From Bacteroidales bacterium (lineage in GTDB: Bacteria; Bacteroidota; Bacteroidia; Bacteroidales; UBA932), in NCBI GenBank assembly GCA_017438975.1, contig JAFRUH010000031.1, positions 45,326 to 109,325 on the forward strand: a stretch of DNA of 64,000 bases, read 5' to 3'. Both the position numbers and the translations under genes were made by a program. Of this stretch, positions 1-64,000 are shown piece by piece. Numbering within the stretch: position 1 is the first letter of the stretch; each line of letters opens with the position of its first letter. The notes below the pieces were generated by a model. The model saw nothing but the letters and a program-made list of their open reading frames with translations. It was not told the origin of the DNA and did not search any database.

Positions 1-644
1 TGTTCGTCAGGACTTCCGACGGGTTCGGCGGCGGTGATTTCGGGGAGCACAATCTATGCGAATGGATCGACCGGACCATCCTCGGGAGCCACTGCGACCA
101 CGCCGTCCTCGCCGCGGACGGAACCTACAGTTTCAAGAAGGCGGGCTATACCTGGCTGCTGAGCAGCCTGAATTTCATCGTCACCGTGATGACGGGCATG
201 TTCGCGGGCGAACTCCTGAAAGAAAAGCGGGGAACGGCCGGCAATAAAGCGGTGATGCTCCTTGCCCTCGGGGCCGCGATGTATGCCGCCGGCAAGCTCT
301 GGGGCCTGCAGATGCCGGTCATCAAGCATATCTGGAGCAGTTCCATGACCCTTGTGACGAGCGGGATCAGTTTTCTTCTGCTCGGGGTCATCTACTGGAT
401 CGTGGACTGCCGGGGCTGGAAGGGACTCGACTGGCTGCTGCCCTTCGGCCTGAATGCGATTTTCATTTATTTCATCGGGTATATCTGCGATTTCCGGTCC
501 ATGACCGACCACCTGGTCCGGGGGCTGGAACAGTACATCGCCGATCCGAACTGGTACGCTCTGCTGCGCCATACGGTCCATGGCCTGCTGGTCTACGGAC
601 TCCTGTACCTGATGATGAAGAAAAAGATTTTCCTGAAAGTATAA
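1..644 (+). CDS. HGSNAT-like membrane acyltransferase (DUF5009 type), 5'-truncated
   Basis: Only the C-terminal ~213 residues are present; the frame is open from base 3 and the start lies outside the window. The remaining protein has several hydrophobic segments (around LLSSLNFIVTV, GNKAVMLLALGAAMYA, LVTSGISFLLLGVIYWI, WLLPFGLNAIFIYFIGYI and a last one before the basic tail KKKIFLKV). The layout and the phrase EWIDRTILGSH resemble bacterial relatives of heparan-alpha-glucosaminide N-acetyltransferase, which move acetyl groups across the inner membrane onto sugars. It sits 10 bp before an exported hydrolase-like gene and probably shares its transcript. The family assignment is by recall of motif layout and is moderate; the acceptor sugar is unknown. 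Confidence 0.6.
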   Translation, partial: FVRTSDGFGGGDFGEHNLCEWIDRTILGSHCDHAVLAADGTYSFKKAGYTWLLSSLNFIVTVMTGMFAGELLKEKRGTAGNKAVMLLALGAAMYAAGKLWGLQMPVIKHIWSSSMTLVTSGISFLLLGVIYWIVDCRGWKGLDWLLPFGLNAIFIYFIGYICDFRSMTDHLVRGLEQYIADPNWYALLRHTVHGLLVYGLLYLMMKKKIFLKV

Positions 645-654
645 TCATAACAAT

Positions 655-1941
655 ATGGACAGAAGAGATTTCATCAAAGCCTCTACCCTGGCGGGAGCCG
701 GACTGCTCATCGACTGGGAAAATGTATTTGCACGCGGTACTTCCGACAAAGCGGTCGGTAATCCCTGGAGCGGCTGGAAAAAGGGACAGTTCCAGGTCCA
801 TTTCATCTACACCGGCGTCGCCGAATCGATGTTCATGATCTTCCCGGATGGGACGACGATGCTCCTCGACTGCGGGGATCATGACGCCATCGGCCGGGGC
901 GAGAAGGCCGTTCCGGTTCTTCCGGATGCAAGCCGGCACGCTGGAGAATGGATCGCCCGGTATGTGCAGCGGGTCAATCCCGCCGGCTCCAAGGTCGACT
1001 ATATGATGCTCTCCCACTATCATTCCGACCACGGCGGGAGCGAGATGTACTATGCCGACAAGGTCATGCGGGGCGGGGAAGAGTATATGCTCAGCGGCTT
1101 TTCCCATGCGGCGGAGTTCCTCTCCTTCGGAAAGGCTTTCGACCGCTGCTGGCCGACCTACGATGACCCGCTTCCGCTTCTCGACGACGGGGCGAAACAG
1201 CTAACCCACATGCGCAAATTCTACGATTACATGCAGAAAGAGCGCGGCATGAAAATCGAGAAGTTCAGGCTCGGGGCATCCGACCAGATCGTGCCTGTAA
1301 GGGGTTCCATTCCCGGTTTCTCTGTCCGGAACATCTGTGCCAACGGCCGTATCGCCTATCCGGACGGACGGATCGTGGACCTCTACGCGGAACGCAAGAA
1401 GGACAACCCGAAAAGGTTCAACGAAAACGGAATGAGTCTCGGCATGATCTTCAGCTACGGACCCTTCCGCTTCTACACAGCCGGCGATTTCTCCGACAAG
1501 TGGAAACTCCCGGATGGATCGACCTATATGATCGAGGATGCCATGGCGGAAGTCTGCGGGGAGGCCGATGTCGCGAAACTGAACCACCACGGCCACTATT
1601 CCATGCCTGCGAAACTGGTGGGAGCCCTTCGGGCACGCGTCTGGGTCAGCTGCGTCTGGGATACACTCCATAATGTGCCCCCGGTGATGGAGACCCTCAC
1701 GGACCGTTCGATCTATCCCGGCGAACGGATCGTCTGCCCAGGCGTCTTCCCTGTACAGCGCCGGACCCAGGACGCCGGCAGTCCCTGGCTGTCAGATGTC
1801 AACAAAGCCTCCTTCGACGGCGGGCACATGGTCCTGACCGTGGAGAAAGGCGGGAAGAAATACTCGATGACCTATATCGGCGCCTCGGACGAGGATATGA
1901 TTGTCCGGAGCGTCATGCACTTCAAGACGAAAGGACGATGA
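655..1941 (+). CDS. Exported metallo-beta-lactamase-fold hydrolase
   Basis: 428 aa. The N-terminus (DRRDFIKAS followed by a hydrophobic stretch) looks like a twin-arginine signal, so the folded metalloprotein is probably exported. The metallo-beta-lactamase metal site is visible as H121-Y-H123-S-D125-H126, preceded by the strand LLDCGD and followed by AKLNHHGHYS, a later histidine motif as in ComEC/Rec2-like members. The substrate is not evident. The stop overlaps the start of the next gene (ATGA), implying translational coupling with the FAD/FGE lipoprotein, so both may act on the same extracytoplasmic substrate (inference). Confidence 0.8.
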   Translation: MDRRDFIKASTLAGAGLLIDWENVFARGTSDKAVGNPWSGWKKGQFQVHFIYTGVAESMFMIFPDGTTMLLDCGDHDAIGRGEKAVPVLPDASRHAGEWIARYVQRVNPAGSKVDYMMLSHYHSDHGGSEMYYADKVMRGGEEYMLSGFSHAAEFLSFGKAFDRCWPTYDDPLPLLDDGAKQLTHMRKFYDYMQKERGMKIEKFRLGASDQIVPVRGSIPGFSVRNICANGRIAYPDGRIVDLYAERKKDNPKRFNENGMSLGMIFSYGPFRFYTAGDFSDKWKLPDGSTYMIEDAMAEVCGEADVAKLNHHGHYSMPAKLVGALRARVWVSCVWDTLHNVPPVMETLTDRSIYPGERIVCPGVFPVQRRTQDAGSPWLSDVNKASFDGGHMVLTVEKGGKKYSMTYIGASDEDMIVRSVMHFKTKGR

Positions 1942-4526
1942 AACGCATCTCGGACCTTCTCCTCGGGGCGCTTCTGCTGCTTTCCTCCTGCTCGGGCGGG
2001 CGGAATGCCGTCCTCATAGAGGCGGAGCGGTTTGACAGTTACGGCGGGTGGTCGCTCGATCAGCAGTTCATCGAGCAGACCGGTTCGGCCTATCTGCTCG
2101 CGCACGGTGCCGGCGTTCCGGTCGCCCCGGCGCGGACGACGGTCAGCCTGCCCCGGGAGGGGACCTGGCAGGTCTATGTGCGGACATATAACTGGACCGC
2201 GCCTTTCGCCGGGGGCGAAGGACCGGGCCGGTTCCGTCTCCGGGTAGCCGGTACCGGACTCGATCCCGTCGGCTTTACAGGAAGCGGATGGGAGTGGCAG
2301 CGGGCGGGGGAGGTAATCCTTCCGGCCGGTCCGGCGGAACTCGCACTTGAAGACCTGACCGGCTTCGAAGGCCGCTGCGACGCCGTTTTACTGACCCGGA
2401 AGCCTTTGAAATCCTCCAGACTCAAGGAGATCCGCCCGGTTTCCGTCCCGGATTCCAAGGTGGAGGATGCCGGTATTTTCGATTTCGTTGTTATCGGAGC
2501 CGGTTATTCCGGAATCTGCGCTGCGGTCGCTGCCGCCCGGCAGGGGCTCAAGGTTGCCCTGGTCCAGGACCGTGCCGTTCTCGGAGGAAACAATTCCAGC
2601 GAAATCCGGGTGCAGCTCGGCGGTTCGATGGACTGCCAGCCCTATCCCAATCTCGGTAACCTCCTCAAGGAGTTTGCTCCGATTCGGAAGGGGAATGCGA
2701 TGCCCCCGTCCTACTACGGGGACGATGCGAAGATGAAGATCGTCGTGGATGAACCGAATATCTCGCTCTTTACCCTGACCAAGGTCCTGGAGGTCGAAAA
2801 GCGGGGATCCCGTATCCGTTCGGTCATCGGACGGAATGTCGTGACGGGGGAGCGCCTCCGTCTCCGGGCGCCGCTCTTTGCGGATTGCACCGGTGACGGA
2901 ACCGTCGGCGTTCTCGCCGGGGCCCAGTACCGGGTCGGGCGGGAAGCCCGGAGCGAGTTCGGAGAAGAATCAGCACCGGAAACGGCTGATAACATGGTCC
3001 TTGGCGCCTCATTGCAGTGGAGTTCGAAAAAGGATGCCGCTCCTTCCGCTTTCCCGGAATTCTCCTACGGCATCGACCTGACCGAGGAAAGCTACCAGAA
3101 GATGACGAAGGGTTCATGGACTTGGGAGACCGGTATGTTCCAGGACCAGATCCGCGAGGCTGAACAGATTCGGGACTACGGCATGCTGGCGATCTATGCG
3201 AACTGGTCTTATCTCAAGAACAGGGCCTCCTGCCGCGATGAGTTTGTCGACCGCTCCCTGGACTGGGTCTCTTTCAACAGCGGAAAACGTGAATCCCGGC
3301 GTCTCGTAGGCGATTATATCCTGACCGGGAACGATATCCTCCGCAATGTCCAGTTCCCTGATGCCACCGCTTCGACCTCCTGGTCGATCGATATCCATTA
3401 TCCGGAGCCGGAGAACCACGGTTTCTTCCCGGGACGCGAGTTCAAGAGCGTCTGCGACCAGGAGGAGACGCCCGTATCCCCGATCCCGTACCGCTGTTTC
3501 TACTCCCGGAATGTGGAGAATCTGTTCATGGCGGGCCGTGATATCAGCGTTTCGCACGTTGCCCTGGCCTCGGTCCGGGTCATGCGTACCTGTGCCATGA
3601 TGGGGGAGGTCGTCGGTCTCGCCGCCAAGGTCTGCAAGGACCATCGATGCGATCCCCGTGGGGTATATCCTGCTCATTTCGAGGAACTTCAGGCCTTGAT
3701 GGAACGCGGCGCAGGCGATCCTGCCGCCGAAAATCTGCAACTGACCAATATCGGCCGCAATGCCCACCATTTCTTCGAGAAGCCGCTGACGGTCGTCGAG
3801 ACTCCGGTCCATGCCGTCCCGCCCGCGCTGAAAATCCGGGTGGGCAGGGAAGTTCTGGAAATGGTTGAGGTTGAGGGCGGTACCTTCCGGATGGGAGCCG
3901 ACGGCCGGGCGGAATTCACACACCGGGATGAACTTCCCGCCCATGAAGTGACGCTTTCGGATTACTGCATCGGACGGTACGAGGTAACCAACCGCCTTTG
4001 GATGTATGTCATGGGTCCGGAATCCCGCGTCAGCGTCCCGAAGGAGGAGGAACTCCTGCCGGTCCAGCGGCGGACCCGTTCGGAAATCGCCCTTTTCTGT
4101 GCGAAACTGAAAAAGCAGACCGGCAGCGATTTCCGTCTTCCGACTGAAGCGGAATGGGAATATGCCGCCCGGGGCGGATGCCGCTCAAAAGGCTATCTGT
4201 ACAGCGGCAGCGACAACTGGGCCGATGTTGCCTGGATCAACCGGACTTCCGGCGGCGTGATGCACCCGGTCGGGACGAAACTTCCCAATGAACTGGGAAT
4301 CTATGACATGAGCGGCAATGCCTGGGAACTCTGCGAGGACCGGTACGGTCCCTATTCCGGAGAACCGGAGACGGATCCGCACGGACCGGCGACAGGCGCA
4401 TACCGGGTCGTCCGCGGCGGGGGGATCTTCGGCGGAACGAACAGTTGCCGGGTGACCTACAGAAGTTTTGACGCCCCCGAGAGCAATCTGGTCATCAACG
4501 GTTTCCGTCTTGTGATGATTCCTTAG
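1938..4526 (+). CDS. Lipoprotein fusing FAD-dependent oxidoreductase and FGE-like (SUMF1) domain
   Basis: 862 aa. A lipobox (LLSSC, Cys18) predicts a lipoprotein. Residues ~25-155 look like a beta-sandwich, possibly carbohydrate binding. A Rossmann dinucleotide site G187-A-G189-Y-S-G192 begins an FAD_oxidored-type domain (LGGNNSSEIRVQLGG follows). From about residue 640 a formylglycine-generating-enzyme-like fold starts (VEGGTFRMG) with the hallmark LPTEAEWEYAARGG, MSGNAWELCED and GFRL motifs. The sequence near the usual copper-binding cysteine pair of aerobic FGE has one Cys (NSCRVTYRS) and lacks the second, so genuine sulfatase activation is doubtful. No sulfatase is encoded nearby. Overlaps the upstream gene by 4 nt and the convergent symporter gene by 32 nt. 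Confidence 0.82.
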   Translation: MKRISDLLLGALLLLSSCSGGRNAVLIEAERFDSYGGWSLDQQFIEQTGSAYLLAHGAGVPVAPARTTVSLPREGTWQVYVRTYNWTAPFAGGEGPGRFRLRVAGTGLDPVGFTGSGWEWQRAGEVILPAGPAELALEDLTGFEGRCDAVLLTRKPLKSSRLKEIRPVSVPDSKVEDAGIFDFVVIGAGYSGICAAVAAARQGLKVALVQDRAVLGGNNSSEIRVQLGGSMDCQPYPNLGNLLKEFAPIRKGNAMPPSYYGDDAKMKIVVDEPNISLFTLTKVLEVEKRGSRIRSVIGRNVVTGERLRLRAPLFADCTGDGTVGVLAGAQYRVGREARSEFGEESAPETADNMVLGASLQWSSKKDAAPSAFPEFSYGIDLTEESYQKMTKGSWTWETGMFQDQIREAEQIRDYGMLAIYANWSYLKNRASCRDEFVDRSLDWVSFNSGKRESRRLVGDYILTGNDILRNVQFPDATASTSWSIDIHYPEPENHGFFPGREFKSVCDQEETPVSPIPYRCFYSRNVENLFMAGRDISVSHVALASVRVMRTCAMMGEVVGLAAKVCKDHRCDPRGVYPAHFEELQALMERGAGDPAAENLQLTNIGRNAHHFFEKPLTVVETPVHAVPPALKIRVGREVLEMVEVEGGTFRMGADGRAEFTHRDELPAHEVTLSDYCIGRYEVTNRLWMYVMGPESRVSVPKEEELLPVQRRTRSEIALFCAKLKKQTGSDFRLPTEAEWEYAARGGCRSKGYLYSGSDNWADVAWINRTSGGVMHPVGTKLPNELGIYDMSGNAWELCEDRYGPYSGEPETDPHGPATGAYRVVRGGGIFGGTNSCRVTYRSFDAPESNLVINGFRLVMIP

Positions 4527-5907
4527 TTTCGTAGTCCCTGAGCGCGGCGATGGCCTTCGGGGCGAGGATGATGATCGCGATGACGTTGACCCAGGCCATG
4601 ATCCCGATTCCGATATCCCCGAGGGTCCATACGAGGTTCGCCTCCTTGACCGCTCCGAAAAGGACCGCGGCGAGAAGGGCGGCCTGCAGGATCCGGATCA
4701 GGATCTTTTCCAGCTTGGACGAGCCCTTGCCGCCGAGTTCGCATAGGTACATCACACTCGATTCCGAGTAGAAATAGTATGCCATGACGGTCGTGAAGAC
4801 GAAGAACGCCAGGGCGATGCTTACGAAGGCGCTTCCGAATCCTCCGATGACCGAATCCACGGCAGCCTGCGTGTATCCGACATAGTTCGCGCCAAGTTCC
4901 GGCGCATTCGCGACGAGCATCTCTCCCGTCTTGGCGTCGAGGATGTTGAAGGTGCCGGCGGAGAGGATCATCAGCGCCGTCGCAGTACAGACAAGCAGCG
5001 TGTCCACATAGACCGAGAAGGCCTGGACCAGTCCCTGTTCGGCCGGATGTCGGACATCTGCCGAGGCCGAAGGGATGGCCCCGGTTCCCTGTCCCGCCTC
5101 GTTGGAGAAGAGTCCCCGTTTCACGCCCATCATGATCGTCGTTCCGAGGATGCCTCCGCAGAGGGGATTGACACCGAAGGCGTTGTCCACAATCATTTTG
5201 AGCAGTCCCGGAATCGCCCGCCAGTTCATGGCGAGGATGACCAGCGAGATGATGACATAGATCACGGCCATCAGCGGGGTGATGTACGAGGCGGCTTTCG
5301 CGATGCGGTTGATACCGCCGATGATGACAAGACCCATCAGGAACGCCAGGAAGATGCCCGATATCAACGGATTGATTCCGAAGGAGTTCAGGGCCGCGGT
5401 CGACATGCCGTTCGCCTGGACCGTCGGGAGCATCAGCCCGCAGCCGATGATCGTAAATGCGGCGTAGAGAATGGCGAGAGGGCGGGAATGGAGGCCTTTT
5501 TCAATGTAACAGGCCGGGCCGCCCCGGAATCCGGAGGAATGGGAGAACTTGAACAACTGCGCCATCGTCGACTCGACGAAAGCGGTCGAGGCTCCGAAGA
5601 AGGAGGTGATCCACATCCAGAAGACCGCCCCCGGCCCGCCGATGGCGATAGCCGTGGCGACGCCGACGATATTCCCGGTCCCGACCCGTCCGGACAGGGC
5701 GATGCAGAAAGCCTCGAAGGAAGAAACGCCTTTCTTTTCGGCGTTTTTGTCGCGTTTCCGGAAGAGAAGGCGGGCCATCAGACCGATCCTCCGGAGCTGC
5801 ACGAAGCGGGTCCGGACCGTGAAATAGATCCCTGCACCGACCAGGAGCACGACCAGCGCCGGGCTCCACACGATGCCGTTGATGCCGTTGACGATCTTCT
5901 CGAACAT
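4495..5907 (-). CDS. Sodium:alanine symporter (AGCS family)
   Basis: 470 aa polytopic inner-membrane protein. It starts like AGCS carriers (NGIVWSPALVVLLVGAGIYFTVRTRFVQLR) and contains the family blocks SGRVGTGNIVGVATAIAIGG and SNEAGQGTGAIPSASA, with around ten hydrophobic segments. It should import alanine or glycine with sodium. The start codon lies 2 bp downstream of the phosphoglucomutase stop, so both are probably one transcript. Its 3' end overlaps the convergent FAD/FGE gene by 32 nt. Confidence 0.93.
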   Translation of the reverse strand: MFEKIVNGINGIVWSPALVVLLVGAGIYFTVRTRFVQLRRIGLMARLLFRKRDKNAEKKGVSSFEAFCIALSGRVGTGNIVGVATAIAIGGPGAVFWMWITSFFGASTAFVESTMAQLFKFSHSSGFRGGPACYIEKGLHSRPLAILYAAFTIIGCGLMLPTVQANGMSTAALNSFGINPLISGIFLAFLMGLVIIGGINRIAKAASYITPLMAVIYVIISLVILAMNWRAIPGLLKMIVDNAFGVNPLCGGILGTTIMMGVKRGLFSNEAGQGTGAIPSASADVRHPAEQGLVQAFSVYVDTLLVCTATALMILSAGTFNILDAKTGEMLVANAPELGANYVGYTQAAVDSVIGGFGSAFVSIALAFFVFTTVMAYYFYSESSVMYLCELGGKGSSKLEKILIRILQAALLAAVLFGAVKEANLVWTLGDIGIGIMAWVNVIAIIILAPKAIAALRDYETKESSQDGNR

Positions 5908-5909
5908 AT

Positions 5910-7568
5910 TTATCCGACAAACTGCTTCTTGAGAAGTTCGATCTTTTCAGGAGCGTCGGAGCCATGGGCGCCGAAATAGAACTTGATCTTCGGTTCGGTG
6001 CCGGACGGCCGGACGGAAACTACGTCCCCGTCTTCGTTGAAGAACTGCAGGACATTGGACTTCGGAAGCCCGGTCTTTTCAGGCTCGAGATAGTCGATGA
6101 CCTTGACAACCTTGCGGCCTGCGATTTCCGCCGGCGGGGTCGTGCGGTAATCGGTCATGATCCGGGCGATCTCTTCGGCGCCGGTCTTGCCCTTCCGGAC
6201 GATATAGACCATCTTCTCGAGGTAGAGGCCGTACTCCTTGTAGATCTTCTGCAGCAGCTGGTACAGGGTCATTCCCTGTTCCGCGGCCCAGGCGGCACAC
6301 TCTGCGACCATCGCGCAGGAAACCTGGGCGCACTTGTCACGGACGAACTGGCCGATGTTGAAGCCATAGCTTTCCTCGCCTCCGCAGATGAATTCGCCGT
6401 CGTTTTCATGGGCCTTGACGACCTCGGCGATGTACTTGAATCCCGTGAGGACATTGTAGCATCTGACTCCGAAGGATTCGCAGATCGCGGCGATCAGTTC
6501 GGTGGTGACGATCGTCTTGACGCAGTATTTGGTTGCGTCGAGTTTTCCGAGCTCTTTCCAACGTGTCAGGATGTAGTAGGTCAGCATCGAGGCGGTCTGG
6601 TTCCCGTTGAACTGGACCATTTTCCCTTCGTCGTTCCGGACGGCGATGCCGAGACGGTCCGCATCCGGGTCCGTGGCCATCACGATATCCGCGCCGGTTT
6701 CGTCGGCTTTTTCAAGGGCCATCTTCATCGCCGCTGGCTCCTCCGGGTTGGGGGAGACGACGGTCGGGAAGTCTCCGTCGCTGATGTCCTGGTCGGGAAC
6801 ATGGATGACATTCTTGAAGCCGAGCCTGCGCAGGGCTTCGGGAACGAGACGGACGCCGCAGCCGTGGAGCGGAGTATAGACGATCTTGATGTCGGGATGC
6901 TTCGCGACGGCTTCGGGGGTCAGCATCAGGGAGAGGATGTCCCGGAGGTACATCTCGTCCATCTCCTTGCCCATCAGTTCGATTCCGCCGATCTCATCGC
7001 CTTCCTCGAAACGGACCTCGGACGGATCGCTGATTTTTCCGACTTCGGCGACGATATCCTTGTCGACGGGCGCCGTGATCTGTCCTCCGTCGCTCCAGAA
7101 GACCTTGTACCCGTTGTATTCCTTGGGGTTGTGGCTCGCCGTGATCATGATGCCGGCGGTCGCTCCCTTGGCCCGGATGCTGTAGCTGAGTTCCGGGGTC
7201 GGCCGGATGTTGTCGAACAGGTAGACGTGGATGCCGTTGTTGGATAGGACTTCGGCGGAGATCTTCGCGAAGAGCTTGCTGTTGTTCCGGCTGTCATAGG
7301 AGATGCAGACGCTCCGGGGGCCTTCGACATGGTCCTTGATGTAGTTCGCAAGGCCCTGGGTCGCCATTCCGACCGTGTATTTGTTCATCCGGTTGGTCCC
7401 TACGCCCATGATTCCCCGGAGTCCTCCGGTACCGAATTCGAGATTGCGGTAGAACGCATCCTCGAACGCGGCGGGATCATTGTTCCTCAGTGCGATGACC
7501 TGGCACTTGGTTTCGGGGTCGAAATTCCCTTCGATCCACCCCTTTGCAACTTCCTGATAATCTTTCAT
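5910..7568 (-). CDS. Phosphoglucomutase/phosphomannomutase (phospho-sugar mutase)
   Basis: 552 aa from the ATG at 7568 (MKDYQEVAKGWIEG); the frame is open further upstream but that extension has no homologous look and lies before a typical start. Alpha-D-phosphohexomutase signatures are clear: the phosphoserine loop TASHNPKEYNGYKVF near residue 140, the metal loop DPDADR near residue 300, the sugar-binding GGEESYGF and the C-terminal phosphate-binding RPSGTEPKIKFYF. Length fits the PgcA/PGM2-like branch, which interconverts glucose-1- and glucose-6-phosphate. First gene of a two-gene unit with the AGCS symporter; a weak -7-like box (TATCTTCG, minus strand) lies at 7600-7607. Confidence 0.92.
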   Translation of the reverse strand: MKDYQEVAKGWIEGNFDPETKCQVIALRNNDPAAFEDAFYRNLEFGTGGLRGIMGVGTNRMNKYTVGMATQGLANYIKDHVEGPRSVCISYDSRNNSKLFAKISAEVLSNNGIHVYLFDNIRPTPELSYSIRAKGATAGIMITASHNPKEYNGYKVFWSDGGQITAPVDKDIVAEVGKISDPSEVRFEEGDEIGGIELMGKEMDEMYLRDILSLMLTPEAVAKHPDIKIVYTPLHGCGVRLVPEALRRLGFKNVIHVPDQDISDGDFPTVVSPNPEEPAAMKMALEKADETGADIVMATDPDADRLGIAVRNDEGKMVQFNGNQTASMLTYYILTRWKELGKLDATKYCVKTIVTTELIAAICESFGVRCYNVLTGFKYIAEVVKAHENDGEFICGGEESYGFNIGQFVRDKCAQVSCAMVAECAAWAAEQGMTLYQLLQKIYKEYGLYLEKMVYIVRKGKTGAEEIARIMTDYRTTPPAEIAGRKVVKVIDYLEPEKTGLPKSNVLQFFNEDGDVVSVRPSGTEPKIKFYFGAHGSDAPEKIELLKKQFVG

Positions 7569-7664
7569 ATTGGTTAGTATTATTAGTCGTTCGATTTTAC
7601 GAAGATACAACTTTCCTGTGAAAAATGAAAATGAAACAACTGTCTCATCCTCAAGAAAAATGCG

Positions 7665-7672
7665 TACTTTTG
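7665..7672 (+). promoter_or_regulatory. -7 box TACTTTTG, immediately before the methyltransferase ATG
   Basis: Exact match to TAnnTTTG. It ends four bases before the ATG at 7677, so the expected transcript start coincides with or nearly touches the start codon. No clear TTTG -33 box at the usual spacing. Confidence 0.55.
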
Positions 7673-7676
7673 TACT

Positions 7677-9029
7677 ATGGGGACATTCGATGATTTCATT
7701 CTCTCCCATGAAGGGGATGATCCGGCCCGTCTGCTGCTTTCGCGCGGACGGTTCCCCGACGTGGATATGGACCTGGCGGTCACGACGATCGAGGCGCGGC
7801 GGAAGCTCCGGACCAAGGTTCCGGAGTGGTATGCCGTCCCTTCGCTGCGTTATCCGAAGGTGCTTCCGGCGGAGCAGTGTTCCTCCTCGGAGACCGCCCG
7901 ATATAAAGCCCGGCTCGCCGCCCGGTTTTGGGAGGGTGTTCCCTCCGGAACCCATGGCCACCCTCGGCCGTGTAAGAGGGAGGGGCCCTTCGGGAGGGGT
8001 CGCGAAGCGACGGTTCACGAGGGAACACCCTCCCAAAACGAATGGGAAGGTGAGCCGGGCGCTCGGATTGCAGACCTGACGGGAGGACTCGGGGTCGACA
8101 GCCAGGCTTTCTCGGAAGTGTTCGGGAAGGTGCTTTACAACGAGATGGACCCGACTCTCGCAAAAGCGGCGGAGTATAATTTCAAGGCACTAGGAATCAA
8201 TAACATAGAAGTCCTGAATTACTGCCTTTCTTCAGCTGGCGGAGAGGGGGTCTCCGTCGGAGAAATCCTCGGCGGTTTCTCTCCGGATGTCCTCTATCTC
8301 GACCCTGCCAGAAGGGCCTCGGACGGAAGGAAAGTATTCCTCATCGAAGACTGCCGGCCGGATGTCCTCGGCCTCCTTCCCGATCTTTTCGCAGCCTGCC
8401 GGTTCATCCTGTTGAAACTCTCCCCGATGGCGGATATCTCGATGGCTGCGGAGCGTCTCTCGCACGTGCGGGAGGTCCATGCCGTCGCTTCAGGCGGGGA
8501 ATGCAAGGAACTGCTCTTCGTGCTGGACCGGGACTGGGAAGGGGAGTATGCCATCATCGCGGCGGAGTCAGGGGCGACTTTCCGTTTCCTGCCCTCCGGG
8601 GAGAAGGGCGCCGCCGCCCGCCTGGCCGATCATCCCGAGGTGCTTGGGAGCTGCCGCTATCTTTATGAACCCGGCAAGGCGCTCCTCAAGTCCGGAGCCT
8701 TCCGTCTCCTATCGGAACGCTTCGGAATGATCAAAGCAGGTAATCACACGCATCTCTATCTGACTGAGGAAGTTCCGGAGGAACTGAAACCGCTCGGAAA
8801 GACCTTCGGAATCCTGGAGGTCCAGCCTTTGGCCAGCCACATGCTGAAGACGGTCGGGAAGCGATGGCCCCGTGCCGAAGTCACGGCCAGGAACGTTCCG
8901 CTCACCTCCGAAGTGCTTCGTAGAAAGATGGGTTGCGCGTCCGGCGGTGACATCCATATCTTCGGCGTCCGGTTTGACTTCCGGTCCGGATCCTCAGAGA
9001 ATAAACTGCTGATTACCAAAGTGTTGTAG
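7677..9029 (+). CDS. Class I SAM-dependent methyltransferase with THUMP-like domain, carrying an in-frame repeat insertion
   Basis: 450 aa. The core resembles Bacteroidota THUMP-like methyltransferases: an N-terminal helical part ending in SSSETARYKA, the SAM-binding motif I ADLTGGLGVDS, a motif IV-like VLYLDPARR, and a C-terminal THUMP-like region. These proteins are presumed RNA methyltransferases; the target is not known. Between ARYKARLAARF and GARIADLTGG about 47 residues of low-complexity, Pro/Gly/Arg-rich sequence correspond to a 115-bp palindromic element (7925-8039) and its flanks. Reading frame is preserved, so the gene may still work. Without the insert the protein would be about 400 aa. 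The -7 box placement implies a leaderless mRNA. Confidence 0.8.
   Translation: MGTFDDFILSHEGDDPARLLLSRGRFPDVDMDLAVTTIEARRKLRTKVPEWYAVPSLRYPKVLPAEQCSSSETARYKARLAARFWEGVPSGTHGHPRPCKREGPFGRGREATVHEGTPSQNEWEGEPGARIADLTGGLGVDSQAFSEVFGKVLYNEMDPTLAKAAEYNFKALGINNIEVLNYCLSSAGGEGVSVGEILGGFSPDVLYLDPARRASDGRKVFLIEDCRPDVLGLLPDLFAACRFILLKLSPMADISMAAERLSHVREVHAVASGGECKELLFVLDRDWEGEYAIIAAESGATFRFLPSGEKGAAARLADHPEVLGSCRYLYEPGKALLKSGAFRLLSERFGMIKAGNHTHLYLTEEVPEELKPLGKTFGILEVQPLASHMLKTVGKRWPRAEVTARNVPLTSEVLRRKMGCASGGDIHIFGVRFDFRSGSSENKLLITKVL
7925..8039. repeat. 115-bp palindromic (MITE/REP-like) element inside a coding sequence
   Basis: Perfect 21-bp terminal inverted repeat: 7925-7945 (GTTTTGGGAGGGTGTTCCCT plus C) pairs with 8019-8039. 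Inside, GAACC (7948-7952) can pair with GGTTC (8012-8016) and a smaller hairpin GTCGC-gaa-GCGAC lies at 7999-8011. No transposase and no clear target-site duplication. The element is read through in the methyltransferase frame. Confidence 0.75.
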
Positions 9030-9037
9030 ATCAGTGG

Positions 9038-9679
9038 CTAGGCCTTTTGCTTCCCTTCGTACTCCCGGCACCAGGCCGTGAGGGGACATTCGGCACACTT
9101 GGGGTTTCTCGCCGTGCAGATGTAGCGGCCGTGCAGGATCAGCCAGTGATGGGAAACGGCCCTCTTGTCGAGGGGAATGTACTTTTCGAGGTCCTTTTCC
9201 ACGGCTTCGGGCGTTTTCCCGTCGGAGAGGCCGAGCCGGTGGGAAACACGGAAGACGTGGGTGTCCACGGCGATGACGGGCTGGTCGTAGACGACGGAAG
9301 CGATGACGTTGGCCGTCTTCCTCCCGACGCCGGGAAGGCTCATCAGCGCATCGATGTCGGAAGGGACCTCCCCATCGAAATCCGAAAGAAGTTTCCGGGC
9401 CATGGCGGCCAGGTGCGCGGCCTTGCTGTTCGGGTAGGAGACGCTTTTGACATAGGGAAGGACTTCCTCCGGGGTCGCGGCCGCGAGGGATGCGGCGTCG
9501 GGGAAGCGCCCGAACAGGGCGGGAGTCACGAGATTGACCCGCTTGTCCGTGCACTGGGCGGAGAGGATCACGGCGCAGAGGAGCTGGAATACGTTCCCGT
9601 AGCGGAGTTCCGTTTCGGCGACGGGCCGGTTCTCGGAGAACCAGCCTACGATGCCTTCGAAGCGTTGTTTCCTGGTCAT
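9038..9679 (-). CDS. nth: Endonuclease III (DNA glycosylase/AP lyase)
   Basis: 213 aa, the usual length. It removes oxidised pyrimidines from DNA and nicks at abasic sites. The helix-hairpin-helix LPGVGRKTAN carries the catalytic Lys121 and the following VDTHVFRV the catalytic Asp139. The C-terminal iron-sulfur loop is complete: C188-x6-C195-x2-C198-x5-C204. It lies 7 bp downstream of the FtsE-like gene and is probably cotranscribed. Its stop is 8 bp from the convergent methyltransferase stop. Confidence 0.97.
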   Translation of the reverse strand: MTRKQRFEGIVGWFSENRPVAETELRYGNVFQLLCAVILSAQCTDKRVNLVTPALFGRFPDAASLAAATPEEVLPYVKSVSYPNSKAAHLAAMARKLLSDFDGEVPSDIDALMSLPGVGRKTANVIASVVYDQPVIAVDTHVFRVSHRLGLSDGKTPEAVEKDLEKYIPLDKRAVSHHWLILHGRYICTARNPKCAECPLTAWCREYEGKQKA

Positions 9680-9686
9680 CAGATCG

Positions 9687-10388
9687 TTACGTCAGATTCA
9701 ACAACCTCCGGGGGGGCAGTTCCCCGCATTTTTCATCGGTGCAGGAGAATACGCGCCCTGGATAATTTTCGAAGATCGTCCGGTTGTGGGTCACCATGAC
9801 GACGGCGGTCCCTTCGGCGTTCAGTTTCCGCAGGAGGCGGAGGATGCTGTCCGCCGTTTCGGCGTCGAGGTTCCCGGTCGGTTCGTCCGCGAGGATGACT
9901 TCGGGGGAGTTGAGGAGGGCGCGGGCGATCGCGATCCGCTGCTGTTCGCCGCCGGAGAGCTGGTGGGGCATCTTATGGGCCTTGGTCTCCATCCCGACGT
10001 CCTCGAGGACCCGGTTGATGCGCTCGTCGATCTTCTGCTTGTCCTTCCACCCGGTGGAGCGGAGCACGAATTCGAGGTTCCGGTCCACGGTCCTGTCCAT
10101 CAGGAGCTGGAAGTCCTGGAACACGACGCCGAGCTTCCGGCGCAGGTATGGTATGTCTTTTGAACGGATTTTCCGCAGGTCATATCCGCAGACGGTTCCC
10201 TCGCCGGTGCGAAGGGGATTCTCCGCCGTGACGGTCCGGATGATCGAGGTCTTGCCGGTGCCGACTTTGCCGACGATGTAGGCGAAGTCGCCCGGAAAGA
10301 TGTCCATGTCCAGTCCATAAATGACGGTCGATTCGCCGTTTAGGATGTCGGCCTTGCGGAAAGAGATGATCGGTTGCGCTTTGTCCAT
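9687..10388 (-). CDS. ftsE: FtsE-like ABC transporter ATPase
   Basis: 233 aa ABC ATPase: Walker A GKVGTGKTS (40-48), Q-loop VVFQDFQLL, signature LSGGEQQ (144-150) and Walker B VILADEPTG (Asp168, Glu169). Length and the QLLMDRTVDRNLEFVL region fit FtsE, which works with FtsX to control peptidoglycan hydrolases during division. No ftsX is in the window, so a LolD/MacB-like ATPase role is not fully excluded. First gene of a unit with nth; a TATCTTTG -7 box sits on the minus strand at 10409-10416. Confidence 0.85.
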   Translation of the reverse strand: MDKAQPIISFRKADILNGESTVIYGLDMDIFPGDFAYIVGKVGTGKTSIIRTVTAENPLRTGEGTVCGYDLRKIRSKDIPYLRRKLGVVFQDFQLLMDRTVDRNLEFVLRSTGWKDKQKIDERINRVLEDVGMETKAHKMPHQLSGGEQQRIAIARALLNSPEVILADEPTGNLDAETADSILRLLRKLNAEGTAVVMVTHNRTIFENYPGRVFSCTDEKCGELPPRRLLNLT

Positions 10389-10408
10389 CTTTTAATGGGT
10401 TGGTTATA

Positions 10409-10416
10409 CAAAGATA
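10409..10416 (-). promoter_or_regulatory. -7 box TATCTTTG for ftsE-nth
   Basis: The plus-strand sequence CAAAGATA is an exact minus-strand TAnnTTTG, 20 bp before the ftsE-like start at 10388. It is divergent from the box at 10430. Confidence 0.6.
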
Positions 10417-10429
10417 CCGAAAAAAATGT

Positions 10430-10437
10430 TATTTTTG
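10430..10437 (+). promoter_or_regulatory. -7 box TATTTTTG for the TPR gene
   Basis: Exact TAnnTTTG, ending 19 bp before the ATG at 10457. It supports that start over the longer upstream frame, which would overlap this box. Confidence 0.6.
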
Positions 10438-10456
10438 TAAAATTAAACGAATAAAC

Positions 10457-13426
10457 ATGAAAATGAAATATTTCGTCGCGGCCTGTGCCGCCCTGCTTCT
10501 CTCTGCGGGCTTCTCCGCGGAGGCCCAGGAAGCTCCGTCGGCCCCGTTCCGGGAGGCGCTTCAACTCTATCAGAAAGGATCCTTCAACCGCGCCGCCGAA
10601 CTCTTCGGCAAGATGGATGACGACATGTCCCGCGGCTATGCTGCCCTGTGCGCCGTCAAGGCGGGGACGAAGGGGTTCGAGAAACTGGCCCAGGCCTATC
10701 TGGACGCCAGTCCCGAATCCGTCCTCTGCCCCCAGATCGACTGGGCGTGGGGAAAGCGGCTCTTCGACGAAGGGGATTACGAAGGCGCATACCTCCATTT
10801 CGGCCGCATCCTGTCCGATGAGATTCAGCGGGATGAACTCACGGAGTATATCTACAAGAGAGCCTACTGCGACTTCGTCCTCGGACGGTATGACCTGGCG
10901 GAACCGGCTTTCCGCTACGTGGAATCCGCTCCGCTGAGCGACTATACCGCTCCGTCCCGGTACAGCATCGCCTTCATCCGGTATTCCGCCAAGGATTTCG
11001 CCAAAGCCTACGACTGGTTCGCAGAGGCGGCGAAGGACCCGCGTTTCGCGGATATCTCCCGGTACTACATGATCGAGTGCCGGTTCATGCAGAAGGATTA
11101 CGACTATGTCATCAACAAGGGGACCGATGCCTTTGCGTCCATTCCGGAGGACCGCCAGCCCCGTCTAGCCCGGATGATCTCCGAGGCCTATCTGGTCCGC
11201 GGTGACGCCGCCAAGGCGAAGGAATACTATGAGAAGAATCTTGTGAACAAGGCGGTGAAGAACCGTTCGGACTATTTCTACGCCGGATCCGTACTGTACG
11301 CCGTGGAAGATTGGCAGGGCGCGATAGACAACTACTCGATGATGCCTGACCGGACCGATTCCCTCGGACAGGTCGCCAATTACCAGATGGGCTACAGCCT
11401 GATCGAAACCCGTGACAAGGTCTCCGCCCTGGGTGCCTTCGCCGACGCTTCGAAAGCCGCCTTCGACCCGGCCATCCAGGAAGACGCCTATTTCAATTAC
11501 GCGAAACTCGCCTTCGACCTGAACAACGATACCTCCGTTTTCGAGGACTACCTGAAAAAATACGGGACCCGCAGCAAGGGAGACAAGATCTACAGCTACA
11601 TGGCGATGGCCGCCCTGCACAACCACGACTATGAGGGTGCCGTCGCCGCTTATGACAACATCGACGAACTCGACGAAGGGATGAAAGGCAACTATATGAA
11701 GGCCTATTTCCTCCGCGGCGCCCAACTGATCGGGAACGGAGCCTGGCGGGATGCGGTGCCCTGCCTGAAGGCGGCGGCCTATTATGTCCCCCGGCAGGAC
11801 CGGTTCAACCAGCTGTCCCGCTACTGGCTCGCTGAATCCTATTTCCGGAGCGGGGACAACAAGTCCGCCCGGGATATCTACCTCGACCTCTACAATCTTT
11901 CCGCCCTCGACGGGAAGCCGGAAGGGGACCTGATTTCCTACAACATCGCCTATACCTACTTCGAGGATGAGGATTTCAGTTCCGCACAGAAATGGTTCCG
12001 GAACTATCTCGACGGGCGCCACGATGCTTTCGGGGCGGATGCGGAGACCCGGATCGGCGACTGCTATTTCTTCAGCAAGGACTATGCGAAAGCCGTGACC
12101 GCCTTTGAGAAGAAGATGGCCGACTACCCGGATGCGGACGATATCTATCCGTACTTCAGGGCAGGCGTGGCGGCCGGGTTGACCGGCGCCAAGGAGCACA
12201 AGGTATCGCTGCTCGAGAACGTGAAGAACGCCTCCCCGAGCGCCCCTTACTATAGCGAAGCCCTCTATGAACTCGGCCGCGCCTATGTAGCCGTCGGGAA
12301 CGAGGATGATGCCGTACGGGCCTTCAAGACCCTCAAATCCAATACTACCGACAACAATTATGCGGCCCGGTCCCTGATCGAACTGGGTATGATCGCCCGG
12401 AACCAGGGGCAGTATGACCGCTCCCTGGACTATTACAAGCAGGTAGTCGAGACGATGGCCGGTTCGGATTACGCCGAGGACGCGCTCGCCGCGATCGAGT
12501 CCCTCTATCAGATCCGCCAGGAACCCGACGCCTATCTGGCCTACGTAGAGAGCCTCGGGGACAAGGCCAGCCGGGACGAAGGCCAGAAGGACAATATGTA
12601 CTACAGCACGGCCGAACAGATCTTCCTGTCCGGGAACTATCCCAAGGCCCTTACGACCTTCGAGAACTATCTCTCGAGGTATCCTTCCGGCTCCCACCTG
12701 GCCCAGGCCGAGTATTACATCGGCGAATGCTGTCGCAACCTCGGCCAGAAAGAAAAGGCCGTGGACTACTACAACAAAGCCGTCGAGGACGGGGCGGAAG
12801 GCTCCTTCAAGGAACTGTCCATGCTGAACTTCTCTTCGCTGTCCTATTCGCTCGGCCGGTATCACGACGCCTACGGCGGCTATACCGCCCTGCTGGAAAG
12901 CGCCGGCTTCGAGGAAAACCGCGCCGCCGCCAGGACCGGAATGATGCGGTCCGCATACAAGGCCCACGAATATGCCAAGGCGATCGAGGCGGCGGATGCC
13001 GTCGCCAAGGATTCCCGTTCCGGGAACGACCTCGTCCGCGAGGCCGATTACATCAAGGCCAAGTCCTGCCTGGCGACGAGCCGGAGGAACGAAGCCCTCA
13101 CCATCCTCGAGAAACTGAAAGCCTGGCCTTCCACGGCAGAAGGCGCCGAAGCGACCGTCCTCCTGATCCAGGACCGCTTCGACCGCGGCCGTTTCGACGA
13201 AATCGAAAAGATGGTCTACGACTTCTCCGCGAAGGCGGGCGGCCAGAACTACTGGCTGGCCAAGGCCTTCATCATCCTGGGCGACGCATTCATGGAAAAG
13301 GGCAATACGGCCCAGGCCAAGGCGACGTACGAGAGCATCCGCAGCGGCTATACCGCTACCGATCCTTCCGACGACGTCCTGGACCAGGTACAGGTGAGAC
13401 TTGACAAAATCGCAAAGAGCAAATGA
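10457..13426 (+). CDS. Exported tetratricopeptide-repeat protein
   Basis: 989 aa from the ATG at 10457; this start gives a signal peptide (KYFVAACAALLLSAGFSAEAQ) and leaves room for the promoter. The mature protein is one long run of TPR helical hairpins (for example GRYDLAEPAFRYVES, KYYEKNLVNKAVKNRSDYFYA-like units and YPKALTTFENYLSRYPSG), similar to periplasmic scaffolds such as YbgF/BamD-like repeats. It has no catalytic motif. The stop overlaps the start of the following outer-membrane protein gene (ATGA), so it probably helps assemble, or works with, that barrel protein (inference). Confidence 0.85.
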   Translation: MKMKYFVAACAALLLSAGFSAEAQEAPSAPFREALQLYQKGSFNRAAELFGKMDDDMSRGYAALCAVKAGTKGFEKLAQAYLDASPESVLCPQIDWAWGKRLFDEGDYEGAYLHFGRILSDEIQRDELTEYIYKRAYCDFVLGRYDLAEPAFRYVESAPLSDYTAPSRYSIAFIRYSAKDFAKAYDWFAEAAKDPRFADISRYYMIECRFMQKDYDYVINKGTDAFASIPEDRQPRLARMISEAYLVRGDAAKAKEYYEKNLVNKAVKNRSDYFYAGSVLYAVEDWQGAIDNYSMMPDRTDSLGQVANYQMGYSLIETRDKVSALGAFADASKAAFDPAIQEDAYFNYAKLAFDLNNDTSVFEDYLKKYGTRSKGDKIYSYMAMAALHNHDYEGAVAAYDNIDELDEGMKGNYMKAYFLRGAQLIGNGAWRDAVPCLKAAAYYVPRQDRFNQLSRYWLAESYFRSGDNKSARDIYLDLYNLSALDGKPEGDLISYNIAYTYFEDEDFSSAQKWFRNYLDGRHDAFGADAETRIGDCYFFSKDYAKAVTAFEKKMADYPDADDIYPYFRAGVAAGLTGAKEHKVSLLENVKNASPSAPYYSEALYELGRAYVAVGNEDDAVRAFKTLKSNTTDNNYAARSLIELGMIARNQGQYDRSLDYYKQVVETMAGSDYAEDALAAIESLYQIRQEPDAYLAYVESLGDKASRDEGQKDNMYYSTAEQIFLSGNYPKALTTFENYLSRYPSGSHLAQAEYYIGECCRNLGQKEKAVDYYNKAVEDGAEGSFKELSMLNFSSLSYSLGRYHDAYGGYTALLESAGFEENRAAARTGMMRSAYKAHEYAKAIEAADAVAKDSRSGNDLVREADYIKAKSCLATSRRNEALTILEKLKAWPSTAEGAEATVLLIQDRFDRGRFDEIEKMVYDFSAKAGGQNYWLAKAFIILGDAFMEKGNTAQAKATYESIRSGYTATDPSDDVLDQVQVRLDKIAKSK

Positions 13427-15168
13427 GTATGAAACGTATTCTTTCCATCATATCCGCGGCACTCCTTCTTTCCGTGTCCGCATTTGCGCAGAATCTCAAT
13501 CCGGTCGTCGAGGTGACAAACACCTATGAGGGCCGCCTCTCCGATATCCATAAGCCCGACCAGCTCCTGAACATTCCCGACTCCGTCACCAAGTTCAAGC
13601 TGGACTTCGATTACTCGGTCTTCGAGAAGCCCTACAAGGGCGCCTACGAGTTCTCGCCGTACCTGATCGCGATGAAACCCGAAGCCGCCCTCGACGAGAC
13701 GGCCCGGTTCTATCTCAGGGCCGGCGCCGGCTATACCCTCCGCCCGGAACTGACCTTCGTCTGGAATCCGAAACTGAACAGGGGCTTTTCCGCCAATGTC
13801 CACGCCGATGCCGGATCCTTCATCGGGAAATACCGCCATATCGACATGGACCGGGGCGAAGACGCCGTCCTCCTGAAATTCGACGGAACGAAGGAAAAGG
13901 GCTGGTATGTCCGCGGCGGACTGGGAACCGACCTGGGTTACGCCTGGCGGACTGGAGAAGCCTCCCTTTCGCTGGATTATGTCAAGCAGATGGACGGTTT
14001 CCCCCGGAAGAGAAATTACGACGGAGTCGTATTCAATCCTTCCGTCCGTTCTACGGATCCCGAGTCGAGTCTATATTACGAGGCCTCGCTGAAATACCGG
14101 TTCGGCCGGGACCGCGTGACGACCCTGGATCCCTTCGACGAGCATTATTCCGCCTTCGAGGCGACCGTCGGACCTGCCCTGGACCCTTCCAGGAAGATCC
14201 TGCTGGACCTTTCTCTCGTGACCGACAAGGTTGGCGTTCCGGTTTATATCGCCCCTGATTTCAGTACAGCCAGGTACGGTACTTTCTCCGGAGGTCATCT
14301 CCTGCTGACTCCTAAATACTCCCAGACGGGCGAGCGTCTGTCCTGGAGCGCCGGGGTCCGTCTCGCATTCCTTTTCAACGGGGGCGACGATTCGCAGGAA
14401 CCGGTCCACTTCGCCCATCGCGGGCAACGGATTTTTCCCGAAATCCATGTCTCCTACAAGATCCTCGAGGAATCGCTTGCCGCCTATGCCGCGGTGACCG
14501 GAGGCCCTGAGCTCCATACCTATGGCTCCATCCTGGAGCGGAACCATTATTTCTCCCTGGGACAGCACGGTACGACGGATTCCTTCGTTTTCGACCATTC
14601 CATCGAGAGGATCAATCTTACGGCGGGCATGAAGGGCAACATCAAGAAGCGTTTCCAGTGGGATCTCAGCGGAGGATACGCCGTCTGGGACCATGCTCTC
14701 ATGGAGTCTATCTTCGTTTCTTCCCCGTATTGCTATTCGGATATGAAACTCGCGTTTGCGGACCTGAAAGTCCTCTTCGATTCGCAGTTCGTCGACGTGG
14801 ACGGGATCCTTTCCTTCAAGCATGCCGCTTCGATGGAAGACAATGCCTTCGCTCCGGCCCTCCTGACGGGCGACATCCGTGCGGCGTATGATTGGAAAGG
14901 CAGGATCAAGGCCGGCCTGACAGGGAATTTCTCCACTTCGAGGGATGCCCGGTATACGGTCCAGGGGACGGGCGGCTCTTCGGTCTCGCAAATCGTAAGG
15001 CTCCCGGGATTCGTCGATCTCGGGCTCTTCGGAGAGTACAATTTCAACCGCCGCTGGTCCGTCTGGGCCAAGGCGGGAAACCTCCTGAACCAGACGATTC
15101 AGCGCGTTCCTTTTTACGCTGAAGACGGGGTCTATTTTACTGCCGGAATCTGCTTGAATATTCAGTAA
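13423..15168 (+). CDS. Outer-membrane beta-barrel protein (TonB-dependent-receptor-like)
   Basis: 581 aa with a signal peptide (KRILSIISAALLLSVSAFAQ). It is rich in alternating aromatic/polar strands and ends in a barrel-like strand (GVYFTAGICLNIQ) after LWAKAGNLLNQ-type sequence common to TonB-dependent receptor ends. No plug domain or TonB box is obvious and it is shorter than a typical receptor. Start at 13423 overlaps the TPR stop; the ATG at 13429 is an alternative. Function unknown; translational coupling to the TPR protein suggests a joint envelope role. Confidence 0.72.
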   Translation: MSMKRILSIISAALLLSVSAFAQNLNPVVEVTNTYEGRLSDIHKPDQLLNIPDSVTKFKLDFDYSVFEKPYKGAYEFSPYLIAMKPEAALDETARFYLRAGAGYTLRPELTFVWNPKLNRGFSANVHADAGSFIGKYRHIDMDRGEDAVLLKFDGTKEKGWYVRGGLGTDLGYAWRTGEASLSLDYVKQMDGFPRKRNYDGVVFNPSVRSTDPESSLYYEASLKYRFGRDRVTTLDPFDEHYSAFEATVGPALDPSRKILLDLSLVTDKVGVPVYIAPDFSTARYGTFSGGHLLLTPKYSQTGERLSWSAGVRLAFLFNGGDDSQEPVHFAHRGQRIFPEIHVSYKILEESLAAYAAVTGGPELHTYGSILERNHYFSLGQHGTTDSFVFDHSIERINLTAGMKGNIKKRFQWDLSGGYAVWDHALMESIFVSSPYCYSDMKLAFADLKVLFDSQFVDVDGILSFKHAASMEDNAFAPALLTGDIRAAYDWKGRIKAGLTGNFSTSRDARYTVQGTGGSSVSQIVRLPGFVDLGLFGEYNFNRRWSVWAKAGNLLNQTIQRVPFYAEDGVYFTAGICLNIQ

Positions 15169-15175
15169 TTTTTCA

Positions 15176-15182
15176 TATATTT

Positions 15183-15183
<1 letters not shown>
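15176..15183 (+). promoter_or_regulatory. -7 box TATATTTG for gyrB
   Basis: Exact TAnnTTTG located just after the upstream stop and 37 bp before the gyrB ATG. A perfect inverted repeat starts at its last base. Confidence 0.6.
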
Positions 15184-17230
<2,047 letters not shown>

Positions 17231-17234
17231 TACT

Positions 17235-18497
17235 ATGTTGGACATTTTTGACAGAATCACCCGGGATTCCGGCGGCCCTATCGGCCAGTATTTCGAACAA
17301 GGTTTCGGTTATTACATGTACCCGCGTCTCGAAGGAGAACTCGGCCCGCACATGATTTTCAACGGGATTCCGGTCCTGAACTGGAGCCTGAACAACTATC
17401 TCGGCCTCGCCAACCATCCGGCGGTCCGCAAGGCGGATGCCGATGCTGCCGCGGAGTGGGGACTTGCCTACCCGATGGGAGCGCGCATGATGTCCGGCCA
17501 TACCCGGTATCACGAGAAGCTCGAGAAGATCTTCGCGGATTTCGAGAAAAAGGAAGATGCCTTCCTGTTCAATTTCGGCTACCAGGGCATCGTCTCCGCG
17601 ATTGACGCCCTCGTCGCCAGGCACGATGTAATCGTCTACGATGCGGAATGCCATGCCTGCCTGCTGGACGGCATCCGCCTGCATATCGGCGAGAAATACA
17701 AATACCGCCACAACAATATGGCCGACTGCGAGAAGATCCTCGCCAGGGCCTGCGCGAAGGCGGAAGAGAACGGCGGCGGTGTCCTCCTGATCACCGAAGG
17801 CGTGTACGGCATGACCGGAGCCCTCGGCAAACTGGACAAGATCGTGGCGCTGAAGGAAAAGTATCCTTTCCGGATCCTCATCGACGACGCCCACGGATTC
17901 GGTCTCCTCGGGGAGCACGGACGGGGCACGTCCGAGCATTTCGGTGTCATGGACGGAATCGACCTCTACATCGGGGCTTTCGCCAAGAGCATGGCCTCGA
18001 TCGGCGGATTCATCGCCGGTCCCCATTCGATCATCAACTACCTCCGCATGAACATGCGTTCGCAGATGTACGCCAAGAGCCTTCCGATGCCCCTCGTGCT
18101 CGGAAACATCAAGCGGATGGAGATCATCGATTCGCCGGAGGGTGATGAGCTGCGCCGCAAGTGCTGGCAGATCACCCATGCGATCCAGAACGGTTTCAAG
18201 GCCGAAGGTTTCGATATCGGGGAGGCTGAGGCCTGCGTCACGCCGGTCCATATCAAGGGCGGTGTAGCCCAGGCGACCAAGATGGCCAAGGACCTTCGGG
18301 AGAATTACCGGATCTTCTGTTCGATGGTCATCTACCCGGTCATTCCGAAGGGAATGATCATCTTCCGGATCGTATCCACGGCCGCCCATACCATGGAGGA
18401 TGTCGAGTACACCCTCAAGGCTTTCAAGGAAATCAAGGCGAAACTCGATGCCGGCGCCTATGACGGTGACGATATCGCGGCCATGACCGTGAAGTAA
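17235..18497 (+). CDS. Alpha-oxoamine synthase, probable serine palmitoyltransferase-type (or cysteate acyltransferase)
   Basis: 420 aa from the ATG at 17235, 4 bp after gyrB; the frame extends upstream into gyrB but that start is unlikely. PLP fold type I features: NNYLGLANHP, the aldimine-facing DAECHACLLDG, IDDAHGFG (Asp218, His220) and the PLP lysine in GAFAKSMASIGG (Lys251). This family condenses an amino acid with an acyl thioester. The sequence looks closer to Bacteroidota serine palmitoyltransferase or sulfonolipid SulA-like enzymes than to BioF or Kbl. The next gene, overlapping by 1 nt, is a short-chain reductase, as expected for making a sphingoid or capnoid base. Substrate (serine or cysteate) cannot be decided here. 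Confidence 0.75.
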   Translation: MLDIFDRITRDSGGPIGQYFEQGFGYYMYPRLEGELGPHMIFNGIPVLNWSLNNYLGLANHPAVRKADADAAAEWGLAYPMGARMMSGHTRYHEKLEKIFADFEKKEDAFLFNFGYQGIVSAIDALVARHDVIVYDAECHACLLDGIRLHIGEKYKYRHNNMADCEKILARACAKAEENGGGVLLITEGVYGMTGALGKLDKIVALKEKYPFRILIDDAHGFGLLGEHGRGTSEHFGVMDGIDLYIGAFAKSMASIGGFIAGPHSIINYLRMNMRSQMYAKSLPMPLVLGNIKRMEIIDSPEGDELRRKCWQITHAIQNGFKAEGFDIGEAEACVTPVHIKGGVAQATKMAKDLRENYRIFCSMVIYPVIPKGMIIFRIVSTAAHTMEDVEYTLKAFKEIKAKLDAGAYDGDDIAAMTVK

Positions 18498-19321
18498 TGG
18501 ATTTCCGGCGGCATTTCTCAGGCAAGGTCATTATTGTGACGGGGGCGAGTTCGGGTATCGGACTCGCCGCCGCGAAATTGTTCGGCGCTGCCGGGGCACG
18601 GGTCGTGATGGCCTCCCGGTCGCTGGAAAAGATGCAGGCCTTGTCGCGGGAAGTGTCCCCGTCGCCGGAAAACGTCCTCTGCGTCCGTTGCGACGTCTCC
18701 ATCGAAGCGGACTGCCGGAGACTCATCGAAGAGACGGTCGCCCGTTTCGGACGGATCGACATCCTGGTCAACAACGCAGGCGTTTCGATGCGGGCTACGA
18801 TCCGGGACCTCGACCTTTCGGTCCTCAGGAGACTGATGGACGTCAATTACTGGGGAACGGTCTACTGTACCAAATATGCCCTTCCATACCTGCTGGAATC
18901 CCGCGGGCAGGTTGTCGGGGTCGTTTCGGTGGCAGGATATGCCGCCCTTCCAGCCCGCAGCGGCTATTCCGCTTCGAAGCACGCCGTACGCGGATTCCTG
19001 GACGCCCTTCGGATGGAACATCTCCGCGACGGACTGGGCGTGCTTGTTTTCGCACCCGGCTATACGGCCTCGAACGTCCGGAACGCGGCCCTGCTCGCCG
19101 ACGGAACGCCCCAGGGGGAGACCCCGCTCGACGAGAACCGTCTGATGAGCGCGGAAAAGTGCGCTTCGTACCTTGCCCTCGCCTTGGCCAGGCGTCGTTC
19201 GGAGATGATCCTGACCCCGCTAGGAAAGGCGACGGTCGCGTTCCACCATGTTCTCCCTCGCTTGACCGACCGGCTGACCTGCCGTTTCATCGCCCGGGAG
19301 AAAGATAGCCCTGTCAAATGA
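18497..19321 (+). CDS. Short-chain dehydrogenase, possible 3-ketosphinganine-type reductase
   Basis: 274 aa. Classical SDR signatures: cofactor loop TGASSGIG (15-22), NNAG (95-98 region), catalytic Ser144, Tyr157 and Lys161 (YSASK). Arg/Ser after the second strand (MASRSLEK) suggests NADPH preference. It overlaps the oxoamine synthase stop by one base (TAATG), so reduction of the 3-keto base made by that enzyme is the most natural role, by analogy to 3-dehydrosphinganine reductase. The SDR family is broad, so the specific activity is inferred from context. Confidence 0.75.
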   Translation: MDFRRHFSGKVIIVTGASSGIGLAAAKLFGAAGARVVMASRSLEKMQALSREVSPSPENVLCVRCDVSIEADCRRLIEETVARFGRIDILVNNAGVSMRATIRDLDLSVLRRLMDVNYWGTVYCTKYALPYLLESRGQVVGVVSVAGYAALPARSGYSASKHAVRGFLDALRMEHLRDGLGVLVFAPGYTASNVRNAALLADGTPQGETPLDENRLMSAEKCASYLALALARRRSEMILTPLGKATVAFHHVLPRLTDRLTCRFIAREKDSPVK

Positions 19322-19334
19322 TACTGAGTTTGTT

Positions 19335-21380
19335 ATGAATCTGAAACTGCCCAAGTTCGAACACCGTTTCATCTCCCTGGCCGTGCTTTTCGTGATCCTT
19401 GTCCTGATCATGCCGAGGACCGCCAAGTTCGGGTACGACTATAAGAAAGGGACGCAATGGCCATACGAGACCCTGGTTGCCCAGTTCGATTTCCCGATCC
19501 TGAAGACTCCGGAGCAGATCGAGGAGGAACGAGAGAATGCCGGAACGAGTGTCGTCCCGTATTACAGGAAATCGCAGGAGAGGACCAATACCGTCATCAA
19601 AGGGATCGAGACGCTCGATTTCGGGAAGCACGCTTCCCTCAAGCAGCCGATCCTTTCCCGGGTCCGGGAAATCTATGAGACCGGCGTCCTTTCGGATGCG
19701 AAGATCAAGCTGGACAAGGGTTCGGCCGCCCTTTCCCGGGAGGTCATCTTCGTCCAGAGCGGGAAGCGGGCGCAGAAGTTCCCGGTTTCGGAGGTCTACA
19801 AGGTCTCGGACGCCCAGAACAAGCTGATGGCGGAAGTCTCCAGGTCCTACCCTTCCGTCAATGTGGATTCCCTGCTTGACAAATCCGGGGTCTACGGGCT
19901 GATCATTCCGAACCTGGAATTCGACCGGTCGATGACCGAACTCTCCCACGCCGAATCGGCGGATTACATTTCTCCGACCTCGGGGTATGTCAACGCCGAC
20001 CAGAAAATCGTTTCGAAAGGGGAGATCGTGACGGCGGAAATCGCCCAGATCCTCGACTCTTACAAAGAGGAATACAACAAGATGTACGGCTATGACGGCC
20101 CCCGGATCCTGATGTGGCTCGGGAATATCCTGATCGCCCTCGCCCTGGTCGTCATCCTCTATTTCAGCATCTATTACACCAACCGCGATATCTTCAAGGA
20201 AAGCAACCGGTATTATTATCTGCTGACCATCTTCCTGCTGACGGCCCTGGCGGGATTCTTCACCGAAAGGATTTCCCCCCATGCCGTCTATATCGTTCCC
20301 TTCGCGGTGACCGCGCTCTATCTGCAGGCCTTCTTCCATCGCCGGGTCGTCCTGCCGGTCTACATCGTATCCCTGCTCCCGCTGCTGATTTTCGCGGGGA
20401 ACGGGGTAGAACTTTTCGTGATGTTCCTCACGGCAGGGGTCGTGACCCTCTATACGTTCAATTATTTCAACCGCGGCTGGCTCCAGTTCATCAATGCCCT
20501 GATCATCTTCATTGTCCTTGTCGTCGTCTATCTGGGTTTCCGGCTCATCGATCCGGGCAGCAGCGAAGTCGGGCGGACGATCCTCAATCTCTTCTTCGGA
20601 TCCCTGCTGACCGTAGCCTTCTATCCGCTTATCTTCCTGTTCGAAAAGACCTTCAACCTGGTCTCCAATACACGGCTGCAGGAGCTCGCCGATACGAATA
20701 ACAAGATCCTCCAGGATCTCTCATCCAAGGCTCCCGGAACCTTCCAGCACAGCCTACAGGTCATGAACATGGCCGATGCCGCGACCCGCTCGATCGGCGG
20801 CAACGTGCTCCTCGTCCGGGCGGGCGCCCTGTATCACGACCTTGGGAAGATGGCCAATCCGCTCTGTTTCATCGAGAATGAGAGCGGCGTCCCCGGAGCC
20901 CGGCGCTACCACGACGGCCTGACCGCCAAGCAGAGCGCCCAGGCCATCATCCGCCACGTCTCCGACGGAATGGAGATTGCCAAGGAGAACGGTCTCCCTG
21001 AAGTGATTACAGATTTCATCCTGACTCACCACGGAACGGCAAGCACCGGATATTTCTACAACAAGTATCTCAATGAGGGAGGGGATCCCGCCGACGTCGC
21101 GGATTTCTTCTATCCCGGCAAGAAACCGTCTTCCAAGGAGCAGGTCATCCTGATGCTCTGCGACTCCATCGAGGCTGCCTCCCGCACCCTGAAGGAATTC
21201 ACCCCGGACGCCTTCGACGCCTTCGTCGAGCGGATCGTGGAGGGAAAGATGAAAGACGGGCAGCTCGATCAGGCGGAAATCTCGATCCGCGAACTGGAAA
21301 AGGTCAAGTCGGTCCTCAAGGCCTATCTCGGGCAACTCTATCATGAACGGATCGAATACCCCAACCGCGAGAAGGGATAG
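19335..21380 (+). CDS. 7TM-HD family phosphohydrolase, PgpH-like (putative c-di-AMP phosphodiesterase)
   Basis: 681 aa. One N-terminal membrane segment (HRFISLAVLFVILVLIMP), an extracytoplasmic 7TMR-HDED-like region to about residue 255, a bundle of hydrophobic helices to ~455, then a cytoplasmic HD domain. HD residues are seen in TFQHSLQVMNMA (~471), ALYHDLGKM (~500) and ITDFILTHHGTASTGYFY. Listeria PgpH, which has this architecture, degrades cyclic di-AMP; the same role here is by family. It follows the SDR gene by 13 bp and may be on the gyrB-led transcript. Confidence 0.88.
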   Translation: MNLKLPKFEHRFISLAVLFVILVLIMPRTAKFGYDYKKGTQWPYETLVAQFDFPILKTPEQIEEERENAGTSVVPYYRKSQERTNTVIKGIETLDFGKHASLKQPILSRVREIYETGVLSDAKIKLDKGSAALSREVIFVQSGKRAQKFPVSEVYKVSDAQNKLMAEVSRSYPSVNVDSLLDKSGVYGLIIPNLEFDRSMTELSHAESADYISPTSGYVNADQKIVSKGEIVTAEIAQILDSYKEEYNKMYGYDGPRILMWLGNILIALALVVILYFSIYYTNRDIFKESNRYYYLLTIFLLTALAGFFTERISPHAVYIVPFAVTALYLQAFFHRRVVLPVYIVSLLPLLIFAGNGVELFVMFLTAGVVTLYTFNYFNRGWLQFINALIIFIVLVVVYLGFRLIDPGSSEVGRTILNLFFGSLLTVAFYPLIFLFEKTFNLVSNTRLQELADTNNKILQDLSSKAPGTFQHSLQVMNMADAATRSIGGNVLLVRAGALYHDLGKMANPLCFIENESGVPGARRYHDGLTAKQSAQAIIRHVSDGMEIAKENGLPEVITDFILTHHGTASTGYFYNKYLNEGGDPADVADFFYPGKKPSSKEQVILMLCDSIEAASRTLKEFTPDAFDAFVERIVEGKMKDGQLDQAEISIRELEKVKSVLKAYLGQLYHERIEYPNREKG

Positions 21381-21407
21381 TGGATTGATATTGTGAGATA
21401 TTTTGCC

Positions 21408-21415
21408 TATCTTTG
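21408..21415 (+). promoter_or_regulatory. -7 box TATCTTTG for tig-clpP-clpX
   Basis: Exact TAnnTTTG, 34 bp before the trigger factor ATG at 21450, in the only real gap of this plus-strand run. Confidence 0.6.
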
Positions 21416-21449
21416 CGCCCCCAAATGAAAAATATTAAAATCAGATACA

Positions 21450-22766
21450 ATGAACGTCATTAAAAATCAGGTCGATGACCTGAACTATCAGGTAACCATT
21501 GAAATTTCCAAGGAAGACTACGCGGAGAGCGAAAGGAAGAAACTCAACGACATCAAGCGCCGCGCCGATATCAAGGGCTTCCGCAAAGGTATGGCCCCGC
21601 TGAGCCTGATCCAGCGCCTTTACGGCGACCAGGTTCTATACGAGAGCGTCAATTCCGTCGTTTCCGACGCCCTGAACAATTTCATCCGGGACGAGAAGAT
21701 CCGCATTGTCGGCGAGCCTCTTTCCAGCGAGGACCAGCCGGAGCTCGATTGGAAGTCGGGGAACGATTTCGCTTTCAAGTTCGATATCGCCCAGACTCCG
21801 GAACTGAACTTCGAAGTCTCTGCGGACGATAAGATTCCGTATTACGACATCAATGTCACTGAGGCAGCCAAGAAGGAAATGAAGAAGAACATGCTCCAGC
21901 AGCTCGGATCCCTCCAGGAGGCCGAAGCGACCAAGGAGGATGACTATATCGTCGCTGATCTGGACAATGGCGAGATCAAGGCGGAAGGAGTCTATATCTC
22001 CCTCCGCAATGTCGCCGATGACCTCCGGAACGTCTTCGTGGCCCGCAAGGCCGGCGAGACCTTCCAGGTGAATGTCAACGAGGCTTTCCTGAACGAGACC
22101 GACCGGGCCGCCATGCTCAAGGTCAAGAAAGAGGAACTCCCTGGCATCAATCCCGAATTCAATGTCACGGTCGTCAATGTCAAGACCTTCGTTCCCGCCA
22201 AGGAAAGCCAGGAGACGTACGACAAGATGTTCGGGGAAGGCGTGGTCAAGTCCGCCGAAGAGTTCGAGGCCAAGATCGTCGAACGCATCGAATCGAACCA
22301 CAGGCAGGAGGCCGATTACCGTTTTTCCAAGGACGCCCGCGATTATTTCCTGAAGAAGGCTGACATCGCCCTTCCGGAAGCCTTCCTGAAGAGGTGGCTC
22401 GCCTATGTCAACGAAGGTAAGTTCACTCCCGAGCAGATCGACGCCGACTTCGACGCCTTCCTCGCCGACTTCCGCTGGCAGCTCGTCCGCGGTTACATCA
22501 TGCAGAAATTCGACCTGAAGGTCGAGGAGAAGGACATGCAGGAAGCCGCCGAGTCCTATGCCGCCTACCAGTATGCGATGTACGGCATGGGCAATGTCCC
22601 CCAGGATATCCTGAAGAATGCTGCGAATTCCATCCTTGCTGACGAGCGCCAGTCCCGCCAGATCGAGGAGCAGGTCGAGGACAACAAGACGATGACCGCG
22701 ATCCGCGAGCACGTAACCCTCCAGCACAAGAAGATCTCCGAAGACAAGTTCCGCGAATTGAAATAA
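21450..22766 (+). CDS. tig: Trigger factor
   Basis: 438 aa ribosome-bound chaperone. The N-terminal ribosome-docking signature GFRKGMAP is at about residues 44-51, within a typical N domain (VTIEISKEDYAESERKKLNDIKRRADIKGFRKG). The middle region is weakly FKBP-like, and the C-terminal helical arms (AESYAAYQYAMYGMG) are present. The order tig-clpP-clpX is a classical arrangement. It has its own upstream -7 box. Confidence 0.95.
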   Translation: MNVIKNQVDDLNYQVTIEISKEDYAESERKKLNDIKRRADIKGFRKGMAPLSLIQRLYGDQVLYESVNSVVSDALNNFIRDEKIRIVGEPLSSEDQPELDWKSGNDFAFKFDIAQTPELNFEVSADDKIPYYDINVTEAAKKEMKKNMLQQLGSLQEAEATKEDDYIVADLDNGEIKAEGVYISLRNVADDLRNVFVARKAGETFQVNVNEAFLNETDRAAMLKVKKEELPGINPEFNVTVVNVKTFVPAKESQETYDKMFGEGVVKSAEEFEAKIVERIESNHRQEADYRFSKDARDYFLKKADIALPEAFLKRWLAYVNEGKFTPEQIDADFDAFLADFRWQLVRGYIMQKFDLKVEEKDMQEAAESYAAYQYAMYGMGNVPQDILKNAANSILADERQSRQIEEQVEDNKTMTAIREHVTLQHKKISEDKFRELK

Positions 22767-22775
22767 TTCCTTCCC

Positions 22776-23444
22776 ATGGACAAGAAAGAATTCAACAGGT
22801 TTGCCTCGAAAGAGCGCGGGATCAGTTCCATGACCCTGCACCGGTACGAGTCGGTCTACGACGCCTACATCAATCCGACCATTACCGAAGAGCGGAAAAT
22901 GAATGTCGCCCAGATGGACGTTTTCAGCCGCCTGATGATGGACCGCATCATCTTTCTCGGCGTGCCGATCGACGATGATGTCGCCAATATCATCCAGGCC
23001 CAGCTCCTGTTCCTTTCTTCCGTGGACAGCCATGCGGACATCTCCCTGTATCTGAACACCCCCGGCGGACAGGTCTCCTCCGGACTCGGCATCTATGATA
23101 CCATGCAGCTGGTCCAGCCGGACGTGGCCACGATCTGCACCGGGATGGCGGCCTCGATGGGCTCCGTCCTTCTCTGCGCCGGCGCCCCCGGCAAGCGTTC
23201 CGCCCTTCCGCATTCGCGGGTTCTGATCCATCAGCCCCTCGGCGGCGCCCAGGGCCAGGCCAGCGATATCCTTATCGCCGCCAAGGAGATCGAGAAGCTT
23301 CGCGAAGAGCTCTTCAGGATCATCGCCTCCCATACCGGCCAGCCTTACGAGAAAGTGGCGGCTGACGGGGACAGGGACTATTGGATGAGTTCCGCTGAGG
23401 CGAAGGAGTATGGCATGATCGATGAAATCCTGACCAAGAGATAA
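22776..23444 (+). CDS. clpP: ATP-dependent Clp protease proteolytic subunit
   Basis: 222 aa. The serine protease triad is visible: Ser127 in GMAASMGS, His152 in HQPLGG and Asp201 in DRDYWMS. The oxyanion-loop [16 protein letters not shown] precedes them. It forms the proteolytic barrel fed by ClpX. It starts 9 bp after tig and its stop overlaps the clpX start by one base. Confidence 0.97.
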
Positions 23445-24664
23445 TGGCCAAGAAGCAGACATCCCAGCATCACTGCATGTTTTGCGGAAGGGGAGAGAAC
23501 GAAGTCTCCCTCCTCCTGCACGGACTTGACGGCTATATCTGCAGCGACTGCGTCCGCCTGGCTTCGGATTACCTGGACGAGATCAATGACCAGCACGCGC
23601 CCGCCCAGGCTCCGGTCCCCGTTTCCAAGGCTCCGAAGCCGAAGGAAATCAAGGCTTTCCTGGACCAGTATGTCATCGGCCAGGACCGGGCGAAAGTCGT
23701 CCTTTCCGTCGCGGTCTACAACCATTACAAGCGGATCGGCCACAACCTGGTCGACAGGCCGGACGACGGGGTCGAACTGGAGAAATCCAATATCCTCCTG
23801 GTAGGTCCGACCGGAACTGGGAAAACCCTGCTGGCGAAGACGATAGCCAAGATGCTCGATGTCCCTTTCACCATTGTCGACGCGACGGTCTTGACCGAGG
23901 CGGGCTATGTCGGGGAGGATGTCGAGAGCATTCTGACCCGTCTGCTCCAGGAGGCCGATTTCGACCTTCAGAAAGCTGAAAGGGGAATCGTCTTCATCGA
24001 TGAGATTGACAAGATCGCCCGCAAGTGCGACAATCCGTCGATCACCCGCGATGTCTCCGGCGAAGGCGTGCAGCAGGCAATGCTGAAGCTCCTGGAAGGG
24101 AATGTGGTCAATGTTCCTCCGAAGGGCGGACGCAAGCATCCGGAGCAGGAGTTCATCCATGTCAATACCCAGAATATCCTCTTTATCTGCGGGGGCGCCT
24201 TCGAAGGGATCGAGCGCCACATCGCGCAGCGGAAGAATACGCAGATCATCGGTTTCGGCGCGGAGGAAAAACAGCGCGTCGACAAGGACAATCTTCTGCA
24301 ATATGTCGAGGCTCAGGATCTTCGCGCCTATGGCCTCATCCCGGAAATCATTGGCCGTCTCCCGGTCGTGACCTATCTCGACACCTTGGACCGAGATTCC
24401 CTGAAGCGGATTCTCACGGAACCGAAGAACGCGATCATCCGCCAGTACGAGAAACTGTTCGAACTGGACGGGATGAAACTGGTGATCGAGCCGGAAGTAC
24501 TTGACCTGATCGTTGATACCTCGATCAGCCGCAAACTGGGCGCCCGCGGACTCCGGGCGATCTGCGAAGAGCTGATGAACGATGCCATGTTCGAGGCTCC
24601 CTCTTCCCGCAAGAAGACTTTTACCCTTACCGCAGCCTACGCCCGGGAGCGTCTCGCCGACTAG
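23444..24664 (+). CDS. clpX: ATP-dependent Clp protease ATP-binding subunit ClpX
   Basis: 406 aa AAA+ unfoldase. The N-terminal zinc-binding domain has Cys11, Cys14, Cys33 and Cys36. Walker A is [13 protein letters not shown], Walker [12 protein letters not shown], and the ClpP-docking loop IIGFG is present. The sensor-2 region ([15 protein letters not shown]) is intact. Last gene of tig-clpP-clpX. The stop codon TAG is followed directly by an 11-C homopolymer. Confidence 0.97.
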
Positions 24665-24917
24665 CCCCCCCCCCCGTTTTTCCAGAGAACAATATCGTCC
24701 AGGATGGGGTATGCTCCGAGCTCCATGGTTCGGAGCGGGGCGTTGCTGTCGTCCGGGATCTCGACGGCTAACTCGGTCCTTTTACAGTCCAACTCCGTTG
24801 TCCTGTAACGTCCCTCAAACACACGCCGTCGTCCCTCCGGCACGATCCCTCCCTCGGCAACACTTAATCCCGCTCCTCTCAATCTCCGCTCGGGGCACAC
24901 ACCCTTCCCGTCCTATC
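24665..24917. other. Non-coding gap with poly-C tract and diverged direct repeat
   Basis: No convincing gene. It opens with 11 consecutive C (24665-24675) then GTTTTT. A stem GCTCCGA (24713-24719)/TCGGAGC (24730-24736) follows. An approximate 22-nt direct repeat starts at AACTCGGTCC (24770) and AACTCCGTTG (24791). A 79-codon minus-strand frame covers the area but has no start context or recognisable protein. Confidence 0.5.
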
Positions 24918-25042
24918 TTTCTCCGGAGAAGTCGGATCGGGGAGGTGTGGGATGCTCCGCGGAATTTACGAAGCCGGGGTTCCCGGCGGAGTCATGGAGC
25001 GAAGCGCCCACCCTCCCCAAGACGGAAACTTCTCCGGAGAAA
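24918..25042. repeat. 125-bp palindromic element between clpX and the DPP-IV-like gene
   Basis: Perfect 15-bp terminal inverted repeat TTTCTCCGGAGAAGT (24918-24932)/ACTTCTCCGGAGAAA (25028-25042). Inside, GGGGAGGTG (24939-24947) can pair with CACCCTCCCC (25009-25018) with one bulge. It shares CACCCTCCC, GGAGG(G)TG and GCGAAGCG with the element at 7925-8039. It ends 11 bp from the DPP-IV-like stop and may also serve as a terminator for the convergent genes. Confidence 0.65.
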
Positions 25043-25053
25043 AGCCTGGGAGG

Positions 25054-27069
25054 TCAGAGGTAGTCCTCGAAGTACAGCGTAACCTTGTCCATCAGGTGGA
25101 CGCGGTCCTTCCCGCGGACATTGTGCTCGTGGCAGGGGTAGGGAAAGTAATCGACCTGAACGTTGTTGACGATGCACTCGTGGATGAAACTGAGGCTGTG
25201 CTCCCAGACGACCGTATTGTCGATCGCTCCCTGGCAGATCAGCAGTTTTCCCTTGAGATCCTTGGCCTTACCGATCAGGCTCGTCAGGGCGAACCCTTCG
25301 GGATTCGTTGCCGGATTGTCCATATACCGCTCCCCGTACATGATCTCGTACCACTTCCAGTCGATCACGGGACCGCCTGCGACGGCGACTTTGAAGACAT
25401 CCGGATAGTTCGTGATCAGGGAAATCGTCATGAATCCGCCGTAGCTCCAGCCATGGACACCGATCCGCTCCGGGTCGACATAAGGGAGTTCCAGGAGCTT
25501 CCGGATCCCGACCATCTGGTCGGCCATCTCCTCCTGGCCGCATCGGCGGTTGATCGCCTTCTCGAAAGCGGCGCCCCGGTTCTGGGTGCCCCGGTTGTCC
25601 TGGACATAGACCAGATACCCCTTCTGGGCCATCAGCATCTCCCACATCCGGATTCCGCCGAGCCAGGAATCCTGGACCAGCTGGGAATGGGGGCCGCCGT
25701 AGACATAGACGACGACCGGGTACTTCTTCGAAGGATCGAAACCGAGTGGCTTGATGAGGCGGTAATAGTTTTCGAAACGGCCGTCCGCACTCGGGACTGA
25801 GCCGAAGTCGACCTCGCAGGCCGCCCTTCCCTCAAGCGGGTCACGGGCCTCCAGGAGCCGCTCGATCACAGTCCCGTCCGTTCGCCTCAGTTCGACGACA
25901 TTCGGGGTGCGGAGGTTGCTCCACGTATCGATGAAGGCCGTGCAGCTTTCATTCATCGAGATCTTGTGCCAGCCGCGGTCGGGTGTCAGCCGCCGGGGCT
26001 TCCCGAAGACGGTCTTCTGCAGGACGGCGCTTCCCGCTGCCCTCTTCCCCTTCAGTGAGGGAATCTTCAGGTCGATCCGGAAGAGATGGTTCTCGACGGG
26101 AGAAACTTCAGCGGAAGTGTAATAGACTGACTTACCGTCGTTTCTGACATACTGGACATCCGCATCGACGGCGGTCAGGCGCCGGAGTGTGCCCAGCGTA
26201 TCGACGAGATAGAGATTCCGGAATCCGTCCCGGTTGTCGGTCCGGTACAGGAAAAGGTCGTTCCTGCCTTCGAGGAACACGATCGGATCGAGCGGCTCGA
26301 TCCAAGCCTCATTGTCCTCGGTGAGGAGGGTCTTGAGGAAACGTCCCGTCGCCGCATCGTACTGGTTGAGGCGCATATGGTGCTGGCTCCGGTCGACGAC
26401 CTGGATATAGAGGAAACGGCTGTCGGGGGACCAGGCGACATTCGTCAGGTAACGGTCGTCCCCGAAATCCTTGACATCCATATAAACGAGGGCGCCCGTC
26501 CCGGGTATGAACACACCGAGACCGATCCGCTCCGAATCCATCCCATTCATTGGGTATTTGATGTTCCGGAGGCTGCCGGTGCGTGTTTTGATGTCCAGCA
26601 GGGGGAAATCGGTCACGAGCGACTCGTCCTTCCGGTAGAAAGCGATGCGGGACTCGTCCGGGGAGGGGAAGTACCCGCCTTCGATTCCAAATTCATTCCG
26701 GCTGACGCTTTGTCCATAGACGATTCCGGGATCGTTGCTGAGCGCGACGGCGAGGGTGTCCCCGCCCTTGGCGATCAGCAGGCTGTTCCCCTTCAAGACC
26801 GGGGTCCAGGTCTCTTTCCCGCCGACGGAACGCTCCGGGTCCAGTTTCCCGCTCTTCCATGCCCCGTCCTTATAATAGGCGTACTCGTTGTCGTTCCTCC
26901 AGGAGCAGTAGATGTTTTCCGGGTAGACGTTCCGGCCGAGGACAGCTTCCTGCATCGTCAGGGGAGTACCGCCGGCGGGACCTGCCGGATACCGGTCGAG
27001 GATGCCCTCCTGGGCAAAAAGTGCGCTGCAGAAAGCTGCGGCGCACATCAGGGTAAGGATTCTTTTCAT
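25054..27069 (-). CDS. Exported S9 family peptidase (dipeptidyl peptidase IV-like)
   Basis: 671 aa with a signal peptide (KRILTLMCAAAFCSALFAQ). An N-terminal beta-propeller with repeated WSPDSRFLYIQ-type blades is followed by an alpha/beta hydrolase domain: nucleophile Ser542 in GWSYGGF, an acid in GAIDNTVVW and the histidine in the HEHNVRGKDRVHL region. The DPP-IV-type activity would be periplasmic removal of N-terminal dipeptides. It overlaps the upstream small membrane protein gene by 1 nt, so the two are cotranscribed. Confidence 0.9.
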   Translation of the reverse strand: MKRILTLMCAAAFCSALFAQEGILDRYPAGPAGGTPLTMQEAVLGRNVYPENIYCSWRNDNEYAYYKDGAWKSGKLDPERSVGGKETWTPVLKGNSLLIAKGGDTLAVALSNDPGIVYGQSVSRNEFGIEGGYFPSPDESRIAFYRKDESLVTDFPLLDIKTRTGSLRNIKYPMNGMDSERIGLGVFIPGTGALVYMDVKDFGDDRYLTNVAWSPDSRFLYIQVVDRSQHHMRLNQYDAATGRFLKTLLTEDNEAWIEPLDPIVFLEGRNDLFLYRTDNRDGFRNLYLVDTLGTLRRLTAVDADVQYVRNDGKSVYYTSAEVSPVENHLFRIDLKIPSLKGKRAAGSAVLQKTVFGKPRRLTPDRGWHKISMNESCTAFIDTWSNLRTPNVVELRRTDGTVIERLLEARDPLEGRAACEVDFGSVPSADGRFENYYRLIKPLGFDPSKKYPVVVYVYGGPHSQLVQDSWLGGIRMWEMLMAQKGYLVYVQDNRGTQNRGAAFEKAINRRCGQEEMADQMVGIRKLLELPYVDPERIGVHGWSYGGFMTISLITNYPDVFKVAVAGGPVIDWKWYEIMYGERYMDNPATNPEGFALTSLIGKAKDLKGKLLICQGAIDNTVVWEHSLSFIHECIVNNVQVDYFPYPCHEHNVRGKDRVHLMDKVTLYFEDYL

Positions 27070-27518
27070 TACAGGAAAATCTCTTCGGCGGATGCATCAT
27101 ACGGAAGGTGATAGGAACCCGGGTCGACCGGCTCATAGCCTTCGACGCGGTCCACGATGCTGCGTTCGTATCCTCTCCAGGGGAGGGCTCCCTTGTACTC
27201 TTTGAAGTGGACGGTCACGCGCTGCCCGGTCAGGTTCTTGAGCTGCTCGGCGACTTCCTTTTCCGCGGAGAACTTGAAGTTCTTGGACTGGACGGTCCCG
27301 GTGCCGCCGGATTTGCCGGAAGACTTGCCGTAACCGGTCAGGATGATTTCACCCTCATAGGTCTTGAAAAAATAGCCGGTATAGGTCAGCGTATTGAGCT
27401 CGCCTGTCTTCGTTCCGTCACTGAATACCCAGAAGAACTTGTAATAGCAGAACCCCGCTCCGACCAGAAGGAGCAGGACGATCGTCCAGGCAAGCGCCTT
27501 TTTCCCTTTGTTAGCCAT
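27069..27518 (-). CDS. Small single-pass membrane protein, conserved in Bacteroidota
   Basis: 149 aa from the ATG at 27518; a longer frame starts at 27557 but would begin inside the promoter box. One N-terminal transmembrane helix (ALAWTIVLLLLVGAGFCYYKFF) precedes a soluble domain with YTGYFFKTYEGEIILTGYG and YKGALPWRGYERSIVD. I recall similar Bacteroidota proteins that are often mislabelled as 6-phosphogluconate dehydrogenase; nothing here supports an enzyme. Its stop overlaps the DPP-IV-like start. Confidence 0.8.
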   Translation of the reverse strand: MANKGKKALAWTIVLLLLVGAGFCYYKFFWVFSDGTKTGELNTLTYTGYFFKTYEGEIILTGYGKSSGKSGGTGTVQSKNFKFSAEKEVAEQLKNLTGQRVTVHFKEYKGALPWRGYERSIVDRVEGYEPVDPGSYHLPYDASAEEIFL

Positions 27519-27545
27519 AATCGAAATGATGTTTTGTTTATCATA

Positions 27546-27553
27546 CAAATATA
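27546..27553 (-). promoter_or_regulatory. -7 box TATATTTG for the membrane protein/DPP-IV unit
   Basis: Minus-strand exact TAnnTTTG (plus-strand CAAATATA), 27 bp before the ATG at 27518; divergent with the box at 27566. Confidence 0.6.
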
Positions 27554-27565
27554 ACAAGTTTTTGT

Positions 27566-27573
27566 TATTTTTG
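27566..27573 (+). promoter_or_regulatory. -7 box TATTTTTG for the esterase pair
   Basis: Exact TAnnTTTG, ending 16 bp before the ATG at 27590, which is preferred over the in-frame TTG at 27581 that would leave almost no leader. Confidence 0.6.
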
Positions 27574-27589
27574 CCTAAAATTGAATCAT

Positions 27590-28726
27590 ATGAAAAAGTA
27601 TCTTGTCCTCCTTCTCCTGGCGGCGGCCCTTCCGCTCGCTTCTAAAACCAAAACGCGGATTGTCAATCCGGCTTCGGATGAGCGGATCGTTTACGTCGGC
27701 CGTACCCTCGTAGAAGGGAACCGGGTCTCCATGGACTGGTCGGGCTCCTATCTGCGGGTCGCCTTTACGGGAGATTACCTGGCCATGAAGGTCTCCGATA
27801 CGAAGAAGAATTACTATAACGTCTGGCTAGACGCCCGGCCGGGTCCCGAAGCGGACAAGGTTATCTCGACTTTCGGAAAGGATTCACTCGTCGTCCTCTA
27901 CGACGAGTCCGATTTCAAGGCCAGGTACGGAAAGAAGGCGCCCGAGGTCCATACGGTCTGCCTCCAGAAGCGGACGGAAGGGGAGCAGGGGCTGACGACT
28001 TTCTCCTCGTTCATAACGGCCGGGGACCTTGTCGCCGCCGAGCCGGTGCGCCCGAGGGTCATCGAGTTCATCGGCGACTCCTATACCTGCGGGTACGGTT
28101 CCGAGAACAGTGTCGCTTCCGATCCCTTCAAGCCCGAGACCGAGAACCAGAACAAAACCTACGCCGCGATCGCGGGGCGCTATTTCGATGCCGACATCTA
28201 TGTCATCGCCCACTCCGGCATGGGCATTATCCGCAACTATAACAGCAAGCTCAAGGGATATACGATGATCCAGCGCTACCAGAACGTCTTCGACAACGGT
28301 TTCGACGAGGTGCCCGACGCTCCGAAGTGGACGGCAGACCGGATGCCGGTCAAGCCCGCCATTACCGTTATCTACCTGGGAGCCAATGACTTCTCGACTT
28401 CGCTCCAGCCGCTGAAGAAGAACTTCATCAAGAATTATATCACCCTGCTCCGGGAAATCAAGGACTTCTACGGCGAGGACCATCCGGTTCTCTGCCTGGC
28501 GGCGAACCGGGATCCGGAACTGGGAGAATATGTCCGTGACGCCGCGGAGGCAAGCGGAATGGACAAGGTGGAATTCCTGGGATTCTCCACGGCCGCCCAT
28601 TCCCATTCTGAGCTGGGCGCCAGCTCCCATCCCGCCTATGCCGCCCACCGGAAACTCGCCTACGGGGTCATTCCCTGCATCGCAACCCTGACCGGATGGG
28701 CTCTGACCGATAAACCCGTTGAATAG
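27590..28726 (+). CDS. Exported SGNH/GDSL esterase, CE2-like
   Basis: 378 aa with a signal peptide. An N-terminal beta-sandwich (VYVGRTLVEGNRVSMDWSGSYLRVAF) is followed by an SGNH hydrolase domain: block I EFIGDSYTCGYG, the glycine block HSGMGI, the Asn block YLGANDFS, and the C-terminal SSHPAYAAHRKLA. This two-domain layout matches carbohydrate esterase family 2 deacetylases acting on xylan or mannan. It is followed 2 bp later by another esterase gene, so both likely trim acyl groups from the same plant polysaccharide. Confidence 0.82.
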   Translation: MKKYLVLLLLAAALPLASKTKTRIVNPASDERIVYVGRTLVEGNRVSMDWSGSYLRVAFTGDYLAMKVSDTKKNYYNVWLDARPGPEADKVISTFGKDSLVVLYDESDFKARYGKKAPEVHTVCLQKRTEGEQGLTTFSSFITAGDLVAAEPVRPRVIEFIGDSYTCGYGSENSVASDPFKPETENQNKTYAAIAGRYFDADIYVIAHSGMGIIRNYNSKLKGYTMIQRYQNVFDNGFDEVPDAPKWTADRMPVKPAITVIYLGANDFSTSLQPLKKNFIKNYITLLREIKDFYGEDHPVLCLAANRDPELGEYVRDAAEASGMDKVEFLGFSTAAHSHSELGASSHPAYAAHRKLAYGVIPCIATLTGWALTDKPVE

Positions 28727-28728
28727 CT

Positions 28729-29601
28729 ATGAAACGATTTTTCTTACTGCTGTCCCTGCTGCTCCCTCTGACGGCTTTTTCAGCGGAAACCGTCAGCCAT
28801 ACCTGGCGGTTCCGCGGCGAGGAGCGGACCTACTGGCTCTATCTTCCGGAAGGCGCTAATGCCTCGACGCCGATCGTAATCGTCCTTCACGGTTACGGCG
28901 GGAAAGCCGAGGGCTATTGCCCCGCCATGCTGGAAACGGCTGAGCGGGAAGGATTTGCGGTCTGTTACCCGCAAGGGGAAAAGGACGGCCGCGGGAAACC
29001 GTGTTGGAATGTCGGCTATCCTTTCCAGGAAGACCTCAAACGGGATGACGTGGCCTTCCTCTGCGCCCTCGTCAAACATCTCCGCAAGGCCTATGGACTG
29101 AGTCCCGGGAACGCTTTCCTGACCGGCATGTCCAACGGGGGAGAGATGTCCTACCTGATGGCCTACCTCCATCCCGAGGTGTTCAACGCTTTCGCGCCTA
29201 TAGCCGGCCTGACGATGGAATGGACCTATAAGAAATACGCTCCGAAGGCGGCCGTGCCGCTGATGGAGGTCCATGGCACCCTGGACAAGACTTCGCTCTG
29301 GAACGGGGACCTGAAGGACGAAGGAGGCTGGGGCGCGTACATCGGAGTCCCGCAGGCGGTCGCACGCTGGAGCGCGGAGGCCCGCTGTACCTATGAGGTT
29401 ACCGAAGAACTGCCTTTGAAGGGAGAAGAGTCGAATCCGGTCGTCCTGCACCGTTTCGTCGGCTGCGATCCGGCCTGGAAAGGCGGTCCCGACATCGAGG
29501 TCCGTCTCTATGAAGTCATCGGCGGCAAGCATTCCTGGGCGCTCAAGGATATGGATACCTGCGACGCCGTCTGGGAATTTTTCAGCAAATACCTCAAGTA
29601 G
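28729..29601 (+). CDS. Exported alpha/beta hydrolase, CE1/PHB-depolymerase-like esterase
   Basis: 290 aa with a signal peptide (KRFFLLLSLLLPLTAFSAE). It has the oxyanion motif VLHGYGG, nucleophile GMSNGGEMS, acid region VHGTLDKTSLW and catalytic histidine in GGKHSWA. This pattern fits the LpqC/polyhydroxybutyrate-depolymerase-like group that includes feruloyl and acetylxylan esterases. Tight linkage to the CE2-like gene favours a role in de-esterifying hemicellulose. A clear bidirectional terminator follows the stop. Confidence 0.82.
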   Translation: MKRFFLLLSLLLPLTAFSAETVSHTWRFRGEERTYWLYLPEGANASTPIVIVLHGYGGKAEGYCPAMLETAEREGFAVCYPQGEKDGRGKPCWNVGYPFQEDLKRDDVAFLCALVKHLRKAYGLSPGNAFLTGMSNGGEMSYLMAYLHPEVFNAFAPIAGLTMEWTYKKYAPKAAVPLMEVHGTLDKTSLWNGDLKDEGGWGAYIGVPQAVARWSAEARCTYEVTEELPLKGEESNPVVLHRFVGCDPAWKGGPDIEVRLYEVIGGKHSWALKDMDTCDAVWEFFSKYLK

Positions 29602-29609
29602 GAAAATGA

Positions 29610-29637
29610 AACGCCGGCCCATCGGGGTCGGCGTTTT
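29610..29637. terminator. Bidirectional intrinsic terminator
   Basis: Stem AACGCCGGCCC (29610-29620) pairs with GGGTCGGCGTT (29625-29635) with one G-T wobble and a 4-nt loop, flanked by TTTTCTT on the right and GAAAATGAA on the left. It separates convergent esterase and rpmE2 transcripts. Confidence 0.85.
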
Positions 29638-29656
29638 CTTACCTTCGGAAGGAGGT

Positions 29657-29908
29657 TTATTTCCTTCTGCTCTTGTATCTCTGATAGAACTGGTCCACGC
29701 GGCCGGCGGTGTCGACGAGTTTGACCTTGCCGGTGTAGTAAGGATGAGACGTATTGGAGATCTCAAGCTTGACTACGGGGTATTCAACACCTTCCACCAT
29801 GATGGTCTCCTTGGTAGGAGCGCAGGAGCGGGTGATGAACACGGTTTCGTTGGACATATCCTTGAAAGCTACAAGACGGTAGGTTTCGGGATGAATTCCT
29901 TTTTTCAT
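29657..29908 (-). CDS. rpmE2: 50S ribosomal protein L31 type B
   Basis: 83 aa from the ATG at 29908 (MKKGIHPETYRLVAF); the frame continues upstream but that part is the promoter region. It has the L31B features: no zinc-binding CxxC motifs and the C-terminal GRVDQFYQRYKSRRK. It is a single-gene unit with its own -7 box and a terminator beyond its stop. Confidence 0.96.
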   Translation of the reverse strand: MKKGIHPETYRLVAFKDMSNETVFITRSCAPTKETIMVEGVEYPVVKLEISNTSHPYYTGKVKLVDTAGRVDQFYQRYKSRRK

Positions 29909-29943
29909 TTCGCTTCTAATTAATTGTTTACAATTTTGGACGG

Positions 29944-29974
29944 CAAAGATAAGGTTTTTATTTCGGCTTTGCAA
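29944..29974 (-). promoter_or_regulatory. rpmE2 promoter: TATCTTTG with TTGC upstream
   Basis: Minus-strand TATCTTTG at 29944-29951 with a partial -33 (TTGC, 29971-29974) 19 bp upstream. It lies 35 bp before the L31 ATG. Confidence 0.6.
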
Positions 29975-29995
29975 GCATTATTCGCAATTTATTAG

Positions 29996-33193
<3,198 letters not shown>

Positions 33194-33194
33194 A

Positions 33195-34262
33195 TTATTT
33201 CATCCGGAAGGGCTGGTCATCGTAGAGCAGGTAGCGCTTGGCTTTCCGGATCCATTTCTGCTCTTCCAGCTTGATATGTTCCCGGACGATGTCGAAGTCG
33301 ATTTCGCCCTTGACATAGGCTTCCATGACCGGATCGGCCAGTTTCAGGTAGAAATCGTCGTAGATTTCGAACTGGGGATAGACCTCCCGGAAATACCGGA
33401 CGAGCTGGAGCGTGTGCATGAGCGAGTGGTAGTTCTCTCCGGGAACGAGCAGGATCTGGTAGCCGAAGCACCACTGCCCGGCATACCTGCCGGCGGAAGG
33501 AGTAAAGGAGCATGGCCTGAGCAGGGCTCCTTCCGGGGCTGGAAGACGGTCCATCCGGCTCGGCTTGATGAAAGGCGCTCCTATGTATTCGTAAGGCCGG
33601 GCGGTTCCGATGCCCGGATTGATATTCGTGTTGTTCCACAGACCGCCGCCGCTGTAAACGTAGGCGGAGAAGAGTCCCGGAATGTCCGATGCCGGAGGGA
33701 TGGTCCAGGGCATGAACTGGCGCGAAGTCCCGCTTGCCATCGCCGAGATGATGTGCAGGGGGAATTTCGCCGAGATTTCATTGTGGAAGAGGTTGCAGAG
33801 TTCGCCGAGAGTGAGTCCGTGACGGTGGGCGACTTTCGGAACGAACAGTTCGGAGGCGACGCTCGGAATGGACCCTTCGACGACGCGGCCGGCCGGGTTG
33901 ATATGGTCCACGACATACAGGGACGGGGATTCCTCGCCGAGGAGGTTGAGGATCTCCATCAGGTGGAAAACGTCCTTGGTATAGTTGAAATAGCGGGAAC
34001 CCACGTCCTGGATTTCCACGACGATGGCGTTGAGGCCGCGGAGCCGGTCGATGTCGAATTCGATATGGTTGGTTCCGGGGGTCAGTTCCGCCTCCCGGGG
34101 ATTGAAAACGACGGACAGGTTGCCCCGGTCGGCGAAGATGTCGTACATCCACCGTCCGCGGTCCGTATCCCAGCAGTTCTGGGTACAGAAGCAGCCGACC
34201 TTCCCGTCCCGGAGGGCCTTGTCCAGCTGGTCTTCCAGCGGTGTCGTCCGGAATGAGAACAT
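33195..34262 (-). CDS. DUF1343/NamZ-like protein (putative exo-beta-N-acetylmuramidase, GH171)
   Basis: 355 aa from the ATG at 34262. DUF1343 blocks are present: VVEIQDVGSRYFNY, VVDHINPAGRVVEGS, RHGLTLGELCNLF, PWTIPPASDIPGL and NNTNINPGIGTARPYEYIGAPF. Characterised NamZ releases terminal MurNAc from peptidoglycan fragments. Unlike usual NamZ there is no signal peptide with this start, and the N-terminus is short, so a cytoplasmic role in wall recycling is possible. It follows glmM by 4 bp, a phosphoglucosamine enzyme, which fits amino-sugar metabolism. Confidence 0.8.
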   Translation of the reverse strand: MFSFRTTPLEDQLDKALRDGKVGCFCTQNCWDTDRGRWMYDIFADRGNLSVVFNPREAELTPGTNHIEFDIDRLRGLNAIVVEIQDVGSRYFNYTKDVFHLMEILNLLGEESPSLYVVDHINPAGRVVEGSIPSVASELFVPKVAHRHGLTLGELCNLFHNEISAKFPLHIISAMASGTSRQFMPWTIPPASDIPGLFSAYVYSGGGLWNNTNINPGIGTARPYEYIGAPFIKPSRMDRLPAPEGALLRPCSFTPSAGRYAGQWCFGYQILLVPGENYHSLMHTLQLVRYFREVYPQFEIYDDFYLKLADPVMEAYVKGEIDFDIVREHIKLEEQKWIRKAKRYLLYDDQPFRMK

Positions 34263-34266
34263 GGCC

Positions 34267-35682
34267 TTATCCCCTGATGATCCCTTCCGCGACGGCGATG
34301 ACCTCCCCGGCAAGGGTTTCCGCGGCTTTGAGGGTGGGTGCTTCCGCATAGATGCGGATGATCGGCTCGGTGTTGGATTTGCGGAGATGGACCCATTTCC
34401 GCTCGGCCTCGAAGCTGATCTTCACTCCGTCGACCGTGTTGACGTCCTCTGCGGCATAGATTTCCTGGAGCTTCAGGAGAATCTTGTCTATCAGGGACTT
34501 GTCGGAAAGCTCGATGCGGTTCTTTGCGATCCGGTACTGGGGGTACGTCTTTTTCAGTTCGGATACTTTCATCTTCTTGTGCGCCAGGTTGGAGAGGAAC
34601 AGGGCGACTCCGACCATCGCGTCGCGGCCCGTATGGATCGCCGGGTAGATGACGCCTCCGTTACCCTCGCCGCCGATCAGGGCGCCGACTTCGTGCATCT
34701 TCGTCGTGACGTTGACTTCACCGACGGCCGCCGGGTAGTACCGGCCGCCGTGCGCCTCGGTTACGTCGCGGAGTGCTCGGGTGGAGGACAGGTTGGAGAC
34801 GGTGGCGATGGGCTTCCCTTCCTTTTCGGCCAGTTCACAGAGATAGTCGGCGACGCTGACGAGCGTATATTCTTCCACGAAAGGTTCGCCGTTTTCACAG
34901 ATGAATGCGAGACGGTCCACATCCGGGTCCACGGAAATGCCGAGGTCTGCCTTTTCGCGGACCACGGTTTCCGAAAGATCTTTCAGATTGGCAGGAAGAG
35001 GTTCCGGGTTGTGGGCGAAGTCGCCGGTCGGGTTGCAGTTGAGGCAGATGCATCGCACGCCGAGCCTCTCGAGAAGGCGGGGCATGATAATTCCGCCGAC
35101 GGAGTTGATCGCGTCCAGGGCGACGGTGAATCCGGCTTTCCGGATCGCATCCGCGTCGACGGCCTCCAGAGCGAGGACGGCATCCAGGTGGCGGTCGGTA
35201 AAGTCCTCTTCTTCAATCGTCCCGAGATGGTCGACGTCGGCGAAATCGAACTCGTCGGATTCTGCTAGCGTGAGGATTTCCTGTCCTTCTGCGGCGGTGA
35301 GGAATTCTCCCCGGCTGTTCAGGAGTTTGAGGGCGTTCCACTGGCGGGGGTTGTGGGACGCGGTCAGGATAATGCCTCCGTCCGCATCGGCGAAGAGGAC
35401 GGCCATCTCGGTCGTCGGGGTCGATGCAAATCCGCATTTGACGACATCCACCCCGCAGCTGACGAGGGTTCCGACAACCAGTTGCTCGACCATGTCCCCG
35501 GAAATGCGGGCGTCCTTGCCGACGACGATCTTGTAGCGTTCCCCTTTCGGGGCGGGATTCCTGTGGGGGAGGGTCGCGCAATAGGCGTAAGTGAATTTGA
35601 CGATGTCGACGGGAGTCAGGGCGTCTCCGGGAGTTCCTCCGATGGTTCCCCGGATACCGGAGATGGATTTGATCAAGGTCAT
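34267..35682 (-). CDS. glmM: Phosphoglucosamine mutase
   Basis: 471 aa alpha-D-phosphohexomutase beginning LIKSISGIRGTIGG as GlmM proteins do. The phosphoserine loop is TASHNPRQWNALKLL, the metal loop DPDVDRLAF, and the C-terminal phosphate-binding loop RKSNTEPIIRIY. It converts glucosamine-6- to glucosamine-1-phosphate for cell-wall and LPS precursors. The smaller second mutase at 5910-7568 belongs to the PGM branch, so the roles are distinct. It leads an operon with the NamZ-like gene. Confidence 0.92.
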   Translation of the reverse strand: MTLIKSISGIRGTIGGTPGDALTPVDIVKFTYAYCATLPHRNPAPKGERYKIVVGKDARISGDMVEQLVVGTLVSCGVDVVKCGFASTPTTEMAVLFADADGGIILTASHNPRQWNALKLLNSRGEFLTAAEGQEILTLAESDEFDFADVDHLGTIEEEDFTDRHLDAVLALEAVDADAIRKAGFTVALDAINSVGGIIMPRLLERLGVRCICLNCNPTGDFAHNPEPLPANLKDLSETVVREKADLGISVDPDVDRLAFICENGEPFVEEYTLVSVADYLCELAEKEGKPIATVSNLSSTRALRDVTEAHGGRYYPAAVGEVNVTTKMHEVGALIGGEGNGGVIYPAIHTGRDAMVGVALFLSNLAHKKMKVSELKKTYPQYRIAKNRIELSDKSLIDKILLKLQEIYAAEDVNTVDGVKISFEAERKWVHLRKSNTEPIIRIYAEAPTLKAAETLAGEVIAVAEGIIRG

Positions 35683-35714
35683 ATTATCTCTCTTTTGTTA
35701 TTCGTTTTATCTCA

Positions 35715-35722
35715 CAAATGTA
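35715..35722 (-). promoter_or_regulatory. -7 box TACATTTG for glmM
   Basis: Minus-strand exact TAnnTTTG (plus-strand CAAATGTA), 32 bp before the glmM start; only 1 bp separates it from the divergent box at 35724. Confidence 0.6.
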
Positions 35723-35723
35723 T

Positions 35724-35731
35724 TAAATTTG
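35724..35731 (+). promoter_or_regulatory. -7 box TAAATTTG for the DUF486 gene
   Basis: Exact TAnnTTTG ending 19 bp before the ATG at 35751, back to back with the glmM box. Confidence 0.6.
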
Positions 35732-35750
35732 CGCGCTAAATCCAAAAACG

Positions 35751-36119
35751 ATGCGAGGGATCTGGACAATCATCATGCTTCTGTTCTCGAATGTGTTCAT
35801 GACATTCGCCTGGTACGGCCATCTCAAACTCCAGGAAATGAAGATTTCGACGGGCTGGCCGCTGATCCTGGTCATCCTCTTCTCCTGGGGGATCGCCTTT
35901 TTCGAGTACTGCCTGACCGTCCCTGCGAACCGCATCGGCTTCACCGGAAACGGGGGACCGTTCAACCTTCTCCAGCTCAAGGTTATCCAGGAGGTGATCT
36001 CGCTGACCGTTTTCAGCCTCCTCGTCCTCTTCGTATTCAAGGGACAGCCTCTCCAGTGGAACCATTTCGTCGCCTTCGTCTGTCTCGTCCTCGCCGTTTT
36101 CTTCGTCTTCCTGAAATAG
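35751..36119 (+). CDS. DUF486 (DMT_6) small membrane protein
   Basis: 122 aa with four predicted transmembrane helices: IWTIIMLLFSNVFMTFAWYG, WPLILVILFSWGIAFFEYCL, VIQEVISLTVFSLLVLFVF and FVAFVCLVLAVFFVFLK. The W-Y-G-H-L, FEYCLTVPANRIG and QLKVIQEVI pattern matches the DUF486 family, distant from EamA/SMR transporters. Substrate unknown. Monocistronic with its own promoter. Confidence 0.85.
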   Translation: MRGIWTIIMLLFSNVFMTFAWYGHLKLQEMKISTGWPLILVILFSWGIAFFEYCLTVPANRIGFTGNGGPFNLLQLKVIQEVISLTVFSLLVLFVFKGQPLQWNHFVAFVCLVLAVFFVFLK

Positions 36120-36149
36120 CCTCTGCATCAACCCGGAAGCCATTTTTCT

Positions 36150-36836
36150 CTAATCAAAGACGACCCGGACCGTAAAGGGAATGCGGACCGGAGAGCCGTC
36201 CATCTTGGCAGGCTTCCATTTCGGGGCGCTTTTCACGACCCGGACCGCTTCGTCGTTCAATTCCGGGGATGCGCCGCGTAGGACCCGGACCTCCTGCACG
36301 CCGCCGTCGCGTCCGACCACGAATCGGACAAGTACGGTCCCTTTCGATCCGCTTGCAGGGGCGTGGACATGGCTCTGGACCCAGATCCGGAACGCTTCCA
36401 ATCCCTCGTCGCCCGCCTTCCCCTTGAAGGCGGGTTTCCGGTTCAGGCGTTCATAGAACGGAAGGTTGTGGTCCGGACCGTCCGATTTTGCGACAAGGCG
36501 TCCGTCCTTCATCTCCTTCGTCGTCCCGTTATAGAGCGTGAACCGGCCGCTCACGGAGACCGTGTCACCCTGGACGATGTCCAGCTGGGTGAAGTTCAAG
36601 CGTGGATTGTCCGGATCCGCAATGCCGTACACGAGCATGGTCCCGGTTCCGTCCTGGAGGTAGAAACTGCCGCTCACCGAACTCCGGACTTTCGTAACGA
36701 CGCCTTGAACGAGGTAGCTTGACGTATCGCTCGGAGAAAGCTTCAGAAACTCTTTCACCGTTACTTTCCGCGGCTGGGCGGAGGCAAGGGCGACACTTGT
36801 GAGAAAGGTCAGGATCAGAAGGATTCTTTTATACAT
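36150..36836 (-). CDS. Exported OB-fold plus TonB C-terminal domain protein
   Basis: 228 aa with a signal peptide (KRILLILTFLTSVALASAQ). Residues ~25-120 look like an OB-fold of the tRNA-anti/YgiW type (VQGVVTKVRSSVSGSFYLQDGTGTMLVYG and GDTVSVSGRFTLYNGT). Residues ~145-228 form a TonB C-terminal-like domain (GTVLVRFVVGRDGGVQEVRVLRGASPELNDEAVRVVKSAPKWKPAK). There is no inner-membrane anchor or proline-rich linker, so it is not a standard energy transducer. It lies 18 bp downstream of the helicase on the same strand. Confidence 0.78.
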   Translation of the reverse strand: MYKRILLILTFLTSVALASAQPRKVTVKEFLKLSPSDTSSYLVQGVVTKVRSSVSGSFYLQDGTGTMLVYGIADPDNPRLNFTQLDIVQGDTVSVSGRFTLYNGTTKEMKDGRLVAKSDGPDHNLPFYERLNRKPAFKGKAGDEGLEAFRIWVQSHVHAPASGSKGTVLVRFVVGRDGGVQEVRVLRGASPELNDEAVRVVKSAPKWKPAKMDGSPVRIPFTVRVVFD

Positions 36837-36854
36837 AATCGAAAAGTTTACAGA

Positions 36855-39002
36855 TCAGAAGTCCTGGACGGGGGAGAGGAGGGCGGGATTGAGACGGCGG
36901 GTGCCGAACTCCTCGAAACGCACTGTGACGGTTCCGGCGTCGGGATCCTCGTCGGTCACGACACCGTCCCCGAATACCGGGTGATGGACCAGAGAGCCTG
37001 TCCCGAAGGGGGAGACGGGTTCAGGCTCCGGGGAATCCAGCGAGCGGATGAGCTGCTTCGTCCCGTCCCAGAGCGAAGAGTCGAACGCCCCTTCAATATC
37101 ATAGAGGGGGCCGTTCCCGTCCTGAGCCTCCCAGATGAACCGGCTCGGGAACTTCGCCTGCGAATTCTGCACGTTGAATCCTTCCGAATCCGAGAAGTAC
37201 AGCCGGTCCATCGCCCGCGTGCAGGCGACGTACATCAGCCTCCGCTCTTCTTCCAGTCCGGCTTCGCCGCGTTCCCGGATCGTGCGGTGGCTCGGCATGA
37301 CCCCTTCGCTGAGCCCGTAGACCCAGACCAGCGGGAACTCCAGGCCCTTCGCCTGATGGACCGTCATCAGCCGCACCTTGTCATCCTCCTTCCGGTAGTC
37401 CGCATTGGTATAGAGCGCTATATTCTGCAGGTAGCGCACGGCTCCGAGCTCCTCCTCGTTCCGGTTCTCCTCCTCATAGAGACGGACCGATTTCAGGAGC
37501 TCCTGCAGGTTCTCCAGCCGCTCTTCCTCGGTGTCGACCCGGTACATCTCCAGGAGCCCGCTCCCTTCCAGAAGCATCTCGAGAAGGGCGGAAATGGACC
37601 TTGGGCCCATCTGCCTACGGGCTTCGAGAACCGTTTCCATGAACTTCCTCGCCTCGGTACTTTTCGCGGCAATCCCGGACTCGCAGAAAGCCCGGAAAAG
37701 CGAGCACCCTTTCGACGCGGCATACCGCTGAAGAAGGTCCATGGTCTTTTTCCCGATCTTCCGGGAGGGAACGTTCGCGACCCGCTTGAAGGACATGTCA
37801 TCGTCGAGGGCGGCCAGTCTCAGATATCCCAGCGCGTCCTTGATTTCCTTCCTCTCGAAGAAGCGGACCCCGCCCCAGATGACATAGGGAATCTTTTCCC
37901 GGATGAAAGTCTGCTCGATCGCCCGGGAGAGATAGGTCGCCCGGTAGAGGATCGCCATGTTCTTCCATGCGAGACCTTCTTTCCGGTTGAGGTTTTTGAG
38001 AACCAGGGCTGTCTTCCGGGCCTCGTCCTGCTCATTCCGGCAGTGGCAGAAGACTGTCCGGATCCTGTTCGCTGGCCGCATCGTAACCGAGGTCCGGGGG
38101 AGCCGGTTGCGGTTGTTCCGGATGATGCTGTCTGCAAGGCAGACGATGTTCGGCACCGAGCGGAAGTTGTTTTGCAGGTAGATATCCTTGTCGGGGCAGT
38201 AATTGACAAAGAGTTCGGGATGCGCTCCTTTCCATTCATAGATCGCCTGGTCCGCGTCGCCGACGATGAACAGGTTCCCGTACCCTTCGCTGAGGAGGGT
38301 GAAGAGCCGCCATTCGTCCTTGTCGCAGTCCTGGACCTCATCGACCATGATGTACTGGAACTGCTGCTGCCATTTCTTGCGGACCTCCGGGAAGTTTTCG
38401 AGGATGTGGAGCGTATAATAGAGAAGGTCATCGAAATCGAGGGCGAAATACCGTTTCTGCCGAAGGACCATCCTTCCGAAAACGGGAACGTCTTCCGGGC
38501 GGATCGGAGCAGTCGGAATGACAAACCGGGGAATATAAGGCGTAGCGGCCTTGAAAGCGCCGAGGTCTTCCAGATAATTTCCGACGATGCCCTGCCTCCG
38601 CGGAATCCCGCATTCCTCCAGGACCTCCTTGATGAGGGCTTTCATGTCCTCCTCATCGTAGATCAGATAGTTCTCGGGAAAACCGAGCCGGTAGATCTCC
38701 CGTCGGAGGAATTTGACGCAGAATCCATGGATCGTCGTCACGAAATCCCCGACGACCCCGCCGGGGGAGAGCGCCCCGATCCGGGCCTTCATCTCCTGTG
38801 CGGCCTTGTTCGTAAAGGTCATGCAGAGGATGTCGCTCTGCGGAATGCCCATGTCCCCGGTCAGAAAGGCATACCGGTACACGAGTGTCCGGGTCTTGCC
38901 CGATCCCGCACCCGCGACAACGCGCACCCGCCCCTCCGTTGTCAGGACGGCGGCCACCTGCTCCTCGGTCAGAGCCCTCAGATCCGTACGGGTTTCAAGC
39001 AT
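36855..39002 (-). CDS. UvrD/PcrA-type ATP-dependent DNA helicase
   Basis: 715 aa SF1A helicase. Motif Q/I: LTEEQVAAV and VAGAGSGKT (Walker A, Lys36); motif II YIMVDEVQD; motif III VGDADQAIYEWKGA; motif IV/V VRLMTVHQAKGLEFPLVWV; motif VI RRLMYVACTRA. The C-terminus ends in a PcrA-like GSLVHHPVFGDGVV RNA-polymerase-binding-like (tudor) segment. Likely in DNA repair or replication restart. It is a little shorter than typical UvrD. A -7 box ends four bases before the ATG, implying a leaderless transcript. Confidence 0.92.
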   Translation of the reverse strand: MLETRTDLRALTEEQVAAVLTTEGRVRVVAGAGSGKTRTLVYRYAFLTGDMGIPQSDILCMTFTNKAAQEMKARIGALSPGGVVGDFVTTIHGFCVKFLRREIYRLGFPENYLIYDEEDMKALIKEVLEECGIPRRQGIVGNYLEDLGAFKAATPYIPRFVIPTAPIRPEDVPVFGRMVLRQKRYFALDFDDLLYYTLHILENFPEVRKKWQQQFQYIMVDEVQDCDKDEWRLFTLLSEGYGNLFIVGDADQAIYEWKGAHPELFVNYCPDKDIYLQNNFRSVPNIVCLADSIIRNNRNRLPRTSVTMRPANRIRTVFCHCRNEQDEARKTALVLKNLNRKEGLAWKNMAILYRATYLSRAIEQTFIREKIPYVIWGGVRFFERKEIKDALGYLRLAALDDDMSFKRVANVPSRKIGKKTMDLLQRYAASKGCSLFRAFCESGIAAKSTEARKFMETVLEARRQMGPRSISALLEMLLEGSGLLEMYRVDTEEERLENLQELLKSVRLYEEENRNEEELGAVRYLQNIALYTNADYRKEDDKVRLMTVHQAKGLEFPLVWVYGLSEGVMPSHRTIRERGEAGLEEERRLMYVACTRAMDRLYFSDSEGFNVQNSQAKFPSRFIWEAQDGNGPLYDIEGAFDSSLWDGTKQLIRSLDSPEPEPVSPFGTGSLVHHPVFGDGVVTDEDPDAGTVTVRFEEFGTRRLNPALLSPVQDF

Positions 39003-39006
39003 ACTT

Positions 39007-39014
39007 CAAAGATA
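39007..39014 (-). promoter_or_regulatory. -7 box TATCTTTG immediately before the helicase ATG
   Basis: Minus-strand exact TAnnTTTG (plus-strand CAAAGATA) with only four bases between it and the ATG at 39002. Same geometry as the box at 7665. Confidence 0.55.
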
Positions 39015-39033
39015 CACTATTTTCGGATTTAAT

Positions 39034-39927
39034 TTACTCCGTGCCGAAGTTTTTGAGCATCCTCTTGTAATAGGGCCGATGGGGGTCGTCGACGATGACT
39101 TCGGCGGAGGTGACGGGGCAGGCGGCGAACCAGCCCAGCACATGCTCCCCGCTGAGATTGGTCGGGGCATTGGCCGGCTGCGGAGAGAAGATGGGAACGG
39201 AGAAAGTGCTCATGAACAGGGAGAAGAGGAAGTCGAAGTATCCTTTGTCAAGGGTATAGGCTTCCAGGGTGATGACATCTCCCTTTTCGAGATACTTGTA
39301 GCACTCTCCGAACTGTTTGTAGAGTATGGCGCTCTGATAGAGCGTCGTGATGGGGAAGCCTTTGATCTCGTTGCCGTTGAAATACTTGTCGTCCATGATC
39401 TCGTTCAGCTGGAAAGGGATGAAATGGCCGTTGATCCCGTCGCGGACGCAGTAATAGCTGGCCGCCTCCCGGTCCCGTCCCCAGATGGCGAGGGTCCAGA
39501 GGCTGTCCAGCCCGAGCGCTTTGTTCCCCGCATAGGCATAATCGACTTCGTCCAGTTCGAATCCGGGTTCGGGCATGGTCGCATCGGCTTCGTGGACCGT
39601 GCCGTCCCGCAGCACGATCCGGAGGTGGTAACTGCCTCCGATTTCGCCGTGGAACCCTTCCGGACCTGTATACACCCCGTCTTCCGTTTCGGTGAAAGGC
39701 TGTCCGTTGATGGACACGTCCGCTCCTTTGACCATCGGGACCGCCTCGTCCTGGAAATAGGAAACCGTGTTCGAGAGCGTTACGGTCTGCGTGTCCGTCG
39801 CCCGGTCGGTCAGGAGCGCGTCAACCACCAGGTAATCGTGGTAGTCCGCCTTCGAACGGAGCTCGACCTTTTCCGTGCAGGACAGGAACAGGAGCGTGAA
39901 TCCTATATATATCAGGGACTTATTCAT
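39034..39927 (-). CDS. DUF4249 lipoprotein, partner of the TonB-dependent receptor
   Basis: 297 aa with a lipobox (LFLSC, Cys17). The layout with VVDALLTDRATDTQTVTLS, GADVSINGQ and TGPEGFHGEIGGSYHLRI fits the Bacteroidota DUF4249 family, immunoglobulin-like surface lipoproteins found beside TonB-dependent receptors. It starts 2 bp after the receptor stop, so the pair is one operon. The ligand is not evident. Confidence 0.85.
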   Translation of the reverse strand: MNKSLIYIGFTLLFLSCTEKVELRSKADYHDYLVVDALLTDRATDTQTVTLSNTVSYFQDEAVPMVKGADVSINGQPFTETEDGVYTGPEGFHGEIGGSYHLRIVLRDGTVHEADATMPEPGFELDEVDYAYAGNKALGLDSLWTLAIWGRDREAASYYCVRDGINGHFIPFQLNEIMDDKYFNGNEIKGFPITTLYQSAILYKQFGECYKYLEKGDVITLEAYTLDKGYFDFLFSLFMSTFSVPIFSPQPANAPTNLSGEHVLGWFAACPVTSAEVIVDDPHRPYYKRMLKNFGTE

Positions 39928-39929
39928 AC

Positions 39930-42284
39930 TCAGAACTTCAGGTTATAGGAAAGGGACGGGATGGCTGTGAACAGATAGACCTTGAGGGACTGGGCCTTGT
40001 CTTCCTCCCGGTCATAATTGAAGGCGATGGACCAGGCATTGTGCCGGGCGTAGGCGTTGTAGACGGAAAGGTTCCATTCCCCGCTCCAGCGTTTTCCCTT
40101 CAGGCGGGCCTTGGTCCGCCAGGTGAGGGAGAGGTCCAGCCGGTGATAATCGGGAAGGCGGTCTTCGTTCCGGGCGGAATAGACGGGTTTCCACACGTCC
40201 CGGAAATGGAACCGTCCGACCGGATAGGTCGTCGGAGCTCCGCTGTAGAAGACCCATTCCGTGGATGCCGCAAGCTGCTTGGTAATGTCATAGGAGAGCA
40301 CGAAGTTGACCGCGTGCTCGTGGTTCAGCGGGGAGGGGTAGGGCTTGCCGCCGTTGATTTCCGGAATGTCGTACACGGACCGGGACCAGGTATAGGCCAG
40401 CCAGCCGTTCCAGCGGGCGAACTCGTATTTCAGCATCAGTTCGGTGCCGAAGGCGTAGGATTTCCCGAAACGCAGCAGCCCCTCCCGGTTCGGGTCGTCG
40501 ATGACGAGGCCGGGGTTGTCGATGAAGTCCATGGTGTTCCTGTTATCTTTGTAGAATCCTTCGAGGGAAAGCTGGAGGGCCTGGTCCGCCAGGAGCAGGT
40601 TGACGCCGGCCGAATACTGGTCCGAGCGCTGGGACTCCACGTTGGGGGAGGCGGTGAACCAGGTGTCGACCGGACTGCCGGTGATGCTGACGCGTGCCTG
40701 CTGGAGATACTGGTAGCTCCGGGCGTAGGCGGCTTTCAGCGAGAGGTCCTCGGTAAGGCTCCAGGACGCCGATATTCTCGGCTCCCAGCCGGACCGGGTC
40801 TGGATCTTGTCGCCTTTCGCGACTTCCTCCGTCCGGATCAGCGCATGGGTAATGGGATTGAAATACCGCTGCTCCGTGGGACCGAGGGTCGTGAAAGTGG
40901 CGAACCGGAGCCCGTAGCGGAGGGTGAGGGGGCCCATCTTCTGTTCATTCTGGAGGTAGAACGACGGATGGGCCGCATGGATCTCGCTCATTTTGACCGG
41001 ATTGACATAGGTCGATTCCTCTCTCGGAACCGTTTCTCCCGGGGCGATGCCGTACCAGGCCAGCTGGACGCCGGCTTTGACGGTATTCCGCGGGTTCGCG
41101 TACCAGGTCCATCCCGCTTTCACACCGGTTTCCCGGATTGTCTGCGCATAATCAAAGGAGGCTTCGCTCATATCGACCCCGATGGTATTCCTGTAGAGAG
41201 AATTGTATGCCGTGACGTCGGAGGTGAGGCGGGGGGAGAATACGTGGTTCCACCGCAGGGACTGCGTGTGGTTCGCATTCCCGAAGACCATGTCCCCGAG
41301 GTCGAACTCCTCCATCGAGAAGCCGAAAACGTCGCTGCCGCTGAAGGCGCTCAGATAGACCCGGTCCTTTTCGCCGGCAGTCCAGCTGAGCTTGGCGTTG
41401 AGGTCGTAGAAATACATCCGCGTATTGTCCGGAATATGGTCGCTCAGGAGCGGGAAGAACAGGTCCAGGTAGGTCCGGCGCCCCGCTACGAAGAAGGAAA
41501 GCTTCCCGGGAATGACCGGCCCTTCCACGAACAGTTTGGACGTAATCAGTCCGATGGAGGCGTTCCCGCCGAAAGAACGGTTGTTTCCGTCTTTGGTCGC
41601 AATGTCCAGCACCGAGGAGATCCTCCCTCCGTAAAAAGCCGGAAAATCGCCTTTGTACAGGTCTGCGCCGCGGAGGGCGTCGCCGTTGAACATGGACAGG
41701 AATCCCAGGAAATGGCCGCAGTTATAGATGGGGGCTCCGTCCATGAGGATGAGGTTCTGGTCGACCCCGCCGCCCCGCACGCTGAATCCCGTCGCTCCTT
41801 CGCTCGGGGTCTGGACGCCAGGCATCATCTGGATGACGCGGATGATGTCGGCTTCGCCCATCAAGGTCGGGAGTTTCTGGACAAGTCCGGCGTCGACCCG
41901 CTCCAGCCCCATCTGGGGCAGCTGGATTTCCTCGCGTTTCGACCGGGAGAAAACGGTCGCGGCTTCCAGCTCGCGGGGGTCTGTCCGCAAGTTGAAATCC
42001 AGGCTGGTGCCTTTGGAGAGATTGACGGGAACGGATTCGGTGATATATCCGAAATAGGAGCAGGATATCGTGTGTTCTCCGGGGCCGACGCTGAGGGAAT
42101 AGAAACCGACGGCATCGGCGGCAATCCCGGTCTTCTTGTCTTCCAGGTAGATGACGGCCTGGGGGAGTGGTTCGCCGCTCTCCGCATCCCGGACATATCC
42201 GGAAAGGGTGACTTTCCGCTGCTGGGCGCCTGCAAATAGGGACGTCAGCAGAAAGAAAAGGGTCAAGAATGTCCTGTGTTTCAT
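39930..42284 (-). CDS. TonB-dependent receptor with carboxypeptidase-like regulatory domain
   Basis: 784 aa from the ATG at 42284, which places a signal peptide (HRTFLTLFFLLTSLFAGAQ) directly at the start; an upstream ATG at 42305 is possible. A carboxypeptidase-D-like domain (LSGYVRDAESGEPLPQAVIYLEDKKTG) precedes the plug (MMPGVQTPSEGATGFSVRGGGVDQNLILMDGAPIYN) and the barrel, ending TAIPSLSYNLKF. It imports an unidentified ligand over the outer membrane using TonB energy. Cotranscribed with the DUF4249 lipoprotein. It lacks the SusD partner of glycan systems. Confidence 0.92.
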   Translation of the reverse strand: MKHRTFLTLFFLLTSLFAGAQQRKVTLSGYVRDAESGEPLPQAVIYLEDKKTGIAADAVGFYSLSVGPGEHTISCSYFGYITESVPVNLSKGTSLDFNLRTDPRELEAATVFSRSKREEIQLPQMGLERVDAGLVQKLPTLMGEADIIRVIQMMPGVQTPSEGATGFSVRGGGVDQNLILMDGAPIYNCGHFLGFLSMFNGDALRGADLYKGDFPAFYGGRISSVLDIATKDGNNRSFGGNASIGLITSKLFVEGPVIPGKLSFFVAGRRTYLDLFFPLLSDHIPDNTRMYFYDLNAKLSWTAGEKDRVYLSAFSGSDVFGFSMEEFDLGDMVFGNANHTQSLRWNHVFSPRLTSDVTAYNSLYRNTIGVDMSEASFDYAQTIRETGVKAGWTWYANPRNTVKAGVQLAWYGIAPGETVPREESTYVNPVKMSEIHAAHPSFYLQNEQKMGPLTLRYGLRFATFTTLGPTEQRYFNPITHALIRTEEVAKGDKIQTRSGWEPRISASWSLTEDLSLKAAYARSYQYLQQARVSITGSPVDTWFTASPNVESQRSDQYSAGVNLLLADQALQLSLEGFYKDNRNTMDFIDNPGLVIDDPNREGLLRFGKSYAFGTELMLKYEFARWNGWLAYTWSRSVYDIPEINGGKPYPSPLNHEHAVNFVLSYDITKQLAASTEWVFYSGAPTTYPVGRFHFRDVWKPVYSARNEDRLPDYHRLDLSLTWRTKARLKGKRWSGEWNLSVYNAYARHNAWSIAFNYDREEDKAQSLKVYLFTAIPSLSYNLKF

Positions 42285-42333
42285 GTACTCGTCGGTGTTG
42301 AGCAAAATTCAGACCGCGAAGATACGCCGATTA

Positions 42334-42364
42334 TTTGACTTTTGAATGAATCATTTTAACTTTG
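42334..42364 (+). promoter_or_regulatory. Complete promoter TTTG-N19-TAACTTTG
   Basis: -33 TTTG (42334-42337) and -7 TAACTTTG (42357-42364) with exactly 19 bp between them, 34 bp upstream of the ATG at 42399. Confidence 0.7.
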
Positions 42365-42398
42365 TGGCAATGATCATATCAAGAGAGGACTGTTTGAC

Positions 42399-42926
42399 AT
42401 GGGTGTTGAAGATAGGTACAGGGAAGCGTTGAGGACTCATCTTTTGCAGGTTTGCACGGATGCCGGGCTCCTGAAAGGGACGCTGCTGAGTTCGCCGGAT
42501 ATCGATGAGGCGTGGGTGCGCTACGCCCCCTCTTTCTATGGGGACGCCGTCCGCGAGTTCAACGCCTATCCGGAGTTTTGTCTCGCGTGTGCCGGGTATC
42601 TCGGGATGGCGGTCGCCCATCTCTGGGACAAGGACTGGGCCGGGTATATGGACAGCCCCTATTCCTTCTTTCAGGGGGAGCGGGGCTTCGATGATATGGA
42701 CGATCACATCACCGGAACGATTCTCAAGGAGACCCGTCGCAGCGTTCATGCCATGCAGACATGCTCCGGCGAGGCGTACCATTACCTGATGCGTGAGCGC
42801 CCCGAACCCGGGACGGCCGAGGCCTACCGGATGTTTCTTGCAAGCGTGGAAGTCCTTTTCAGGATCGGTGCCGCCATCGAACTCTGCCGTCTGGGATACA
42901 AATTTGAAAAAGTGAATATCGTATGA
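42399..42926 (+). CDS. Conserved hypothetical protein of Bacteroidales
   Basis: 175 aa, soluble, no signal peptide. The block FNAYPEFCLACAGYLGMAVAHLWDKDW and the end FRIGAAIELCRLGYKFEKVNIV look like a strongly conserved Bacteroidales protein of unknown function that I recall from other genomes. It is mostly helical with conserved Trp and Cys but no metal-binding or catalytic motif that I can name. Its stop overlaps the start of the nitroreductase (ATGA), so the two are translationally coupled. Confidence 0.75.
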   Translation: MGVEDRYREALRTHLLQVCTDAGLLKGTLLSSPDIDEAWVRYAPSFYGDAVREFNAYPEFCLACAGYLGMAVAHLWDKDWAGYMDSPYSFFQGERGFDDMDDHITGTILKETRRSVHAMQTCSGEAYHYLMRERPEPGTAEAYRMFLASVEVLFRIGAAIELCRLGYKFEKVNIV

Positions 42927-43528
42927 GAAAAATCAGCCTTATCCTGTTGTCTGCGATTGCCGTCGCAGCCTGTGTCCGGAATACCGTCCAGACCGCTCCG
43001 TCCTTTGACGAAGTCCTCTCTTCCCGGCGGAGTGTCCGGAGTTATGATCCGGCCAAGACGGTCTCGGAAGCCGAGGTGCGCGAACTCCTTCTGGCCGTCC
43101 AGGACGCCCCGTCCTGGGCCAACCGGGAACCCGCGAAGTATTATGTCGCCATCAGTTCCGAAAAGCGGAATGAGCTGCTCGGGATGATCGGGGGCAACAA
43201 GGACCGGGTCTCGGAAGCTCCGGTTCTGATCGTCTCTACCTTCGAAAAGGGTAAGTCCGGTTTTTTCGGGGATCGGCAGACCAACGAGATCGGAGACGGC
43301 TGGGGGGCGTATGACACCGGCCTCAGCAATGCGTACCTCGTCCTGAAAGCGAGGGCCATGGGTTTCGATACCCTGATCATGGGAATGCGCGACAGCGAGG
43401 CGATCCGCTCCGGTTTCGGAATTCCCGAATCGGAAACGGTCATGGCGGTTATCGCTCTCGGGTACAGGGCACAAGATCCCAAGAGGCCTGAACGGAGACC
43501 TCTCGAGGAAATCGTGAAATTCTTCTAG
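42923..43528 (+). CDS. Nitroreductase-family lipoprotein
   Basis: 201 aa. The N-terminus RKISLILLSAIAVAAC has a lipobox (VAAC, Cys17), so it is probably membrane-anchored and exported. The rest is a nitroreductase fold: SRRSVRSYDPAKTVSEAEVRELLLAVQDAPSWANREPAKYYV, GAYDTGLSNAYLVLKARAMGFDTLIMGMRD and the final VIALGYRAQDPKRPERRPLEEIV. The FMN-binding arginines of the SRRSVR segment are kept. An exported FMN enzyme of this type is uncommon. It abuts the convergent CBM9-like gene with no gap. Confidence 0.85.
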   Translation: MRKISLILLSAIAVAACVRNTVQTAPSFDEVLSSRRSVRSYDPAKTVSEAEVRELLLAVQDAPSWANREPAKYYVAISSEKRNELLGMIGGNKDRVSEAPVLIVSTFEKGKSGFFGDRQTNEIGDGWGAYDTGLSNAYLVLKARAMGFDTLIMGMRDSEAIRSGFGIPESETVMAVIALGYRAQDPKRPERRPLEEIVKFF

Positions 43529-44182
43529 CTACTCGAAAAGGAGTTCTCCGAAGAATTGGGGGCAGTGGAAGGCCGGCTTCGGCAGGTCGATCGGTGACCA
43601 GGAGAGGTAGTGGGGCTTCGAGAGAAGGTCCCCGCATTTGTAGAAATTCCCCCGCATGGCCTTGCCGTTGAAACAGCAGATCCCGTGGTTGAAAAGGGCC
43701 GAGGCGGGAATGATTTCGACGAGGTCCCATTCCAGTTCGCCTTCCTTGTGCTCGAAGGTTTCACGCCCTAGGCTGCTCCAGCGGAGAACGCTCCGATAGA
43801 CCTCTTCAGGGGCGTTTCCACGGTCCGTTCCTTTCTTCCCTCCGTGCAGCAGGAGCGTTCCGATACAGTTGCATTCGAAATTATAGTAATTGTCGTCGCA
43901 GTCGGGCGAGACGAAGAATTCGCAGCAGGCGTCTTCCCAGACGCGACCGTTGTCGGTCCCATTGACGGCGCGAACCTCCCTGTCCCTGACGTGGAAATGC
44001 AGGATCAGGCAGTCTGACGCATGGGCGATCCGGAAACGGACATCGGGATTGCTGTCGGACCAGTTCCAGTTGTCGCATCCTATCGGGTTGAAACTGAGGC
44101 CGATCCGGTCAAAGAGGGCCGGAATATCCTGGGGGACAGTCCCTTCCGGCAGGGAAATCTTGCGGATGAAGAGGGTTTTCAT
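43529..44182 (-). CDS. CBM9-like carbohydrate-binding protein
   Basis: 217 aa from the ATG at 44182. The core (FRIAHASDCLILHFHVRDREVRAVNGTDNGRVWEDACCEFFVSP, YYNFECNCIGTLLLHGGKK, and WDLVEIIPASALFNHG) matches CBM9_2-type domains, a beta-sandwich in Bacteroidota proteins. There is no signal peptide, so it acts in the cytoplasm or is an enzyme-associated remnant. It starts one base after the upstream membrane protein stop. No glycoside hydrolase is beside it. Confidence 0.8.
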   Translation of the reverse strand: MKTLFIRKISLPEGTVPQDIPALFDRIGLSFNPIGCDNWNWSDSNPDVRFRIAHASDCLILHFHVRDREVRAVNGTDNGRVWEDACCEFFVSPDCDDNYYNFECNCIGTLLLHGGKKGTDRGNAPEEVYRSVLRWSSLGRETFEHKEGELEWDLVEIIPASALFNHGICCFNGKAMRGNFYKCGDLLSKPHYLSWSPIDLPKPAFHCPQFFGELLFE

Positions 44183-44183
44183 A

Positions 44184-44624
44184 TCATTGTCCGAGTTCGT
44201 GGATAATCCGCTGCATGCGGCGCCTGCAGGCGTCTTCGGGAGCGGTGAGTACATAGAAGAGAAGCGCTGCGATGCAGAGGCAACAGGGAAGCCTCCACCA
44301 GGAGCCGAAAAAGGCCAGGATGGAGGCGATCAGGATAAATGAGACGGACCAGCTGACGATGCGTCCGGTACGGGAAAGGCTGTTCCCTTCGCGGAAAGAG
44401 GCTGCGAACCCTTCTCCGGAAGGCTCTACGCGGGCCGTGATGAAACGGTTGCGCCAGGCGCCGGAGGCGTCGAGGACCGCAGAGTCCTCTCCTTCCCGGC
44501 GGACGGTTCCGCCCTCCTTGCCCATTTCCGTCATGACCTTGTTGAGCGCCCCCGGAAGGCCGCCTTCCGCGTTGAACCGTACGGTTCCGCTGTCCATCAT
44601 CTTGACTTGCTTTTGCGGATTCAT
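44184..44624 (-). CDS. Hypothetical membrane protein
   Basis: 146 aa. A soluble N-terminal half (RFNAEGGLPGALNKVMTEMG) is followed by two adjacent hydrophobic segments (WSVSFILIASILAFFGSWW and LPCCLCIAALLFYVLTA) and a basic tail. I do not recognise the family. It is immediately upstream of the CBM9-like gene on the same strand with a one-base gap, so coexpressed. Confidence 0.65.
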   Translation of the reverse strand: MNPQKQVKMMDSGTVRFNAEGGLPGALNKVMTEMGKEGGTVRREGEDSAVLDASGAWRNRFITARVEPSGEGFAASFREGNSLSRTGRIVSWSVSFILIASILAFFGSWWRLPCCLCIAALLFYVLTAPEDACRRRMQRIIHELGQ

Positions 44625-44666
44625 CTGAAAAGTCGGTTTGGATGGGTAAATGTATGAATAATTCCG

Positions 44667-44674
44667 TAAATTTG
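44667..44674 (+). promoter_or_regulatory. -7 box TAAATTTG for the binding-protein gene
   Basis: Exact TAnnTTTG, 16 bp before the ATG at 44691. The nearest upstream TTTG is 26 bp away, longer than optimal. Confidence 0.5.
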
Positions 44675-44690
44675 GAAAAAAATTGCCGAT

Positions 44691-45710
44691 ATGTCACTCC
44701 GACGCCTGCTTTTCCTCCTCCTGCTGACCCTGCCTTTGATTTCCTGCCGCCGCGGGATCGGAGGATGGGAAGACCCGGGAGCCGGCGCCCGGTGGTTTTC
44801 CCTTGACAGCAATGCGGTCGTCCTTATCTCTCCGTTCGACGGCTCCCGGGATACGATCCCGACGGACCGTCCGGTCAGGAGTCTCGTCTGCATGTCGACC
44901 TCCTATGTCGGCTATCTCTCAGCCATCGGGGCGGAGGATGCCGTGACGGGCGTTTCCGGCCTGTCCTACGTGTCGAATCCCTCCGTGCGGGAAAGAGCTG
45001 TCGAAGTCGGGTACGACGCGGCACCGGATTATGAGGGAATCCTTTCGCTCCATCCCGACCTCGTCCTCGCCTATACGGTTTCTGACGCCGAACCCCGTTT
45101 CCTCGGGGTCCTGCGTTCTCTCGGGGTTCGGGTAGCCCTCGTGAACGACCATCTTGAATCCCATCCCCTGGCAAGGGCGGAGTATATCCGCCTGTTCGGG
45201 GCCCTGACCGGACGAAGGTCCATGGCGGACTCCGTCTACGCTGCCGTATGCGAAGCTTATGAAAATCAGAGAGTTGCCGGTGGCCCCCGGAAAAAAGTCC
45301 TTGTCAACATCCCTTACGGGGATCAGTGGTTCATCCCGGGGGGCGGGAATTACATGACCCGGCTCATCGGGGACGCCGGAGGACTCGTGCTGGGTGCGCA
45401 GCCGGGAGAGAGCGAGTCCTCGGTCATCAGCGTCGAAAAGGCCTATTCGCTAGCGCAGGAGGCCGATGCCTGGTTGCATCCGGGCTGGTGCAAATCCCGG
45501 GCAGACCTCCTTTCAGCCCACCCGCTGTTTTCGGGTTTTCCGATCGACCGGATGCTGATATACAACAATAACCGCCGGCAGGCGCCGGGCGGCGGAAACG
45601 ATTTTTGGGAAAGCGGTGCGGCAAGACCTGACCTCCTCCTGAAAGATCTTGTCCGTGTCTTCCGGGGGGAGGACACGGACAGTCTGACCTATTATCTGAA
45701 ACTTGAATAG
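44691..45710 (+). CDS. Periplasmic substrate-binding lipoprotein, BtuF/FecB-like
   Basis: 339 aa with a lipobox (LISC, Cys19). The fold signatures are those of helical-backbone metal/cofactor binding proteins: VVLISPFDGSRDTIPTDRPVRSLVCMSTSYVGYLSAIGAEDAVTGVSG, YEGILSLHPDLVLAY, and a late segment QWFIPGGGNYMTRLIGDAGG. Such proteins deliver cobalamin, haem or Fe-siderophore to an ABC importer. No permease or ATPase gene is nearby and no riboswitch is visible in the short leader, so substrate cannot be assigned. Confidence 0.82.
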   Translation: MSLRRLLFLLLLTLPLISCRRGIGGWEDPGAGARWFSLDSNAVVLISPFDGSRDTIPTDRPVRSLVCMSTSYVGYLSAIGAEDAVTGVSGLSYVSNPSVRERAVEVGYDAAPDYEGILSLHPDLVLAYTVSDAEPRFLGVLRSLGVRVALVNDHLESHPLARAEYIRLFGALTGRRSMADSVYAAVCEAYENQRVAGGPRKKVLVNIPYGDQWFIPGGGNYMTRLIGDAGGLVLGAQPGESESSVISVEKAYSLAQEADAWLHPGWCKSRADLLSAHPLFSGFPIDRMLIYNNNRRQAPGGGNDFWESGAARPDLLLKDLVRVFRGEDTDSLTYYLKLE

Positions 45711-45718
45711 GGGAAGTC

Positions 45719-46633
45719 TCAGAACAGTTTTCCAGTTTTGAATTTGTTGGCTAGGGAAGCCAGTTCCTCATCCGTAGCAGGGCGGTTGAGACGCTCCTGA
45801 CGGGCATGCCATGCTTCTCTCTTTTCTTTGTCGAAGCGCTGCTTGAGGAGGGCGAACTGACGCTTGGTGTCGAGGGTGAACTCTCCGGTTTCGATCCAGG
45901 CGAAATAGGAGGGTTCATTCTGGTAGACCTCACGTGCGGTCTTCCCTTTGTGCTTGCCGAAACTGATCACGGGTTCGCCGTTGTCTCCCATCACAAGGCG
46001 GCCGGCGTAGTCGATGGTCTTCGGACGTCCGGCGACGCCGGAGAGGAATTCCACATCGTTCTTGAGACGGTCCCCGTACATTTCCAACTGGCCCTTGAGG
46101 ACTTCGTAGGTGGCGACGGTATCGGCTTCCGCCGAATGGGCGTTATCGAAATCGACCCCTCCGCAATAGAATCGGTAAGCGGCCTTGAGGTTCCGGGGTT
46201 CCATGAAATGATAGATGTTCTGGACGTCGACCATCCGCTTGTCGTGCAGGTTGATGTCGATCACCTTTCCCGTATACTTGCGGACGCGCTCGATCTCTTC
46301 CGCGAGCATCGGAAGGTCGAATTTGGAAGAGTTGAATCCGGCGAGGTCGCTGTCTCCGATCCATTCGATGACTTCGTCTACCTTGTCGCAGAAACGGGGG
46401 CAGTCTTTCAAATCCTCATCCTTGATTCCGTTGACCGCGGAGGCCGAGGGGGTCATCGGATACTGTCTGCCGGCATTGTAGTCCCAGGGCTTGAAGCGCC
46501 AGGTCCTGATCCGGGTCTCTCCGCCGGGAAGGGCCTTGACGAAGCTGAGTTCGGCGATGCAGTCGGTCGCGATATTCAAGCCGGTGCTCTCGATGTCGAA
46601 AAAGAGCAACGGCCGCTGGAGGTTCAGTTCCAT
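45719..46633 (-). CDS. DEDDh 3'-5' exonuclease (DnaQ-like)
   Basis: 304 aa. The four metal-binding positions are visible: Asp13 and Glu15 (FFDIEST), Asp106 (SKFDLPML), and His166 with Asp171 (AHSAEADT). The C-terminal part contains VISFGKHKGKTAREV, a DUF3820-like segment, and a helical tail. It lies 6 bp downstream of dnaN, so a role as replicative proofreading exonuclease or a repair exonuclease is plausible, but a Bacteroidota epsilon subunit has not been shown. Confidence 0.85.
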   Translation of the reverse strand: MELNLQRPLLFFDIESTGLNIATDCIAELSFVKALPGGETRIRTWRFKPWDYNAGRQYPMTPSASAVNGIKDEDLKDCPRFCDKVDEVIEWIGDSDLAGFNSSKFDLPMLAEEIERVRKYTGKVIDINLHDKRMVDVQNIYHFMEPRNLKAAYRFYCGGVDFDNAHSAEADTVATYEVLKGQLEMYGDRLKNDVEFLSGVAGRPKTIDYAGRLVMGDNGEPVISFGKHKGKTAREVYQNEPSYFAWIETGEFTLDTKRQFALLKQRFDKEKREAWHARQERLNRPATDEELASLANKFKTGKLF

Positions 46634-46639
46634 AAGCGT

Positions 46640-47761
46640 TTAGGAAATCATGATAGGCATGAGGATGCCGCAGATCTTCTCGCTCTCCGCTTCTTCCTCG
46701 GAAGGGAGGAGGAGGGCGGCGCGACGGGAATCCGCGAACTTGATGACGAGGTTGTCGCAGCTCATGTTGGAGAGGATCTCCGTCAGGAAGGTCGACTTGA
46801 ATCCGATCGTCAGTTCATCGCCCTTGTAGTCGCAGGCGATCTTCTCATAGGCGGCCAGGGCGAATCCGAGATCCTGGGCCGTAATCTCGAGCTGTCCTTC
46901 CTTCAGGTCGAACTTGATGTGGTTCGAGGCCTTGTTGGAGCAGACGGCGACGCGGCGTACCGTATTCAGAAGGAGGGTCCTGTCGATCTTGAGGATGTTC
47001 GAGTTGTTCTGCGGGATGACGTCGCGGTATTTCGGATAGCGGCCGACGATCAGGCGGCAGACCATCGTCGTGACGCCGAAGTTGAAGACGACCGTATTGC
47101 CGTCGAAGGCGATCTCGACGGTTTCCACATCCTTTCCGATGATTGAACGGAGGACGTTCGCGGGTTTCTTGTGCAGGATGAAGGAAGACTTTTCGGAAGC
47201 CTTGACATCGGTCGTGGTATAGCAGATCAGCTTGTGGGAATCCGATGCTACGAGGGTCGTCGAAGCGGTATCGATGTCGAAGAAGATACCGTTCATGGCC
47301 GGCCGGATCTCGTCGTCCGCGGTGGCGTAGACGGTCCCGGCGATCCCTTCGAGGAGAGACTGGGCGGGAAAGACGACTTTCTGGGCGTCCTCACCGGTCG
47401 TCTTGATTTCCGGATAATCGTCAGCCGGGAAATAGGGGAGGACGGAGTTGCCGCTCGCCCAGCTGCATTCGAAGGAACTCTCTCCCATCGTCCGGATTTT
47501 CAGCGGCTGGTCCGGGAGTTCCTTGAGAAGGTCGATCACATGACGTGCGGGAACGGCGATGCTGCCTTCCTCTTCGGACTTCTCCACCTTGATCTCCGTG
47601 CGGAGGGTCAGTTCGGAATCGGAAGCCGTTACCTGAAGCTTGTCATCTTTCAGCACGAAGAGGAAATTCTCGAGGATCGGAAGAGCCGATTTGGCGGGAA
47701 TCGCTTTCGAGACGTCCATCAGTCCCTTGAGAAGGTCGGTACTGGAAATGTTGAATTTCAT
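46640..47761 (-). CDS. dnaN: DNA polymerase III beta subunit (sliding clamp)
   Basis: 373 aa, the usual length. The start MKFNISSTDLLKGLMDVSKAI and the internal LPILENFLFVLKDDKL, FECSWASGNSVLP and VGRYPKYRDVIP segments identify the clamp; the C-terminus GILMPIM is the usual hydrophobic end near the partner-binding pocket. The gene is followed by the DEDDh exonuclease and preceded by its own -7 box. dnaA and recF are not in the window. Confidence 0.97.
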   Translation of the reverse strand: MKFNISSTDLLKGLMDVSKAIPAKSALPILENFLFVLKDDKLQVTASDSELTLRTEIKVEKSEEEGSIAVPARHVIDLLKELPDQPLKIRTMGESSFECSWASGNSVLPYFPADDYPEIKTTGEDAQKVVFPAQSLLEGIAGTVYATADDEIRPAMNGIFFDIDTASTTLVASDSHKLICYTTTDVKASEKSSFILHKKPANVLRSIIGKDVETVEIAFDGNTVVFNFGVTTMVCRLIVGRYPKYRDVIPQNNSNILKIDRTLLLNTVRRVAVCSNKASNHIKFDLKEGQLEITAQDLGFALAAYEKIACDYKGDELTIGFKSTFLTEILSNMSCDNLVIKFADSRRAALLLPSEEEAESEKICGILMPIMIS

Positions 47762-47802
47762 ATAGCAATCAATTTTAGTTTTCTGTTATCTGTGTCAACT
47801 CA

Positions 47803-47810
47803 CAAATATA
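47803..47810 (-). promoter_or_regulatory. -7 box TATATTTG for dnaN-exonuclease
   Basis: Minus-strand exact TAnnTTTG (plus-strand CAAATATA), 41 bp before the dnaN ATG. Confidence 0.55.
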
Positions 47811-47859
47811 ATAAATAAATCTGTTGGAATGGCATATATTTTGAAAAATTTGTGCCGTC

Positions 47860-47877
47860 ACCACCCATAGGGATGGT
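47860..47877. promoter_or_regulatory. Short hairpin upstream of the HtrA protease
   Basis: ACCACCC (47860-47866) can pair with GGGATGGT (47870-47877) with one mismatch, in the 148-bp gap between dnaN and degQ. It may be leader structure or chance; an AT-rich TATATTTTG just before it is a near match to a -7 box. Confidence 0.3.
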
Positions 47878-47909
47878 ACCCGTGTGCAAAACGATAAATC
47901 AAGAATAGT

Positions 47910-49379
47910 ATGAAAAAAGGTTTCTTTGTAGTGCTGTTTTCGGTCCTGCTCAGCGGACTGACGGCTTATGGCGTAGTAAAGGCCAGCAACAAAATCGAAG
48001 GCGCTCTCTCTTCCGTGACTGACGGGGAAAAGGCGCAGCAGGGGTTCAATACCGTGAAAACTGTCAATTTGGCAGAAACTGACTATCCGGACTTCACTTA
48101 TGCCGCCGAGGCGGCCGTCCAGGCAGTCGTCTATGTCGAAGTAACGGTCAAGATGCGCCAGCAGTATCAGCAGATCGATCCGTTCTTCCGTTTCTTCTTC
48201 GGAGACGAGTACGGATACGGCCAGCCCCAGTCCCGGGAACAGAAGGGCAGCGGTTCGGGCGTCATCATCCGTCCCGACGGCTACATCGTCACGAACAACC
48301 ATGTCGTCGAGAACGCGACTTCGATCAAGGTGACCCTGAATGACAACCACGAATACGATGCGACCGTCATCGGAACCGACCCTGCGACGGATGTGGCCAT
48401 CATCAAGGTCAATGCGGAAAACCTGCCGACGATTCCTTTCGGCGATTCCGACCAGCTCCGTCTCGGCGAGTGGGTCCTCGCCATCGGCAGCCCTCTTTCC
48501 TATAACCTGCGTTCGACCATCACCGCAGGCATCGTCAGCGCGAAAGGCCGCTCGATGCCGAATTCCACCGGTGAATTCAAGATCGAATCCTTCATCCAGA
48601 CCGATGCGGCCGTCAATCCCGGAAACTCCGGCGGCGCCCTCGTCAACAAGAAGGGAGAGCTCGTGGGAATCAATACCGCCATCATCTCCCAGACGGGTTC
48701 CTACAGCGGTTATTCCTTTGCGGTTCCTGTCAATATCGTCAGGAAAGTCGTCGAAGACCTGATCGATTTCGGCTCCGTCAAGCGCGCCGTCCTCGGCATC
48801 ACGATGCAGCCGGTCGATGACAAAATTGCCAAAGAAATGAAACTTTCTTCCACCAGCGGCGTAATTATTAACGAGGTTTCGAAAGGAAGCGCCGCAGAAG
48901 AGGCCGGCCTGAAGAAGGGCGACGTACTCATCGCCATCAACGGCGACCGTCTTACCGACGGGGCTTCCGTCCAGGAAAAAGTGAACAATTTCCGGCCCGG
49001 CGATATTGCCGAAATTACGTATATCCGTGACGGAAAGCAGAATACCGTTCCCGTGACCTTCCACGGAACGGCGACTGTGACCGGAGAAGTGAATGTTGAC
49101 GGAACGACCGTCTTCTATGGAGCCAACCTGAAGGCCGCCGATGCGGAGACCCTTCGAGCCTATGGCCTCAGGGGAGGTGTCAGCATCGTTTCCGTCGGTA
49201 GCGGGAAGATGGCGGAAGCCGGCGCCCGCAGCGGAATGATCATCACTTATGTCAACGACGAGCCTGTTTCGAAGCCTGAAGACGTGATTGCCATCGCGAA
49301 GAAGGCCAGAAGGGCTGTCTATATCCAGTGCCTGGATGAAAACGGAAAGTCCACCTTCTTCGGCTTCGGCAAGGAGTAG
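47910..49379 (+). CDS. Do/DegQ-family periplasmic serine protease with two PDZ domains
   Basis: 489 aa. A hydrophobic N-terminus (KKGFFVVLFSVLLSGLTAYGVV) exports or anchors it. The trypsin-like triad is His131 (TNNHVV), Asp161 (ATDVAI) and Ser240 (GNSGGAL). Two PDZ domains follow: GVIINEVSKGSAAEEAGLKKGDVLIAING and GVSIVSVGSGKMAEAGARSGMIITYVNDE. It handles misfolded envelope proteins. Transcribed alone, 21 bp before rpoD. Confidence 0.95.
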   Translation: MKKGFFVVLFSVLLSGLTAYGVVKASNKIEGALSSVTDGEKAQQGFNTVKTVNLAETDYPDFTYAAEAAVQAVVYVEVTVKMRQQYQQIDPFFRFFFGDEYGYGQPQSREQKGSGSGVIIRPDGYIVTNNHVVENATSIKVTLNDNHEYDATVIGTDPATDVAIIKVNAENLPTIPFGDSDQLRLGEWVLAIGSPLSYNLRSTITAGIVSAKGRSMPNSTGEFKIESFIQTDAAVNPGNSGGALVNKKGELVGINTAIISQTGSYSGYSFAVPVNIVRKVVEDLIDFGSVKRAVLGITMQPVDDKIAKEMKLSSTSGVIINEVSKGSAAEEAGLKKGDVLIAINGDRLTDGASVQEKVNNFRPGDIAEITYIRDGKQNTVPVTFHGTATVTGEVNVDGTTVFYGANLKAADAETLRAYGLRGGVSIVSVGSGKMAEAGARSGMIITYVNDEPVSKPEDVIAIAKKARRAVYIQCLDENGKSTFFGFGKE

Positions 49380-49400
49380 GAACTAACCGTTTGCTATACA

Positions 49401-50261
49401 ATGAGACAATTAAAGATTACAAAGTCGATCACCAACCGTGAGAGCGCATCCCTGGACAAATACCTCCAGGAGATCGGAAGGGAAGAGTTGGTGACCCCGG
49501 AAGAGGAAGTTGAGCTTGCGCAGCGTATCCGGAAAGGAGACCAGGAAGCACTCGAGAAACTGACCCGTGCGAATCTCCGGTTCGTGGTGTCCGTCGCCAA
49601 GCAGTATCAGAATCAGGGCCTTTCCCTGCCGGATCTGATCAATGAGGGGAACCTCGGTCTGATCAAGGCGGCCGAAAAGTTTGACGAGACCCGCGGATTC
49701 AAGTTCATATCTTACGCGGTATGGTGGATCCGGCAGTCGATCCTGCAGGCCCTCGCCGAGCAGTCCCGGATCGTCCGTCTTCCTCTCAACCAGGTCGGTT
49801 CTTTGAATAAAATCAATAAGGCGCTGTCCAAGTTCGAGCAGGAGTTCGAGCGTCAGCCGTCGAACGAGGAACTCTCGGAAATGATCGATGTCCCGAAGGA
49901 CAAGATCTCCGATACCCTCCGTGTATCCGGACGTCACGTGTCCGTCGATGCACCGTTCGTCGAAGGGGAGGACAATTCCCTCCTGGATGTCCTTCCGAAT
50001 GACGATTCCCCGAGCGCGGACCGCGGACTGGTCAACGAATCGCTGAATACCGAGATCGAACGGGCCCTTTCGACCCTGACCGACCGGGAGCGCGAGATCA
50101 TCAAGTCCTTCTTCGGCATCGGATGCCAGGAGATGACCCTCGAGGAGATCGGCGAGCGTTTCGGGCTGACCCGCGAACGGGTGAGACAGATCAAGGAGAA
50201 AGCGATCCGGAGGCTCAAGAGCCCCAACCGGAGCCGTCTCCTCAAGGATTACCTGGGCTAA
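49401..50261 (+). CDS. rpoD: Primary RNA polymerase sigma factor (sigma-70)
   Basis: 286 aa, the short Bacteroidota type lacking region 1.1. Regions: 1.2 ([33 protein letters not shown]), 2 ([56 protein letters not shown]), 3 and 4 ([36 protein letters not shown]). It recognises the unusual TTTG/TAnnTTTG promoters that recur across this window. Followed 14 bp later by argS. Confidence 0.96.
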
Positions 50262-50275
50262 TCGGTTTTCTCAAG

Positions 50276-52066
50276 ATGACACCTGAAATCTTTATTCAAA
50301 ACAAGGCCGCCCTGGCGGTCAAGGCCCGCTACGGGGCGGAAGTCGAAACCGCAACCCTGCAGGTGGCCGTCACAAGGAAAGAATTCGAGGGGGACTACAC
50401 GCTTGTAGTCTTCCCTCTTCTTCGTTTGTCCCGTACCACTCCGGAGAATACCGGCAACGCCCTCGGCGAGTGGCTGGTCGCAAACGTGCCGGAGATTGCA
50501 TCGTTCAATTCCGTCAAGGGATTCCTGAATCTTTCGTTCTCGTCGGTTTATTGGGATGAGATGTTCCAGTCCATCGCCTCGGATCCCGCTTTCGGGCAGC
50601 TTCCGCCGACCGGGCGGAGGATCATGGTCGAGTTCTCCTCCCCGAATACCAACAAACCGCTCCATCTGGGCCATATCCGGAACAATCTCCTCGGGGACAG
50701 CGTCTCCCGCCTGCTCAAGGCCTGCGGAAACGAGGTCATCAAGGCGACCCTCGTCAACGACCGCGGGGTCCATATCTGCAAGTCCATGCTGGCCTGGCAG
50801 AAGGCCTTCAACGGCCGGACGCCGGCTTCTACCGGCATCAAGGGGGATCATCTCGTCGGGGACTGCTACGTCGCTTTCAACGATATCTACCAGAAGGAAG
50901 TCGCTTCTCTGGTGGCTGGAGGAATGGACGCGGAAGAGGCCAAGAAAAAGGCTCCTTCCCTCACGGAGGCCCACGAGATGCTGGTCAAATGGGAACAGGG
51001 CGACCCGGAGGTCCGGGAACTCTGGAAGACCATGAACGGCTGGGTCCTGGACGGGTTCGCCGAAACGTACAAGGCGCTCGGAATCTCCTTCGACAAGGTC
51101 GACTTCGAGTCGGACACCTACCTGCTCGGCAAGGAACTGGTCCAGAAGGGACTCCAGTCGGGCGTCTTTGAAAAGGAAGCCGACGGCTCGGTCTGGTGCG
51201 ACCTGACCGCGGACGGACTGGACCGCAAGCTGGTGCTCCGCGGGGACGGAACGTCCGTCTATATCACGCAGGACCTCGGAACGGCCGAACGCCGCTTCTC
51301 CCAGTATAACCTCGATTCGCACGTCTATGTCGTCGGGAATGAGCAAGATTACCATTTCCAGGTTCTCAAGCTGATTCTCGGGAAGCTCGGTTTCGCTTGG
51401 GCTGACCAGATCTTCCATCTTTCCTACGGGATGGTGGAACTGCCGGAAGGCAAGATGAAGTCCCGGGAGGGAACCGTCGTGGACGCCGACGACTTGATCC
51501 AGAAGATGTACGAAGAGGCGAAGCGGACTTCCGAGGAGAACGGAAAACTCGCCGATCTCGGCGAGGAAGAAAAGGACCAGCTCTACCGTATGATCGGTCT
51601 CGGGGCCTTGAAGTACTTCATCATCAAGGTCGATCCGAAGAAGACGATGCTCTTCAACCCGAAGGAATCGATTGATTTCAACGGGAATACGGGCCCCTTC
51701 ATCCAGTATACCCACGCCCGGATCCGCTCCATTCTCCGGAAAGCCGCGGCGCAGGGGATCGAAACAGGCCCTTCGGACATCACGACGGATCTTGTCCCTT
51801 CCGCCAAGGAAGTCCGGCTGATCAAGCTCCTTAATCTCTTCCCCTCGAAGGTCGCGGAGGCGGGCGCCGCCCTCAGTCCGGCCCTCGTCGCCAACTACGC
51901 CTTCGATCTCGCAAAGGAATTCAACCAGTATTATCATGATACTCCGGTCCTCCGGGAACCGGATCCTGCGGTTCTCAAGTTCCGCCTCGTCCTGATCGGG
52001 ACCCTGGCGGATATCCTTGTCCGTGCCATGGGCATTCTCGGCATCGAACTTCCCGAGCGGATGTAA
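50276..52066 (+). CDS. argS: Arginine--tRNA ligase
   Basis: 596 aa class I aminoacyl-tRNA synthetase from the ATG at 50276; an upstream in-frame ATG lies inside rpoD and is rejected. The HIGH-type motif is HLGHIRNN within SSPNTNKPLHLGHIRNNLLGD, and the KMSKS-type loop is KMKSREGTVV. The C-terminal anticodon-binding helical domain starts near QYTHARIRSILRKA. It lies between rpoD and the ygiQ-type gene on the same strand with tiny gaps. Confidence 0.97.
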   Translation: MTPEIFIQNKAALAVKARYGAEVETATLQVAVTRKEFEGDYTLVVFPLLRLSRTTPENTGNALGEWLVANVPEIASFNSVKGFLNLSFSSVYWDEMFQSIASDPAFGQLPPTGRRIMVEFSSPNTNKPLHLGHIRNNLLGDSVSRLLKACGNEVIKATLVNDRGVHICKSMLAWQKAFNGRTPASTGIKGDHLVGDCYVAFNDIYQKEVASLVAGGMDAEEAKKKAPSLTEAHEMLVKWEQGDPEVRELWKTMNGWVLDGFAETYKALGISFDKVDFESDTYLLGKELVQKGLQSGVFEKEADGSVWCDLTADGLDRKLVLRGDGTSVYITQDLGTAERRFSQYNLDSHVYVVGNEQDYHFQVLKLILGKLGFAWADQIFHLSYGMVELPEGKMKSREGTVVDADDLIQKMYEEAKRTSEENGKLADLGEEEKDQLYRMIGLGALKYFIIKVDPKKTMLFNPKESIDFNGNTGPFIQYTHARIRSILRKAAAQGIETGPSDITTDLVPSAKEVRLIKLLNLFPSKVAEAGAALSPALVANYAFDLAKEFNQYYHDTPVLREPDPAVLKFRLVLIGTLADILVRAMGILGIELPERM

Positions 52067-52069
52067 CCG

Positions 52070-53881
52070 ATGACCCGGGAATCGGCATATATGATCCCGA
52101 CCTCGGCGAAGGAGGTCCAGGCCCTCGGGTGGGACTATATCGATGTCATCATCCTGACGGGAGACGCCTTCGTCGACCACCCGTCCTTCGGGACGGCCGT
52201 TATCGCGCGATGGCTCCAGAAATGGGGCTATCGCGTTGCCGTCGTACCCCAGCCGAACTGGCGGGACGATCTCCGGGATTTCCGAAAACTGGGCGCTCCG
52301 AGACTCTATTTCGGGGTCAATTCCGGGGCCATGGATTCCATGGTGAACCATTATACGGCATCGAAGCGGCTGCGGCACGACGACGCCTATACCCCGGAGG
52401 GGAAAGCCGGCGCCCGGCCGGATTATGCCGTCACGGTCTATACCGGTATCCTGAAGCAGCTTTATCCGGAGGTCCCGGTCATCATCGGGGGAATCGAGGC
52501 ATCGCTCCGCCGGCTGACGCATTACGACTATTGGAAGGACTGCCTGCTGCCCTCCATCGCCTATTCTTCCAGGGCGGATTATCTTTGCTACGGAATGGGT
52601 GAGAGGCCGATGCTGGAGCTGACGCGCGGCATCGAGCACGGATGGTCCCGCCACCGCATGCAGCAGATCCCCCAGATCGCCTTTTTCGTCAAAGGGAAGC
52701 CGAAGAGCCTCCCGGAAGAGGCCCCCTCTTCAGGAAGGCTGATCCTGCATTCTTTCGAGGAATGCCAGAGGGACAAGGTGAAATTCGCGGAGAACTTCCA
52801 CTGGATCGAAACCCACGCCAACATGCTGCACCCCGACACGATCATCGAACCCGTCGGGGACGGCTATGTCCAGGTCAATCCTCCCTTCCCGCCGGCAACC
52901 GAACCAGAAATGGACTCCTTCTGGGACCTCCCCTTCACGAAACTCCCGCATCCCCGCTATAAAGGGAAACGCATCCCCGCGTATGACATGATCAAGTATT
53001 CGGTCAATACCCACCGGGGCTGCTTCGGCGGCTGCAATTTCTGCACGATCGCCGCCCATCAGGGCAAATTCATCCAAAACCGCAGCGAGGCCTCGATCCT
53101 GAAGGAAGTCAAGACCCTCAACGACCTGCCCGGATTCGCCGGGAACATATCCGATGTGGGTGCGCCGACGGCGAACATGTACGGGATGCACGGGAAAGAC
53201 CTCTCCCTCTGCGAAAAGTGCCGGAGAAGGTCCTGCCTGTTTCCGGCACCCTGTCCGAACCTGGACCGGAGCCACGCCCGGCTGCTCAGCCTTTACCACA
53301 GGATCGATGCGACGAAGGGTATCCGCCATTCCTATATCGGCAGCGGCATCCGGTACGATCTTTTCCTTTCCGAGAAAGGCTTCGTCGACGAGACTTCGCA
53401 GCCGTACCTGAAAGAACTTGTCCTGGACCATACCTCCGGCCGTCTGAAAGTCGCACCGGAGCATACGGAGGACCACGTGCTCCAGAAGATGGCGAAGCCT
53501 TCCTTCCGGCTTTTCGAGAGGCTCAGGACCGAATTCGACCGGATCAACCGCGAAGCGGGGACCCACGTCGGGCTTGTCCCGTATTTCATCTCCAGCCATC
53601 CCGGATGCACTATGAAGGACATGCAGGCGCTCTCGTCCCATCCGGCCCTGAGGGGAATCTGGATGGACCAGGTCCAGGATTTCACGCCTACTCCGATGAC
53701 GACTTCCTCCGTCATGTTCTACAGCGGAATCGATCCGCGGGACATGAAACCGGTGTTTACGGAGCACGATATGGAGCGGAAACGGCAGCAGAAATCATTT
53801 TTCTTCAAAAATTCATCAAAGAATGTGATGAATTCAAAAAAATCCATTAATATTGCACCGCGAAGCAGAAAGAAAAAATAA
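52070..53881 (+). CDS. YgiQ-family radical SAM protein
   Basis: 603 aa. The N-terminal YgiQ part (EVQALGWDYIDVIILTGDAFVDHPSFG) is followed by the radical-SAM cluster motif C318-x3-C322-x2-C325 (RGCFGGCNFC) and a later SxxDVGAPTANMYGMHG segment with further cysteines (LCEKCRRRSCLFPAPC). It is the UPF0313 family; its reaction is unknown. It starts 3 bp after argS and its basic, Lys/Ser/Arg-rich C-terminus ends 12 bp before the next gene. Confidence 0.92.
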   Translation: MTRESAYMIPTSAKEVQALGWDYIDVIILTGDAFVDHPSFGTAVIARWLQKWGYRVAVVPQPNWRDDLRDFRKLGAPRLYFGVNSGAMDSMVNHYTASKRLRHDDAYTPEGKAGARPDYAVTVYTGILKQLYPEVPVIIGGIEASLRRLTHYDYWKDCLLPSIAYSSRADYLCYGMGERPMLELTRGIEHGWSRHRMQQIPQIAFFVKGKPKSLPEEAPSSGRLILHSFEECQRDKVKFAENFHWIETHANMLHPDTIIEPVGDGYVQVNPPFPPATEPEMDSFWDLPFTKLPHPRYKGKRIPAYDMIKYSVNTHRGCFGGCNFCTIAAHQGKFIQNRSEASILKEVKTLNDLPGFAGNISDVGAPTANMYGMHGKDLSLCEKCRRRSCLFPAPCPNLDRSHARLLSLYHRIDATKGIRHSYIGSGIRYDLFLSEKGFVDETSQPYLKELVLDHTSGRLKVAPEHTEDHVLQKMAKPSFRLFERLRTEFDRINREAGTHVGLVPYFISSHPGCTMKDMQALSSHPALRGIWMDQVQDFTPTPMTTSSVMFYSGIDPRDMKPVFTEHDMERKRQQKSFFFKNSSKNVMNSKKSINIAPRSRKKK

Positions 53882-53893
53882 ACCGCACCGACT

Positions 53894-54265
53894 ATGGTAA
53901 CAGACAACAAGAAAAGACACGTGGTAAGCTACGAAAAGATGTCAGAAGAATTGGCCGAGGCTTTCGCCGCAAAGTATCCGAAGGGTTTTTCCGATTATCT
54001 TGCCGACCTTGTGAAGTATCCCAAGCCGGACGGAACCAGTTTCTATGCGGTGACCGTCGAGATTCCTGACGCGATTTATCTGGTCAAGATCAACGTCAAG
54101 ACGGATGACATGGAAGATCTCGAACGCTGGCTCGAAGGAGAGGAAGATGCAGGAAACGAGGCGGTGGCCGGCAGCAGCGCCGAAGCATCCGATGCAGGCG
54201 GCGAGACCCTCCCCGACGACAACATCTCCCAGTATTCCGACCCTTCCGATGATTCCGGCGATTAG
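53894..54265 (+). CDS. Small conserved Bacteroidales protein of unknown function
   Basis: 123 aa, cytoplasmic. The N-terminal KKRHVVSYEKMSEELAEAFAAKYPKGFSDYLADLVKYPKPDGTSFYAVTVEIPDAIYLVKI region is recognisable from related genomes, where it is sometimes mislabelled DNA primase, although no primase motif is present. The C-terminal third is acidic, low complexity (Asp/Glu/Ser/Gly). It lies between the YgiQ protein and the ClC channel with gaps of about 10 bp. Confidence 0.7.
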   Translation: MVTDNKKRHVVSYEKMSEELAEAFAAKYPKGFSDYLADLVKYPKPDGTSFYAVTVEIPDAIYLVKINVKTDDMEDLERWLEGEEDAGNEAVAGSSAEASDAGGETLPDDNISQYSDPSDDSGD

Positions 54266-54274
54266 TCCAGGGCC

Positions 54275-56050
54275 ATGCCGAACAATGTAATAGAGAAATA
54301 CCTTTGGGCCCCTCTGCGGGCCCTTTTGCATAAACTGCCGGAACGGAATATCCTTCTGGTCCTTTCCCTGGTGGTCGGGCTTTGCTGCGGGGCGGCTGCC
54401 GTTCTGCTGAAACTTGCGATCCATTCCCTCCAGACCCTTCTTTCCGGGACCGGGCTCCGGTACGCGTACCTTGTCTGGCCCGGCGTCGGCATGCTGCTCT
54501 CTTTCCTCCTCCTGAAATTCGTCGTGAAGAAGGATATTGGGCACGGCGTCACGAAAGTGCTCGTCGCGGTTTCCCGGAACGAGTCCCGGATCGACCGTCA
54601 CAACATGTGGTCTTCCCTGGTGACGAGCGCCCTGACGATCGGTTTCGGCGGTTCGGTCGGTGCGGAGGCGCCGATCGTGTATACCGGAGCGGCTATCGGA
54701 TCCAATCTCGGAAGGTACATGGGCCTCTCCTACCGGAGCATGACCATCCTTCTCGGCTGCGGGGCGGCGGGTGCCGTAGCAGGCATCTTCAACGCACCGC
54801 TGGCCGGGGTCCTTTTTACCCTGGAAATCCTCCTTTTCAATATTTCCATGTCGTCGATCCTTCCGTTGCTCATTTCGACCGTGTCGGCGACGATGGTTTC
54901 GTATATCAGTCTCGGGCAGACGACGCAGTTCGCTGTCTCGACCGTTCCTTTCTCGATCGGTAACATCCCCCTGTATATCGTGCTCGGCGTTTTCTGCGGA
55001 TTCTGCTCTCTGTATTTCCTGCGGATGACGCTCCGTCTCGAAGACGGGCTTGGAAAACTGGGGAATCCCTGGCTCCGCTGGGCCCTCTGCGCATCCCTTC
55101 TCGGTCTGCTGGTTTTCCTGTTCCCTCCGCTTTTCGGAGAGGGCTACGATGCCGTCGGGGCGCTCCTGCGCGGTGACGTGGCCTCCGTGGACACAGGTTC
55201 CGCCCTGTCTCCGCTGATGGACCGGAAATGGTCCGTGCCCATTTTCTTTGCCCTGATCCTTCTCCTGAAGGTTTTTGCGATGACCTTCACCAATGCGGGC
55301 GGGGGAGTGGGCGGTACGTTCGGTCCGACGCTTTTCGCCGGGGCCATTGCGGGCTTCGTCGTCGCTTCGACGGTCAACCTGATCCGTCCCGGGGCCGTTC
55401 CTGTAGCGAATTTCGTTCTGGTCGGGATGGCGGGTCTGATGGCGGGCGTCATGCAGGCCCCGATGACGGCAATCTTCCTGATTGCCGAAATTTCCGGCGG
55501 TTACCAGCTGTTCGTACCCCTGATCCTGACATCGGCGGTTTCCTATGGTACCATCCGCATCTTCGAGAAATACTCGATCTACACCAAGCGGATCGCCAAG
55601 ACGGGGGACTTGCTGACCCATGATTCGGACCAGGCCGTACTGACCCTTCTCAAATCGGACTCCCTGGTGGAGACGGATTTCCTGCCGGTCAGCATCGATG
55701 CGACCCTCGGGGAACTGGTGGACGCCGTTTCCTCTTCGCATCGGAACATTTTCCCTGTCCTGGACGCCAGGGGGCGGTTCCAGGGATTCGTTTCGCTGGA
55801 GGATATCCGCAAGGATATGTTCATCCCCGAACTGTACGGGAAGAACCATGTCTATAATTACGTCCGCTCCGCGCCGGAATATGTTTTCGAAGGAGAGACG
55901 ATGGAAAGCGTGATGCGGAAGTTCGAGAAGACCGGGGCATGGAACCTGCCGGTCGTGACCGCCGAGGACCGCCGTTATCTCGGTTTCCTGTCCAAGTCCA
56001 AGATATTCAACGCATACCGGGAAGAACTCCGGGATTTCTCCCAAGAATAA
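54275..56050 (+). CDS. ClC-type chloride channel/exchanger with C-terminal CBS domains
   Basis: 591 aa. Ten or more hydrophobic segments contain the ClC selectivity motifs GGSVGAEAP (replacing the common GxExP form) and NAGGGVGGTFGPTLFAGA (GxFxP). After about residue 440 two CBS modules follow (VETDFLPVSIDATLGELVDAVSSSHRNIFPVLDARGRFQGFVSLEDIR and VFEGETMESVMRKFEKTGAWNLPVVTAEDRRYLGFLSKSKIF), likely nucleotide-sensing. It would move chloride across the inner membrane. Same-strand with tex, which starts 4 bp after its stop. Confidence 0.92.
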   Translation: MPNNVIEKYLWAPLRALLHKLPERNILLVLSLVVGLCCGAAAVLLKLAIHSLQTLLSGTGLRYAYLVWPGVGMLLSFLLLKFVVKKDIGHGVTKVLVAVSRNESRIDRHNMWSSLVTSALTIGFGGSVGAEAPIVYTGAAIGSNLGRYMGLSYRSMTILLGCGAAGAVAGIFNAPLAGVLFTLEILLFNISMSSILPLLISTVSATMVSYISLGQTTQFAVSTVPFSIGNIPLYIVLGVFCGFCSLYFLRMTLRLEDGLGKLGNPWLRWALCASLLGLLVFLFPPLFGEGYDAVGALLRGDVASVDTGSALSPLMDRKWSVPIFFALILLLKVFAMTFTNAGGGVGGTFGPTLFAGAIAGFVVASTVNLIRPGAVPVANFVLVGMAGLMAGVMQAPMTAIFLIAEISGGYQLFVPLILTSAVSYGTIRIFEKYSIYTKRIAKTGDLLTHDSDQAVLTLLKSDSLVETDFLPVSIDATLGELVDAVSSSHRNIFPVLDARGRFQGFVSLEDIRKDMFIPELYGKNHVYNYVRSAPEYVFEGETMESVMRKFEKTGAWNLPVVTAEDRRYLGFLSKSKIFNAYREELRDFSQE

Positions 56051-56054
56051 GGAT

Positions 56055-58196
56055 ATGAAAGAGATTTATACCCGCTTTATCGCCGAGACTCTCGGCGTCC
56101 AGAAATGGCAGGTTGAGAATTGCGCCGAACTGATCGCCGACGGCTGCACGGTCCCGTTCATCAGCCGTTACCGCAAGGAACGGACGGGAGGTCTGGACGA
56201 TATCGCCGTCGCGGAGATCAAGCACTGGGCCGATGTCTTCGCCGATATGGAGAAACGGAAGGCGACAATCCTCTCGACCATCGAAGAGGCCGGCAAACTG
56301 ACTGCGGAACTCCGCCGGAAGATCGAAGATTCCGTCCGTTCAGATGAGATAGAGGACCTTTACCTCCCGTTCCGTCCGAAGCGGAAGACCCGGGCGACTG
56401 AAGCGATCGCCAAGGGACTGGAACCCCTGGCCGATGCGATCTGGACCGGGAAAACGGCCCGTCCCGAGCAGGAAGCCCGGAAATATCTCGGAGAGAAGGT
56501 CCCTACCGTGGAAGAGGCACTCGCCGGAGCCAGGGACATCATCGCGGAAAGGTTGAGCGAGACGGCATCGGTCCGGGAAGGACTGCGGTCCATCTTCCGT
56601 ACCCGGAGGGTCGTTTCGAAGGTGACCCGTGCGGCAAAGGACAATCCCGAGGCGGCCAAATACAAGAGCTATTTCCAGTTCACGATGCCCCTCGAGAAGA
56701 TTCCTTCCCATAATCTGCTCGCTATGCTGCGGGCCGAGAACGAGGGTTTCCTGAAAGTCTCCATCGACGCGGATCCCGAGCGGTGCGGGAAAAAGATGTA
56801 CTATGAATATGCCCAATTGGGCGGTTATCCCCCCGAAGGAGCGGCCCGGGAGGTACGGGAGGCGGTCGAGGATGCGTACAAGCGCCTTCTCGAGCCGTCC
56901 ATCACAGGGGAGATCCTCCGTGAAGCCAAGCGGAAAGCGGACATCGAGTCCGTCCGGGTCTTCGGAGAAAATCTGCGGCAGTTGCTCCTCGCCGCGCCGG
57001 TGGGGCAGAAAAGGGTGATGGCGATCGATCCCGGCTACCGGACCGGCTGCAAGGTTGTCTGCCTGGATGAGCAGGGGAATCTCCTGCATTTCGAGACTAT
57101 CTATCCGCATCCCCCTCAGGCCCGTAAAATCCAGTCCGTGATGACGGTTTCCCGTCTGGCAGAAGAATACGGGACCGAGGTGATCGCCATCGGGAACGGT
57201 ACGGCGGGAAGGGATACGGAGGAATTCATCCGGCGGGTCGGCCTTCCGGAAGAGATCCGCATATTCTCCGTCAGTGAAGACGGAGCCTCGATCTATTCGG
57301 CCTCGGATATCGGGCGGGAAGAATTTCCGGATCAGGATGTTACCGTCAGGGGCGCAGTTTCGATCGGGCGCCGGCTGATGGACCCCCTGGCGGAACTGGT
57401 CAAGATCGATCCCAAGTCGCTCGGCGTCGGCCAGTACCAGCATGACGTGGACCAAAACCTGCTGCGGGAAAAACTGGACGATACCGTCGAAAGCTGCGTG
57501 AACAGCGTCGGCGTGAACCTCAACACCGCCAGTCCCTATCTGTTGCAGTATGTTTCGGGCATCGGTCCTTCCCTCGCCGCCAATATCATCTCATACCGGC
57601 GCGAGCACGGCCGGTTCGAATCCCGGGAAGAGCTTCGGAAGGTGCCCCGCCTCGGGGACAAGGCATTCCAGCAGTGCGCCGGTTTCCTCCGGATCCGTGA
57701 CGGCCGGAATCCGCTCGACAATTCCGCGGTCCATCCCGAAGCGTACCATATCGTCGACCGCATGGCGGCCGATCTGGGCGTTCCGACGGATACGCTGGTC
57801 GGGAATGAGAGCCTCTGCGCGGGTATTCCCGCTGAAAAGTATGTGGAGAAGGAGTTCGGCCTGCCGACGGTCCACGATATCCTGAAGGAGCTCGCCAAGC
57901 CCGGGCTCGACCCCCGGGAAGCGGCCCGGGAGTTCCGGTTCGCGGATGACATCCACGACATCGGAGACCTGAAGGTCGGGATGGAACTGCCCGGCATCGT
58001 GACGAATATCACGAATTTCGGGGCCTTCGTCGACATCGGACTCCATGAGAACGGACTGATTCACGTCTCTCAGATGGGACGGAAGGGACCAGTCGATCCG
58101 TCAAAGGTCCTGAAACTGCACCAGCAGGTGCAGGTGACGGTTGTTTCGGTCGATCCGGACCGCAACCGCATCGGTCTACGGCTGATCAATCGCTGA
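56055..58196 (+). CDS. tex: Tex-family RNA-binding transcription accessory protein
   Basis: 713 aa. Order: N-terminal helical Tex domain (FISRYRKERTGGLDDIAVAEIKHW), YqgF/RNase H-like fold (KRVMAIDPGYRTGCKVVCLDEQG), helix-hairpin-helix (YVSGIGPSLAANIISYRREHGRFESREELRKVPRLG), and a C-terminal S1 domain (VGMELPGIVTNITNFGAFVDIGLHENGLIHVSQM). It is the usual architecture of Tex/YhgF, which acts on RNA and transcription; details in Bacteroidota are not known. The order and spacing suggest cotranscription with the ClC gene. Confidence 0.96.
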   Translation: MKEIYTRFIAETLGVQKWQVENCAELIADGCTVPFISRYRKERTGGLDDIAVAEIKHWADVFADMEKRKATILSTIEEAGKLTAELRRKIEDSVRSDEIEDLYLPFRPKRKTRATEAIAKGLEPLADAIWTGKTARPEQEARKYLGEKVPTVEEALAGARDIIAERLSETASVREGLRSIFRTRRVVSKVTRAAKDNPEAAKYKSYFQFTMPLEKIPSHNLLAMLRAENEGFLKVSIDADPERCGKKMYYEYAQLGGYPPEGAAREVREAVEDAYKRLLEPSITGEILREAKRKADIESVRVFGENLRQLLLAAPVGQKRVMAIDPGYRTGCKVVCLDEQGNLLHFETIYPHPPQARKIQSVMTVSRLAEEYGTEVIAIGNGTAGRDTEEFIRRVGLPEEIRIFSVSEDGASIYSASDIGREEFPDQDVTVRGAVSIGRRLMDPLAELVKIDPKSLGVGQYQHDVDQNLLREKLDDTVESCVNSVGVNLNTASPYLLQYVSGIGPSLAANIISYRREHGRFESREELRKVPRLGDKAFQQCAGFLRIRDGRNPLDNSAVHPEAYHIVDRMAADLGVPTDTLVGNESLCAGIPAEKYVEKEFGLPTVHDILKELAKPGLDPREAAREFRFADDIHDIGDLKVGMELPGIVTNITNFGAFVDIGLHENGLIHVSQMGRKGPVDPSKVLKLHQQVQVTVVSVDPDRNRIGLRLINR

Positions 58197-58216
58197 CAAA
58201 TCTTTCTCCGTAAGAC

Positions 58217-58948
58217 TCAGTGTTTGCGGCGGAATTTCCGGAAACGGAGCTTGATGACTCCCCAGAAGGCCTCGCCGAAGATCCCTCCGCTCATCTTTGA
58301 GGTCCCCAGCTGCCGGTTGATGAAAATGATAGGAACTTCCTTGATCTTGAATCCGAGCTTGTAGGTCGTGTATTTCATCTCGATCTGGAAACCGTAACCC
58401 TTCATCCGGACGTCATCGAGGTCGATCGCTTCCAGGACCCGGCGGGAGTAGCACTTGAATCCCGCCGTCGTGTCATAGACCTTCATTCCCAGCACCAGCC
58501 GGACGTAGACAGAAGCGTAATAGGACATCACGATCCTTCCGATCGGCCAGTCCACGACGCTCACCCCGTGGCAATACCGGGACCCGATCGCCAGGTCGGC
58601 TCCTTCTTCGGCGCAGGCGTGGTACAAACGGATCAGGTCGTCCGGATTGTGTGAAAAGTCCGCATCCATTTCGAACACGTAATCGTAGCCGTTTTCGAGC
58701 GACCACTTGAACCCGGTCAGGTATGCGGTCCCGAGTCCCTGTTTCCCGGCTCTCTCGATCAGGAAAAGACGTTCGGGAAACTCCTCCTGCAAACGTTTGA
58801 CAACCCCGGCGGTCCCGTCCGGGGAACCGTCGTCGATGATCAGCACATGGAAGTTTCCTTCCAGGGAAAAGACTTTCCGGATGATGGCCTCGATGTTCTC
58901 TATCTCGTTGTAAGTCGGTATGATGACGATCTTCCTGTCCATGCTCAT
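58217..58948 (-). CDS. Polyprenol monophosphomannose synthase-like GT2 glycosyltransferase
   Basis: 243 aa from the ATG at 58948, which overlaps the tricorn-like stop (ATGA); the ATG at 58942 is an alternative, and the longer upstream frame is inside the protease. GT-A motifs: PTYNEIENI, LIIDDGSPDGTA, FEMDADFSHNPDDL (DxD), GSRYCHGVSVVDWPIGR and the C-terminal KEVPIIFINRQLGTSKMSG. It resembles dolichyl/polyprenyl-phosphate mannosyltransferases (Dpm1-like) without membrane anchors. It would charge a lipid carrier with a hexose. Confidence 0.88.
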   Translation of the reverse strand: MSMDRKIVIIPTYNEIENIEAIIRKVFSLEGNFHVLIIDDGSPDGTAGVVKRLQEEFPERLFLIERAGKQGLGTAYLTGFKWSLENGYDYVFEMDADFSHNPDDLIRLYHACAEEGADLAIGSRYCHGVSVVDWPIGRIVMSYYASVYVRLVLGMKVYDTTAGFKCYSRRVLEAIDLDDVRMKGYGFQIEMKYTTYKLGFKIKEVPIIFINRQLGTSKMSGGIFGEAFWGVIKLRFRKFRRKH

Positions 58949-61900
58949 TTCTTTTCGATTTCTTTTAACATTTCCGCCACGGCGGTTTCCAGCTGCTTGT
59001 CCCGTCCTTCGAGGACCGAGGCCGGGTCGTTGTAGACCAGGATATCCGGTTCGACCTGGTGGTTCTCGATGTACCGGCCGTCCTTGGTGCCCCAGTTCCC
59101 GACCTGGGGGATTCCGAAGACGATGCTTCCGTTGACCTGGGACTCCCACCAGACTGCAGTCATCGTGCCGGGGACGGGGGCGCCGATCAGTTTTCCGATT
59201 CCGAGAGACCGGTAGGCATACGGGAACCCGCAGGCGTCGGAATAGTTGTCCTCGCCGATCAGCACGCACGACGGCTTCGTCCATTTGTTGAAAGGCTCAT
59301 GGCCGATGTACTGTCCACGGGGCGTGAAAAGGCAGTATTCCTTTCCGCCGAGGAAGGTGACGAGGTCGTCATGGAGCCAGCCGCCGCCGTTGTGGCGGGT
59401 ATCGACGATCAGTGCGTCGCATCCACGGTATTTTCCGAGCGCCTTGGAATAAAGCTCCCGGAAACTGGGGGAGTCCATGCTCTTGATATGGACATATCCG
59501 ACGCGGCCCCCGGACAGTTCCCGGACCATCTCCTCGCGATGGCGGACCCAGCGGCGGTAAAGCAGATTGGCATCGGAGGAGGAAGGCTTGACAATCAGGT
59601 CCGTCTTTTTCCCTTTCTTCTTGACGGTGAGGAGGACCTGCTTGCCCGCCTTGTCGGTGAGGAGTTTGGTCCAGTCGGCGCCGTCCTTGAGTTCTTTCCC
59701 GTCGATGGAAAGGATTAGGTCGCCTGCGGCGATTTCCGGATCGGCATTGTTCAGGGTCCCTCCCGGGAGCACTTCCCGGATCCTGAGCCCTTCACCGGCG
59801 TAGGTGTCGTCATAGATGACCCCGAGATAGCCGAGGCTCTTACCGCCGTTCCTGCGGAATCTTCCTCCGGTGTGGGATCCGTTGAGTTCCCCGAGCATTT
59901 CGGAGAGAAGATCCTGGAAATCAAAGTAGTTGTTGATGTAGGGAAGGAACCGGCGGTAATTCTCATGGTAATAGTCCCAGTCGACGCCGTGCAGGTCCTC
60001 GACATAGAATTTCTCCTTCACCTGCTTCCAGGCGTGCTCGAAGATATACTCCCGTTCCGGACCCGGCTTGAATTCGAATTCTCCGGAGAAGGTGACCGTC
60101 TTCGTCGCTCCGCCGGCGATTGCCATCCGGGTGATCGCTTCGGCGGAAGAGAAGTAGATGTACTTTCCGTCGGAGGAAGGCAGGATCTTTCCCATGACGC
60201 CTTTACGGACGATCTTGACACCTCCTTCCTGAAGGTCGGCGACGCACAGGTCATAACCCTTTTCAAGTCGCTGGGTGAAGTACAGCTGCTTCCCGTCGGG
60301 CGTCAGGTAATGGTCTCCGATCATGTTGGAATGCGGGGTCAGCCGGGTAATCCGGTCATCCCTGTTCTCCAGATCGAGGACCAGCTTCTCGACCTTCTTT
60401 TCCGTTTTGGTGCTGTCCTTGGGCTCTTTCTTTTCTTTTTTGTCTTCTCCGGAAAGCATCTTGGCAATCTCTTCCTGTTCTTTGCTGCGGCCGAATTCTG
60501 AATACGCCTTTCCGTCGAAGAACATGATGTAGATATCTCCTTCGGCCCCCCAGCTTCCGTGGCTGCGGTATCCGTTCTTGTCGGACTCCCAGGTCATGGC
60601 TTTTCCGCCGAGCGCCCACTTGAAGTTTCCGTCGGAATAGCCGCTCCGGGTCAGGTTCGTAATCTTCCCGGTCTCGATCTCCACGAGGGCGACGTCCTCA
60701 TTGTTCCACCCGCCGTTTTCCTGCCAGTTGCAGAGGATATAGCGGCTGTCCGGACTCCATTTGAAGGACTGGTCCCCGTCGGAATAGGAATAGTTGATTC
60801 CCTTGAAGAGGGATTTCTCAGTGTCTTTCTTCAGGTCCCTGACGACCAGTTCGGTCCGGTCCCGGTAGTACGCGATCCATTTCCCGTCCGGGGAGACTTC
60901 CGGCTGGAAACAGGTCTCGCCGGGCGCGCTGACCCTTTCTTCTTTCAAAGAGGCGGCATAGATGAAATACTTCTCTTTCTTGTCGGCGAGAGAGGTCTTG
61001 TAGATGCTCCAGCAGCCTTCCCGCTCGGCTGCATAGAAGATTTCGCGGCCGTCTTTGGAGAAGCAGACCGAGCGCTCCTGCTCCGGGGTATTGGTGATCC
61101 GTCGCGTCGTGTTGTAGTCGACGGACGTGACGAAGATGTCCCCCCGGACCGCGAGTGCGATTTCCTTCCCGTTCGGGGATACGGCGATGCTCGATGCTCC
61201 GCCGCGGAGACTCAGGTTGTACATCTCTTTCTGGTCGTCGTCCCGGTAGAGTGTGATCCCGACCTTCTCGGGCTTTCCGCCCTCGCGGAGCGTATAGAGG
61301 TCTCCATTGTAGGAGTAGCAGAGGACACCATTGTCGGAAACGGATAGGAAACGGACCGGATTCCGCGTCTCGAAAGTCAGTTGGACGGATTTTCCGGGGT
61401 CGGACAGGGAGCACCGGTAGACGTTGGAGGTCTTTCCGTCTTGCTCGCTCAGATAATAGAAACTATTCCCGTCGGCGGCGAAGACCGGGTTCCGGTCCTC
61501 GCCCTCATAGGTAGAGAGTTTGGTGAAAGTGCCTTTCGCGTCCAGCGTGAAAGCACCGGTCCCGGCCGGAACATATTTCCAGATATCCTTGGTGACGGCG
61601 GAGGTATGGTGTTTCCGGAGAGGGTCCTCGTAGCCTTTGTAGTCTTCATACAGGACGACGCCGTCCCGGTTGACGCTCAGGGCGGCCACGGTCATCGAAC
61701 TGACCAGCCTCGGAACGGACCCTTCCAGGTCGGTTTCATACAGTTGCGGAGTCCCTGGGAAGCCGTCGAAACCTTCGCTCATCAGGTTTTGGTTATAGGC
61801 TGTGAACAGGACTTTTCTGTCGGGAAGGACCGTCAGGGGAGTCTCATTTCCGGGGAAGGATGTGAGTTGTTTCGGGGTGCCGCCCTCCGGGGTCGTCATA

Positions 61901-62172
61901 TAGATATCCTTGGTGTCTTCCCGGTAGGATGAGAAGAGAATGTGTTTCCCGTCGCGGGTCCATACCGGTTCAGATTCGTAGGCGGCGTTCGTCGTGACCT
62001 GATGCGCCTGTCCTCCCCGGACCGGAACGGTATAGATGTCTCCCTTGTAACTGAATGCAATGGTGCTCCCGTCGGGAGAGATCGCATTTTTCCGGATCCA
62101 GGTGGGGTTTTCCTGGGCGGAGGCAAGGGCCGTCAGGGAAAAGGCGGCGATGAAGGCAAATACTTTATTCAT
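58945..62172 (-). CDS. Exported tricorn-like S41 protease
   Basis: 1075 aa with a signal peptide (NKVFAFIAAFSLTALASAQ). Beta-propeller repeats (AISPDGSTIAFSYKGDIYTVPVRGGQA, WTRDGKHILFSSYRED) run to about residue 670, then a PDZ-like domain near 770-850 and an S41 catalytic domain with VDTRHNGGGWLHDDL and Ser978 in EDNYSDACGF. This matches tricorn protease core organisation. It is exported and periplasmic. Translationally coupled to the GT2 glycosyltransferase at its stop. Confidence 0.9.
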   Translation of the reverse strand: MNKVFAFIAAFSLTALASAQENPTWIRKNAISPDGSTIAFSYKGDIYTVPVRGGQAHQVTTNAAYESEPVWTRDGKHILFSSYREDTKDIYMTTPEGGTPKQLTSFPGNETPLTVLPDRKVLFTAYNQNLMSEGFDGFPGTPQLYETDLEGSVPRLVSSMTVAALSVNRDGVVLYEDYKGYEDPLRKHHTSAVTKDIWKYVPAGTGAFTLDAKGTFTKLSTYEGEDRNPVFAADGNSFYYLSEQDGKTSNVYRCSLSDPGKSVQLTFETRNPVRFLSVSDNGVLCYSYNGDLYTLREGGKPEKVGITLYRDDDQKEMYNLSLRGGASSIAVSPNGKEIALAVRGDIFVTSVDYNTTRRITNTPEQERSVCFSKDGREIFYAAEREGCWSIYKTSLADKKEKYFIYAASLKEERVSAPGETCFQPEVSPDGKWIAYYRDRTELVVRDLKKDTEKSLFKGINYSYSDGDQSFKWSPDSRYILCNWQENGGWNNEDVALVEIETGKITNLTRSGYSDGNFKWALGGKAMTWESDKNGYRSHGSWGAEGDIYIMFFDGKAYSEFGRSKEQEEIAKMLSGEDKKEKKEPKDSTKTEKKVEKLVLDLENRDDRITRLTPHSNMIGDHYLTPDGKQLYFTQRLEKGYDLCVADLQEGGVKIVRKGVMGKILPSSDGKYIYFSSAEAITRMAIAGGATKTVTFSGEFEFKPGPEREYIFEHAWKQVKEKFYVEDLHGVDWDYYHENYRRFLPYINNYFDFQDLLSEMLGELNGSHTGGRFRRNGGKSLGYLGVIYDDTYAGEGLRIREVLPGGTLNNADPEIAAGDLILSIDGKELKDGADWTKLLTDKAGKQVLLTVKKKGKKTDLIVKPSSSDANLLYRRWVRHREEMVRELSGGRVGYVHIKSMDSPSFRELYSKALGKYRGCDALIVDTRHNGGGWLHDDLVTFLGGKEYCLFTPRGQYIGHEPFNKWTKPSCVLIGEDNYSDACGFPYAYRSLGIGKLIGAPVPGTMTAVWWESQVNGSIVFGIPQVGNWGTKDGRYIENHQVEPDILVYNDPASVLEGRDKQLETAVAEMLKEIEKK

Positions 62173-62216
62173 AATCTGTTTTTGGCGTTGAAAAGTTAAA
62201 TATAGTGTTTTTTTTA

Positions 62217-62224
62217 TAAATTTG
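62217..62224 (+). promoter_or_regulatory. -7 box TAAATTTG for the GT2 gene
   Basis: Exact TAnnTTTG, ending 20 bp before the ATG at 62245; an in-frame GTG at 62224 is rejected as the start because it overlaps this box. Confidence 0.55.
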
Positions 62225-62244
62225 TGGTCAAATTGTTTGAGAAT

Positions 62245-63654
62245 ATGAAAAGAATCGATTGCTTTATTCCGTTCCAGGATGACCGGCAGGTATCCGGGAC
62301 TCTTTCCAACCTTTCCCGGGAAACCGAAATCCGACAGATCGTCACCGTACCGGAATCATTGAAAAAGACGGAGACGCTCCGGCAGGTCGCTGCCAGGGCG
62401 GAAGCTGAATATACCTTGATCTATACGAAATTCACCGATCTGAATTTCGGTCTTTTCGCCCTGGAAAGGATGCTCGCCATCGCCGATGATACGGGAGCCG
62501 CCATGGTATACGCAGACCATTTCAACGAATCCGACGGCATCCGAAAGGAGGCCCCGGTCATCGACTATCAGCTCGGGTCGCTCCGGGATGATTTCGATTT
62601 CGGCTCAGTCCTCCTCTACCGGACCTCCGCCCTCAAGGAGGCCGTCGCACGGATGGATGTGGATTATGAATTCGCCGCCCTGTACGACCTTCGCTTGAAG
62701 GTTTCGCAGAAAGGCGTCCTCGAGCACATCAACGAGTATCTCTATTATGAAATCGAGACGGACAACCGCAAGTCCGGAGAGAAGCTTTTCGATTATGTCG
62801 ATCCGAAGAACCGGGGCGTCCAGATCGAGATGGAGAAGGTCGTGACCCGTCACCTGAAGGATATCGGCGGTTATCTCGAGCCTGTTTTCAAGCCGGTCCG
62901 GTTCTCCGACGAGCCTTTCGAGTATGAGGCGTCGGTCGTCATTCCTTGCAAGAACCGCGTCCAGACGATCGCCGACGCGATCCGCTCCGCCCTGAGCCAG
63001 AAGACCTCCTTCCCGTACAACGTCATTGTCGTGGACGACAATTCCGATGACGGAACGGTCGACGAGATCCTCAAGTTCAAGGACGATCCCCGGCTCATCT
63101 ATGTCGCCCAGGACAAGACCTACCACGCCATCGGCGGGAACTGGAACGTCGCCCTGCACCATCCCAAGTGCGGCCGCTTCGCCCTCCAGCTCGACTCCGA
63201 CGATATGTATTATGACGAGAATACCGTCCAGAAATTCGTGGACGCTTTCTATGCACAGAACTGCGCCATGGTCGTCGGAACGTACCAGATGACCGATTTC
63301 GACCTGAATCCGCTTCCTCCGTATGTCGTCGACCATAAGGAATGGACTCCGGAGAACGGTAGGAACAACGCCCTTCGCGTCAACGGTCTCGGCGCCCCCC
63401 GCGGTTTCTATGTGCCGCTCCTGAGGACGCTGAATTTCCCGACCACCAAATACGGCGAGGACTACGCCGTCGGTCTCCGCGTCAGCCGCGAATACCAGAT
63501 CGGCCGGATCTGGGATGTCATGTACAGCTGCCGCCGCTGGGCGAACAATTCAGACGCATCCCTCGACATCTTCAAGGTCAATTCGAACAATCTCTATAAG
63601 GACCGGATCCGTACCTGGGAACTCAAGGCCCGGATCGCGATGAACAAGCGCTGA
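62245..63654 (+). CDS. Two-part GT2 family glycosyltransferase
   Basis: 469 aa. An N-terminal half with a degenerate GT2-like look (FIPFQDDRQVSGTLSNLSRE to YLYYEIETDNRKS) precedes a complete GT-A domain from about residue 230: VVIPCKNRVQTIADAI, VVDDNSDDGTVDEIL, LQLDSDDMYYDENT (DxD) and KYGEDYAVGLRVSR. Sugar and acceptor are unknown. It is the last protein-coding gene before the rRNA operon and has its own -7 box. Confidence 0.85.
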   Translation: MKRIDCFIPFQDDRQVSGTLSNLSRETEIRQIVTVPESLKKTETLRQVAARAEAEYTLIYTKFTDLNFGLFALERMLAIADDTGAAMVYADHFNESDGIRKEAPVIDYQLGSLRDDFDFGSVLLYRTSALKEAVARMDVDYEFAALYDLRLKVSQKGVLEHINEYLYYEIETDNRKSGEKLFDYVDPKNRGVQIEMEKVVTRHLKDIGGYLEPVFKPVRFSDEPFEYEASVVIPCKNRVQTIADAIRSALSQKTSFPYNVIVVDDNSDDGTVDEILKFKDDPRLIYVAQDKTYHAIGGNWNVALHHPKCGRFALQLDSDDMYYDENTVQKFVDAFYAQNCAMVVGTYQMTDFDLNPLPPYVVDHKEWTPENGRNNALRVNGLGAPRGFYVPLLRTLNFPTTKYGEDYAVGLRVSREYQIGRIWDVMYSCRRWANNSDASLDIFKVNSNNLYKDRIRTWELKARIAMNKR

Positions 63655-63736
63655 AATTTCTTTTTGAAATAATCCGCTGAGTATCATTCAGTTGTGATTT
63701 TTCGTCCGATTTTTTTTAAAAAAAGTCGAGAAAAAG

Positions 63737-63767
63737 TTTGGAGAAAGGAAAAAAAGGTGTACCTTTG
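63737..63767 (+). promoter_or_regulatory. rRNA operon promoter TTTG-N19-TACCTTTG
   Basis: -33 TTTG (63737-63740) and -7 TACCTTTG (63760-63767) with a 19-bp spacer, preceded by a run of A/T that looks like an UP element (63703-63735). It is about 200 bp upstream of the 16S start. Confidence 0.85.
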
Positions 63768-63768
63768 C

Positions 63769-63797
63769 AATCCCGTTCGGAAACGACGGGATTTTTT
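63769..63797 (+). other. Terminator-like hairpin at the 5' end of the rRNA leader
   Basis: AATCCCGTTCG (63769-63779), GAAA tetraloop, CGACGGGATT (63784-63793) with one bulged T, followed by TTTT. It begins 1 base after the -7 box, so it overlaps the expected transcript start. Confidence 0.55.
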
Positions 63798-63964
63798 ACG
63801 CCCTTGGGGATTGTAAAGAATAAGTAAAGATCATTGAAAAGACTGAAAGGAAAGTACAAGCAAGTACCGAGAGATTGTAACAACAATTTCAAAACGATAA
63901 ACGAGCGTCGATTCTTTTAGGAATAAAAGAGTAGTGTCGGATCAAGCTAAGTAGAATATAATAT
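63798..63964 (+). other. Pre-16S rRNA leader
   Basis: Transcribed spacer between the promoter and 16S. It contains two small stem-loops: ATTGT-aaca-ACAAT near 63874-63887 and CTTTTA-ggaa-TAAAAG near 63915-63930. No open reading frame. A boxA-like element was not confidently identified. Confidence 0.6.
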
Positions 63965-64000
63965 ACAATGAACAGTTTGATCCTGGCTCAGGATGAACGC
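63965..64000 (+). rRNA. rrs: 16S ribosomal RNA, 5' end only
   Basis: The sequence CAGTTTGATCCTGGCTCAGG with the following ATGAACGC is the conserved 16S 5' end; the gene continues beyond the window. The base at E. coli position 9 is C (63973) where G is usual. 5' boundary set by alignment by eye to E. coli numbering. Confidence 0.95.

Follow-up and report, generated by a model that had tools for sequence, protein, structure and literature searches.

A dispersed palindromic element of a Bacteroidales genus is read in frame in a methyltransferase gene and has a core that is inverted between related species

The Rickettsia palindromic elements (RPE; Ogata et al. 2000, 2002, as related in the available parts of PMC10969869 and PMC6649704) are multi-copy palindromes of ~100-150 bp that insert in frame in unrelated housekeeping genes, where the protein tolerates them. 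The same parts of these papers describe a single conserved peptide frame (PMC10969869, PMC6649704) and repeats that lose their identity with time (PMC6649704), and protein-coding palindromes are described there as a Rickettsia speciality. REP and TIR repeats, found with RAYT or TIRYT transposases, are palindromes that lie mostly 3' of genes, in convergent or codirectional gaps (excerpts of PMC3733652 and PMC6006769). REPs inside genes of other bacteria are mentioned (PMC3733652, in part), and a TnpA-REP subclass of Bacteroidetes, 2.6, is flanked by atypical structures that have copies elsewhere in the genome (PMC6006769, in part). A third group is linked to template switching. In yeast, polymerase switching between inverted repeats makes the arms alike and can turn the spacer around, and ten such inverted spacers are given for coding sequence (PMC8604942, in the portion available). 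In RNA hairpins, loop inversions and multi-base compensatory changes have the same cause (PMC8794818, likewise). Coding palindromes of Nematomorpha mitochondria also belong here (PMC6649704, likewise).

We found a palindromic element that works like an RPE yet is a distinct, core-inverting variant. Compared with the RPE, from their descriptions rather than by sequence alignment, it belongs to another phylum and has a conserved, inverting core between arms that are usually private to each copy. Its arms are kept complementary where RPE arms decay (PMC6649704, as far as available), and it is open in five frames and found in both orientations, in contrast to the one RPE peptide frame. Like the REPs, it lies mostly next to gene 3' ends, in convergent or codirectional gaps, and has some copies within genes; candidate RAYT-like genes occur in its genus. 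In contrast to REPs, it is longer, has a multi-hairpin core, lacks a GTAG/CGTC foot and does not flank the RAYT-like genes of its genome. It also differs from a MITE of a DDE insertion sequence: no target-site duplication was seen, and there is no fixed shared terminal inverted repeat, the terminal arms being usually private and common only in one burst of copies (in genome G016, below). It shares arms that stay complementary with the yeast, RNA and Nematomorpha cases, and spacer or loop inversion, also in coding sequence, with the first two. Those cases, as presented in the available text, are single, short and local, whereas here the inverting unit is a conserved core, at least ~60 nt long, of a dispersed family. 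A search of a limited literature collection brought up no description of a comparable element, either from this genus or from coding genes of Bacteroidales. The new part is the mode of evolution: a conserved core that inverts while the arms are kept matching.

We confirmed that a 115-bp palindrome in the window (the whole 64-kb stretch of DNA that was analyzed) is read through in frame in a PG_1098-type methyltransferase gene (Table 1). The original prediction had described a unit with a perfect 21-bp terminal inverted repeat. The arms are in fact 28 nt long, 93% complementary and 59 nt apart, and their outer 21 bp pair perfectly. A 20-mer of the arm occurs at just these two places in the window (chance expectation, 0.01). 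Among the 22 inverted-repeat pairs of at least 24 nt in the window, the arms are close together only in this element, with one exception, an overlapping 25-nt palindrome (76%) at 44208-44245. A direct-repeat scan of the 64-kb window found nothing related to the element. Folding of the element gave z-scores of -6.3 as DNA and -6.2 as RNA, and none of 200 shuffles folded equally well. Beyond the arms, the outer 12-nt repeat may belong to the flank or extend the palindrome. Within the core, pairing of the CCCTC loop with GAGGG (7976-7980) is a possible pseudoknot, and compensated variants of the two are found in other copies (CCCGC/GCGGG in L135, CCCGT/ACGGG in the truB copy).

Table 1. Coordinates of the element in the window and of its host gene
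Feature	Position	Strand	Basis or remarks
Host gene, PG_1098-family methyltransferase-like protein, 450 aa	7677..9029	+	ORF, Pfam, PDB 3ll7, fold match
Outer 12-nt repeat, imperfect	7908..7919	+	Inverted-repeat analysis; pairs with 8049-8060 (92%)
Palindromic element, 115 bp	7925..8039	+	Core orientation is that of the gene; covariance model recovers G000:C30:53253-53362
Left arm, 28 nt, outer 21 perfect	7925..7952	+	Inverted-repeat analysis
Conserved, invertible core, 59 nt	7953..8011	+	Copy alignments; inverted at 10/21 shared sites elsewhere
Core hairpin CATGGCC-ACCCTC-GGCCGTG	7953..7972	+	Loop CCCTC at 7961-7965
Core hairpin CCC-TTC-GGG, length varies among copies	7986..7994	+	Copy alignments
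Core hairpin GTCGC-GAA-GCGAC	7999..8011	+	Copy alignments, covariation, folding
Right arm, reverse complement of left arm	8012..8039	+	Inverted-repeat analysis

The 450-aa frame is open through the whole element, as had been predicted. The protein matches PF22013 and PF18096 above cut-off, and its nearest solved structure, PDB 3ll7 (PG_1098; E 1.6e-50 by sequence), is also the best fold match of its predicted model. That is, both Pfam domains and fold place it among PG_1098-type methyltransferases; NCBIfam has no model for it. Residues 80 and 127 align to 3ll7 chain residues 90 and 93, leaving about 44-46 extra residues, close to the loop of ~47 residues with flanks that had been proposed; just two residues of 3ll7 stand in place of residues 81-126. 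In the predicted model (7 aligned sequences, mean pLDDT 81), residues 87-127 have pLDDT below 50 and form an unstructured loop between a helix (71-85) and a strand (130-133), which supports the suggestion that a surface loop tolerates the insert. Among 20 distinct orthologues from the first relatives compared, three have the element (G000, which is the genome of the window, G003 and G019), one has another insert (G010) and 16 have no comparable insert, so the extra residues are not a shared feature of homologues. At 31 loci for this site, a non-random set in which the best-aligning hits are included, the element is present in 13, four in the orientation of the gene and nine in the opposite one. 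An open antisense frame crosses the element on the minus strand (5910-8036) and joins the neighboring minus-strand gene, so that ORF calling can carry that gene (708 aa) on through the element.

The window copy is one member of a dispersed family of palindromic elements of its Bacteroidales genus, probably Candidatus Cryptobacteroides (the name of two of eight named relatives, the others being named only Bacteroidia or Bacteroidales). A DNA search of its own genome gave 34 matches, two of which were the arms of the window copy matched crosswise. A covariance model built from 57 copies found 32 copies in this genome and 34 in that of the closest relative (G111). Thus, the possibility that the segment has no other genomic copy falls. 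The model matched at least once in 178 of the 200 genus genomes, at most 18 candidates being scored in each. In a sample of 295 genomes from the order, the model matched six: the genome of the window, one weak match in the genus (G246) and four others, that is, only 4 of 293 genomes beyond the genus. On reading, the core was confirmed in G524 (same family) and in G576 and G606 (other families); it was not confirmed in G426 (L242) or in the weak genus match (L243). A plain DNA search matched none of 16 genomes from other genera.

The copies share a conserved core of ~60-75 nt between two complementary arms of ~20-30 bp. Three hairpins make up the core: one with a CCCTC loop, followed by GAGGG; a CCC..GGG hairpin, the length of which varies; and GTCGC-GAA-GCGAC. 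The arms usually differ among copies, yet they pair within each copy. All 26 arm pairs covary in 57 aligned copies, which were chosen from 76 catalogued copies that the finder had taken because they were armed. Over the whole structure, 94.3% of cells are paired, compared to 72% after shuffling and 38-48% after sliding. In 50 of the 57 copies, 1198 of 1272 arm cells are Watson-Crick pairs, and the rest are 31 G-T, 13 A-C and 30 other. By the finder, 15 of 90 loci are armless (L024, L093, L101, L102, L104-L109, L111-L113, L120, L131). When these were rescanned (L120 and L131 excepted), L093 had no core motif and the best ungapped arm of the others was similar to that of shuffled controls. Most of the armless loci belong to the burst in G016, the arms of which have a bulge and mismatches. 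In seven loci (L026, L028, L030, L086, L117, L137, L141), the CCC..GGG stem of the core contains an extra long hairpin, as if another palindrome were nested there.

We compared the 34 copies of the closest relative to the corresponding stretches of the window's genome. Twenty-three could be mapped, and 11 lay outside the compared stretches. Eleven of the mapped copies had the same core orientation in both species, nine were inverted and three were scored as absent. One of these three is the truB copy, which has an inverted variant core and is in frame in both species; with it reclassified as inverted, there are 21 shared sites, 10 of them inverted. These inversions come from a comparison of MAG assemblies, with one orientation per site. 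Four shared copies are in genes (PG_1098-type, RsmH, the HisD fusion and TruB), and of these the TruB copy alone is inverted; at the window's site, the core has the same orientation in both species. Orthologous cores differed by 3.0 of 57 nt and those at inverted sites by 3.4, compared to 9.0 for paralogues (19 sites; none of 2000 permutations gave a value as low). The cores therefore turn in place, with no swapping between copies.

The arms diverge much more than the cores, by a mean of 36% at 20 sites, a figure to which some arms cut short by the arm finder contribute. At alignable sites, 105 pair cells had changed on both sides and were still Watson-Crick (some of them register shifts from changes in length), 30 had changed on one side and 233 were unchanged. 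Arm length had changed at 7 of 11 sites inspected by hand, at all seven equally in both arms. Substitutions at the 11 sites were found in both arms 29 times and in one arm 31 times, with some of the latter stemming from independent alignments of diverged arms. At the window's site, the closest relative has the same T-to-G change at arm position 4 on both sides, plus one one-sided change.

Some copies are present in only one of the two species. The copy in trmB is absent from the closest relative, and both of its arms are missing along with the core. Conversely, the window's genome lacks the relative's copy in a Mur ligase gene, again with both arms, and lacks one intergenic copy, the arms missing with the core. 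The original prediction spoke of a mobile stem-loop. Sites that are empty or oppositely oriented in another species, including the trmB and Mur ligase sites, bear out the variation that this implies, and mobility itself would be the explanation for that variation. Three features went beyond what had been predicted: the mostly intergenic location of the copies, next to gene 3' ends; the different ways in which arms and core evolve; and the inversion of the core.

Based on these comparisons, we consider it probable that this is a dispersed family in which hairpin template switching, or an equivalent recombination, inverts the core in place and changes the arms together. A polymerase that switches templates between the arms of an extruded hairpin would copy one arm onto the other. 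The same switching could turn the spacer, here the core, around, in which case inversion and concerted arm change would be by-products of one process. Recombination between the arms might have equivalent effects. Within genes, selection would retain those outcomes that leave the frame open. Template switching leaves the conservation of the core unexplained.

With less support, RAYT-like HUH transposases may move the element in trans as a single-stranded hairpin and thereby spread new copies. Three proteins of ~300 aa in the window's genome match NF047646 at 44.6, 35.3 and 31.6 bits, below the cut-off of 80. By sequence, they resemble REP-associated tyrosine transposases and are candidates for the mover of the element. 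PF01797 is found in 143 of 200 genomes of the genus. It is present in 139 of 178 genomes that have the element and in 4 of 20 that do not (198 of the 200 genomes were typed, two without a model match being left out; Fisher P 4e-7, ignoring kinship), and 39 of the 178 element-bearing genomes have no match to it. The median number of element copies was 11 with PF01797 and 2 without it, counts being capped at 18. The link of RAYT-like transposases to spread is thus a correlation only, across related genomes. RAYT genes are usually flanked by REPs. In the window's genome, none of the three RAYT-like genes has an element on both sides. One is ~0.3 kb from the copy inside trmB. For the other two, the nearest copy on the contig lies ~12 kb away, and no element-like inverted repeat lies beside them. 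As for other marks of transposition, 63 of 75 copies had no abutting direct repeat of at least 2 nt, and a GTAG/CGTC foot was beside the hairpin in 10 of 75 copies, compared to 12 in control windows.

One genome, G016, contains a burst. Of its 18 examined copies (among L094-L113 and L131), 14 are near-identical although located at different places: they have a common core and common arms, which repeat one bulge and one set of mismatches, and some also share extra flank. The shared imperfect arms indicate that arms travel with the element and that perfect pairing is not required of young copies. In two related copies (L103, L110) the arms match better, which implies no direction of change.

We also asked where the copies lie, using a catalogue of 76 copies (loci of seven genomes and a few more) and a rough gene caller. 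Nineteen copies are in coding frames, 30 in codirectional, 16 in convergent and 3 in divergent gaps, and 8 are unclear; ~31, 6 and 12 would be expected in the three kinds of gap from 280 intergenic gaps (chi-square P 2e-5). It is possible, if unlikely, that the element is a structured RNA, such as a terminator, an mRNA stabilizer or a cis-regulator, that is kept by RNA pairing and for which mobility and inversion are incidental. Such a role would fit the avoidance of divergent gaps, the location of 43 of the 57 non-coding copies within 30 bp of a gene 3' end, the conserved core with covarying stems, the RNA folding score, and a weak excess of G-T over A-C on the core strand (31:13, P 0.01). 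However, the orientation of the core is random relative to the gene (10 same and 11 opposite in codirectional gaps, 7 and 8 in coding sequences), and the core inverts between species. Read on the sense strand, the mismatch types gave no support to an RNA element: G-T and A-C numbered 16 and 19, so an RNA-sense signature is absent. Twelve loci had no match in Rfam 15 at gathering score, the best being chance miRNA models below it. Copies found in frame inside genes also argue against this explanation.

Five of the six frames of the element are stop-free, and the 19 in-frame copies use all five, 10 in the orientation of the gene and 9 against it; in this set L077 duplicates L076 (identical flanks), and for L116 and L076/L077 the true start codon may lie downstream of the copy. 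The five open frames indicate that the element can sit in frame in surface loops of housekeeping proteins in either orientation. Host genes backed by Pfam are MraW/RsmH, a histidinol dehydrogenase-aminotransferase fusion, Methyltransf_4 (TrmB-type), DHQ synthase (AroB), FAD synthetase-riboflavin kinase (RibF), Radical_SAM_N (YgiQ-type, in two species), Ala_racemase_N, a glycosyltransferase, TruB in three species and one Mur ligase. The insert is absent from the solved RsmH and DHQ synthase structures. The predicted parallel with RPE thus extends to a multi-copy family that is in frame in unrelated genes. In the fusion (L027; G000:C23, ~105-107 kb), histidinol dehydrogenase and a HisC-like aminotransferase are joined in an 820-aa frame, and the element copy lies between the domains.

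A further idea, and a rather doubtful one, is that the in-frame copies are DNA switches. Here hairpin-driven inversion of the core would supply alternative loops in housekeeping enzymes, and the conserved core would itself be functional, either for spread as ssDNA or as a binding site that works in two orientations. Opposite orientations of the core are found in truB between the two species and in the PG_1098-type gene across the genus.

It is quite improbable that a dedicated site-specific recombinase inverts the core at its ends (GAAACC/GGTTTC) as a phase-variation switch. The proportion of shared cores that are inverted would agree with this, as would the inner ends of the arms, which are conserved in many copies (column 26/129 is C-G in 56 of 57). 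Past these few bases, though, the arms differ among copies, and a conservative site-specific recombinase does not predict concerted change of the arms. Our search for recombinase candidates covered PF01797 alone.

We regard it as highly unlikely that the inversions are artefacts of short-read MAG assembly. All of the sequences are draft assemblies, and the arms are inverted repeats of 20-30 bp. Against this, the inverted truB copy also has paired changes in both arms and keeps its frame open, and inverted cores retain variants specific to their sites. In addition, ordinary reads can span elements of ~115-150 bp.

Least credible is that the arms come from the target, with the core entering existing hairpins or copying its flank as an inverted duplication: near-identical cores with unrelated arms occur in the window's genome (L009, L010, L016, L019), but the making of arms at each insertion was rejected in view of the sister-species empty sites that lack both arms, of orthologous arms that diverge together in place, and of the arms shared among the G016 burst copies.

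With a core that inverts in place by template switching as the preferred reading, the family offers unusual material. Its host genus is abundant in the gut and uncultured, copies number in the tens per genome, and hundreds of species can be compared. The family makes separable the spread of palindromes and the upkeep of their pairing, which are usually seen together. Because arm lengths change in pairs and the core inverts often, it lends itself to the study of template switching in bacteria, and also of how enzymes such as TruB, RsmH or AroB absorb a loop of ~40-60 residues that can be replaced at one stroke. There is also a hazard for annotation, as the translated repeats resemble conserved peptides. 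The THGHPRPCKREGP-type segments of PG_1098-type, TruB or RsmH proteins are predicted translations of the element.

Other inserts were seen near the same sites. In several species (loci L143-L147, L151, L152), a different insert occupies the PG_1098 site, between YKA and ADLTGG. Its motifs include SAQNAL...KC or AKNAG...QKRG, and it seems to be a further palindromic family that uses this hotspot. CHSERSEG/CHSERSEES peptides, from a gagcgaagcga-type repeat, occur at the PG_1098 hotspot (L160) and beside the element copy in ribF of G019 (L081). In the same genome (L075; G019:C5), the PG_1098-type gene contains one copy of the element and a second copy immediately precedes this gene, the two within ~0.4 kb.
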